Assembly (NCBI GenBank): GCA_024638325.1
Contig: JAHEKM010000007.1
Span: 1 to 47,055 of the forward strand
Length of the DNA stretch: 47,055 nt
Source: Gemmatimonadota bacterium
GTDB taxonomy: Bacteria > Gemmatimonadota > Gemmatimonadetes > Longimicrobiales > Gaopeijiaceae
Direction of reading: 5' to 3'
In this document: positions 1 to 47,055 of the stretch, in pieces
Numbering within the stretch: position 1 is the first letter of the stretch
How the letters are laid out: the number at the start of each line of letters is the position of its first letter
Program-made: the position numbers and the translations under genes
The notes under the pieces: generated by a model
What the model was told of the DNA's origin: nothing
Seen by the model: the letters and a program-made list of their open reading frames with translations, nothing else
Databases searched by the model: none

Positions 1-2162
1 CGGTACTCCTCGTCGGTGATGTTCTCGAGCGTGAGCGTGAGAACGTTGAGACGACCACCCAGGGTTACGCGCACCCCGGCGGAGGCGTTGAACACGGTGT
101 AGCCGTCCGTGGTGGTCTCGAATGCTCCCAGCCGATCCTGCTCCGAAGCTAGCTCGGCCTCGCCTCGAACGAACCAGGTGGTGGGCGCGTACTCGAGGCC
201 CAGCGTGCCCGAAAGGGGGGGCATGAGGGGCAGTGGCTCGTCGGTGTCCGCTAGCGTTCCTCGCACGTACGAGAGGCTGCCGTGCGCTACGAGGTCTCCG
301 ACGACGGTCCAGTCGAGCCCGCCCTCGAAGCCGATCAGCCGAGCGTCGTTGCCCTGATACTGATAGACGGCCAGACCCTCGGCAGTCGTCGCTCCGGTGT
401 CCTCCCCGAAGACGTAGCCTGAGATGGTGTTGTAGAAGCCGGTGAGCTCGGCGCTGACCGTTTCCGTTCCCCAGCGCGCGAACACGTCCACGCCCGTACC
501 CACCTCGGTGTCGAGGGACGGATTGCCCAGCTCGAACGCGTAAGCGGCCAGGTGGGCTCCCTCCGAAAAAAGCTCGATGATGTCCGGTGTTCGGAACGCC
601 CGGGCGACGCTGGTGCCCACCCTGACCCCGGCACCCACGTCGTACAGGAGCCCAAGCGAGCCGGATGCGGCGTGGAAGGTCCGATCCCGGATCGTACCGA
701 TGGTCGCGCTAGGGTCCACCTCGAGCGGCACCACGCTCACCCAGTCGTACCGAAGCCCCGCCTCGATACGGACTGGATTCAGATCGATCTCCTCGAAGAG
801 GTAGACCGCCGCGGTGTAGCGCCTCGCGTCCGGGGTCTCTACCTCGCCGCCGAAGCCGTAGTCCTCGAACGATCCGCGCGCTCCGACGGCACCCGACGAA
901 AACGGGCCCAGCGAGCCGTGACGGGCGAGGACGTCGCCACTGAGTGTCTCCAACTGGAAGGCGGTCTCCGGCTCCTCCGGCGGCTCGATCTCACGGTGCT
1001 CGTAGGACGTGAACGCGGCGTCGGCCTCCAGCGTGTGGAACGGTCCGAAGTCGCGCTCGATCGACCCCTTGAGCTTTGCGGCGGTGCGCTCCATCTCGAT
1101 GAGCACGCCCTCCTCGAAGGCGGCCTCGTCGCCAGGAATGCCGTAGTCGTTCCGGTACGCGCGCACCGAGGCACCCAGGTAGCCGCTTTCGCCGACGTAG
1201 GCGGCCCCGGCGCTCGCGCTGTACGTCTGGGTCTGGGTATTCGCGAGCCACCCGGAAGGTGTATCGAGGTCGCCGGCGTCTCGTCCGCTGACCTCGAGTC
1301 GGAACGGCACGTGCTCGGTGACCGGAACCAGGATCGACGCGCTCCCTGCATACGCGTTGCTCACGGTCTGGGTCTGCAACGTGGCCGATCCCGTGACGTG
1401 GTGGGGGATGATCGACGGCACCTCGTCGCGGATCACGTTGATGACGCCGCCGAGCGCGTTGCTCCCGTAGAGCAGCGCAGCCGGTCCGCGCACGACCTCG
1501 ATACGGCGGGCGGACGCGGGATCGAGCGCCGTCGCGTGGTCTGCGCCCGCGTTGGAGACGTCACCGACCCGGGCGCCGTCCTCGAGCATGAGCACACGGT
1601 CGCCGCTGAGGCCGCGGATGACGGGCCGAGCGGTGGCTGGCCCGACGCTGGTCATCGAGACGCCGGGCTCGGCCCTGAGGGTCGAGGCGACGGTGGACTG
1701 GAGTTGCCTCTGCAGCTCGTCGCCCGACACGACGTTGACCGGTCGAAGCACGTCCTGGCTCACCCGTTCCATGAGCGCGCCTGTCACGACCAAGCCGGGA
1801 ATCTCGAACGGCCTCGCATCGAGACGAATCGTCAGGTAAGCGGTTTCGTCCGTCAGGGTAACGAGTACGGCTTCGGTGGCGTAACCGAGGCGGGCGACGG
1901 AAATCAGGTAGTTACCCGGCCGCATGCCGGGCAGATGGAAGGTACCGTCGCCGTGTGTGGTGGCACGCTGCCTTAGTCCGAGGATGTTCACTTCGGCGCC
2001 GGCGAGCGCGCGACCGTCGTCTGCGTCGACGACGACCCCCTCGATCTCGCCCACCTCGTGCTCGGGCACCTGGGCGCGGAGCCCAGCGGGTCCGCTGAAG
2101 GCGGCCGTCCCCGCGATCGCGAGAACGGAGACCGCTCCACTGAGTCGATCAAAGAACTTCAT
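1..2162 (-). CDS. TonB-dependent outer membrane receptor with N-terminal carboxypeptidase-regulatory-like domain, ZnuD-like (C-terminus truncated by window edge)
   Basis: Reverse-complement translation from ATG at 2162: MKFFDRLSGAVSVLAIAG... signal peptide, EIEGVVVDADDGRALAGAEVNILG (CarboxypepD_reg-like), plug motif RPVIRGLSGDRVLMLEDG...EVVRGPAALLYGSNALGGVINV, barrel segment RTPDIIELFSEGAHLAAYAFELGNPSLDTE. Open to the window edge, so absent from the ORF track. Confidence 0.93.
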   Translation of the reverse strand, partial: MKFFDRLSGAVSVLAIAGTAAFSGPAGLRAQVPEHEVGEIEGVVVDADDGRALAGAEVNILGLRQRATTHGDGTFHLPGMRPGNYLISVARLGYATEAVLVTLTDETAYLTIRLDARPFEIPGLVVTGALMERVSQDVLRPVNVVSGDELQRQLQSTVASTLRAEPGVSMTSVGPATARPVIRGLSGDRVLMLEDGARVGDVSNAGADHATALDPASARRIEVVRGPAALLYGSNALGGVINVIRDEVPSIIPHHVTGSATLQTQTVSNAYAGSASILVPVTEHVPFRLEVSGRDAGDLDTPSGWLANTQTQTYSASAGAAYVGESGYLGASVRAYRNDYGIPGDEAAFEEGVLIEMERTAAKLKGSIERDFGPFHTLEADAAFTSYEHREIEPPEEPETAFQLETLSGDVLARHGSLGPFSSGAVGARGSFEDYGFGGEVETPDARRYTAAVYLFEEIDLNPVRIEAGLRYDWVSVVPLEVDPSATIGTIRDRTFHAASGSLGLLYDVGAGVRVGTSVARAFRTPDIIELFSEGAHLAAYAFELGNPSLDTEVGTGVDVFARWGTETVSAELTGFYNTISGYVFGEDTGATTAEGLAVYQYQGNDARLIGFEGGLDWTVVGDLVAHGSLSYVRGTLADTDEPLPLMPPLSGTLGLEYAPTTWFVRGEAELASEQDRLGAFETTTDGYTVFNASAGVRVTLGGRLNVLTLTLENITDEEY

Positions 2163-2292
2163 GAATACTCCCCCCGAATGTTCGAGCGCCGCTCCCGGTC
2201 GTGAGGTCGTCGGGAGTGACGGCCGCTCTGGGAGCGGCCGCGACGGCGCAATGGCAGAACTACGCTGCTCCGGAGCGCGCGCTCCGGACGAA

Positions 2293-2706
2293 TCAGCCGA
2301 TGGGGGGCGGCCTTGGGGTCGTGGGTCCGCGCAGCGAAGGCCGGCGGGCCGGCCCGTCGCGCTCAGCGAGCACCGATTCCGCAGACAGCGAGGGGGCCGT
2401 GTGAGCGAGCGTGGCCACCCTGCGGCTCGCCGAAGCCGAACCCAGCGAGCGGACCACCTGGCAGAAGAGGTGGTCGTGGGCGGCCGGACAGTCCTCGGTG
2501 TGCGGCGACTCGACGTGCGTGGGAAGCCCGATGCGCTCCGCCTCGAGCAACGCGTCGGCGGAAGGGAGCGCCGCCCCGGCGACCAGCTGCAACGAGACCA
2601 TGCCGAGCGCCACCGCGCCCCGCACTCCTCGCCAGTTCGCCCGCTCGCCCAAGGTATCCAAGCTCGTCGATCCGCTTGTTGGATTCTCGCCCAGCCCACC
2701 AACCAC
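2293..2706 (-). CDS. Small putative secreted/anchored protein with Cys/His cluster (HVESPHTEDCPAAHDHLFCQVVRS)
   Basis: 137-aa ORF upstream of and co-oriented with the TonB receptor; hydrophobic N-terminal segment (VALGMVSLQLVAGAALPSA) and H..H..C...H.H..C cluster. Confidence 0.6.
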   Translation of the reverse strand: MVGGLGENPTSGSTSLDTLGERANWRGVRGAVALGMVSLQLVAGAALPSADALLEAERIGLPTHVESPHTEDCPAAHDHLFCQVVRSLGSASASRRVATLAHTAPSLSAESVLAERDGPARRPSLRGPTTPRPPPIG

Positions 2707-2978
2707 CTCTACACGCTGCCCGACTAATTGAGCCCCACTACGCGACCCCCGCTACCCGGTCTGCCCCGAAGACCTCGCCGTGCCCGCGGCGAAGCTCGCG
2801 GCACCACCCGTCGCGCCGACCTTGGCGCCCCGGAAGCCCCGGTCGGGGTCGGAGGGTGGGCGTCGTCCCGCAGCGCCATCGGACGTCGCCTTGAATCACG
2901 CGAGGGTGCGTATCGAGGCGTCCGCTAGAGCGAAGGGACGGCGCCCGCCCCACGACCGTCCACGAGCTCACAGGGCAC

Positions 2979-3019
2979 AAAAAGCGAGCGACGGCAGGTG
3001 CAAGCACCTACCGCCGCTC
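2979..3019 (-). terminator. Rho-independent terminator (minus strand) downstream of the 149-aa ORF
   Basis: Read on minus: GAGCGGCGGTAGGTGC-TT-GCACCTGCCGTCGCTC-GCTTTTTG; 16-bp stem with two G.U pairs on the minus strand only, followed by T5. Confidence 0.8.
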
Positions 3020-3117
3020 TTGGCACGCCCCCCCAGGGCGTGTTGCCCACCCATCCAGGCGTGGGACTTTGTGCCGGCGGGACGACCGAAGTCGAACCAC
3101 ACCGGCACGAAGTTTTG

Positions 3118-3567
3118 TCAGGCCGTCTTCCTCTCCGCGTCGAACTCGACGGCCGGCTCGTCGGGTACCTCAGCAATAGGCATGCCGCTCAGCGGAATCA
3201 CCCGGGTCGAATCGCCGTCCAGATAGAGGGGATACGCCCAGCTTCCGTAGCGAACCACCTGCACCAGCACCGGCTCACCGTTACCGCCCACGGGCGGCAT
3301 CACGGCCTCCGTGATCGAGCGCCATACGCGGTCCACGAGCGTCATCCGCTCGGAGACCGAGTCGGCCCACAGAGCCAAACGAATTCGCTTGCGGTCCTGC
3401 ACCGACAGCGGCCGAACGATCCTGCGGTGACCGCGGAAGTTGTGCGAGAGAAGGAAGGCGATCGCCTCCTCTTCCGGCACGGGGTCCAGCCGATGATCGT
3501 GGTAGCCGGGAGTGCGAACCCGTCGGCCATCACTGATGTCCAGATATCCGTCTGCCGCAACACGCAT
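3118..3567 (-). CDS. Hypothetical protein (149 aa)
   Basis: ORF MRVAADGYLDISDGRRVRTPGYHDHRLDPVPEEEAIAFLLSHNF...; followed on its own strand by a strong intrinsic terminator. Confidence 0.7.
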   Translation of the reverse strand: MRVAADGYLDISDGRRVRTPGYHDHRLDPVPEEEAIAFLLSHNFRGHRRIVRPLSVQDRKRIRLALWADSVSERMTLVDRVWRSITEAVMPPVGGNGEPVLVQVVRYGSWAYPLYLDGDSTRVIPLSGMPIAEVPDEPAVEFDAERKTA

Positions 3568-3794
3568 CTCGTCCTCCGCGTAGTCTCACGCTCCATTGGG
3601 GGGCGTTACCGAGGCGTACTAGGGACAAGTCCTGTGCCGGGTGGGCCATCGCCGGTGTTCGCGAGAGTGCGGTCACGTAAGTGCTTGCAAATCAACGACG
3701 TGACAGCACGCGACCGACGAAACAAACGTTCCCACTGGCGCCGGAATCGGCTACAAAACTTCCAGGGTTGGCAAAGTTTACCCAGCTTGCCGGC

Positions 3795-4667
3795 ATGACT
3801 CCCCAGGCCCAGAAGGACGAGCTCGGAGCCCACGTCTCCGCCGAGGGCGGCGTTCAGCACGCCCCTGGCCGAGCCAAGGCCATCGACGCCGTCGTGCTCC
3901 AGCTCTTCACCAAGCAACCGAGCCGCTGGGCGGATCCCAGGGTGGACGCCGAGTCGGCCGCCTCCTTCTCGAAGGAGCGCAAGCGTCACGGCATCGTCGT
4001 CGCGGGCGCTCACGACTCGTACCTCATCAACCTGTCGTCGCCCGACCGCAGGCTTTGGCGGATGTCACAGCGCTCGTTCGCGTCCGAGCTGGAGCGCTGT
4101 GCGGCCCTGGGCTTGGACTTCCTGGTGACGCACCCGGGAAACGCCACCGACGGCGACATCGATGCTGGCATCGCCCGCAACGCGGACGGCATCAGCGAGT
4201 GCCTGGAGGCCGTCGAGGGTCCCGCGCGCGTGCTTCTGGAGCTGACCGCCGGGGCGGGCACGAGTGTCGGTGGCTCCTTCGAGAACCTCCGCGCGATCCT
4301 GGACGCGATCCCGCAGGAGCAGCGCGGACGTGTGGGTGTGTGCTTCGATACGTGTCACGCGTACAGCGCCGGATACGATCTGGTCGATGACTACGACGGG
4401 GTGTGGACGCGATTCGACTCCGTGATCGGCCTCGACCTTCTGGGCCTGATCCACCTGAACGACTCCAAGCATCCGCTCGGTTCGCACAAGGACCGGCACG
4501 AGACGATCGGAGAGGGCACGCTCGGCGCGGAACCGTTCCGGCGGCTCATGACCGACGACCGGCTGCGGAACGTGCCCAAGGTCTTGGAGACGCCGAAGGG
4601 GGACGATCCGGTCGCCGCGGACACGGCCAACCTGGAACTGCTGCGCGGCTTTCGGGCTTCGGGCTGA
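3795..4667 (+). CDS. nfo: Deoxyribonuclease IV (apurinic endonuclease, AP endonuclease family 2)
   Basis: Translation LGAHVSAEGGVQHAPGRAKAIDAVVLQLFTKQPSRW...LLELTAGAGTSVGGSFENLRAI...GVCFDTCHAYSAGYDL...LIHLNDSKHPLGSHKDRHETIGEGTLG; start set to ATG 3795 inside the longer ORF. Confidence 0.95.
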   Translation: MTPQAQKDELGAHVSAEGGVQHAPGRAKAIDAVVLQLFTKQPSRWADPRVDAESAASFSKERKRHGIVVAGAHDSYLINLSSPDRRLWRMSQRSFASELERCAALGLDFLVTHPGNATDGDIDAGIARNADGISECLEAVEGPARVLLELTAGAGTSVGGSFENLRAILDAIPQEQRGRVGVCFDTCHAYSAGYDLVDDYDGVWTRFDSVIGLDLLGLIHLNDSKHPLGSHKDRHETIGEGTLGAEPFRRLMTDDRLRNVPKVLETPKGDDPVAADTANLELLRGFRASG

Positions 4668-4709
4668 GCACGCCCGACCGTTGGCCTGTCCCGCGCTTGG
4701 GCGAGCGTC

Positions 4710-4715
4710 TATATT
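4710..4715 (+). promoter_or_regulatory. Putative -10 box TATATT for the structured RNA
   Basis: TATATT ends 7 nt before the first base of the 12-bp closing stem of the RNA candidate; no convincing -35 at canonical spacing. Confidence 0.45.
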
Positions 4716-4721
4716 CGGTTG

Positions 4722-4873
4722 GCACATCGGAGGGCTCGTTTATTGAGCCAACAAACCGAAGCCGGGACTGACTCCTGGGAACGACGCTAAGCCCCCACCG
4801 AGGGGAAAGCGGCAACTCTCGGGGAGGTCACCAGATGTTCATCCCGGGCTTCAATAATTCCCCTTCGGTGTGT
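4722..4873 (+). ncRNA. Structured small RNA, 6S-like architecture (family assignment tentative)
   Basis: Ends pair over 12 bp (CACATCGGAGGG 4723-4734 with CCCTTCGGTGTG 4861-4872, two G.U pairs); internal stem GAAGCCGGGA 4758-4767 / TCCCGGGCTTC 4842-4852; small hairpins GGCTC-GTTTATT-GAGCC and CCCC-ACCGA-GGGG; lies in a long intergenic gap with an upstream TATATT. Confidence 0.5.
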
Positions 4874-4973
4874 ATGCGGGGGCCGACGCCTTCCCACCAC
4901 GTTGTGGTGCGGGCGCCGGCCCTTCGCTTCTTGGAGACCGGTCGTCGCGCTCCGAGCGCGAGGGCCCGAAGCA

Positions 4974-5402
4974 ATGGGAATCGACATGGCGGTCGTACGA
5001 GCCACCCGCTTGGTGCATTTCAGCGCCGCGCACCGGCTGTATCGAGAGGACTGGTCGGACGAGCAGAACGCCGAGGTCTTCGGCGACTGCGCCAACCCGA
5101 ACTGGCACGGTCACAACTATGAGGTCGAGGTGACCGTCGAGGGGCCGGTCGATCCGGAGACTGGGTTCGTCATGGACCTGAAGGCGCTCAAGGATCTGGT
5201 CGAGCGCCGGGTCGTGTCCGACGTCGACCACAAGAACCTCAACACTGAGGTCGCGTGGCTCGAGGGACTGAACCCGTCCACGGAGAACGTGGCCGTCGCG
5301 ATCTGGGACAGACTCGCCGACGGCCTGCCGGACGGTATCCGGCTCGCCAAGGTCCTACTGAGGGAGACCCCGAGAAACTGGGTCGAGTACACGGGAGAGT
5401 AG
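4974..5402 (+). CDS. 6-pyruvoyl/6-carboxy-tetrahydropterin synthase family protein
   Basis: VRATRLVHFSAAHRLYRED...FGDCANPNWHGHNYEVEVTVEGPVDPETGFVMDLKALK...VDHKNLN...ENVAVAIW...LRETPRNWVEYTGE; CxxxxHGHNY zinc/catalytic motif. Start could be 4974 or 4986. Confidence 0.93.
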   Translation: MGIDMAVVRATRLVHFSAAHRLYREDWSDEQNAEVFGDCANPNWHGHNYEVEVTVEGPVDPETGFVMDLKALKDLVERRVVSDVDHKNLNTEVAWLEGLNPSTENVAVAIWDRLADGLPDGIRLAKVLLRETPRNWVEYTGE

Positions 5403-5405
5403 ACG

Positions 5406-6017
5406 ATGAGTGACGTGGCTGTGGGATCCCCCTCGGGTGTGGACCTGTCGGGCACCTCCTTCGAGGACCTCGTGGCGGAGATGATCCGTCGACTGGGGGA
5501 CGACCCGGAGCGGCCCGGCATGATCAAGACGCCCCAGCGCGTGGCCGAGTCGATGCGCTTTCTCACCAAGGGATACGACGAGACGCCACTCGTGGTGCTG
5601 GGCGACGCGCTGTTCGCGGAGACGCACAACAACATGGTGCTCGTGAAGGACATCGAGCTCTACTCGCTCTGCGAGCACCATCTGCTGCCCTTCTTCGGCA
5701 AGGCGCACGTAGCCTACATCCCGGGCGCCAAGATCGTCGGGCTCTCGAAAGTCGCGCGCCTCGTGGAGGTCTTCGCACGGCGGTTCCAGGTGCAGGAGCG
5801 GCTCACGGAGCAGATCGCGCAGGCGCTCTGGGACACCACGGAGCCACAGGGCGTAGCGGTGGTCGTGGAGGCCTATCACCTCTGCATGATGATGCGCGGC
5901 GTGGAGAAGCAGAACTCGAAGACGATCACGTCGGCCATGCGGGGTCTCTTCCTCTCGGACCAGCGCACGCGCGACGAGTTCCTGCGCCTGACGACGAGCG
6001 ACCACCGCCCGCTGTGA
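5406..6017 (+). CDS. folE: GTP cyclohydrolase I
   Basis: [26 protein letters not shown]...[56 protein letters not shown]...[24 protein letters not shown]. Confidence 0.97.
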
Positions 6018-6078
6018 TCGAGGGCCGGGTGCCGCGGTCCGCATGACGGCGATCAGCCGATCGGCTGGTTGAGGCGTC

Positions 6079-6717
6079 ATGCACCTCCTGCTGACCGACC
6101 GGCTGACCTGCCCGCGATGCGGACCTACGTTCGGCCTCATTCTCCTGGCCCGGCGCATGAGCGACCGTGCGGTCACGGAGGGTGAGCTCGGCTGCCCCAA
6201 CTGTCGCGACACTTTTCTCGTCGCCGACGGATTCGCGGACCTCCGCGCGCCACCTCGGGGCGCGCCGCCCGAGGGCTGGGCGGGCCTCCCGACTCGAGTG
6301 GACCCACGTGACGACGAGAGGGCCGAGAGGCTTCCCGCCCTGCTGGGGGTCGTGGGCGGACCGGGCACCGTCGCACTCGTCGGCGCGCCGGCACGTCAAT
6401 CCGAGGCGGTTGCCGCGGCGAGCGAAGAGATCCACGTCGTGGGCGTAGACCCGGACCTGCGAGCGTGGCCGGAACGGCCACGCATCAGCCGGATGATGGC
6501 GGCCCCCGGACTCCCGTTCTTCGATGCCTCCCTACGCGCCATCGCCGTCGATGGACGGCTGGGCGTTACCTGGGTCGAAGAGGCCATCCGAGCGGCGGTG
6601 CCCCGAGGCCGGGTCGTCGTCGTACACGCCCCGATCGGAACCGAGGACGTGTTGCTCTCAGCCGGACTCGAGGTGCTGGCTTCGGAGGCCGAAACGGTCG
6701 TTGCCACAAGGGGTTGA
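6079..6717 (+). CDS. Trm112-like zinc-ribbon protein with a C-terminal Rossmann/methyltransferase-like region
   Basis: N-terminal MHLLLTDRLTCPRCG...GELGCPNCRDTFLVADGFADLR typical of Trm112p-like; C-terminal HVVGVDPDL...MMAAPGLPFFDASLRAIAVDG resembles a SAM-MTase-like fold. Confidence 0.7.
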   Translation: MHLLLTDRLTCPRCGPTFGLILLARRMSDRAVTEGELGCPNCRDTFLVADGFADLRAPPRGAPPEGWAGLPTRVDPRDDERAERLPALLGVVGGPGTVALVGAPARQSEAVAAASEEIHVVGVDPDLRAWPERPRISRMMAAPGLPFFDASLRAIAVDGRLGVTWVEEAIRAAVPRGRVVVVHAPIGTEDVLLSAGLEVLASEAETVVATRG

Positions 6718-6820
6718 GCGTTGCGTGGCGTACCGGCGCTCGTCTACCTTGCCGGACCTCGCACGGCCCTCGGAAGGGCCCGCCCCGGCGGGCTTCCAGC
6801 GGCCTCCATCCAAGGGTTTC

Positions 6821-7261
6821 ATGGCGTTCTGGAAGAAGCTGATCGGCAGTGACGACCCGAAGGCGGTCGACTACTACCAAGAGGGCGTCGACCTCTTGAA
6901 GGCCGGCAAGTTCCACGACGCGCTGACTTCGTTCCGGCTCGCCCTGAAGGAGGCCCCGGGCGACGCCGTGGTCCTCCAGCAGATCGCCATGTGTTACACG
7001 CGCATCGGACTCGTCGACGACGCCGCCAAGACCTATCGGCACGTCCTGCAGAAGAACCCCAGCGCCGCCGGGGCTCACTACGGGCTGGCGTTCATTCTCG
7101 CCAGAGGCGAGCAGCCCGAACAGTCGATTCCCCACCTCGAAGCGTTCTTGGCGAACCCTCCGCAGGGGCCGGACGCGAGCGCACACGTCGAGCATGCCCG
7201 CATGACCCTGGCACAGCTGAGGGCCGGGACGCACGACCCGTCGCAGGAATCCCCGTTCTAG
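6821..7261 (+). CDS. TPR-repeat protein
   Basis: MAFWKKLIGSDDPKAVDYYQEGVDLLKAGKFHDALTSFRLALKEAPGDAVVLQQIAMCYTRIGLVDDAAKTYRHVLQKNP; start chosen at ATG 6821. Confidence 0.85.
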   Translation: MAFWKKLIGSDDPKAVDYYQEGVDLLKAGKFHDALTSFRLALKEAPGDAVVLQQIAMCYTRIGLVDDAAKTYRHVLQKNPSAAGAHYGLAFILARGEQPEQSIPHLEAFLANPPQGPDASAHVEHARMTLAQLRAGTHDPSQESPF

Positions 7262-7274
7262 ACCCACAGGTCCG

Positions 7275-7694
7275 ATGACTGATCCGAATATTCGTCAGGT
7301 CCGCATCCGGTGGACCGGCGAGGGCCTCGCCTTCGAGGGCGGTCCGGACGGCGGTCCCTCCATCGTCGTCGACAGCGATTTGGAGAAGGGGCTGTCCCCC
7401 ACGCACTTGCTCCTGACTTCGCTGGCCGGGTGCATGGGCGTCGACGTGAAGATGATCCTGGAGAAGTCGCGCGTACCCCTGGAGTCCATCGAGGTCGAGG
7501 CGGTCGGCGTCCGAGCCCCCGAGGCGCCGCGTCGCTTCCTGAAGATCACGTTGACGTATCATCTGCGTGGTCCGGAGGAGGAGCACGAGGCGAAGCTGCA
7601 ACGTGCGCTCGACCTGTCTCGAGACAAGTACTGCAGTGTGCTGCACTCACTCGATCCGAACATGGAGATCGAGTTGAAGGTGAACCGGGTCTAG
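7275..7694 (+). CDS. OsmC family protein
   Basis: GLSPTHLLLTSLAGCMGVDVKMILEKSRVPLESIEVEAVG...DKYCSVLHSLDPNMEIELKV; Cys pattern of OsmC-like peroxidase families. Confidence 0.9.
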   Translation: MTDPNIRQVRIRWTGEGLAFEGGPDGGPSIVVDSDLEKGLSPTHLLLTSLAGCMGVDVKMILEKSRVPLESIEVEAVGVRAPEAPRRFLKITLTYHLRGPEEEHEAKLQRALDLSRDKYCSVLHSLDPNMEIELKVNRV

Positions 7695-7711
7695 CGGACC
7701 GAAGGGCTCAC

Positions 7712-9553
7712 GTGACAACGCTCATCCACGCCAAGAACGACATCCAGGTCCCGCGCTCCACGCTGGTCGACCTCTTCTTCGATGCGGTAGAGCGCCACCG
7801 CGGACTCGTCGCGCTCCAAGGCATGCTCACCGAGACCACGCTGTCGGACATCCTCTACGAGGACGTGCTGGTGGTGGTCAAGCAGGTCGTCGCGGCGCTC
7901 GAAGGGCGCGGCATCCTGCGCGGTGAGCGGGTCGCCATCATGTCGGAGAACCGACCGGAGTGGGCCCTGGCCGACTACGGCTGCCTCTGCGCGGGCGTAC
8001 TCGACGTGCCGATCTATGCCACGTTGACGCCGGCGCAGGTGGCCTACCTCCTCCGGGACTCGGGAGCCCGATTGGTCTTCGTGTCGACCGGTGAGCAGAT
8101 GGAGAAGGCCCTGGAGGCGATCGCGGAGTCCGGGGTGGGGATCGAGGTGGTGGTGTTCGACCCGCCGCCGACGCTGCCAAAGGGGGTGGTGTCGTGGCAG
8201 GCCTTCCTCGACTCCGGGAAGGCACGTGCCGACGCCTGGAGCGACGACGACTTCCGGCAGGCCGCGTCCCGCGCACAGCCCGACGACGTCGCCACGCTCC
8301 TGTACACGTCGGGCACGACAGGTGACCCCAAGGGGGTCATGCTCACGCACAACAACGTGGCCTCCAACGTCCGCGCCTCGGCCATCGCCTTCGACATCTC
8401 TGCGGAGGACAACACGGTCAGCTTCCTGCCGCTGTCGCACATCCTGCAGAGGATGGTCGACTACTTGTTCTTCTGGCTGGGGTGCACCATCGCGTATCCC
8501 CGCTCCATCAAGACGCTCATCGACGATCTCAAAGTCATCCGGCCGACGATCGTCGTCTCGGTGCCCAGGATCTACGAGAAGATCTACAACGGCGTCATGA
8601 ACGCGCACGGGCTCAAGAAGGTGCTCATCGGTTGGGCGGTGCGCGTCGCGGATCAGGCCGCCGAGTTGCGACTGGCCGGCAAGGAGCCCCGCGGTCTGCT
8701 CGGGCTCCAGTACGCCATTGCCGACAAGCTCGTGTTCTCGAAGGTGAAGCGAGCGGTGGGAGGGCGACTGCGGTTCTTCGTAAGCGGTGGCGGGCCGCTC
8801 GCTCCGGCCCTGAACCGATTCTTCTACTCCATTGGGCTCACGATTCTCGAAGGATACGGGCTCACCGAGACCAGCCCGGTGACGAACGTGAACACCATGG
8901 ACGACTTCCGCATCGGCACGGTGGGGAAGCCGGTGCCCTCGACCGAGATCCGAATCGCCGACGACGGCGAGATCCTCGTCCGTGGCCCTCAGGTCATGAA
9001 AGGCTACTACAACAACCCGGACGCGACGGCTGCGTGCATCGACGCCGAGGGCTGGTTCGCGACCGGCGACATCGGCGAGCTCGACGCCGAAGCTTTCCTC
9101 ACCATCACCGACCGAAAGAAGGACCTCATCGTCACGGCTGGGGGCAAGAACGTGGCGCCCCAGCCCATAGAAAATCTCCTCAAGACGCACCCCCTCGTGG
9201 AGCAGGCGATCATGATCGGCGACCGCCGCCGCTACTGCGTCATGCTGGTGGTGCCGGCGTTCGACCCCCTCGAGACCTGGGCCCGTGGTGCTGGGATCCA
9301 GTGGACGAGTCGCGAGGAGCTGGTGGCAGACTCCCGTGTCGTGGACCACGTCCAAAACGAAGCCATGGGGATGCTCGGCCATCTGGCCTCATTCGAGACG
9401 CCCAAGAAGTTCGCGCTGTTGCCCGAGGAGCTGACCGAGGAGAACGGCTTCCTCACACCCAGTCTGAAGGTGAAGCGCCGCGTGGTCGATGAGCGGTTCG
9501 CCGACCTCATCGACTCGCTGTATGCCGAACCGGCTGCGGAAACCACGTATTGA
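7712..9553 (+). CDS. Long-chain fatty-acid--CoA ligase (AMP-binding, FadD15-type)
   Basis: LLYTSGTTGDPKGVMLTHNNV, LPLSHILQRMVDYLFF, ILEGYGLTETSPV, ITDRKKDLIVTAGGKNVAPQPIEN; start GTG 7712 inside the longer ORF. Confidence 0.95.
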   Translation: MTTLIHAKNDIQVPRSTLVDLFFDAVERHRGLVALQGMLTETTLSDILYEDVLVVVKQVVAALEGRGILRGERVAIMSENRPEWALADYGCLCAGVLDVPIYATLTPAQVAYLLRDSGARLVFVSTGEQMEKALEAIAESGVGIEVVVFDPPPTLPKGVVSWQAFLDSGKARADAWSDDDFRQAASRAQPDDVATLLYTSGTTGDPKGVMLTHNNVASNVRASAIAFDISAEDNTVSFLPLSHILQRMVDYLFFWLGCTIAYPRSIKTLIDDLKVIRPTIVVSVPRIYEKIYNGVMNAHGLKKVLIGWAVRVADQAAELRLAGKEPRGLLGLQYAIADKLVFSKVKRAVGGRLRFFVSGGGPLAPALNRFFYSIGLTILEGYGLTETSPVTNVNTMDDFRIGTVGKPVPSTEIRIADDGEILVRGPQVMKGYYNNPDATAACIDAEGWFATGDIGELDAEAFLTITDRKKDLIVTAGGKNVAPQPIENLLKTHPLVEQAIMIGDRRRYCVMLVVPAFDPLETWARGAGIQWTSREELVADSRVVDHVQNEAMGMLGHLASFETPKKFALLPEELTEENGFLTPSLKVKRRVVDERFADLIDSLYAEPAAETTY

Positions 9554-9888
9554 GCGCCGATCCCTCTGCCGCGGTGGTCGCGTTGCTCAGCACGGCGCCG
9601 AGCCGCGACGTCGCCGATCGCATCGCCGGCCCTCTGGTCGAGGAGCGCCTCGCCGCTTGTGTGAACGTGATCGAGGGAGTCACCTCGATCTATCGTTGGC
9701 AGGGAGCGATCGCCCGCGAGGCGGAAGTACTCATGGTGATCAAGAGCACGCTGACCCGCATCGAGGAACTACGCGAACGGCTGGTGGAGCTCCACCCCTA
9801 TGAGGTGCCCGAGGTGCTGGTGCTGGACGTGCGGGACGGCCACGTGCCCTACTTGGACTGGGTCCGCGCGGAAGTAGGCGGCGCATGA
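9550..9888 (+). CDS. cutA: CutA1 family divalent-cation tolerance protein
   Basis: VVALLSTAPSRDVADRIAGPLVEERLAACVNVIEGVTSIYRWQGAIAREAEVLMVIKSTLTRIEELRERLVELHPYEVPEVL; TTG start overlapping upstream stop. Confidence 0.95.
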   Translation: MSADPSAAVVALLSTAPSRDVADRIAGPLVEERLAACVNVIEGVTSIYRWQGAIAREAEVLMVIKSTLTRIEELRERLVELHPYEVPEVLVLDVRDGHVPYLDWVRAEVGGA

Positions 9889-10835
9889 TGGCCAGGAAGC
9901 GAAAACGAAAGAAGAAGGCGCAGGCGGAGTCCTTGCAGGTCGACCTGTTGGAGGACGCCCAGGGGTCCGCGCCCGAGTCCGTCCCGGTCGACCCCGCCGA
10001 GAGCCAGGAGCCCCCGCGGCCTGCCACTCCGAAGGAGGGCGCCCCGGACGCGAGCGGATCGGGCGACCGTTGGGCGAAGGCGGTCGGCCAGGTCAAGCCC
10101 GCCCGCCCCGCGGGCGCGACCGAGAAGCAAGCTGACGCGGCGGAAGCAACGCCCGCCGACAGGGAACACAGGGCCGACTCGGGCTCGTCGGCGCACGACC
10201 ACGGGGCGGTCCCCGTGCGTCCGGCTGGCGAGCCCCTCGCCCGAGCCCGCGACCTCGTTCAGCGAGGGCGCGTCCAGGAAGCCATCGAGCTCTACCTGGG
10301 CATCCTGACCGTCAATCCGTCGAACCTCAAGGCACACAACAACCTCGGTGTTCTCCTCGACGAGCTGAAGCAGTTCGAAGCCGCGTTGGAGCACTTCGAG
10401 GCCGCCGAGCGGCTGGCTCCGGAGAACGTCGAGGTGCTCGTGAACTACGCCTCCACGCTCACGTCACTCGCCCGTTACGAGCAGGCGGAGGAGCTGCTGG
10501 GGCGGGCGCAGCGGCTCGCAGGCGAGGATGTGCGGGCCCGACTGGGCATCGGCATCCTCCACTTTCGGCGCGGCCTCTACGGCCAGGCCGAGGTCGAGTT
10601 GCGCTGGGTTCTGGGCATCGATGACGAGAACGGGAGCGCGCACTACTACCGTGGTGAGGCGCTCAACCGACTCGGGCGGTTCGACGAGGCCGCGGCCGAG
10701 CTCACGAGAGCCGTCGAGCTCATTCCAGACGACCCGCGCCCCTACTACACACTAGGGCACCTCTACGACCGGCAGAACCGCTTGGAGGATGCCGCGGAGA
10801 TGTATCGGCGGGCTCGTCAGCTCCAATCCCGATGA
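9885..10835 (+). CDS. TPR-repeat protein with basic N-terminus
   Basis: MMARKRKRKKKAQAES...; successive TPRs (NPSNLKAHNNLGVLLDELKQFEAALEHFEAAERLAPENVEVLVNYAS...). ATG overlaps cutA stop. Confidence 0.9.
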   Translation: MMARKRKRKKKAQAESLQVDLLEDAQGSAPESVPVDPAESQEPPRPATPKEGAPDASGSGDRWAKAVGQVKPARPAGATEKQADAAEATPADREHRADSGSSAHDHGAVPVRPAGEPLARARDLVQRGRVQEAIELYLGILTVNPSNLKAHNNLGVLLDELKQFEAALEHFEAAERLAPENVEVLVNYASTLTSLARYEQAEELLGRAQRLAGEDVRARLGIGILHFRRGLYGQAEVELRWVLGIDDENGSAHYYRGEALNRLGRFDEAAAELTRAVELIPDDPRPYYTLGHLYDRQNRLEDAAEMYRRARQLQSR

Positions 10836-11329
10836 TCAGGATCGAGGTGGCCGACCTGACGACGTTCGCCGTGCAGGGCATTGTGCGACCGGTCAGCTCC
10901 GACTTGGCGCCGGCCAACGCGCGCGCGCGCGACCTGGTCGCGGCCGCGGGCACCGATCTGGAGGAACGCCTCGAGCGCATCGGTATGCTGCCGGTCGGCG
11001 GAGCGGTGCTGACTCCTGCCGGCTCGCTCGTCGCCGAGTACCTCATTCACGTCGTGGTGATGTCGGACGACGAGCCGCAGTCGTCCTACTCCATCCAGCG
11101 CGCGCTGAGAAACGGACTGCGCCGTGCGTCGGATTGGGGCCTCGAATCGCTCGCCGTGCCGCCGCTCGGGCTTGGGGCGGGCAGCATGGACACGGACGCG
11201 CCGGCGAGGGTGCTCGTCGAGGTCCTGCTGAACCACGTCGACGAAGACGTCCCGCCGAGCGAGCTGACGATCGTCGTGGCGTCCGACTTCGAACGGGAGC
11301 TCTTCAATCGACTCCTGGAGGGTCGCTAG
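10832..11329 (+). CDS. Macro-domain-like protein (degenerate ADP-ribose binding motif)
   Basis: MIRIEVADLTTFAVQGIVRPVSSD...IGMLPVGGAVLTPAGSLVAEYLIHVVVM...SLAVPPLGLGAGSMDTDAPARVLVEVL. Confidence 0.72.
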   Translation: MIRIEVADLTTFAVQGIVRPVSSDLAPANARARDLVAAAGTDLEERLERIGMLPVGGAVLTPAGSLVAEYLIHVVVMSDDEPQSSYSIQRALRNGLRRASDWGLESLAVPPLGLGAGSMDTDAPARVLVEVLLNHVDEDVPPSELTIVVASDFERELFNRLLEGR

Positions 11330-11369
11330 CGAACACGAGCCTGGTCATCCTCGGTCGAGTTGGACCATC

Positions 11370-12989
11370 TTGATGAGGACTCCCGGGACTCGGACTCCCA
11401 GAAGACGGACTCCTAAGGGGGGAGGATGGATGCGTAAACGAGCGCTTGCGGTCACCATCGTGCTCGTGTGGCTCGGCATGGTGGGGTGGCAGGTACGCCG
11501 CGAGTACTTCCAGCCCGAGCTCACCCGTTTGGCCGAGGCCGCCCTGGGGCTCGCCCCTGGCGTGAGCTTCTACACGCTGACCATGGGGGACAGAACCGTC
11601 GGTCAGGCCACGTCCCGTCTCGATACGCTCCCCGACGGGTTCCGGCTCGAGGACGTCATGAATCTCGAGCTGCCGGCGCTGGGCCAGACCGGCGTGGCCG
11701 TCGCTCGAACCAGCGTGAAGCTCAGCCCCTCGCTCGTCATGGAGGCCTTCGATTTCACCCTCGACAGCGAGGTCGGGCGCTTCGAGGCTTCGGGCACGCT
11801 GGGCCCGGATACCACGCTACACGTGTCCATCCGCTCCGCCGGCAGCGAGCAGAACGTGAGCTTCCGGCTCCCGCAGCCGCCGGTCATGTCGAACGTGGTG
11901 CCCATCCGCATCGCGATGGGCGGTGCGCTAGAGGTCGGTGAGACCATCCGGCTTCCCGTGTTCGACCCCACGAGTCTGAGCACGCGAACGGTCGAGGTGG
12001 AGGTCATCGAGCACGACACGCTGGTCGTGACCGACTCCGTGATGCTCAATCAGGAGACCGGTCGATGGCAGGTCGCACACGTGGACTCCGTTCCGGCGTG
12101 GCGGATCGCCGAGGTGTTCGGAGGCGTGCGGGTGGAGAGCTGGGTCGACGCGGACGGACGCATCCTGCGCTCGTCGAGTCCGCTCGGTTTCGCGATGGAA
12201 CGAACAGAGTACGAGCTCGCCCGTCAGGCGCAGGAGGACGCTCGGCTCGTCGACACGTCGCCCATCGACGATGACGTGATTCTGTCGACGGCCGTTCAGA
12301 GCAATGTCGACTTCGCCGATGTCGAGCAGCACGACGAGCTGCGCTTCCGGCTGACGGGCGTCGACCTGTCGGGCTTCCAGCTCGACGGCGGACGCCAGAC
12401 GCTCAGGGGCGATACGCTCACCATCCGGCGCGAGAACTGGGACCAGATCGATCCTGACTACTCGCTGCCGTACAGCTTCATGGACCTACGGGAAGCGCTG
12501 GAGCCCGAACCGCTGATCCAGAGCGACGACGCTCGCATCCGGGATCAGGCGCGATCCATCACGGTGGCACGCGCATCGTGGCGACAGGACCCCAAGGAAG
12601 TCGCACGTCAGCTGAACCGATCTGTATACAACATGCTCGAGAAGAGCATCACGTTCTCGGTGCCGAATGCGGTGCAGGTGCTCGAGACGCGCCGAGGGGA
12701 CTGCAACGAGCACACGGTCCTCTTCGTGGCGATGGCGCGTTCACTGGGCCTGCCGGCGCGCACCGCCGTGGGGCTCGTCTACGTGAACGGGGCGTTCTTC
12801 TACCACGCCTGGCCCGAGGTCTGGTTGGGAGAGTGGGTCGCGGTGGACCCGACCTTCGGTCAGATCCCCGCGGACGCATCGCACATTCGCTTCGTCATCG
12901 GTGGCTTGGCGCAGCAGGTGGAGATCGTGCGGCTCATCGGCAACCTCGACATCGAGGTCCTCGACTTGCCCGGGAGGGAGGCGGAATGA
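11370..12989 (+). CDS. Membrane-anchored transglutaminase-like protein
   Basis: N-terminal TM (KRALAVTIVLVWLGMVGWQV); C-terminal RRGDCNEHTVLFVAMARSLGLPARTAVGLVYVNGAFFYHAWPEVWLGEWVAVDPTFGQ (Cys-His-Asp triad). Start may be 11430. Confidence 0.9.
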   Translation: MMRTPGTRTPRRRTPKGGGWMRKRALAVTIVLVWLGMVGWQVRREYFQPELTRLAEAALGLAPGVSFYTLTMGDRTVGQATSRLDTLPDGFRLEDVMNLELPALGQTGVAVARTSVKLSPSLVMEAFDFTLDSEVGRFEASGTLGPDTTLHVSIRSAGSEQNVSFRLPQPPVMSNVVPIRIAMGGALEVGETIRLPVFDPTSLSTRTVEVEVIEHDTLVVTDSVMLNQETGRWQVAHVDSVPAWRIAEVFGGVRVESWVDADGRILRSSSPLGFAMERTEYELARQAQEDARLVDTSPIDDDVILSTAVQSNVDFADVEQHDELRFRLTGVDLSGFQLDGGRQTLRGDTLTIRRENWDQIDPDYSLPYSFMDLREALEPEPLIQSDDARIRDQARSITVARASWRQDPKEVARQLNRSVYNMLEKSITFSVPNAVQVLETRRGDCNEHTVLFVAMARSLGLPARTAVGLVYVNGAFFYHAWPEVWLGEWVAVDPTFGQIPADASHIRFVIGGLAQQVEIVRLIGNLDIEVLDLPGREAE

Positions 12990-13825
12990 ACGAAGGTCAG
13001 TCCGACACCGCGGTACTCACGCCAAGTGACGGCTCCGGGAGTGCCGGTTCGGAGATCCTCGAGCTCCGCGGGGTGGTGAAGCGCTACGGGAAGTTCACGG
13101 CGGTGAAGGGGGTCGACCTCGCGGTGCATCGTGGTGAGATCTTCGGCTTCCTGGGACCGAACGGCGCGGGGAAGACCACCACCATTCGCATGGTCGCGGG
13201 CGTGCTCAAGCCGACCGCGGGTGAGGTGCTGGTCGGGGGCGAGAGCTTGGCGGACAACCCGGAGGCCGCGAAGGCCCGCATCGGCTACATCCCGGACCGA
13301 CCTTATCTGTACGAGAAGCTCTCGGGCGGTGAGTTCCTCCGCTTCGTGGCAGGGTTGTGGGGGCGCGAAGGCGACGTCGTCGAGGCCCGCATGGATCGCC
13401 TTCTGACGCTCTTCCAGCTCGCACCCTGGAAGGACGAGCTCATCGAGAGCTATTCGCACGGGATGCGCCAGAAGCTGCTCATCAGCTCGGCGCTCATCCA
13501 TCAGCCGGAGCTCATCGTGGTCGATGAGCCCATGGTGGGCCTCGACCCGCGCTCGGCTCGTCTGCTCAAGGATCTCTTCCGCACCTTCGTCGCGAACGGA
13601 GGGACGGTCTTCCTGTCGACGCATACGCTCGAGGTGGCCGAGGTGCTCTGCGACCGCATCGCGATCCTGAGCGAAGGGGACATCATCGCGCTCGGCACCA
13701 TGGACGAGCTGCGCGCTCAGGCTCACGCGGGCGGAGCGCACCTCGAGGAGATCTTCCTCAAGGTGACCGGAGGCGACGCCATCGCCGACGTCATCGCCGG
13801 CCTACGCGACGCGATCGCCAAGTGA
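12986..13825 (+). CDS. ABC transporter ATP-binding protein
   Basis: Walker A FGFLGPNGAGKTTTIRMVAG, signature ESYSHGMRQKLLISSALIHQPELIVVDEPMVGLDP; ATG 12986 overlaps the upstream stop. Confidence 0.96.
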   Translation: MNEGQSDTAVLTPSDGSGSAGSEILELRGVVKRYGKFTAVKGVDLAVHRGEIFGFLGPNGAGKTTTIRMVAGVLKPTAGEVLVGGESLADNPEAAKARIGYIPDRPYLYEKLSGGEFLRFVAGLWGREGDVVEARMDRLLTLFQLAPWKDELIESYSHGMRQKLLISSALIHQPELIVVDEPMVGLDPRSARLLKDLFRTFVANGGTVFLSTHTLEVAEVLCDRIAILSEGDIIALGTMDELRAQAHAGGAHLEEIFLKVTGGDAIADVIAGLRDAIAK

Positions 13826-15522
13826 ACGGAGTCACCGCGAAGCGGCCCGGACTGTTCTGGCTGCTGGGCCCCAAGCTCCGCACCAAGATCAACCGGGCGC
13901 GGACCGACGAGGGGCGCGTCTTCAAGACGTTCCTGCTCGGCTTCATCGGGTTCTTCTTCTGGTCCCTGATCTTCGCGGTAATCTTCCGGATGCTGATCTA
14001 CTTCCGGGGCACGCAGGGCATCGGGGATCTGCTCTCGAGTAAGTTGCTCGGCCTGGCGTTCGTGACCTTCCTGATGATTCTGGTCCTGTCGAACGTCATC
14101 ACCGCGCTCTCGACGTTCTTTCTGTCGGAGGACCTGGAGTTGGTGGTCGCCGCCCCCGTCGAGGCTGAGACGGTCTACGGCGCGCGGCTGTTCGAGACCA
14201 TCGTCGACTCGTCCTGGATGGTTGCATTGCTCGCGGTCCCGCTGCTCGCTGCGTACGGAGTCGTCTACGCCGCGGACCCCTGGTACTACCTGCTGGCCGT
14301 CGGGACGCTCATCCCTTTCCTGGTCATTCCCGCGGTGCTGGGCACGGCCGCCACGCTGATCCTGGTCAACATCTTCCCGGCGCGCCGGACCCGGGACCTT
14401 CTCGCGCTGATCGGCTTGTTCGCCGCCGCCGGCGTGGTCGCACTCTTCCGCTTCCTTCGGCCCGAGCGGCTCATGCGCCCGGAGGAATTCCGCGACCTGG
14501 TCGACTTCATGGCGGTGCTACGCACGCCGACGTCTCCGTGGCTGCCCAGCCAATGGGCCGCCGACGCCCTGATGTCGTACCTCGGGGGCTTCTTCCAGTG
14601 GTTTCCCTTCGCCTTCCTCTGGGCGACGGCGGGCGCGAGCGTCGTGCTCGGCGCTTGGCTCCACAGGAGGTACTACGAGGCGGGCTTCAGCCGGGCGCAG
14701 GAAGGTGCGGAACGGAAGGCAGGCCGCGAGCGCTCGACGGTCGTCGAAGCGCTGTTCCGAGGTGCCCAGCCGAGCACGCGCAGCCTGGTGGCCAAGGAGA
14801 TTCGCGTCTTCTTCAGAGACACCACGCAGTGGTCCCAGCTGATCCTTCTGGGTGTGCTCGTGGCGGTCTATGTGTACAACATCACGGTGCTCCCACTCTA
14901 TACGGGTGAGCAGGTGAGCTTCCTGCTCATCAACGTGGTCTCGTTCCTGAACCTCGGGCTCGCGGGCTTCGTCGTAGCCGCCATCGCCGCTCGCTTCGTC
15001 TTCCCTGCCATGTCGATCGAGGGTCGCATGATGTGGCTGCTCAAGTCGTCGCCCTTGGACGTGCGGGAGCTCTTCTGGTCGAAGTACTGGGTGGGGACCG
15101 TGCCGCTCCTGGCGATCGCGATTCCGCTCATCGTCATCACGAACATCGTGCTGGAAGCGTCGACCTTCATACTGATCCTCACCTCGCTGACGATGATCGG
15201 CGTGACGTTCGCGCTCACGGCGCTCGCGCTGGGCTTCGGCGCGCTGTACCCGAACTACGAGACGGAGAACGTCGCCGAGATTCCCACGTCCTTCGGCGGA
15301 CTCCTCTTCATGATGTGCGCGATCAGTTACTTGGCGGGCGTCATCATCCTAGAGGGCTGGCCGGTCTTTCTCTATCTGAACTCCAGGCTCGCCAGCGAGC
15401 AGGCGACCGTGAGCGTCATGCCGGTCGTGCTGGGCGTGTCGGGCGCGAGCGCGATCACCCTTCTGGCCATTTGGGCACCGCTCAAGGCAGGCGTGGCCAG
15501 GGTTCGATCGACCGAGCTGTAG
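13822..15522 (+). CDS. Putative ABC-2 type exporter permease (566 aa, multi-TM)
   Basis: GTG start overlapping ATPase stop; many TM helices (LLGFIGFFFWSLIFAVIFRMLIY, FLMILVLSNVITALSTFFLSEDLELVVAAPV...). Confidence 0.88.
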   Translation: MNGVTAKRPGLFWLLGPKLRTKINRARTDEGRVFKTFLLGFIGFFFWSLIFAVIFRMLIYFRGTQGIGDLLSSKLLGLAFVTFLMILVLSNVITALSTFFLSEDLELVVAAPVEAETVYGARLFETIVDSSWMVALLAVPLLAAYGVVYAADPWYYLLAVGTLIPFLVIPAVLGTAATLILVNIFPARRTRDLLALIGLFAAAGVVALFRFLRPERLMRPEEFRDLVDFMAVLRTPTSPWLPSQWAADALMSYLGGFFQWFPFAFLWATAGASVVLGAWLHRRYYEAGFSRAQEGAERKAGRERSTVVEALFRGAQPSTRSLVAKEIRVFFRDTTQWSQLILLGVLVAVYVYNITVLPLYTGEQVSFLLINVVSFLNLGLAGFVVAAIAARFVFPAMSIEGRMMWLLKSSPLDVRELFWSKYWVGTVPLLAIAIPLIVITNIVLEASTFILILTSLTMIGVTFALTALALGFGALYPNYETENVAEIPTSFGGLLFMMCAISYLAGVIILEGWPVFLYLNSRLASEQATVSVMPVVLGVSGASAITLLAIWAPLKAGVARVRSTEL

Positions 15523-15532
15523 CGAGCGGCTC

Positions 15533-16003
15533 ATGATCGACGCGATCAAGAAGTTCTTCGGCTCGTCGATGAGTCCTCCCGACGATCCCGAGGCGGCCAA
15601 GGAGGGCAAGGACCTGCGCCTGGCCGCGTGTGCGCTTCTGCTGGAGATCGCTCACGCCGACACCGAGTTCACGGACGACGAGCGGCAGCACCTGGAGTCG
15701 GCCATTCGCCGACAGTTCGGCGTCGACGGGGCCGAGGCGGAGCGCCTGCTCGAGCTCGCCGAGGCAGAGCGCACCCAGGCGGTCGATCTCTGGCAGTTCA
15801 CGAAGCTGATTGCCGACAACTACTCGACCGGCCAGAAGATGGTGCTCGCGGAGATCATGTGGGGCCTGGTGTACGCCGACGGCGAGCTCGCCACCAAGGA
15901 GGACTACCTCATGCGCAAGATCTTCAACCTCCTGAAGCTGGAGGCCGGGTACCTCTCCGAGGCGAAGCGGCGCATGGAGGAGGCGAAGCGCGGCGTCGAC
16001 TGA
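15533..16003 (+). CDS. TerB family tellurite-resistance-like protein
   Basis: AACALLLEIAHADTEFTDDERQHLESAIRRQFG...LAEIMWGLVYADGELATKEDYLMRKI; duplicated HAD..F..DE pattern of TerB domains. Confidence 0.88.
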   Translation: MIDAIKKFFGSSMSPPDDPEAAKEGKDLRLAACALLLEIAHADTEFTDDERQHLESAIRRQFGVDGAEAERLLELAEAERTQAVDLWQFTKLIADNYSTGQKMVLAEIMWGLVYADGELATKEDYLMRKIFNLLKLEAGYLSEAKRRMEEAKRGVD

Positions 16004-16103
16004 GCCGTGCCCCGGTCGACCGCCTCGCCAGCCCGGGGGTGACACCACCGCCGTGCTCGGGCATATTTGGGCTCCACAGACCCGACCTCAAACAGCGACG
16101 ACC

Positions 16104-16256
16104 ATGGGCGACCTCGTTCCGGGCGGCTTCATCTTCACCCACATGATCTTCTGGACGGTGGTGGGCCTCGTCGCGGTCGGCACCAACGCAGTCGCGATCA
16201 TTCTGTCGATCGGTCTGGGCCTGCTCGTCGTGGAGACCGCCGCCCAGCAGAAATGA
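16104..16256 (+). CDS. Small hydrophobic membrane protein (50 aa)
   Basis: MGDLVPGGFIFTHMIFWTVVGLVAVGTNAVAIILSIGLGLLVVETAAQQK; stop overlaps next ATG. Confidence 0.55.
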   Translation: MGDLVPGGFIFTHMIFWTVVGLVAVGTNAVAIILSIGLGLLVVETAAQQK

Positions 16257-16522
16257 CCGCGGGGCTGGTTCCGCTCGCGATCGTCGCCGTCATCGGACTG
16301 GCGCTGGGCCTCTGGTTGGGCCTACCCGGGCGTGATCGCCCGAGCATCGACGACATCGATCGCGCCCTGGACAAGGGTGGCGCGGCGGCCCGACGTCGGC
16401 GGGGAAAGCGCTCGATCAACCCGTTCGCCTGGATGCAGCGCAAGGCGGACGCGCGGCCCTCCCGCAGCAGACCTTCAGGACGCAAGGGCTTCAAGCTCGA
16501 GTCACCGGACGAACGCGACTAG
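16253..16522 (+). CDS. Small single-TM protein with basic C-terminal tail
   Basis: MTAGLVPLAIVAVIGLALGLWLGLPGRDRPSIDDIDRALDKGGAAARRRRGKRSINPFAWMQRKADARPS...; ATGA overlap with upstream small ORF. Confidence 0.55.
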   Translation: MTAGLVPLAIVAVIGLALGLWLGLPGRDRPSIDDIDRALDKGGAAARRRRGKRSINPFAWMQRKADARPSRSRPSGRKGFKLESPDERD

Positions 16523-16548
16523 AGGAGCTCCTCGACCGGAGTGGGGCG

Positions 16549-18120
16549 CTAGCGGGCGAGCGTGTCGAAGAGCACCAGCACGCCCCCGATCACCGCGCCC
16601 AGGAGGTAGCCGAGCCGCACGATGAGCTTCAGCTCTCTGTGGGTCACGCGGCGTACGATCTCCTCCATTCTCGGCGTCGGGAAGTCGAGAACCTTCTCCT
16701 CGACTCGCCTGGCGACGTCGATCCGCTCGACCACGGCCGGCACCTGTGTCTGCAGCCATTCCCAGATCGGGTCACTCAGCGCGGCCTCGATGCGGCGAGG
16801 CCCCTCGTCCGGGAGCCACCGCGCCGGCGTGCCGATGGGCCGTTCCAGGACGCGTGTGAGGAGGCGCCGCGCTCCGGCGTCCACGGCCCGGCGGGCGCCG
16901 TCGGTGCGCGCCGCGGTCACGAGCGCCTCCGTAATGCGTTCCCGCGGTACCCGCTCGAGGACCTGACCCCACGTGCGGTCCCCGGCTCGCTCGAGGCCGG
17001 CGTGTAGCTTCTCGACGACGAACTCCCGCGTGGCCGGGTCGCGCGCCATGCCTACGACCCAGCCGACGAGCGTCGCCTTCGCTTCCTTCACGCTCGGGTC
17101 GTCCGGGTCGCCGAGGACGGCCGCCACGGGCCGCCTGAGGAAGTCGACGATGGCCTCGTTCACTCCGCGAGCCATCGCGTCCTGGACCGCCTGATCACGG
17201 AGGATCTCCGACAACCGCTCGGCCCCTTCGCTTTCGATGGTGTCGAGGACCTTGTCGACCGTGTCCTCCGTCATGACCAGGCGGGCGACGACACGCTGGT
17301 GGAACTTGAGGTCCCCAAGGAAGCGGTGGAGGAGGTCGCGAATGGTCGACTCGAACCGCGCGCGCGCCTTGGGGTCCTCGAGCAGTCCGCCCAGTCGTTC
17401 GGCCGCGAGCGGCAGGTAGCTGGCGATGGCCTTCTCGACCGAGCCGACGAGCCCCAGGGGCAGGATCTCCTCGAATGTGCGGCCGGGCTCCAGGAGCTTC
17501 TGGGCCGCGCGTTCCAGGTAGTCGTCCACGGCGGCCGCGAAGTCGTCGGTCTCCACTGCGTTCTGCAGCCACTCGTCGATGACCGATTCGACGGCCGTGC
17601 CCCGCGAGGGCGTGAGCAGGCCCGCGATCGGCTCGTCGGAGACCGCCTCCACGATGTCGTCCGTGCGTCGGGCCACGGCTTCCGCGAAGCGCTCCGAGTC
17701 GACGTACTCGTCGAGCTGCGCCAAGCCTTTGGCGAGCGCTTCGTCGAGGAGCATCTCCAGGTCGCCCATTACCCGTTCGGGAATCAGGTCGCGCAGCGAG
17801 CCTCGCTCCCGGTTCAGCACTTCGTCCACGACGTGCGCGAGCCGCTGGTCGAACGCCTCCCTGAATTCGCCCTGGGCGAAGGTGCTGGTCAGGTCGTCGG
17901 GCGTGAGCAGGCGGCTACCGACCGTGCGACCGATGGCGGCGGCCAGGCGCGGTTGGTTCTTGGGCACGGCGCCCTGGAAGAACCCGATACGCCAGCGCCC
18001 GAACAGGCGCGGGGGCTCATAGGGATGGAACAGCATCCAAATGGCCACCGAGTTGGTGAGTCCGCCCGCCAGGGCGCCGAACCCGATGGTGACGAGGGCT
18101 CGGACGAGCTCTTCCGGCAC
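16549..18120 (-). CDS. DUF445 family membrane protein
   Basis: MPEELVRALVTIGFGALAGGLTNSVAIWMLFHPYEPP...GAVPKNQPRLAAAIGRTVGSRLLTPDDL...; C-terminal TM LIVRLGYLLGAVIGGVLVLFDTL. Confidence 0.88.
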   Translation of the reverse strand: MPEELVRALVTIGFGALAGGLTNSVAIWMLFHPYEPPRLFGRWRIGFFQGAVPKNQPRLAAAIGRTVGSRLLTPDDLTSTFAQGEFREAFDQRLAHVVDEVLNRERGSLRDLIPERVMGDLEMLLDEALAKGLAQLDEYVDSERFAEAVARRTDDIVEAVSDEPIAGLLTPSRGTAVESVIDEWLQNAVETDDFAAAVDDYLERAAQKLLEPGRTFEEILPLGLVGSVEKAIASYLPLAAERLGGLLEDPKARARFESTIRDLLHRFLGDLKFHQRVVARLVMTEDTVDKVLDTIESEGAERLSEILRDQAVQDAMARGVNEAIVDFLRRPVAAVLGDPDDPSVKEAKATLVGWVVGMARDPATREFVVEKLHAGLERAGDRTWGQVLERVPRERITEALVTAARTDGARRAVDAGARRLLTRVLERPIGTPARWLPDEGPRRIEAALSDPIWEWLQTQVPAVVERIDVARRVEEKVLDFPTPRMEEIVRRVTHRELKLIVRLGYLLGAVIGGVLVLFDTLAR

Positions 18121-18152
18121 CTAGGGCTTCCCGTCCGAAGTGGCCGTGTTCA

Positions 18153-19100
18153 CTAGCGCCTCTCGTGCACGACGAGGCCGTGGACCGGGAAGTCGCCGGC
18201 GTCCGTCGATACCTCCCCGACCACCTCGAAGAGCGCCCTCACGGGCAGGAGCGGCCCCGTGCCCGCGCCTGCCTGGATATCCGACGAAACTGCGTGTAGC
18301 TCCCCGTCCATGGTCGCGTCCTCCGACCAGAGCCTCCACGAGGCGGGGACGTCGCGACGCGCGGGCGGGAATGCCTGCGCGGCGGTCCACTCCATGTGCA
18401 TCTCCGGCCACTGGAGCTGCCGATCGCCCAGGTCGCCCCAGCCACGGTACAGCGGCTCCGTGGCGTCGTCGTGCTCCGCATCTGCGGCGAAGACGAAGCT
18501 CACCGAGTCGCCCGACATCACGAGCGCCCAATCGCCCCCCGGCACCTCCGCGCCGGCCGACGCCCTGGTCATGTGGAGCACCACACCGTCCACCCGGTCG
18601 TCTCCGAGAAAGGCGGCCCCTTCCATGAGCTCCACGGTCTCGCCCCGCGGCCCGCCCCAACTCGCGCGGGCCTCGCCGAGCGTGAGCTCCAAGCTGCGCG
18701 TGCCGTCCTCGAAGATGATACCGTCCACCACGTCCCCTTCCTGTACGAGAAGCTGCAGGTTCCCGTGCGGTAGGAACCTGGCGGGGGCGCGGCTCGGGGG
18801 GGTCATCCACTCCTCGGCGAAGAACGCATCCCAGGTGCCACTACGGGCCAGCCAGCCGCGTGCTTCACGCACGACCCCGTCGGGTCGCGAGGTCATCCGC
18901 ACCAGCCATGGAACCAGGAAGACGCTGTCCCCACTCACGTTCGCGAAGACGAAGTGCTGCTCGAACGAAGGGGCCTCCAGAGCGCCGCCGTCCGCCGTGG
19001 TTCCAGCGCCCTCGGGTTCCGCCAGGGGCGCGGGCTCGGAGCCCCCGCAGGCGAATATCACCACTACGAGCGAGCACGCGAGGGTGCGGAGGCGGCTCAC
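18153..19100 (-). CDS. Putative lipoprotein
   Basis: From GTG 19100: (M)SRLRTLACSLVVVIFACGGSEPAPL... lipobox; start overlaps upstream stop. Confidence 0.75.
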   Translation of the reverse strand: MSRLRTLACSLVVVIFACGGSEPAPLAEPEGAGTTADGGALEAPSFEQHFVFANVSGDSVFLVPWLVRMTSRPDGVVREARGWLARSGTWDAFFAEEWMTPPSRAPARFLPHGNLQLLVQEGDVVDGIIFEDGTRSLELTLGEARASWGGPRGETVELMEGAAFLGDDRVDGVVLHMTRASAGAEVPGGDWALVMSGDSVSFVFAADAEHDDATEPLYRGWGDLGDRQLQWPEMHMEWTAAQAFPPARRDVPASWRLWSEDATMDGELHAVSSDIQAGAGTGPLLPVRALFEVVGEVSTDAGDFPVHGLVVHERR

Positions 19101-19528
19101 TGGGGCTCCATCCACGCCGGGCTCAGGGAGGGGTCGAGAATCTGCCCGGGCTTGGGGTCGAGGAGCGCATCCAGGCGATCCACGAACCGGCCGATCGCAC
19201 GTCGGCAACGGCCGAAATCACCACGCTCGGTACGTGACGTCGCCGAGAGATCGACACGGGTCTGCGCGTTCTCGTCGAGGCCGACCGTGATGCGCACGTC
19301 GGCCGCCTTCAAGAACAGCAAGGGACGAAGGCTCGCCTCCATGATGCCCTCCTGGTCATCGGCGACCCACAGCGTCCACCCCTTCAGCTCACCCGAAGCC
19401 AGCCGCTTCGCGGCCTGCCACACGTCTTCGAAGGGGATCGCGTAGGTGCGGCCCACGAGGCGCTCGTCGTCCGACGTCGGGCTCGTCTCCGCCCGATGCT
19501 CGGTGAGCCCTCGCAGGATCTCGCTCAA
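19097..19528 (-). CDS. DUF1499 family protein
   Basis: LVGRTYAIPFEDVWQAAKRLASGELKGWTLWVADDQEGIMEASLRPLLFLKAADVRITVGLDENAQTRVDLSATSRTERGDFGRCRRAIGRFVDRLD; likely TTG start at 19528 overlapping the SIMPL gene stop. Confidence 0.75.
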   Translation of the reverse strand: MSEILRGLTEHRAETSPTSDDERLVGRTYAIPFEDVWQAAKRLASGELKGWTLWVADDQEGIMEASLRPLLFLKAADVRITVGLDENAQTRVDLSATSRTERGDFGRCRRAIGRFVDRLDALLDPKPGQILDPSLSPAWMEPQ

Positions 19529-20316
19529 CGTCCGGTGAGTGCCGGCCCCAGCGCGAACCGGATCGAGACGTTGGCGGTGACCATCTGGTCGCCTGCCTCG
19601 ATGGGCGTGGGGACCGACTGCACCGCGCGCATCTCTGCGCTGAACGCCATCGGCACGGGTCCCGGGCGCTGCGCGCCACCGCGCACCTCGAGTGGAGCGC
19701 CCAGGCCGTAGCCGAGCGCTCGAGCCATGATTTCGGCCTCGGCCCGTGCGCTGCGCACCGCGTCCGCCATGGCTTGGGCCCGTGCCTCGTCCGTGTCGGA
19801 GGCGCTGAACGCGATACTGGCGACCCGGTTGGCGCCGGCGCCGACCGCGAGGTCGATCAGTCGCCCGACGGCGTCGACGTCGGTGATGGTGGCGCGCACG
19901 TTGTTGAACGCGGTGTATCCGACCACGGTGCGGACGCGCTGTTGGTCCGTCGCGTACTGGGGGTTCAGCTGATAACCGAACGTCTCGAGCTCCAGGCCCG
20001 GCAGATTCCCGGCCCGCAGCGCGGTGAGCACCCGGTCCATCGCGCTCGCGTTGGCCGAGGCGGCTGCGGCGGCGTTCTGTGCCTGGGTCTCCATCGCGAA
20101 GGCCACCTGGGCCTGGTCGGCGGGCACGCTGACGGATGCGCTCCCGTTCACCTCGATGAAGGCTGGAGCCTCCTGCGCCGGAGCGACCTGCTCGGGCGCG
20201 ATCTCGTAGATGTTGGGGGAGATGGGTCGGGAGGTGGACTGCCCTCCGGCCGGCGGACCTGCGCACGCTGTGAGGGCGCAGGCCAGTGCGAGAACGGTTC
20301 CGGGTCGTCTGGTCAT
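19525..20316 (-). CDS. SIMPL (YggE/OMP26-like) domain lipoprotein
   Basis: MTRRPGTVLALACALTACAGPP...IEVNGSASVSVPADQAQVAFAMETQAQNAAAAASANASAMDRVLTALRA...VGYTAFNNVRATITDVDAVGRLIDLAVGAGANRV. Confidence 0.92.
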   Translation of the reverse strand: MTRRPGTVLALACALTACAGPPAGGQSTSRPISPNIYEIAPEQVAPAQEAPAFIEVNGSASVSVPADQAQVAFAMETQAQNAAAAASANASAMDRVLTALRAGNLPGLELETFGYQLNPQYATDQQRVRTVVGYTAFNNVRATITDVDAVGRLIDLAVGAGANRVASIAFSASDTDEARAQAMADAVRSARAEAEIMARALGYGLGAPLEVRGGAQRPGPVPMAFSAEMRAVQSVPTPIEAGDQMVTANVSIRFALGPALTGR

Positions 20317-20438
20317 GGTCGTCGGGGATGGCGTCCGAGCGGTCTCCCGCTCGTCCGCGCGAACGGGTTATAGTGTGGCGCTCCAGTCCCAAGCTTGCCA
20401 GGCTCTCGTTTTTCGCCCAGAGCTCCCAGGGGAACCCC

Positions 20439-21440
20439 ATGAAAGCCGTCGTACCGCTCGCCGGTAAGGGCACGCGCCTCCGCCCTCACACGCACCATAC
20501 CCCCAAGGCGCTCTTGAAGGTCGCGGGGAAGCCGGTCCTGGCCTACATCCTCGACGATCTGGTCCAGCTGGGGGTCGACGAGATCGTGTTCATCGTCGGT
20601 CACCTTAGGGAGGAGTGCGAGGAGTGGATCGACGCGCACTACCCGGACCTGCGCTCACACTATGTGCTGCAGGAGGTCCAGGACGGCACCGCCGGCGCGG
20701 TCGCGCTCGCCGAGCCCTACGTGGACGAGGACCTGGTGATCGTCTTTCCGGACGCGGTGCTCGAGGTCGACTACGGGGTCGTCGCGTCCCTGCGCGAGGG
20801 CGTCGGCGGGGTGATCTGGGCCAAGGAAGTCGAGGACTACCAGCGCTACGGCGTCATCGTGACCAACGACGACGGCACCATGGCACGCATCGTGGAGAAG
20901 CCCTCCGAGCCGATCTCCAAGCTGGCCAACATCGGGCTGTACTACATCCGGGATCACGAGCTCCTTTTCGAGGGCGTGCGGCACGCCATCTCCTCCGAGC
21001 CGGGACCTGGTGGGGAGTTCTACCTGACGGACGCCTTCCAGTACATGGTGGACGAGGGCAGTCCGCTCCTGACCGCCCCGGTGGAGGGTTGGTGGGACGC
21101 GGGGAAGGTGGAGACGCTGCTGGAGACGAATGGCCACCTGGTAGCGGGCCAGCGTGGTGGCGTGGACCCGTCGGCCACCGTCGAGAACGCCGAGGTCGTG
21201 GAGCCGGTCCGCATCGAAGCCGACGTGACCGTCCGCGGAGGGCGCATTGGTCCGAACGTCACGCTCGAGGCCGGAGCGACGGCGGAACGGTGCGAGATCG
21301 AGAACGCGGTGGTGGGGGCGGGCGCGGTCCTGAAGGACGCTCGCCTGCGGGACTCCATCATCGGAGCCCATGCACAGGTCAGCTCGTTCGACGGGGCCCT
21401 TTCGGTCACAGATCATTCGATCGTGGTCGGTTCGGCCTGA
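20439..21440 (+). CDS. Sugar nucleotidyltransferase (NDP-sugar pyrophosphorylase) with C-terminal left-handed beta-helix
   Basis: MKAVVPLAGKGTRLRPHTHHTPKALLKVAGKPVLAYILDDLVQLGVDEIVFIVG...; hexapeptide-repeat tail VDPSATVENAEVVEPVRIEADVTVRGGRIGPNVTLEAGAT. Confidence 0.93.
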   Translation: MKAVVPLAGKGTRLRPHTHHTPKALLKVAGKPVLAYILDDLVQLGVDEIVFIVGHLREECEEWIDAHYPDLRSHYVLQEVQDGTAGAVALAEPYVDEDLVIVFPDAVLEVDYGVVASLREGVGGVIWAKEVEDYQRYGVIVTNDDGTMARIVEKPSEPISKLANIGLYYIRDHELLFEGVRHAISSEPGPGGEFYLTDAFQYMVDEGSPLLTAPVEGWWDAGKVETLLETNGHLVAGQRGGVDPSATVENAEVVEPVRIEADVTVRGGRIGPNVTLEAGATAERCEIENAVVGAGAVLKDARLRDSIIGAHAQVSSFDGALSVTDHSIVVGSA

Positions 21441-21542
21441 GGGGCGGAGTCCGCCGAGCCCAGGATCTCGAGGGTCGACGCGGCCGCTCCGACGCTGCAC
21501 GAAGTTGCGAAGCAACTGTTTCGGGCCGTAGCCTGTCCTGCC

Positions 21543-22451
21543 ATGTCGCCCCATGACGAGGCTCGTTCCCTGAGCCAGGACAGCCCCGGCTCGAACGGGA
21601 CCGATACGGCGGTGGACGAAGAGGTCCAGGACGTCGTCGAAGCCCTCCTCGACGAGGTCGGGGAGACACAGCCCCAGCCCCTCTTCGAGGCGAACAACCT
21701 GCGTGGGCAGGTCGCCATCGTCACCGGCGCCTCGAGCGGTATCGGCCGCGCCATCGCACTCGAGCTCGCGCGCTGCGGGACGCACATCGCCTTCTGCTTC
21801 TTGGACTCGGGAGGAAAGTCCCGCGCGGAGGCTCAGGAGACAGCGCGCCAACTTCGTCAGCTCGAGGTGCGCATGTACTTCCGGGCCTGCGACGTCCGGC
21901 ATTCCAGGGATGTGCGCAGCTTCGTGGGCGAGGCGCAGGAGGAGCTCGGTGGCCTCCATATCCTGGTCAACAACGCGGGCATCAGTCGTGACCGGCCCCT
22001 GTGGAAGATGGAGGACCACGAATGGGAAGCCGTTCTCCAGACCAACCTGGACGGTGCGTTCTTCTTTACGCGGTCCGTCGCGCCCTTCATGAGGGCCCAG
22101 GAGTTTGGGAAGATCGTGAACGTGAGCTCGGTCCACGGCCTTCGGACCGTGTTCGGCATCTCGAACTACGCTTCGTCCAAGGCGGGGCTCATTGGCCTCA
22201 CCCAAAGCACGGCCGTCGAGCTCGGTCCCAAAAACATCAACGTGAACGCGGTGGCACCGGGCTATATCCGCACGCCGCGTCTTACCCACGGCGTGCCGTC
22301 TGACGTGCTCGACCGGGCGCGCGAGGAGTCCGCGCTCGGCAGGCTGGGCGACCCCCAGGACGTGGCGGGTGTCGTCCTCTTCTTGTGCTCCGAGGCGGCC
22401 CGCCACATCACGGGCGCGGTGATCCCGGTCGACGGGGGCTACCTCCTCTGA
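21543..22451 (+). CDS. SDR-family oxidoreductase (FabG-like) with acidic N-terminal extension
   Basis: VAIVTGASSGIGRAIALELARCG...LVNNAGISRDRPLWKMEDHEWEAVLQTNLDG...YASSKAGLIGLTQSTAVELGPKNINVNAVAPGYI. Confidence 0.92.
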   Translation: MSPHDEARSLSQDSPGSNGTDTAVDEEVQDVVEALLDEVGETQPQPLFEANNLRGQVAIVTGASSGIGRAIALELARCGTHIAFCFLDSGGKSRAEAQETARQLRQLEVRMYFRACDVRHSRDVRSFVGEAQEELGGLHILVNNAGISRDRPLWKMEDHEWEAVLQTNLDGAFFFTRSVAPFMRAQEFGKIVNVSSVHGLRTVFGISNYASSKAGLIGLTQSTAVELGPKNINVNAVAPGYIRTPRLTHGVPSDVLDRAREESALGRLGDPQDVAGVVLFLCSEAARHITGAVIPVDGGYLL

Positions 22452-22500
22452 CGTGGCCCGCGGCGAAGCCCCGCAACACGTCCCCTAGAGCGACCCCTCG

Positions 22501-23070
22501 ATGCAGACGCTGAGGCGAATCGCCGACGGGATCGATTCCCTGAACGATCGCGTAGGGGCGTTCATCCGCTGGTTGGTCCTGTGCATGGTGCTCACGGGCG
22601 CGGGGAGCGCGGTGGCACGGTACCTCTCCCGCGGCCTGGGCCTCTCGCTCAACCTCGTGCCCGTCGCCGAAGCCCAGTGGTACCTGTTCAGTACCGTCTT
22701 CCTGCTGGGTGCAGCCTACGCGTTGAGGCACGGCGTGCACGTTCGGGTCGACGTCCTGTACGAGCGGCTGAGTCCAGCGACCCGCGCGTGGATCGACCTC
22801 GTCGGCACCGCGCTCTTCCTGGTGCCGTTCTCCGTCATGATGCTCTGGGTCGCGTTTCCCGCCGTCTTGAGCTCCTGGCAGATCCGCGAGACGTCGCCGG
22901 ACCCCGGGGGGCTCGCGCGCTATCCCATCAAGGCGCTCATACTGGTTTCCTTCGCCCTGCTCCTTCTGCAGGCGGCGAGCCAGATGGTGCGGCACGTGGA
23001 CGTCATCCGGGGGCAAGCCGAGCCCGACGGATCCCCGGCCGGCTCTCGCGAGTCGGAGGGGGCCACATGA
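22501..23070 (+). CDS. TRAP transporter small permease (DctQ-like)
   Basis: 4-TM topology; EAQWYLFSTVFLLGAAYALRHGVHVRVDVLYERLSPATRAWIDLVG. Confidence 0.92.
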   Translation: MQTLRRIADGIDSLNDRVGAFIRWLVLCMVLTGAGSAVARYLSRGLGLSLNLVPVAEAQWYLFSTVFLLGAAYALRHGVHVRVDVLYERLSPATRAWIDLVGTALFLVPFSVMMLWVAFPAVLSSWQIRETSPDPGGLARYPIKALILVSFALLLLQAASQMVRHVDVIRGQAEPDGSPAGSRESEGAT

Positions 23071-24362
23071 GCGTCTGGGGCCCGGCGATGTTCTTTGGCG
23101 TGCTCGCCATGATCTTCACCGGCTACCCGGTCGCGTTCGCGCTCGGTGGCACGGCGCTCCTGTTCGCGCTGGTAGGATCGGCGACGGGCGCCTTCGACTT
23201 GGTGCTCCTGTACGCGCTACCCGAGCGCACGTTCGGCACCATGTCGAACTCCACACTCCTCGCGGTGCCGTTCTTCATCTTCATGGGCGCGGTGCTCGAG
23301 AAGAGCAAGCTCGCCGAGGACCTGCTCGAGACCATCGGGATCCTGTTCGGGCGGTTCCGGGGCGGTCTCGCGATCGGGGTGGTCATGGTCGGTGCGTTGC
23401 TCGCCGCCGCGACGGGGGTGGTGGGGGCGAGCGTGACGGCCATGGGCCTGATCTCACTACCGGTGATGCTGCGCAACGGATACCAGCGGGAGCTGAGCCT
23501 CGGAGTGATCGCCGCGTCAGGGACGCTCGGCCAGATCATTCCGCCGTCCATCGTGCTCATCGTGCTCGGCGACCAGATGGGCGTCAGCGTCGGAGACCTC
23601 TTTCGGGCTGCCCTACTGCCGGGCCTCGTGCTGACCGGTGCCTATGCGGTGTACATCGCTGTGCTCGCGTTCGTGCGGGTCGACGTAGCCCCGGCATTGC
23701 CCGAAGAGATGCGGGTCGGCGGCCTGCGCTTGGTACGCCGAGTGGCCGTATCGCTCGTTCCGCCCCTGGTGCTGATCGTCGTCGTGCTCGGGAGCATCTT
23801 CGCCGGGGTGGCCACGCCGACCGAGGCGGGCGCACTCGGTGCGGTCGGCGCCATGGTGCTGGCGATGCTCAACCGGTCGCTCTCCTTGGACGCGCTCCGC
23901 TCGGCGATGGAGGAGACCAGTCGGCTGACGATCATGGTCATCTTCCTCCTGATCGGATCGACCGCGTTCGCGCTCGTCTTTCGCGGCTTCGACGGCGACC
24001 TCTGGATCGAGGGCCTCCTGACCGGCATTCCGGGGGGTGCGCTCGGCTTTCTCGTGGTAGTCAACCTGGTGGTCTTCCTGCTGGGGTTCTTCATCGACTT
24101 CTTCGAGATCGCCTTCATTATCGTGCCGCTGGTCGTTCCGGCCGCCGAGATCTTGGGTGTCGACATCACCTGGCTCGGGATCGTGCTGGCGGTGAACCTG
24201 CAGACCTCGTTCTTGACCCCGCCCTTCGGGTTCAGCCTGTTCTATCTACGGGGGGTCACCCCACCTGCGATCAGCACGACGGCGATCTACCGGGGCGCGA
24301 TCCCGTTCATCGCGATCCAGCTGGTGGTGCTGACCGGGATCATCTGGATGGCGATCCCGTAG
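23067..24362 (+). CDS. TRAP transporter large permease (DctM-like)
   Basis: MFFGVLAMIFTGYPVAFALGGTALLFAL...NSTLLAVPFFIFMGAVLEKSKLAEDLLETIG...GTLGQIIPPSIVLIVLGDQMGVSVGDLF; ATG overlaps dctQ stop. Confidence 0.95.
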   Translation: MSVWGPAMFFGVLAMIFTGYPVAFALGGTALLFALVGSATGAFDLVLLYALPERTFGTMSNSTLLAVPFFIFMGAVLEKSKLAEDLLETIGILFGRFRGGLAIGVVMVGALLAAATGVVGASVTAMGLISLPVMLRNGYQRELSLGVIAASGTLGQIIPPSIVLIVLGDQMGVSVGDLFRAALLPGLVLTGAYAVYIAVLAFVRVDVAPALPEEMRVGGLRLVRRVAVSLVPPLVLIVVVLGSIFAGVATPTEAGALGAVGAMVLAMLNRSLSLDALRSAMEETSRLTIMVIFLLIGSTAFALVFRGFDGDLWIEGLLTGIPGGALGFLVVVNLVVFLLGFFIDFFEIAFIIVPLVVPAAEILGVDITWLGIVLAVNLQTSFLTPPFGFSLFYLRGVTPPAISTTAIYRGAIPFIAIQLVVLTGIIWMAIP

Positions 24363-24385
24363 CGGAAGACTCAGAGGGAGGGGAC

Positions 24386-25003
24386 ATGGAGCTGGTGACG
24401 TTGTGGACGGGGGGAGGACGGAGGCTCCGCAAGGACCCCGACTTCGGGCCGTGGGTGCGCCACGTCGGAACCATCAGGGTGCCGGCGTCGCACGACGGGC
24501 CGTTCTTCTATCTGGCGCGCGCCATCATCTACCAGCAGCTCGCGGGCGCCGCCGCGCGCACCATCCACGGGCGCTTCGTGGACGCCCTGAAAGGCGAGGT
24601 GACGCCAGCGAAGACGCTACGCGTGCGCGAGTCGACGCTACGAAAGGCCGGGCTGTCGGCCGCGAAGGCGCGCGCGGTTCGTGATTTGGCGACCAAGGTG
24701 CGCAGCGGTGAGGTCGTCATCGACGATCTCGAGGAGCAGACGGACGAGGAGATCGTCCGCCGACTCACCTTGGTGAAGGGCATCGGACCGTGGACGGCCC
24801 AGATGTACCTCATGTTCCACCTTCACCGACCCGACGTGTGGCCCGTGCTGGACCTGGGCGTCCGGTCCGGTTTCGCGAAGATCCACGGCCTCGAGGACTC
24901 GCCTGCCGCGAAGGAGCTCGAGCCCCTCGGCGAGCGCTATCGGCCCTGGAGGAGCGCGGCCGCCTTCTATTGCTGGCGAGCACTCGAGAACGAGCTGCCA
25001 TGA
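24386..25003 (+). CDS. DNA-3-methyladenine glycosylase II (AlkA-type HhH-GPD)
   Basis: FYLARAIIYQQLAGAAARTIHGRF...LRKAGLSAAKARAVRDLA...LTLVKGIGPWTAQMYLMFHLHRPDVWPVLDLGVR. Confidence 0.93.
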   Translation: MELVTLWTGGGRRLRKDPDFGPWVRHVGTIRVPASHDGPFFYLARAIIYQQLAGAAARTIHGRFVDALKGEVTPAKTLRVRESTLRKAGLSAAKARAVRDLATKVRSGEVVIDDLEEQTDEEIVRRLTLVKGIGPWTAQMYLMFHLHRPDVWPVLDLGVRSGFAKIHGLEDSPAAKELEPLGERYRPWRSAAAFYCWRALENELP

Positions 25004-25662
25004 CGCGCCGCACCAACCCGCTGACCGACGAGCTCTACCGCTATCTGCTGGACGTATCGCTCCGCGAGCACGACGTCCTGCGCCGACTTCGCGAGGAGAC
25101 CGCCGAGCTGGCCGAGTCCAACATGCAGATCGGCCCCGATCAGGGTCAGCTCATGAGCGTGCTGCTGGAGCTCGTCGACGCGAGGAACGTCATCGAGGTG
25201 GGGACCTTCACAGGCTACAGTGCACTCGCGATGGCGCTCGCCCTTCCGGACGACGGGCGCGTCGTCGCGTGTGACATCAGCGAAGAGTGGACCGCCATCG
25301 GTCGAAGGCACTGGGAGGCTGCAGGCGTCGCCCACAAGATCGATCTGCGGCTCGCTCCCGCCGAGCAGACACTGAGCGAGCTCCTCGCCGCAGGCGGCGC
25401 CGGGTCGTTCGACTTCGCGTTCATCGACGCGGACAAGGAGGGCTACGGGACGTACTACGAGCTCGTGCTCGAACTCCTACGAACGGGCGGCCTCGTCGCG
25501 GTCGACAACACGCTTTGGGAGGGCAAGGTGGCCGACCCCGAGGTGAGCGACCCCGACACGGACGCGATCCGGGCCTTCAACCTGAAGCTGCGGGACGACG
25601 AAAGGGTCTCGTTGAGCCTGGTGCCCGTCGGCGACGGGCTGACCCTCGCTCGCAAACGCTGA
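25000..25662 (+). CDS. O-methyltransferase (caffeoyl-CoA/COMT type 3 family)
   Basis: VIEVGTFTGYSALAMALALPDDGRVVACDISEEWTAIGRRHWEAAG...DFAFIDADKEGYGTYYELVLELLRTGGLVAVDNTLW. Confidence 0.95.
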   Translation: MTRRTNPLTDELYRYLLDVSLREHDVLRRLREETAELAESNMQIGPDQGQLMSVLLELVDARNVIEVGTFTGYSALAMALALPDDGRVVACDISEEWTAIGRRHWEAAGVAHKIDLRLAPAEQTLSELLAAGGAGSFDFAFIDADKEGYGTYYELVLELLRTGGLVAVDNTLWEGKVADPEVSDPDTDAIRAFNLKLRDDERVSLSLVPVGDGLTLARKR

Positions 25663-25674
25663 CGCCCGCGGGCC

Positions 25675-26796
25675 TCACCCGATGGCGATGCGCGGGATCA
25701 CCCACTCCTGATACGTGAGGTCGTTGCCGCGCGCGTACGACCACTGGCTGTTCCGGAACGACGTGTACGACTCGTACATGCGCCGGAAGTCGGCGTTCTG
25801 AGCCGAGAGCTCCGCCAGATACGCGTTCGATTCGCGCCACGCGGCCTCCATGATGTCGTCCGCGTAGGGGCTGACCACGACGCCGTGGTCGCGCACCAAC
25901 CGCTCCAACGCAGCGGGATTCACGGCGTCGTAGGCGGCCATGCGGTCGCAGAACGTCTCGTGGCAGACCGTGCGGAGGATCTCCTGGTACGAGGTTGGCA
26001 GGGCGTTGAACTCCTCCAGGTTCACGAGCAGTCCGATGGTCACGCCGGGCTCCCACCAGCCAGGGTAGTAGTAGTTCTTGGCGATCTCGTGCAGCTCCAT
26101 GCGCTCGTCGTCGTAGGGGCCGACCCACTCGACCGCGTCGATCGCACCCCGCTCCAAGGCAGGGTAGATCTCGGGTGCGGCCAGCGTCTGCACGGTGACG
26201 CCCAGCCTGGCCATGATCTCTCCGCCGATGCCCGGTATGCGCATGCGCTGTCCGGCCAGCTCGGACAGGCTCCTGACCGGATTACGGAACCAACCACCCA
26301 TCTGTCCGCCGGTCGTGCTCGCGGGAATCGAGACGATGCCGAAGTCGGCGTAGACCTCATTGATCATCTCGAGACCGCCGCCGTAGTGGAGCCACGACAG
26401 CGTCTGACGCGTGGTGAGACCGAACGGGATCGCCGTGTCGAAGGCCAGCCCGGGGTGCTTACCGATGTAGTAGTAGCCCGACGTGAGCCCGCACTGCAGC
26501 GTGCCGGCCGTCACCGCGTCCATGACCTGGAGCCCGGGCACGATCTCGCCAGCTCCGTACACACGGATGGTGAAGTTGCCGTCGGTGAGCGCCGCCACCC
26601 GCTCGCCGATACGGTCTCCCGAGCCGTGGAGGAGGTCGAGGTTGGGAGTGAAGCTCGTCTGCATGCGCCAGCTCACCCTGGGGCCGTCGATGCCGCCGGT
26701 GCCTGCGGTCCCCTCTCCGCTGGGGCCGCACGCGCCCAGGGCGGCTGCACCCGTGGCGCCCACGCTCGCCTTCCGAAGGAAGTCTCGTCTCTTCAT
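25675..26796 (-). CDS. TRAP transporter substrate-binding protein (DctP-like), predicted Tat lipoprotein
   Basis: MKRRDFLRKASVGATGAAALGACGPSGEG... twin-arginine motif plus lipobox; IGERVAALTDGNFTIRVYGAGEIVPGLQVMDAVTAGTLQCGLTSGYYYIGKHPGLAFDTAIPFG... Confidence 0.92.
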   Translation of the reverse strand: MKRRDFLRKASVGATGAAALGACGPSGEGTAGTGGIDGPRVSWRMQTSFTPNLDLLHGSGDRIGERVAALTDGNFTIRVYGAGEIVPGLQVMDAVTAGTLQCGLTSGYYYIGKHPGLAFDTAIPFGLTTRQTLSWLHYGGGLEMINEVYADFGIVSIPASTTGGQMGGWFRNPVRSLSELAGQRMRIPGIGGEIMARLGVTVQTLAAPEIYPALERGAIDAVEWVGPYDDERMELHEIAKNYYYPGWWEPGVTIGLLVNLEEFNALPTSYQEILRTVCHETFCDRMAAYDAVNPAALERLVRDHGVVVSPYADDIMEAAWRESNAYLAELSAQNADFRRMYESYTSFRNSQWSYARGNDLTYQEWVIPRIAIG

Positions 26797-26974
26797 CGTA
26801 GTCGTCTCGGTCCGCCAGCGTGCTCGGGGGGGCAGATGAGTAACCGGCCCTACCCGGGCTGGCAATCGCGTCTCATGTTCCTGCGTCGGGTCCCACCGGG
26901 AACGACAGTGGGCCTCGCGTTTATTGGGATCCCAGAGAGGACGTGGTCTCCCGAGGAGACGGAGTGATTCATAG

Positions 26975-27526
26975 ATGATCAAGCGACGCGCGAACGGATT
27001 CGGCGTCCTGATGGCGATGTGCTTGGCTGTGCTCGCGGTACCGAGCACGACCGCGGCCCAGTCGGCGTTTGGCACGCGTGGCCTGCCGCCGACCGGAGGC
27101 CACTATCACGAGGGCGAGATCGGTGAGGTGCTCCTGCAGATCGAGCGCCACCTGCGGTGCAACTGCAGCTGCGGCCTGGACGTGCACTCCTGCCAGTTCC
27201 AGATGCAGTGTGACGTGTCGCCCGGTTGGACCCAGCGCATCATGGCCCAGCTCGAGGCGGGCGAGTCTCCGGAGGCCATCGAGGCCGGGTTCGTCGCGGA
27301 CTTCGGAGGCACCGTCTTGATGTCGCCTCCTGCCGAAGGCTTCAACCTCGTGGGTTATCTTCTTCCCTCTGTGGCCATCGTGATGGCGGGGATGCTCATC
27401 GGTTTGGTAGCGCGCGGGCGGGCGGAGCCGCGCGTGGCTCCGGTGCGGCAGCTCGACGAAAGGGACACCGAGCGCCTGCGCGACGCGCTTCGTCAGCTCG
27501 ACGAGGCCGAGGGTCCGGACTGGTAG
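26975..27526 (+). CDS. CcmH/NrfF-like cytochrome c biogenesis protein, Cys-rich variant
   Basis: Signal peptide, EGEIGEVLLQIERHLRCNCSCGLDVHSCQFQMQCDVSPGWTQRIMAQLEAGESPEAIEAGFVADFGGTVLMSPPAEGFNLVGYLLPSVAIVMAG. Confidence 0.75.
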   Translation: MIKRRANGFGVLMAMCLAVLAVPSTTAAQSAFGTRGLPPTGGHYHEGEIGEVLLQIERHLRCNCSCGLDVHSCQFQMQCDVSPGWTQRIMAQLEAGESPEAIEAGFVADFGGTVLMSPPAEGFNLVGYLLPSVAIVMAGMLIGLVARGRAEPRVAPVRQLDERDTERLRDALRQLDEAEGPDW

Positions 27527-27571
27527 GGACGGTGGACGGCGACATGATCTTCACTCTCCGGAAGGACACCG

Positions 27572-29076
<1,505 letters not shown>

Positions 29077-29080
<4 letters not shown>

Positions 29081-30066
29081 TCTCCCGCGTCGCCGAGAGC
29101 TGCTACTGGCTCATGCGCTACACCGAGCGCTGCGACACCACGGCGCGGCTGCTACGCGTCCAGACCGGGATGGTCCTCGACACCGTCCTGCCCGACCACA
29201 GGCGTTGGCAGCCGCTCCTGGTCGTTTCGGGCGAGGGGCCCAGCTTCGAGGAGCGCTTCGGAGCGCGCGCGCTGGCCGACGGCGAGCAGGTACAGGAGTA
29301 CCTGACGTGGGACGACCTCAATCCGGCCTCGATCTTCAGTTCCGTTCGGCACGCACGCGAGAATGCGCGGACGATGCGCGAGACCATCAGCCTGGAGATG
29401 TGGAACAGCCTGAATCGGTGCTGGATCTGGCTGAACGAAGACGACTCTCGGCGGCTGTACGACGCCGACCGCCAGGACTTCTATGAGCGGGTCAGCGACT
29501 ACTGCCAGCTGTTCAACGGCATCTTCTACAAGACGATGCTCCACGAGGAGCCGTTCGACTTCATGCGGCTGGGACTCCATCTGGAGCGGGCGGGGCAGAC
29601 CGCCCGCATTCTCGACCTGCACCACCACGCGCTTCGGGGCTCCGGGGATGTCCCCTCCGAGGCGTTGGGCGCGGCCGAATGGATCGCCATCCTGCGGACT
29701 CGCTACGCGTACGAGCCGTTCTTCAAGAAGCGAAAAGGCTCGCTCTCGGGACCGGAGGTGGCGAAATTTCTGCTTCAGGAGCCCGCGTTCCCCAGTTCAG
29801 TCGCGTACGCATTGACCATGGCCCAGGCAGCGCTCGACCGTATCAAGCCACAAGGATCGCCCATCGGGCAGCGGTCCAGGGACCTGCTCCAAAAGGTGCG
29901 TGCGGGTGTCGTGGGGCTGGACGTCGATCGGGCCGTGGAGATGGACATCCATGACGTGCTGACGCACATCGTCGACCAGACCGCCGAAGTCTCCAAGGCC
30001 ATCGGCGAGGAGTACTTCTACGCCGTTCTGCCTGAACCGGAGTGGCCGGAGGTACGGGAGGCATGA
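29077..30066 (+). CDS. Alpha-E domain-containing protein (former DUF403)
   Basis: From GTG 29077: [34 protein letters not shown]...[33 protein letters not shown] overlap with upstream stop. Confidence 0.95.
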
Positions 30067-30995
30067 GCGACCCTCTCACCCTGCCGACTGAGGAGACAGC
30101 ACCCCTGCTGGGGGCCGGTTCACGGCTGTTCTCGGTCACGCACACCACGACCTATCGATACAGTGCGCCCGTGTACGAGAGTTCGCACGCGTTCCGATTG
30201 CGACCCGTCCACGATCGGTTCCAGGAGGTGCTCGACCACAAGCTGTGGGTGTCCGTCCCCGGACGGTCACGCGAGCTGGAGGACGTCTTCGGCAATCACG
30301 CGGTCCATTACGAGATCAGCGAGCCGTACACGGAGCTCGAGATCGAGGCCAAGTCCGTCGTCCGGGTCCACGCCGGCGCGGGTCTCGCCGGGCCGTCCCC
30401 GCTGCCGGAGGCGTCGATCCCCATACCTTGGATGCCCTGGCAGTCGCAGATGATGATGCCGTACCTGCTGCCGCCCGAGTTGGAGCAATCCCAGCTGTAC
30501 GAGCTTTCGGACTACGCGCGCACCTTCGTATACGGCAACGGACACGACCTGGTCGGGTCGCTGCTCGACATGACGCGCACGCTCTACCAGGACATCAAGT
30601 ACGTGCCGGGCGTGACGACGCTGGACACGACGCCCTTCGAGGTCTTCAAGGACCGCCGCGGCGTGTGTCAGGACTTCGCCAACCTACTGATCTGTCTGGC
30701 TCGGTTGGAGCGCGTGCCGGCGCGCTACCGCGTCGGCTATCTGCACACAGGCGGCGACTACGAGAACAAGTTGCAGGCAGAAGCCTCACACGCGTGGGTC
30801 GAGGTCTACCTCCCGTCGCAGGGCTGGAAGGGTCTGGACCCCACGAACGGGGTGCCGGTCATGATGGACCACATCCGCGTGGCCGTCGGTCGCAATTACC
30901 GTGACGGAACGCCCACCTCCGGGGTCATCAAGGTCGGTGGGGGAGGCGAGTCGCTGAACGTCTCGGTGCGCGTGGAGGTGCTGGACGGGGCCTGA
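30063..30995 (+). CDS. Transglutaminase family protein
   Basis: FSVTHTTTYRYSAPVYESSHAFRLRPVHDRFQEVLDHKLWVSV...FKDRRGVCQDFANLLICLARLERVPARYRVGYLHTG...ASHAWVEVYLPSQGWKGLDPTNG. Confidence 0.96.
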   Translation: MSDPLTLPTEETAPLLGAGSRLFSVTHTTTYRYSAPVYESSHAFRLRPVHDRFQEVLDHKLWVSVPGRSRELEDVFGNHAVHYEISEPYTELEIEAKSVVRVHAGAGLAGPSPLPEASIPIPWMPWQSQMMMPYLLPPELEQSQLYELSDYARTFVYGNGHDLVGSLLDMTRTLYQDIKYVPGVTTLDTTPFEVFKDRRGVCQDFANLLICLARLERVPARYRVGYLHTGGDYENKLQAEASHAWVEVYLPSQGWKGLDPTNGVPVMMDHIRVAVGRNYRDGTPTSGVIKVGGGGESLNVSVRVEVLDGA

Positions 30996-31035
30996 AAAGC
31001 TTCGCACCGGAGTCCGTCGGGCACTAACTTGGCCC

Positions 31036-32802
31036 ATGCCCGGACCGGATCCCCAGAGCCTCGAGCAGCGGGTCGCCCGACTCGAGCGACTCGTAGAGCG
31101 ATTGGTGGCGAGAGCGGCGTCGGGCGGTGCCTCGACGGAAGTCCCACCGGAGCGGCCACCGACCGAGCAGCCCGGCAGAGGCGACCACACCTGGAGCTGG
31201 CAGCGCGAGCCCGACGCGTCCACCGAGGTCCCGCCCGCGGGGGCGACGCACGCCACCGAGGCCAAAGCCGACCTCGCCGACCACGGCGAGCGCTGGCTGG
31301 GGCGTGTGGGCGTGATCTTCATGGTACTCGCGTTCGGCTTCCTGTTCAGGTACGCGCTCGATCAGGGCTGGATCGGGCCGGTCTTCCGGCTCGTCCTGGG
31401 CTTCGGAGCCGCCACGGCGATGCTCGTGATCGGGCTACGCCTGGAGGGCGAGCGGGAGCGCTATAGCCAGTACCTGCTCGGCGGGGCGATCGGGATCTAC
31501 TATCTCGTGGGCTTCTCGGCGTACGAGCTGTACTCCCTGGTACCGTTCGTCGTCGCCTTCGCGTTCATGTGCGCGGTAACCGTGCTCGCCTTCGTGCTGG
31601 CGGAGCGGCAGCGCCTCTCGTCCCTCGCGGTCATCGGGGCCGGGGGCGGTCTGGCGACTCCGTTCCTGGTGAACACGGGGTCTGGGAACGTGCCCGGCCT
31701 CATCGCCTACACGATGCTCATCCTTGTGGGTGCCGGTGCTCTCCAGTTCCTGCGTGGGTGGCGACGGCTCCTGTTGGTTCTGGGTTTCGGCGGCTTCGCG
31801 GTCATGGCGTTCGCAGTGGAGGCCACGACGGGACCGGGGGTGGTGGAGGGCCTGGCGACTGTCGCGGGTATCGCCACCGCGTGGGCCCTGTTCGGCGTCT
31901 TCCCGCTGTTCCGCGCTCACCTGCACCGGCTCGACCCGAGCCAATGGATCGACCCGCCACTTCCCGCCTGGATCGCCAAGGTCGCCTCGGAGGGTAGGGT
32001 CGGGCTGCTGCTCCTGCGCATCGGGTGCGTGATGGGCGCGTTCTTCGCCGTGTTCGAGCTGGGGTGGTTGTTCACGCTCGAGCGACCGACGTACGGGGTC
32101 CTCTTCGGCGGAGCGTTCCTGCTGTACCTGGCGCTCTGCCGCGTCCTCTTCGATACGCGGTTGGCGCTGAACGCTTCTGCGGAGACCGCGGCGATCCTGT
32201 TGGTCGCCGCGATTTGGCTGTTTCTCTTCGACTACCGGGTCATGCTGCCGTTGGCGGTCGCGGCGGCGGGCATGCACACCGCCCACCAGCGATGGGGGCT
32301 GCCCGGCGTGTCCTTGCTCGGGCACGTCGTGTTCGCCCAGCTCATGCTCTTCCTGATTGGTCGACTCGACGGCCTCGGCATCGCGAACACCTCCCCGTTC
32401 GGGCCCGAGGAGGTCGGGGCGCTGGGTGCGATCGCGCTCGCCTTTACGAGCTCGTTCGTTCTGGAGTCGGAGCTTGCGAAGCGCGTCTACAGGGTCGGTG
32501 CGCACGTCGCGTTCATGGCGTGGCTGGCGACGCAGTTCGCCCCGCTCGCCAGGGGCCAGGAGTTGATCTCCCTGTCGTGGGGCGTCTACGGCATCGCGCT
32601 CCTTCTGCTCTCACTGCGCCTTCGTCACCGCGGGGTTCAGCTCGCGGGGCTCGCCACCCTGGGCGTCGTCGCCGCCAAGCTCCTCCTCGTCGACATGGCC
32701 CAGGTCGACCTCCTGTGGCGCATCCTGCTGTTCATGGGCTTCGGCGCGGCCTTCCTCGGACTCAGCTACCTGATCAACAGGCAGGCCGAGACCCGCGGCT
32801 AG
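31036..32802 (+). CDS. DUF2339 family polytopic membrane protein
   Basis: N-terminal coiled coil ([16 protein letters not shown]) then HGERWLGRVGVIFMVLAFGFLFRYALDQGWIGPVFRLVLGFGAATAMLVIGLRLEGERERYSQYLLGGAIGIYYLVGFSAYELYSL and many TMs. Confidence 0.92.
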   Translation: MPGPDPQSLEQRVARLERLVERLVARAASGGASTEVPPERPPTEQPGRGDHTWSWQREPDASTEVPPAGATHATEAKADLADHGERWLGRVGVIFMVLAFGFLFRYALDQGWIGPVFRLVLGFGAATAMLVIGLRLEGERERYSQYLLGGAIGIYYLVGFSAYELYSLVPFVVAFAFMCAVTVLAFVLAERQRLSSLAVIGAGGGLATPFLVNTGSGNVPGLIAYTMLILVGAGALQFLRGWRRLLLVLGFGGFAVMAFAVEATTGPGVVEGLATVAGIATAWALFGVFPLFRAHLHRLDPSQWIDPPLPAWIAKVASEGRVGLLLLRIGCVMGAFFAVFELGWLFTLERPTYGVLFGGAFLLYLALCRVLFDTRLALNASAETAAILLVAAIWLFLFDYRVMLPLAVAAAGMHTAHQRWGLPGVSLLGHVVFAQLMLFLIGRLDGLGIANTSPFGPEEVGALGAIALAFTSSFVLESELAKRVYRVGAHVAFMAWLATQFAPLARGQELISLSWGVYGIALLLLSLRLRHRGVQLAGLATLGVVAAKLLLVDMAQVDLLWRILLFMGFGAAFLGLSYLINRQAETRG

Positions 32803-35594
32803 TTCCCCGCCGGCAGGTCTCCCGCCTTGACCACCACCAGCCGGTCGAGGTCGATGTAGCGAATCGCCGCGTCCGACACCTCCGCCGCCGTGAGCTGCGA
32901 GATGCGTTGCTCGAGCTGCCCGTCGTAGAGCAGGGTGCGGTCCAGGTACAGGCCGCTGCTGAGCCGATTGGCCAACAAATTGTCGGTCGCGCGGGCGACT
33001 TCGCGCCCTTGCAGCCAGCCTTCGATGCCCGCTCGCGTCTCCTCCTCCGTGAAGCCCTCCTGCAGGACTCTCTGGATCTCCTCACGCACGGCCCTCTCGA
33101 CCGCCTCGACGTTCTCCGGCGCCGAAATCGCCTGCACCATGAAGCGTCCCGCCTCGTCGATCGCGGGGATGTCGAGGCCCGAGGCGATGCCGTAGCTGAG
33201 CCCCTCTTGCTGCCGGACGCGCTCCGCCAGGCGCGAGCTCAGGAACCCGCCGCCCAGGAGGTAGTTCGCGATCAGGAGGGCGGGATAGTCACGGTCGTCA
33301 TCGCTCAGCGGCACGGTCAGACCGGCAAAGAAGAAGGCGTTCGTGCGGTCCGGTGTAGCGATGATCTGCTCGCCCGGATCCGGCTCGGCATGAATCTGAG
33401 CCACCCTCGTGTGTGGCGTCTCTGGCGCCCAATTCCCGAAGAGCTGGGTTAGGAGCCCCTCGATCTCGCCCGGCTCGAAGTCGCCTACCACCGCGAGCGT
33501 GGTCGAGGGACCGGTGCCGTAGAAGTTTTGGTGGAAGTCCCGCAACTCGTCCAAGGTCGCCGCGTTCAGGTACTCGATCTGCTGCTCGTTGCTCGGGACG
33601 TGATGAGGATGGCCTTCGGGGTACGGGCTGAGCTGCTGGCTGAGCGCCGTGCTGCCGAGTGCACCCGGGTCGGAGCGTCGGCCCTCGAGCGTCGCGAGCA
33701 GGCTCCGCCGGAGCGTCTCGAATTCCTGGGGGTCGAAGGCGGGCTCCTGCAGCATCTCGGCCAGCAGGCGCAGCACGTCGGGCAAGTTCTCGCGTGTGGT
33801 TTGGAAGCTCGCGGTGGCACTCGTCTCGCTGCCGTTCACGCCGAGCGTCGACTGGAGCCGGGCGAGCTCGTCACTGAACTGCTGACGAGACCGCTGCTCC
33901 GTCCCTCTGCTGAGCATGTAGGGGACGAGGAAGCCGGGCGTGCGCCGGCCCCACAGCGTCTCCTCGCTGCCGAGTCGAAGGGTCAGGGTGCCGACCACTG
34001 CCTGGCCGCGAGTCGGCTTCGGCAGGAAGGCGACCTCCATCCCTCCCGGGAGCGTGACCCTCCTCGTGCTCGCCTCGATGTTCTCGGGCGTCGGGTCGAA
34101 CACGTCCGCGGCCGCCATCGACTCTCGGCCCACATAGTCCGCGACCAGCGCCTCCACGTCGGGAACGTCGGGCATCTCGGCGCGAAGCGGGGCCGACTGC
34201 TCGGGCAGGAAGAGCCCGACCGTGCGATTGGTCGGGAGCAGGTACGAGGCCGCCACCCGGCCCACGTCCTCGACCGTCACCGCCTCCAACCTGTCGCGGT
34301 TGAGGAACAGGAGGCGCCAGTCGCCGAGGGCCTCCCACTCGGACAGGCTCCGCCCGAGCGCCTCCACGTTCGAGAGCGACAGGCGCACCGACCTCAGGTT
34401 GGACGCGCGAGCGCGCTCGACCTCTTCCTCCGTGGGTGGGTTCTGGATGATGTCGTCGATGGTCTCGATCATGACGCGCTCGACGTCCTCGATGGAGCGG
34501 TCCTGCCGGACCTGGGCCATGGCGAGCAGCAGGCCGGCGTCGCGTTGCGCCAGACCGCCGACGGAGACCGAGCTGGCGAGCTCGGTCTCGACCAGCGCCT
34601 GGTAGAGTCTACCCGAGGGTGAGTTCCCGAGAACGTCGGCAAGAAGGCCCATCGCCACTGCGTCCTCGTGGCTACCCGCCGGCATGTGGTACGCCGCCAT
34701 CACGACCTGCACGTCCCCAACGCGGCGTACCACGACGCGCCGCTCGCCGTCCTGTGTGGGCTCGCGCGTGTACGAGGGATACAGCGTCATCCCCGGCTGC
34801 GAGCGATCGGGGCGTGGGAGCGCGCCGAACGTATCTTCGATCAGCTCAAGTGCCCGCTCCTCGTCGAATCGCCCGGCGACGATCAGGACGGCATTGTCCG
34901 GCTGGTAGTACTTCCGGTAGAACGCCTGGAGCCGGTCGATCGGCACGCCCTCGATGTCCGATCGTTCGCCGATGGGCGACCGCCCGTAGCCATGCCACTG
35001 AAACGCGGTCGCCAATATCCGCTTCTGCAGCACACCCACCGGCGAGTTCTCGCCCGACTCCCACTCGTTGCGCACCACGGTCATCTCGGACTCTAGGTCC
35101 TCCGCGCGGATCCAACTGTTGACCATGCGGTCGGCCTCGAGGTCGAGAGCCCAAGCGAGGTTCTCCTCGGTGGGTCGCATGGTCTGGAAGTAGTTCGTCC
35201 GCTCGAAGCTCGTGGTGCCGTTGGCGCGGCCGCCGTGCTCGCTGATCTCCTGAGCGATGTTCGGATGGCGGTCCGTGCCCTGGAACACCATGTGCTCCAG
35301 GAGGTGGGCCATGCCGGTCTCACCCACGCCCTCGTGCTTCGAGCCGACCATGTAGGTCACGTTCACGGTGACCTGCGACTGGGTTCCGTCCGGGAAGAGC
35401 AGCACGGTGAGTCCGTTCGACAGGCGATACTCGGTGATGCCTTCCATGCTCGCGACTCGCTCGATCTCGGCGGTCGCCACCTGTGCTGAGGCGGCCCGCG
35501 CGGCGAGGGCCGCAGGGCCAGAGAGCAAGGCGAGCGTCAGGGCGACTCGAAGGGTCGAGCAGACTCGACGGCGCGGGGCTTGCGGGGCGTACAT
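32799..35594 (-). CDS. M16 (pitrilysin/insulinase) family zinc peptidase, two-lobe
   Basis: VGETGMAHLLEHMVFQGTDRHPNIAQEISEHGGRANGTTSFERTNYFQTM (HxxEH) plus second inactive lobe; signal peptide from ATG 35594 (MYAPQAPRRRVCSTLRVALTLALLSG). Confidence 0.96.
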   Translation of the reverse strand: MYAPQAPRRRVCSTLRVALTLALLSGPAALAARAASAQVATAEIERVASMEGITEYRLSNGLTVLLFPDGTQSQVTVNVTYMVGSKHEGVGETGMAHLLEHMVFQGTDRHPNIAQEISEHGGRANGTTSFERTNYFQTMRPTEENLAWALDLEADRMVNSWIRAEDLESEMTVVRNEWESGENSPVGVLQKRILATAFQWHGYGRSPIGERSDIEGVPIDRLQAFYRKYYQPDNAVLIVAGRFDEERALELIEDTFGALPRPDRSQPGMTLYPSYTREPTQDGERRVVVRRVGDVQVVMAAYHMPAGSHEDAVAMGLLADVLGNSPSGRLYQALVETELASSVSVGGLAQRDAGLLLAMAQVRQDRSIEDVERVMIETIDDIIQNPPTEEEVERARASNLRSVRLSLSNVEALGRSLSEWEALGDWRLLFLNRDRLEAVTVEDVGRVAASYLLPTNRTVGLFLPEQSAPLRAEMPDVPDVEALVADYVGRESMAAADVFDPTPENIEASTRRVTLPGGMEVAFLPKPTRGQAVVGTLTLRLGSEETLWGRRTPGFLVPYMLSRGTEQRSRQQFSDELARLQSTLGVNGSETSATASFQTTRENLPDVLRLLAEMLQEPAFDPQEFETLRRSLLATLEGRRSDPGALGSTALSQQLSPYPEGHPHHVPSNEQQIEYLNAATLDELRDFHQNFYGTGPSTTLAVVGDFEPGEIEGLLTQLFGNWAPETPHTRVAQIHAEPDPGEQIIATPDRTNAFFFAGLTVPLSDDDRDYPALLIANYLLGGGFLSSRLAERVRQQEGLSYGIASGLDIPAIDEAGRFMVQAISAPENVEAVERAVREEIQRVLQEGFTEEETRAGIEGWLQGREVARATDNLLANRLSSGLYLDRTLLYDGQLEQRISQLTAAEVSDAAIRYIDLDRLVVVKAGDLPAGN

Positions 35595-35681
35595 GACTTG
35601 TCCTCGGCTGCGGGTGTGCCTCACAGGTAGTAGGCTAGACGCCCTTAGGATGCGCAAGCTTCCAACCGGCGTTGGTCGCGC

Positions 35682-36140
35682 CTACCTCCGCGTGAGCCGA
35701 GCCTTCGTGATGGCCATGTAGGTCGCGTCGCCGCGAGCGACCTCTTTGCCTTCTTCATTCGTGACCACGGACTCGGCGTGGATGACTTGGCGTCCGAGCC
35801 GTGTCACCGTCGACTCGCAGACGATCCCGCCATCCGAAACCGGGCGGAAGAACTTCACCCTCAGGTCCACCGACACCAGCGCGCCCCCTTCGGCCCTCAG
35901 TTCCTGAAAGCGCTCGGTCAGCAGCAAGGCGTGGGCGATACCCGAGTCGATGAGTGACGCGATGATGCCCCCATGCATGACCCCGGCCGGCTGCGTAAGG
36001 TCGGGCCGGTGCTGGAGCCGCGCCCTGGACCAACCGGGCCGCACGTCCAACACCTCCAGGCCGATCAGGTTGAAGAACGGGAACTGCTCCGCGTAGGCAA
36101 GAACGCCTTCGCGGTTGTAGCGGTCCTCCTCCGCCGTCAC
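35682..36140 (-). CDS. PaaI-type hotdog-fold thioesterase
   Basis: FFNLIGLEVLDVRPGWSRARLQHRPDLTQPAGVMHGGIIASLIDSGIAHALLL...VSVDLRVKFFRPVSDG. Confidence 0.92.
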   Translation of the reverse strand: MTAEEDRYNREGVLAYAEQFPFFNLIGLEVLDVRPGWSRARLQHRPDLTQPAGVMHGGIIASLIDSGIAHALLLTERFQELRAEGGALVSVDLRVKFFRPVSDGGIVCESTVTRLGRQVIHAESVVTNEEGKEVARGDATYMAITKARLTRR

Positions 36141-37072
36141 CCGTCTACGTAGGTGAGGTAGCCGTGCGGATCGTCGTTCTCCGCCTTCACGGTCGCCATG
36201 AACTCCTTCTGCAGCGCGAGCGTGGTGGGGCCCGCCTTGCCGTCACCGATCTGGATGCGGTCGACGCTCGTGACGGGCGTGACCTCAGCCGCGGTTCCCG
36301 TGAAGAACATCTCGTCCTGATTGTAGAGGGCCTCGCGCGGCACCGGCTCGGCGCGGACCTCGTAGCCGAGGTCCTTCGCCATCTGGATCACGGCGTCGCG
36401 CGTGATGCCGACGAGCGAGGTGCCGTCGAGCACCGGAGTCACGATCGCCCCGTCCCGGACGAGGAACAGGTTCATGCCGGTGCCTTCGCTCACGAGGCCG
36501 CCGGGGCCTAGGGCGATGGCGTCGGTGTACCCATTGGTGATCGCCTCCATGCGCATGAGCTGGGCGTTCACGTACTGACCGCCGGCCTTGGCCCGCGCCG
36601 GGAAGGTGTTCGGCATCGCGCGCTGCCAAGAGGTCACACAGACGTCGACACCGGCCTCGAGCGCACCCTCGCCCAGGTACGTGCCCCACGGCCAGGCCGC
36701 GACATAGGTCTCGATGGGGCTGTTCATGGGGTTGAGCCCCGGCGCTCCGTACCCACGCAGCACCATCGGGCGGATGTAGCAGTCGGTCAGTCCGTTCTTG
36801 GCGACGGTCTCACGGCACACCTTCGCGATCTTCTCCTCCGTGTACTCGGGCACCATGCGGTAGATGCGAGCGGAGTCGAAGAGTCGCCGGACATGCGCGT
36901 CCAGCCTGAAGATCGCCGGCCCCTTCGCGGTGTTGTACGTGCGGATGCCCTCGAAGACCGAAGTCCCGAACTGTACGGCGGTGGCGAGCAAGTGGAGCTT
37001 CGCCTCCCCCCATGGCACATACTCACCGTCGTGCCATATCCAGTCCGATTGCTGCATGGTGACTTTGGCCAT
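36137..37072 (-). CDS. ilvE: Branched-chain amino acid aminotransferase
   Basis: DWIWHDGEYVPWGEAKLHLLATAVQFGTSVFEGIRTYNTAKGPAIFRLDAHVRRLFDSARIYRM...AKAGGQYVNAQLMRMEAITNGYTDAIAL...EMFFTGTAAEVTPVTSVD. Confidence 0.95.
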   Translation of the reverse strand: MAKVTMQQSDWIWHDGEYVPWGEAKLHLLATAVQFGTSVFEGIRTYNTAKGPAIFRLDAHVRRLFDSARIYRMVPEYTEEKIAKVCRETVAKNGLTDCYIRPMVLRGYGAPGLNPMNSPIETYVAAWPWGTYLGEGALEAGVDVCVTSWQRAMPNTFPARAKAGGQYVNAQLMRMEAITNGYTDAIALGPGGLVSEGTGMNLFLVRDGAIVTPVLDGTSLVGITRDAVIQMAKDLGYEVRAEPVPREALYNQDEMFFTGTAAEVTPVTSVDRIQIGDGKAGPTTLALQKEFMATVKAENDDPHGYLTYVDG

Positions 37073-37083
37073 GACCCGCGTCC

Positions 37084-37467
37084 TCAACGATCCTTGAAAT
37101 AGGTGTCCGTCCCGTCGAGCCAATCCTGACGGGGGGGACTGAAGATATCGACGTCCAGCGTATCCTCTAAGGCCTCCGCCATGTGCGGGACGTTGGAGGG
37201 GATGTAGAGCACGTCGCCGGCGCGCACCACCACCTCCTCCACGTCATCCGACCCTTGGGTGCCGAGCTCGAAGCGGAGCGCTCCCGAGAGGACCCACGTG
37301 AGTTGTTCGTTCTCGTGCGAGTGCCACGGCACGATGGCGCCCTCGTCGATGTAGACCTGGGCGAGCATCATTCGCTCGCCCGTGAAGAGCCGCCGCCCGA
37401 TGCCGTCCGTCACGGTTTCCCGGGGGATGTCGTCCCACTTCGAGAATCGGATCCCGTGTGCGCTCAT
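37084..37467 (-). CDS. Cupin domain protein
   Basis: [69 protein letters not shown]...[35 protein letters not shown]. Confidence 0.92.
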
Positions 37468-37614
37468 TCTCTGATGCTCCTTCGCGGTCGATGGGGACGC
37501 CAATCGGCGCCCGGCCACGCGCCCTGTCAATGCCCGACCCACCGCATCGCAGTGGATCCCCGGGGGGCCGCCGGGGTTGGAGACGCGCGAAACCACCGTC
37601 GGCTGGAGGCGGCC

Positions 37615-38019
37615 ATGTCGGATGCCAGGGACAGAAGCGACGAGGAGTGGCGGGAGATCCTCGACGACGAGTCCTACAGAGTGCTGCGCCAGAAGGGGAC
37701 CGAGCGACCCTTCACCGGGCGCTACGACAAGGAAACGAAGAAGGGCATGTACCGCTGCAAGGGCTGTGGCGCGATGCTTTTCTCGTCTGACGCCAAGTAC
37801 GACTCGGGGTGCGGTTGGCCTGCGTTCTACCAGCCGGCCGAGGGTGCCGCCATCACGGAGGAGAGGGACCGGAGCCACGGGATGATCCGCACCGAGGTCC
37901 TGTGCTCGAACTGTGACGGACATCTCGGGCACGTCTTCCCGGACGGTCCCCAGCCCACCGGCCTCCGCTACTGCATCAACTCGGTGGCCCTCGAGCTCGA
38001 GCCCGGGGAGGACGAGTAG
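37615..38019 (+). CDS. msrB: Peptide-methionine (R)-S-oxide reductase
   Basis: [64 protein letters not shown]...[32 protein letters not shown]. Confidence 0.97.
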
Positions 38020-38615
38020 TGCGGTCGCTCCGCCACCTCGTCGTGCTCGTGTCGGCCGGTCTCGTGGCGTGTGGCGGAAGCCGCCCACCTCCCGGACCAG
38101 GTACGACCAGCGGCCTGGCACCGGATCTTCGCGGACGGCGGGTGCTCGTGCTGCCCGTGCAGCAGAATCTGGGCGTGCGCGGGGACCCGGACGCCGAGGT
38201 CGCCTTCGGCCTGCGCGACCGCGCTCCCGGCGTGGAGTGGATCCTGCCGCCCGAGGTCGAGCGGATGTTGGCGCGGTCTCCCGGTCTACCCTCCAGCCTG
38301 AGGGGCCTCCCGGTCGGCCAGTTCCTGGTCGCGGAGGTCCAACGGGTCGGCGACCCGCTCTATGGCGACCTGCGTCGACTTTCGGCGCTGGTCGACGCCG
38401 ACGCGGTGCTGCTGCCGGTGCAGACCTCCCTCGAGGCCGGGGCGGGCCCGAGTCCCACGGTCCGGTTCTGGACGGCCCTCATCGAGCCCAGAACAGGGCG
38501 CATGCTTTGGTTCTCGGTGCTGGACGGGCAGCCGTTCCCGCCGGAGGACCCGCGCGGGCTCGCCTCCGCCGTCGACGAGCTGGCCCGCACGATGCTGTGG
38601 TACGCCGGCGGATGA
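38019..38615 (+). CDS. Putative lipoprotein
   Basis: GTG start overlapping msrB stop; (M)RSLRHLVVLVSAGLVACGGSRPP lipobox. Confidence 0.75.
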   Translation: MRSLRHLVVLVSAGLVACGGSRPPPGPGTTSGLAPDLRGRRVLVLPVQQNLGVRGDPDAEVAFGLRDRAPGVEWILPPEVERMLARSPGLPSSLRGLPVGQFLVAEVQRVGDPLYGDLRRLSALVDADAVLLPVQTSLEAGAGPSPTVRFWTALIEPRTGRMLWFSVLDGQPFPPEDPRGLASAVDELARTMLWYAGG

Positions 38616-38644
38616 CCCTTTCGTCTTCTGGACGGAGAACACGC

Positions 38645-39157
38645 ATGACCCGGAGCCGGAGCTTCCTCGGCGCCGCGCTCACCCTCTCCATGGTGGCGGG
38701 CGTGTGTCAGGAGCCCATCGATCTGACCGTGCCCTCGGACCAGCAGGTCCGGGAGTATTTCGGCTCCGTGAGCGGACTCGATGAGGCATCGATGAGCGGC
38801 AACGTCGCGGTCGTGGTGGTCCGTCAGTCGACGGATCAACTCCGCCGCGGTGGCTCCCTGTGGGCACGCGTAGGTCCGTACATCTACATCTTCTCGGACG
38901 AAACACGGAAGATCTTCGAGGACCACCCGGGCCTTGCTGGAGTTCGCGTTATCACCCGGACGAGCAACGGAACGACGGTCGCCAACGCGCTCTTGGCCCG
39001 TGATGAGCTGACCGACGTGCTTTGGCGTCGGTCCCTGAACATCGCCGGGCTGGCGAGGCGCGACGGAACCGAGCGCGTTACTCTCCTCGAAGACCTCATC
39101 GAATGGGGCGAGGACCACACCGAGTTCGAATACAACCCGCGGTACGTGCCGCGCTGA
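38645..39157 (+). CDS. Hypothetical secreted protein
   Basis: MTRSRSFLGAALTLSMVAGVCQEPIDLTVPSDQQVREYFGSVSGLDEASMSGNVAVVVVRQSTDQLRRGGSLWARVGPYIYIFSDETRKIFEDHPGLAGVRVITRT... Confidence 0.7.
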   Translation: MTRSRSFLGAALTLSMVAGVCQEPIDLTVPSDQQVREYFGSVSGLDEASMSGNVAVVVVRQSTDQLRRGGSLWARVGPYIYIFSDETRKIFEDHPGLAGVRVITRTSNGTTVANALLARDELTDVLWRRSLNIAGLARRDGTERVTLLEDLIEWGEDHTEFEYNPRYVPR

Positions 39158-39177
39158 GTCGACGGAGTCGAACCCGA

Positions 39178-40188
39178 ATGGCGCGAACGATTACGGTAAT
39201 TCCTGGCGACGGCATCGGGCCCGAGGTCACCGACGCCACCCTGGAAGTGCTGAACGCGGCCGGTGCGGACCTCGAGTACGACACGCAGCTCGCGGGGCTC
39301 ACGGCCCTCAAAGAGGCACGGAATCCCTTGCCTCAGGCGACCATGGACTCGGCGGAGCGCACTCGAGTCATCCTGAAGGGGCCGCTCACCACGCCCTCCG
39401 GGTCGGGCTTCCGCTCCATCAACGTCCAGCTTCGGAAGGTCTTCGACCTCTACGCGAACGTGCGGCCAGCGCGCACCATCCAACCGGGCGGTCGCTACGA
39501 GGACATCGATCTCGTGCTCATCCGCGAGAACACCGAGGGCCTGTACGTCGGTGTGGAGCACTACATCGGCATGCAGGGCGATCCGCGCGCGGCGGCCGAG
39601 TCGGTGATGATCGTGACGCGGTTCGGGGCCGAGCGCATTCTCAGGTATGCGTTCGAGTACGCCCGGTCGCGCGGCCGGAAGAAGGTCACGCTCGCCCACA
39701 AGGCGAACATCCTGAAGTACACCCAGGGCCTGTTCCTGGAGGTGGCGGAAGAGGTCGCGAAGGACTTCCCCGACATCGAGTCCGAAGACCGCATCATCGA
39801 CGCCACCGCGATGCAGCTCGTGCTCGACCCGTACCGCTTCGACGTGCTCGTCATGGAGAACATGTTCGGAGACATCCTCTCGGACCTCATGGCAGGGCTC
39901 GTCGGTGGGCTGGGTTTCGCTCCCGCGGGCAACATCGGGACGGATGCCGCGATGTTCGAGGCCGTGCACGGTTCCGCCCCCGACATCGCGGGGCAGGGCG
40001 TCGCGAACCCGACCGCGCTGCTACTCTCGGCGTGCCTCATGCTCGAGCACCTGGGTGACGACGAGACCTCTACGCGGATCCGCTCCGCGATCGATACGGT
40101 CGTGCTGGCGGGCAAGGTCCGCACGGTGGACATGGGCGGCGACGCGGGCACGGCCGACTACACGCGGGCCTTGGTGGAGGCGCTGTAG
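39178..40188 (+). CDS. NAD-dependent isocitrate dehydrogenase family (isocitrate/isopropylmalate dehydrogenase superfamily)
   Basis: ITVIPGDGIGPEVTDATLEVLNAAGADLEYD...LKGPLTTPSGSGFRSINVQLRKVFDLYANVRPARTIQPG...IRENTEGLYVGVEH...NMFGDILSDLMAGLVGGLGFAPAGNIG. Confidence 0.94.
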   Translation: MARTITVIPGDGIGPEVTDATLEVLNAAGADLEYDTQLAGLTALKEARNPLPQATMDSAERTRVILKGPLTTPSGSGFRSINVQLRKVFDLYANVRPARTIQPGGRYEDIDLVLIRENTEGLYVGVEHYIGMQGDPRAAAESVMIVTRFGAERILRYAFEYARSRGRKKVTLAHKANILKYTQGLFLEVAEEVAKDFPDIESEDRIIDATAMQLVLDPYRFDVLVMENMFGDILSDLMAGLVGGLGFAPAGNIGTDAAMFEAVHGSAPDIAGQGVANPTALLLSACLMLEHLGDDETSTRIRSAIDTVVLAGKVRTVDMGGDAGTADYTRALVEAL

Positions 40189-40190
40189 CG

Positions 40191-40574
40191 GTGCCGGAGG
40201 AGCGGCGCCGGGTCTCGTGGCGAGATCGTTACCCGGACGAAGTGACCTGCGTGCGCTGCCTGCAACTGCGCGACCAGGTCGACCTCGACCGGCTGCTCTG
40301 GTGCACCCGCTGCCGCGCGCTGGCGCGGAATCGCGCGTCGTGGATGGGCTGGCTGGGTGGGGCGCTCTTCGGCGGCGGTGTTGCGCTCTACATCTGGGGC
40401 GTCATTCAGCCGACGGATCTGGTCGTCGGTGGCTGGATCGCCACAGTGGTGGCGGCGGTCTGGATCGGCTCCAAGGTAGCGCGTGAGCTCGTCTACGGCG
40501 TCATGCGCATCCGCAACGTGCACGCCGCCGAGGCCATGCCGCCCGACACTGCCCAAGAGGGCCCGACGCCCTAG
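40191..40574 (+). CDS. Hypothetical zinc-ribbon-like membrane protein
   Basis: CVRCLQLRDQVDLDRLLWCTRCRALARNRASWMGWLGGALFGGGVALYIWGV...; GTG start just after idh. Confidence 0.65.
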   Translation: MPEERRRVSWRDRYPDEVTCVRCLQLRDQVDLDRLLWCTRCRALARNRASWMGWLGGALFGGGVALYIWGVIQPTDLVVGGWIATVVAAVWIGSKVARELVYGVMRIRNVHAAEAMPPDTAQEGPTP

Positions 40575-40624
40575 ATTTCGCGGCCCGCAGCCAGCCTGCT
40601 CACCACACCACGAGGTCCCCGCCG

Positions 40625-41809
40625 ATGGCCAGGTTCGAAGGCATCGACTTCTACGACATCGACTCGCTCCTCTCCGAGGAGGAGCGGATGGTCCGAGACA
40701 CCGTCCGTGCCTGGGTCGAGGACCGGCTCATGCCGATCATCGGCGACGCGTACATCGGCCGGCAGTTTCCGCGGGAGATCATCCCCGAGCTCGCCGAGTT
40801 GGGCGTCCTCGGGGCGAACCTCCCCGAGAAGTACGGATGCGCCGAGCTGAACAACGTCGCGTACGGGCTCATCATGCAGGAGCTGGAGCGGGGAGACTCG
40901 GGCGTCCGCTCGTTCGCCTCGGTGCAAGGCGCGCTCGTCATGTACCCGATCTACGCGTTCGGCTCCGAGGCGCATCGTGAGACGTGGCTGCCGAAGCTGG
41001 CTTCCGGCGAGGCGATCGGCTGCTTCGGCCTGACGGAGCCGGACTACGGGTCCAATCCGGCCGGCATGATCACCACGGCCAAGAAGACATCCGACGGGTG
41101 GGTCCTGAACGGCGCCAAGATGTGGATCACCAACGGCTCCATGGCGGACGTCGCCGTCGTATGGGCACAGACCGGCGAGCTCGGTGACGTGAAGGGCATC
41201 CGGGGTTTCGTGGTGCCGACCGACTCGCCGGGCTTCAGCGCCAAGGACCAGAAGGGCAAGCTGTCCCTGCTGGCGTCGGACACCAGCGAGCTCGTCTTCC
41301 AGGACGTCGAGCTTCCGGAGGATGCCGTACTGCCCGAGTCGACCGGCGGCCTGAAGCATCCACTGATGTGTCTGACTCAGGCGCGGTACGGCATCACCTG
41401 GGGTGCCGTGGGTGCGGCCATGGCGTGCCTGAGCGAGGCGGTCGCCTACGCCAAGGAGCGCGTCATGTTCGATGCGCCCATCGGGCAGAAGCAGATTCAG
41501 CAGGTACGCTTGGCGGATATGCTGACGGGCATCACGCAGGGGCAGCTCCTCTGCTACCGCCTCGGCCGCATGAAGGACGAGGGTACGATGACGCCCCAGC
41601 AGGTGTCGCTCGCCAAGCGGGCCAACGTCGACATGGCCACGAACGTGGCGCGTGAAGCACGTCGTCTACTCGGCGGGAACGGTATCCTGGTCGAGTATCA
41701 CTCGATGCGTCACATGGCGAACCTCGAGTCGGTCTACACCTACGAGGGCACGCACGACATCCACTCTCTGGTCCTCGGCCAGGCGCTCACGGGACTGAGC
41801 GCCTTCTAA
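40625..41809 (+). CDS. Acyl-CoA dehydrogenase, glutaryl-CoA dehydrogenase-like
   Basis: DIDSLLSEEERMVRDTVRAWVEDRLMPIIG...CFGLTEPDYGSNPAGMITTAKKTSDGWVLNGAKMWITNGSMADVAVVWAQTG...RRLLGGNGILVEYHSMRHMANLESVYTYEGTHDIHSLVLGQALTG. Confidence 0.95.
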   Translation: MARFEGIDFYDIDSLLSEEERMVRDTVRAWVEDRLMPIIGDAYIGRQFPREIIPELAELGVLGANLPEKYGCAELNNVAYGLIMQELERGDSGVRSFASVQGALVMYPIYAFGSEAHRETWLPKLASGEAIGCFGLTEPDYGSNPAGMITTAKKTSDGWVLNGAKMWITNGSMADVAVVWAQTGELGDVKGIRGFVVPTDSPGFSAKDQKGKLSLLASDTSELVFQDVELPEDAVLPESTGGLKHPLMCLTQARYGITWGAVGAAMACLSEAVAYAKERVMFDAPIGQKQIQQVRLADMLTGITQGQLLCYRLGRMKDEGTMTPQQVSLAKRANVDMATNVAREARRLLGGNGILVEYHSMRHMANLESVYTYEGTHDIHSLVLGQALTGLSAF

Positions 41810-44538
41810 GGCGTCGCGCGGCGTCGCGCCTGAAGCGCTTCAACCACCTGCCCGGCGACCGCTGGCACCAGGGCCAGCGGAACCACCACCAGCCAGTCCA
41901 GGGGCGCCAAGGGAACCGTGCGGAGCACCGCGGCGAGCGGAGCGAAGTACACGGCCAGACCCTGTAGCGCCAGCACCAGGGCCAGGGCGCCGAGCGCCCA
42001 GGGATTGGCTGTGATCCTCCGCCATCCGAGGACCGGGCCTCGGCTCCTCGCGTTTCCGAGATGGAAGAGCTGCGCCAACGCGAGCGTCATGAACGCGATG
42101 GTGATGGCCCGTTCCGGCTCCCCCGACGAGAGACCCCAGCCGTAGGCGGCCAAGGTCGAGGCGGTGATCAGGCCGGCGTAGAACGCCATGGCTTTCACGA
42201 ACGGGCCCGATAAGATCGATCGCTCGGGGTCCCTCGGCGTCCGTTCCATGACGCCGGGTTCGGCTGGCTCCAGGGCGAGCGCCAGGGCCGGGAAGGTGTC
42301 CGTGACCAGGTTGAGCCACAGGATCTGGAGTGGCAGTAGTGGCAGCGGAAGCCCGGCAAGGCTCGCGAGCAGCAGGACGAGAACCTCGGCGAGATTACAG
42401 CTGAAGAGGTAGAAGACGAACTTGCGGATGTTCTCGAAGATCACCCGCCCCTCCTCTACCGCGGCACCGACCGTGAGGAAGCGATCGTCGTTTAGGACGA
42501 TGTCCGCGGTCTCCTTGGCCACGTCCGTTCCACGCACCCCCATGGCCACGCCGACGTCGGCCTTCTTGAGGGCCGCTGCGTCGTTCACTCCGTCCCCGAG
42601 CATCGCGACGATTTCGCCGTGACTCTGAAGGGCCGAGACGATGCGGAGCTTGTCCTCTGGGGTCACACGGCTGAAGACCCCGACGGGCCGTTCCTCGGAG
42701 ACGATCTCCTCGTCGTCGAGGCCTTGGAGCTCACGACCGTCCACGGCGCGGTGGCGCTCGTCGAGCGCGCCGAGTTGGCGGGCGATGGCTTCTGCTGTCG
42801 CGCGCTGGTCGCCCGTGATCACGACCGTTCGGATCCCGGCGCGCCTGAAGGTCGCGATGGTGTCGCGCACGCCCGCGGCGGGCGGATCCGAGATGCCGAC
42901 GAACCCGAGGAAGGTCAGGGCATCCTGCCGGTCGCCCTCGTCCACGGACGCGAGTGCGATTACGCGAAGCCCGGCGGCGGCGAGGCGTTCGTTCGCCTCC
43001 AGGAGCTCAGCGCGATCGCTCGCGCCCAGGGGGCGCTCTCCGTCGTCGACGGCCCAGCGCGCGCACTGCCCCAAAACCGTCGCCGGGGCCCCTTTTACGA
43101 ACGTGACGCGGCCGCGCGGGCCCTGGTGGGTCGAAGAGCTCGAACGGCGTTCGCTCGAGAACGGAACCTCGTCGACCGGCGCCAGGGTCCGACGCAGCTG
43201 GTCCGCGTCCACACCGCCCTTCAGACCGAGGACGGTCAGCGCCGCGTCGGTCGGGTCCCCGAGGGCGCCTCCGTGTTCGGGGTCGAGCGTCGCCCGGCTG
43301 GTGAGCACGGCGGCCGTGAGGAGGCGGGCGAGCCAAGGAAGAGCCGCGGGTTCGACCGCCTGCTCCGAGACACGGAACTCGCCCGTGGGGCTGTAGCCGG
43401 TGCCGGTGACCTCGACGGTGGTTCCGGAGCCGTAGACCGTGGTCACGGTCATCTGGCCGGCGGTCAGTGTCCCGGTCTTGTCCGTGCAGACGACGGTCGT
43501 GCTGCCCAGCGCCTCGACCGCTGCGAGACGTCGCACCGTCGCATTGCGCCGGGCCATCCGCCGGAGCCCGACCGCGAGCGCGATGGTGGCGACGGCGGGA
43601 AGGCCCTCCGGTACGGCAGCGATGGCGAGGGCGATGCCCGTCTCGATCATCCGCCCAATGGGCGATCCCTGGAGCATTCCGACGGCCGTCACGATTGCCG
43701 CCACTGCGAGGGTCAGCCACACGAGCCGCCTACCGAGCTCGTCGAGTCGCACCTCGAGCGGTGTCTTTCCTTCCTCGACCTGCGCCACGAGCGCACCGAT
43801 GCGGCCCAAGTGCGTCCTGGCTCCCGTGGCGACGACGACGGCCGACGCGCGACCCGTGTAGGCCGACGTCCCCGAGAAGACCATGGAGCGCCGCTCGGCG
43901 AGCGGCGTGTCGAGGGGCTGCACGGAGTCCGCGAGCTTGCTGACCGGCAGCGACTCGCCCGTGAGTGGTGCCTCGTTCACCCGCAGCTCGGAGGCGGTGA
44001 GGAGGCGTGCATCCGCGGGGACACGGTCCCCCTCTTCGAGCTCGATGACGTCACCGGGCACGAGGCTGTCGGCCGAGACCGTCTGGACTTGCCCGTTCCT
44101 CACGACCTTGGCGACGGGGACCTGATACGCGAGCAACGCGTCCATGGCTCTGCGAGCGCGAAGCTCCACGGCGAACCCGATCGCGGCATTGATGACCAGT
44201 ACCGCCCCGATGGCCACGGCTTCGAGGACGTCCCCGAGCAGCAGCGCGACGACGGCCGCCACCGACAGCAGCGCGACCACGACGCTGGCGAACTGACGGA
44301 GGAGGATGTGCAGGGCCGTGACCCGTGGCTTGGCAAACAACTGATTGGGTCCCCATCGGAGGAGACGCCTCCCTGCCTCCTCCGGCCCGATCCCGTCGCT
44401 GCTGCTACCGGCGAGCTCCAGCGCCTCCTCCGGGGCGAGCGTGTGCCAATCGGTCTCTGGCTCTACGGAGAAGCTCTCGCCAAGTGCTTCGTGGCTGCGC
44501 CGGGACAGGTTTAGGGCCTGCGGATCCTCAGGAAGCAC
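41806..44538 (-). CDS. Cation-transporting P-type ATPase (type II, Ca2+/SERCA-PMCA-like)
   Basis: VVCTDKTGTLTAGQMTVTTVYG phosphorylation site, AVPEGLPAVATIALAVGLRRMARRNATVRRLAAVEALGS, MLGDGVNDAAALKKADVGVAMG. Confidence 0.96.
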   Translation of the reverse strand: MLPEDPQALNLSRRSHEALGESFSVEPETDWHTLAPEEALELAGSSSDGIGPEEAGRRLLRWGPNQLFAKPRVTALHILLRQFASVVVALLSVAAVVALLLGDVLEAVAIGAVLVINAAIGFAVELRARRAMDALLAYQVPVAKVVRNGQVQTVSADSLVPGDVIELEEGDRVPADARLLTASELRVNEAPLTGESLPVSKLADSVQPLDTPLAERRSMVFSGTSAYTGRASAVVVATGARTHLGRIGALVAQVEEGKTPLEVRLDELGRRLVWLTLAVAAIVTAVGMLQGSPIGRMIETGIALAIAAVPEGLPAVATIALAVGLRRMARRNATVRRLAAVEALGSTTVVCTDKTGTLTAGQMTVTTVYGSGTTVEVTGTGYSPTGEFRVSEQAVEPAALPWLARLLTAAVLTSRATLDPEHGGALGDPTDAALTVLGLKGGVDADQLRRTLAPVDEVPFSSERRSSSSTHQGPRGRVTFVKGAPATVLGQCARWAVDDGERPLGASDRAELLEANERLAAAGLRVIALASVDEGDRQDALTFLGFVGISDPPAAGVRDTIATFRRAGIRTVVITGDQRATAEAIARQLGALDERHRAVDGRELQGLDDEEIVSEERPVGVFSRVTPEDKLRIVSALQSHGEIVAMLGDGVNDAAALKKADVGVAMGVRGTDVAKETADIVLNDDRFLTVGAAVEEGRVIFENIRKFVFYLFSCNLAEVLVLLLASLAGLPLPLLPLQILWLNLVTDTFPALALALEPAEPGVMERTPRDPERSILSGPFVKAMAFYAGLITASTLAAYGWGLSSGEPERAITIAFMTLALAQLFHLGNARSRGPVLGWRRITANPWALGALALVLALQGLAVYFAPLAAVLRTVPLAPLDWLVVVPLALVPAVAGQVVEALQARRRATP

Positions 44539-45703
44539 GCCCGACGAGGCCCTCCACCGCGCGAAGGCGCTGGATCCAACGCGTCACGTCGCTCGCCGAC
44601 ACGATGCCGATGAGCTGCCCCCGGTCCACTACGAGCGCGCGTCCACCGCTCTTTGGGCGATTCATGTCTTGAAGGGCCTGCTCGACGGTCGTGTTCGGAG
44701 CGACGACGGCGCATTCGGCGAGCGGGGTCATGGCGTCGGCTACCTGCAGTCGGTTCCACTGCTCCTGCGGAACGCGCTTCACGTCCTCCAATGTCACCAT
44801 CCCCACGAGCTCGCCCTGGTCCACGCACGGGTAGCTGCCATATCGGAGCCGCATGAAGTGAGCACGCACGAGCTCGTCCAAGGGCATGCGGGTCGACACC
44901 ACCTCCGGCTGGGGGGACATCAGGTCGGCGGCGACGAAGCCGGCGAGCAGATCGCGAAGCAGCTGCTGCTGGAGAGATGCACCGGCGAGGTTGCGCAGGA
45001 ACCACCCGATGAACACGAGCCATAGGCCACTGACCGGTGCTCCGGCCAGGGCTTGGAGGCCGCCCAGGATCATGAGCAGGGCGCCGAATGCGCGTCCACC
45101 ACCGACTGCCCAGCGGGTGGCCTTCGCCTTGTTTCCGGTGGCCTTCCACACGAGAGCTCGGAGGACACGCCCCCCGTCGAGCGGAAAGCCCGGAACGAGG
45201 TTGAAGATCGCGAGTGCGAGGTTGATGAACCCCAAGTAGGAGGTGACGCCGATCACCGGGTCACCGAGTCCATAAGCCGTCGCGGCCACCGACAGCGCCT
45301 GGAACAGCCCGGCCAGGGCGAAGCTCATGGCCGGTCCGACGCCGGCGATGAGGATCTCGTCATTGGGCCGGTCAGGCTCCCGGGTCGCCCACGCCATCCC
45401 CCCGAACATGAACAGCGTGATGCCCGCGACCGGAATCCCCTTCGCCCTGGAGACCACGGCGTGGGAGAGCTCGTGCGCCAGCAGCGAAGCGAAGAAAAGA
45501 AACGTCCCGGCCGAGCCCATCAGCAGGTGCGTTCGGCCCGAGAGCTCTGGGTACTGCTGCGGGAAGACCGCCACCGCCAGCGACCAAAAGACGAGGAAGA
45601 AGATCACGAACCACGAGAGATCAATCCGAATCTCGAAGCCCAAGATGGACCCGAGCCGGATTCCGCCTGTGGGCGTGGGCCCCCCTTCCCGGTCCTTCGT
45701 CAT
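44528..45703 (-). CDS. Site-2 protease family (M50B) intramembrane metalloprotease with C-terminal CBS domains
   Basis: FFASLLAHELSHAVVSRAKGIPVAGITLFMFGGMA...NLALAIFNLVPGFPLDGGRVLRALVW; CBS repeats ADLMSPQPEVVSTRMPLDELV... and VADAMTPLAECAVVAPNTTVEQAL. Confidence 0.95.
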   Translation of the reverse strand: MTKDREGGPTPTGGIRLGSILGFEIRIDLSWFVIFFLVFWSLAVAVFPQQYPELSGRTHLLMGSAGTFLFFASLLAHELSHAVVSRAKGIPVAGITLFMFGGMAWATREPDRPNDEILIAGVGPAMSFALAGLFQALSVAATAYGLGDPVIGVTSYLGFINLALAIFNLVPGFPLDGGRVLRALVWKATGNKAKATRWAVGGGRAFGALLMILGGLQALAGAPVSGLWLVFIGWFLRNLAGASLQQQLLRDLLAGFVAADLMSPQPEVVSTRMPLDELVRAHFMRLRYGSYPCVDQGELVGMVTLEDVKRVPQEQWNRLQVADAMTPLAECAVVAPNTTVEQALQDMNRPKSGGRALVVDRGQLIGIVSASDVTRWIQRLRAVEGLVGRAS

Positions 45704-45737
45704 GTGGAAAGGTATCGCGCTGGACTACTTTCGAGAC

Positions 45738-46769
45738 ATGGCGAGCCTCAGGAGACGACGGCCGCGCGCCGGTTGCATGGCTCTGTGCCTGATTGCGTCC
45801 GCCGCGTGCGACGGTCAGGTCACCGTAGAGTCGTACTCCGGCTCCACGATGGGCACGTCGTATTCGGTGACGGTGGAGACGCTCGGCACGGCGCCGGCAC
45901 TCGCCCCCCTCGGTCGGGTCGTGGAGGGAGAGCTGGCCCGACTCGAAGGTTTGCTGTCCACGTACGACCCCGCGTCGGATGTGTCGCGATTCACGGCCTT
46001 CCGGGGGACCGGGCCCATCCTGGTCGACCCGGACCTGGTGGAGCTGATCGAGGCGGCGTTGGACGTCGCAGACCGATCCGGCGGGGCCTTCGATCCCACG
46101 GTGGGTCCGCTGGTCGAGGCCTGGGGCTTCGGTCCGGCGGACCCGGCGCTCCCCGACTCGGCGGCGGTTGCCGAGCTGTTGACGCACGTGGGGTTCGGTC
46201 GACTCGCCCCGGATCGGTCTGGAGGGACGCTGGCCAAGTCGGACCCCCGAATCGGCATCGACCTCTCGGGCATCGCCAAGGGCTTCGCCGCGGAGCGCTT
46301 GGCGCGCCGGATCGTCGCGCTGGGATACGGCAGTGCGCTCGTCGACGTCGGGGGCGAGCTACGAGCCGTCGGCTCCCACGTGGACGGGCGCCCCTGGCGC
46401 GTCGCCCTCGAGGGGCCGGGCGTGCAGGCTCCGGGCGTCCTGGGCACCATCGACCTCGTCGACGAGGCCGTCGCGACCTCCGGTGATTTCAGGAACTACT
46501 ATGAGGTCGACGGTGTGCTCTACTCCCACATCCTGGACCCACGCACGGGGTATCCGCTGCCCTATCGGGGCTTCTCCGTGAGCGTCGTTCACTCCGACGC
46601 GACCTGGGCCGATGCTTGGGCAACCGCCCTTACGGTGCTTGGGCCGGAGGAGGGGTTGGAGCGGGCTGAGCTAGAGGGACTGGCCGCGCTCTTCTCGTGG
46701 CGCGAGCCCGGCGCGGTGGTGACGCGGGAGACGACCGCGATGGAGGGGCGGGTAGCCTTCGCCCGGTGA
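45738..46769 (+). CDS. apbE: FAD:protein FMN transferase (ApbE family lipoprotein)
   Basis: LIASAACDGQVTVESYSGSTMGTSYSVTVETLG...LARLEGLLSTYDPASDVSRF...GAFDPTVGPLVEAWGFG...GIDLSGIAKGFAAERLARRI...HILDPRTGYPLPYRGFSVSVV. Confidence 0.95.
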   Translation: MASLRRRRPRAGCMALCLIASAACDGQVTVESYSGSTMGTSYSVTVETLGTAPALAPLGRVVEGELARLEGLLSTYDPASDVSRFTAFRGTGPILVDPDLVELIEAALDVADRSGGAFDPTVGPLVEAWGFGPADPALPDSAAVAELLTHVGFGRLAPDRSGGTLAKSDPRIGIDLSGIAKGFAAERLARRIVALGYGSALVDVGGELRAVGSHVDGRPWRVALEGPGVQAPGVLGTIDLVDEAVATSGDFRNYYEVDGVLYSHILDPRTGYPLPYRGFSVSVVHSDATWADAWATALTVLGPEEGLERAELEGLAALFSWREPGAVVTRETTAMEGRVAFAR

Positions 46770-46796
46770 GGCGCACGCGCCCGGGACGCGGTGCGG

Positions 46797-46957
46797 CTAC
46801 GGTCCCCAGTTGATGACGGTGTTGGCTCCCTGGCTGAGATCTCCGGCGTTGACGGTCGCAGGCGTCGGGTTGGTGACGTCGACGATGACGTCCGCTCCGC
46901 CGGGGTTGACCGTCTGGATGTAGAAGCCGCTGCCCGGTGGCGTGCCGAAGACTAAAC
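46797..46957 (-). pseudogene. Orphan C-terminal coding fragment lacking a start (possible gene remnant)
   Basis: Minus-strand frame: ...RLVFGTPPGSGFYIQTVNPGGADVIVDVTNPTPATVNAGDLSQGANTVINWGP*; no ATG/GTG/TTG before the upstream in-frame stop, which lies inside the neighbouring CDS. Confidence 0.4.
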
Positions 46958-46960
46958 GGC

Positions 46961-47055
46961 TCAGGCCAGCGCGCGTATCAGTCTTTCGACGTCGTCAAGG
47001 TCGTTGAACACGGACGGCGACACTCTGAAGTGATGTGCCGCAACGGTTGCTGTCA
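46961..47055 (-). CDS. C-terminal end of a class V aminotransferase-like (PLP-dependent) protein, truncated by window edge
   Basis: Minus-strand translation TATVAAHHFRVSPSVFNDLDDVERLIRALA* resembles the C-terminus of class V aminotransferases; not in ORF track because it runs off the edge. Confidence 0.65.
   Translation of the reverse strand, partial: TATVAAHHFRVSPSVFNDLDDVERLIRALA

Follow-up and report, generated by a model that had tools for sequence, protein, structure and literature searches.

A free-standing RNA gene on the forward strand of the window (the whole 47,055-nt stretch of Gemmatimonadota DNA analysed here), with nfo, PTPS and folE as its neighbors on the same strand, is very probably the 6S RNA (ssrS) gene of the Gemmatimonadota, judging from the sequences of its homologues: a divergent member of a known family. 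In bacteria, 6S RNA mimics an open promoter and thereby plugs RNA polymerase; it is a global regulator of transcription. The preliminary description of this DNA had proposed a 6S (SsrS) RNA from layout; that proposal is now supported by the coincidence of our models with Rfam matches, a reciprocal match to E. coli ssrS, zapA synteny, and the RNA's own promoter and terminator-like hairpin. The RNA is ~155 nt long. Its parts and neighbors are listed below; the neighboring genes were identified by Pfam (PF01242, PF01227, and PF01261 for PTPS/QueD, folE, and nfo, respectively).

3795-4667, + strand: nfo, upstream neighbor
4686-4715, + strand: putative promoter, with -35 CTGTCC at 4686-4691, an 18-nt spacer, and -10 TATATT at 4710-4715
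4723-4872, + strand: 6S RNA homologue, body between the ends of the outer closing stem (model match 4716-4878)
4723-4734, + strand: outer closing stem, 5' arm CACATCGGAGGG, pairing with 4861-4872
4740-4749, + strand: helix P2, 5' strand UUAUUGAGCC, pairing with 4847-4857
4740-4752, + strand: predicted product-RNA footprint of 13 nt, placed by register with E. coli ssrS and RF00013
4750-4763, + strand: central bubble, 5' strand AACAAACC-GAAGCC, able to pair with 4847-4852 as the collapse helix once the footprint is masked
4764-4830, + strand: apical arm and terminal hairpin (helices 3-6), at the position of the 6S -35-like region
4831-4846, + strand: central bubble, 3' strand, unpaired in the consensus
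4847-4857, + strand: helix P2, 3' strand GGCUUCAAUAA, common to P2 and the collapse helix
4861-4872, + strand: outer closing stem, 3' arm CCCTTCGGTGTG, from alignment covariation
4878-4924, + strand: intrinsic-terminator-like hairpin GGGGGCCGACGCC...GGCGCCGGCCCTT, directly 3' of the RNA
4974-5402, + strand: PTPS/QueD, downstream neighbor, starting at about 4974, outside the RNA
5406-6017, + strand: folE, after PTPS

Homologues linking the window RNA to 6S RNA

Scanning 4640-5000 and the whole window with cmscan at E<=10 returned only chance matches to mammalian lncRNAs and no match to the Rfam 6S model, RF00013 (gathering score 46.4 bits). Run on the window's own genome, RF00013 gave one chance match elsewhere (13.6 bits, contig C99). 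Because the window sequence has no RF00013 match even at this permissive threshold, membership rests on a chain of homologues. The Rfam search found no other family, which leaves the preliminary family call standing.

Within the window's order, RF00013 gives weak but nearly full-length matches, with two loci (L042 and L043) at 26 bits; the RNA at these loci shares the motifs of the window RNA and lies upstream of PTPS-folE. Over 300 genomes of the phylum, RF00013 reaches E<=0.1 in 28 and passes its cut-off in three; many further homologues have full-length RF00013 matches below threshold. Two of the loci above the cut-off, L046 (56.6 bits) and L047 (53.3 bits), belong to other families of the phylum. 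We used two covariance models, R1, built only from 37 relatives of the window RNA, and R2, built from 67 sequences from Gemmatimonadota only; their E-values are rough, coming from a short calibration. A full-length R1 match lies in the same place at 31 of the 32 RF00013 loci, L046 and L047 among them. The strongest RF00013 match of the phylum scan (L045:1501-1694, minus strand, 62.5 bits) probably comes from a contaminant contig. It is unlike the phylum's own 6S RNA, and we set it aside because neither R1 nor R2 gives a meaningful match to it, because its contig is 3.2 kb long, and because its genome (G322) has an R1 match.

The reciprocal search points the same way. R2, run without filters on the E. 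coli ssrS locus together with L045 (5.5 kb in all), gave E. coli ssrS as its best match, in register, at 23.0 bits, with the next match at 8.6; it covers 1493-1657, compared with the annotated 1484-1666. On a genome scale this match would by itself be marginal. R1 alone also puts E. coli ssrS first, at 12.8 bits.

Gene order provides a further link. In three genomes of an outlying family, f11 (G094, G087, and G089; loci L048/L152, L052, and L153), the RNA lies in the order zapA-RNA-rny, and in a genome of family f10 (G324, L047) in the order zapA-RNA-ymdB, with the identities of ZapA, RNase Y, and YmdB backed by Pfam. The E. coli order is zapA-ssrS-fau, and the spacing is almost equal to that in the basal Gemmatimonadota genomes with zapA. 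The zapA-upstream neighborhood is thus found in four basal genomes; the window's family has nfo-PTPS-folE instead.

The RNA is found throughout the phylum. Searched as DNA against 60 related genomes, 4690-4900 gave strong matches across the family and in a second family of the order; of the 300 Gemmatimonadota genomes scanned with R1, 289 have the RNA, nearly always as a single copy. We also searched 85,462 named species genomes for a core motif, TTGAGCCAAY-N3-7-GAAGCCGGGACTG; 60 of the 61 records carrying it are titled Gemmatimonadetes/Gemmatimonadales/Gemmatimonadota, Gemmatimonas, or Longimicrobiales. The Gemmatimonadota-type motif is also borne by L122 (PBPM01000090.1), titled Rhodospirillaceae bacterium RS361, probably a misbinned or mislabelled contig.

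As expected of a 6S RNA, this free-standing gene, normally single-copy and clade-wide, has a putative promoter and a terminator-like hairpin of its own that can be read from sequence. The -10 box that the preliminary description had assigned to the RNA is present, TATATT at 4710-4715, and transcription is predicted to start near 4722. This -10 box is good and the -35 box, CTGTCC, is weak; in relatives the -35 is TTGAC-like at a similar distance (TTGACC-17-TATAAT in L044, TTGACC-17-TAGATT in L042 and L043). In most of the 67 aligned members, sigma70-type boxes (typically TTGAC-17-TAnnnT) end 0-10 nt upstream of the point where the model begins; the closing stem is followed at once by a strong hairpin, and a T-run often comes next. 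The T-run is clean (TTTTTTT) in L013-L015, and the U-tract after the window's hairpin is poor (CGCTTCTTGG). The terminator-like hairpin at 4878-4924 was absent from the preliminary description.

Conserved fold and potential collapse helix

Folded as a single strand, 4710-4880 reaches -67.9 kcal/mol (z = -2.78 against dinucleotide shuffles; 3 of 200 shuffles were as good). The alignment of 37 relatives supports a rod made up of an outer closing stem, P2, a central bubble, and an apical arm. Its consensus structure has 45 pairs, and 93.5% of cells are paired across the relatives. Both-sided changes occur in 25 of the 45 pairs compared with 16.2 in shuffles, and the covariation score is 0.341 compared with 0.188 (none of 500 shuffles was as high), while pairings slid out of place score 0.07-0.14. 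The changes on both sides fall in 9 of 13 pairs of the outer closing stem, 5 of 10 pairs of P2 (where 93.7% of cells are paired), and 7 of 8 pairs of apical helix 4. These data show the layout of 6S RNA: a closing stem, a large central bubble, and an apical stem within ~150-200 nt, with covariation.

Most of the structure proposed from the window sequence alone holds up. The letters cited there are all in place, including TATATT and both arms of the closing stem, GGCTCGTTTATTGAGCC (4733-4749), GAAGCCGGGA (4758-4767), CCCCACCGAGGGG within the apical stem, and TCCCGGGCTTC (4842-4852), where the hyphens are bulges. The proposed arrangement of closing stem, open center, and apical stem is borne out by the 37 relatives; the stems covary, so that the alignment gives no ground for rejecting it. 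The hairpin drawn in the bubble (GGCTC/GAGCC) is not conserved, as only 14 of 37 relatives keep all five pairs, and helix P2 together with the collapse helix should take its place. We also considered a small hairpin of the kind that other 6S RNAs have in the 3' bubble strand. By eye it looked likely in several members, but its mean stem in families f1 and f2 is 2.19, compared with 2.20 in shuffled letters; we leave it unclaimed because it is no more frequent there than in shuffled letters.

With E. coli 6S RNA (SsrS, RF00013) the RNA shares a rod built of closing stem, central bubble, and apical arm, the UGAGCC.A motif at the 5' edge of the bubble, where the E. coli product RNA starts, the GG-UUCA partner on the 3' side, zapA upstream in basal members, and a single copy as the rule. 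It differs in that the window RNA is shorter (~155 nt vs 183), its outer closing stem is short, its family falls below RF00013 detection, and PTPS-folE rather than fau lies downstream. A predicted collapse helix replaces the extended 3'-bubble hairpin described in gamma-proteobacterial 6S RNA.

In B. subtilis 6S-1 and Aquifex aeolicus 6S RNA, polymerase copies the 5' bubble strand and the product RNA unwinds P2, whose 3' strand then forms the central bubble collapse helix with the distal part of the 5' bubble (PMC8876501). The same switch is open to the window RNA. Its 3' strand GGCUUC can pair either in P2, on the GAGCC side, or with GAAGCC at 4758-4763, which is at least 90% conserved in families f1 and f2. 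With the 13-nt footprint masked, 5.81 collapse-helix pairs are expected instead of 3.4, compared with 0.92 when the bubble letters are shuffled; 61 of 66 sequences lie above their own control, with kin sequences counted as independent. In a permutation test, the collapse helix scored -12.58 kcal/mol compared with -11.97, with none of 300 as low, a modest gain. Because related sequences are not independent, we weight the masking test above the permutation test.

In families f1 and f2, the P2 and collapse conformers are nearly isoenergetic (mean cost 1.5 and 1.9 kcal/mol), and 16 of 37 members reach their energy minimum in either constrained form. For the window RNA itself, the fold of lowest energy is the collapsed conformer. 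Given these near-equal energies and the collapsed minimum of the window RNA, the fold of the free state is uncertain. The collapse helix differs from that of B. subtilis 6S-1 and Aquifex in being GC-containing, conserved in f1 and f2, and, in the free RNA, almost equal to P2 in energy. It differs also in that the PTPS-linked type of family f5 rebuilds the pairing with other letters, AAGUCCU/AGGGCUU; L046 and L052 keep the pairing too.

These elements suggest how the RNA may work, by analogy with the 6S family. A housekeeping-sigma promoter of its own would drive the RNA, whose rod with a central bubble mimics an open promoter; it would fill the active site of the housekeeping RNA polymerase holoenzyme and damp transcription when nutrients are scarce. 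When nutrients return, polymerase would copy the 5' bubble strand from opposite C4752 into 5'-GUUGGCUCAAUAA-3', the predicted product RNA, probably with GTP as its initiating nucleotide, as in 6S-1. C4752 aligns with the E. coli U44 position in GAGCCGAU; U44 is where the E. coli product RNA starts. In cultured Gemmatimonadota, product RNAs complementary to the UUAUUGAGCCAAC homologue would begin across from the final letter of GAGCCNN(C/U). The 5' strand of P2 is probably the downstream duplex and would hold most of the template. Product RNA would unwind P2, in which UUAUUGAGCC pairs with GGC-UUCAAUAA with one bulged U; the freed GGCUUC would then pair with GAAGCC of the distal 5' bubble, and the RNA would be released. 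Polymerase binding, product-RNA synthesis, and nutrient-linked timing would all follow the pattern of the family.

We consider it rather unlikely that the phylum's 6S RNA is already bistable ahead of product-RNA synthesis, with the near-equal energies of P2 and the collapse helix, both conserved, leaving part of the free RNA closed and non-binding. If it is, the binding-competent share could be regulated by temperature, by a protein, or by transcription through the PTPS-folE leader position, and the active and the buffered form would have been divided between copies in families that have two or three.

Gene neighborhood, extra copies, and other readings

In most members a terminator-like hairpin separates the RNA from PTPS or folE, encoded downstream on the same strand. 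The RNA could thus be a cis-acting leader of PTPS-folE, a riboswitch or attenuator through which a pterin, folate, or preQ1-type ligand would act on the hairpin at 4878-4924, as the preliminary description had allowed. This association breaks down in several members, however, including all those linked to zapA: L023 adjoins cytochrome b, L025 a TonB receptor, and L044 and L162 tRNA-Met, L048, L052, and L153 sit in zapA-rny and L047 in zapA-ymdB, and in some genomes with two or three copies just one is PTPS-linked. THF and preQ1 riboswitches are alike only in downstream gene content (PTPS, folE); Rfam gave no riboswitch family at E<=10, only the chance lncRNA matches, and members exist without PTPS or folE. 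As the RNA is preceded by its own promoter in most members and is found away from PTPS-folE in several, we consider a leader very improbable. The RNA might also be of the Ms1 type, binding core polymerase without sigma rather than the holoenzyme. Ms1 is polymerase-associated, shares the general 6S-like layout, and is missed by Rfam-type searches outside close relatives; which form of polymerase is bound cannot be computed (PMC9130861). Yet Ms1, described from Actinobacteria only, adjoins HAD hydrolase genes (PMC9130861), a synteny absent here, while the bubble register shared with E. coli ssrS and RF00013 (UGAGCC.A...), the zapA synteny, and the conserved product-RNA/collapse-helix logic favor 6S RNA and leave an Ms1-type RNA hardly credible.

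A 6S RNA gene is also compatible with read-through into PTPS-folE, by which 6S transcription would feed tetrahydropterin and folate synthesis. The weak U-tract behind the window's hairpin and the pterin/folate linkage conserved in most families point to it, as does E. coli, where fau (5-formyl-THF cyclo-ligase) comes after ssrS. The linkage is lost, however, in several families and in extra copies, and many relatives have strong T-runs; we regard read-through as possible but doubtful.

A second copy is present in the window's assembly (G000:C108:1237-1432, L032/L155), 85% identical and also preceding PTPS-folE, whose proteins are 84% and 81% identical. Because the window copy is closer to that of another genome (G001, 91%), the copy on C108 is probably not a paralogue but comes from a sibling species whose contig was binned here. 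Two or three 6S-like copies occur in genomes of families f3 and f5: G240 (L051/L156, L073/L150), G289 (L049/L148, L158), G038 (L149, L160, L162), G046, and G054. One copy in these genomes is linked to PTPS(-folE) and the others are free-standing. In f5 the PTPS-linked bubble reads AAGUCC and the free-standing one GAAGCC, reminiscent of 6S-1 and 6S-2 of B. subtilis. Further 6S-like copies or weak matches (L044:1649-1722, L159, L161; families f3 and f2) lie directly beside a tRNA-Met-like gene, possibly reflecting an insertion-site preference or shared transcription.

A very probable 6S RNA across the Gemmatimonadota

Our literature search found no paper joining 6S RNA with Gemmatimonadetes or Gemmatimonas; the surveys of Wehner 2014 and Barrick 2005 lay outside its scope, and an earlier mention is possible. 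The new member belongs to a known family, but the standard model overlooks it almost everywhere in this phylum: of 300 genomes, at least 289 carry the RNA, yet RF00013 exceeds its cut-off in three, one of them through a probable contaminant contig. The alignment provides a seed that would extend the Rfam 6S model, and the zapA-linked, PTPS-folE-linked, and duplicated genes form a natural series for tracing the relocation of a polymerase decoy gene. Release through the collapse helix becomes testable in a lineage where that helix is strong and conserved, and the known spread of 6S RNA now takes in an entire phylum of bacteria common in soil and water.
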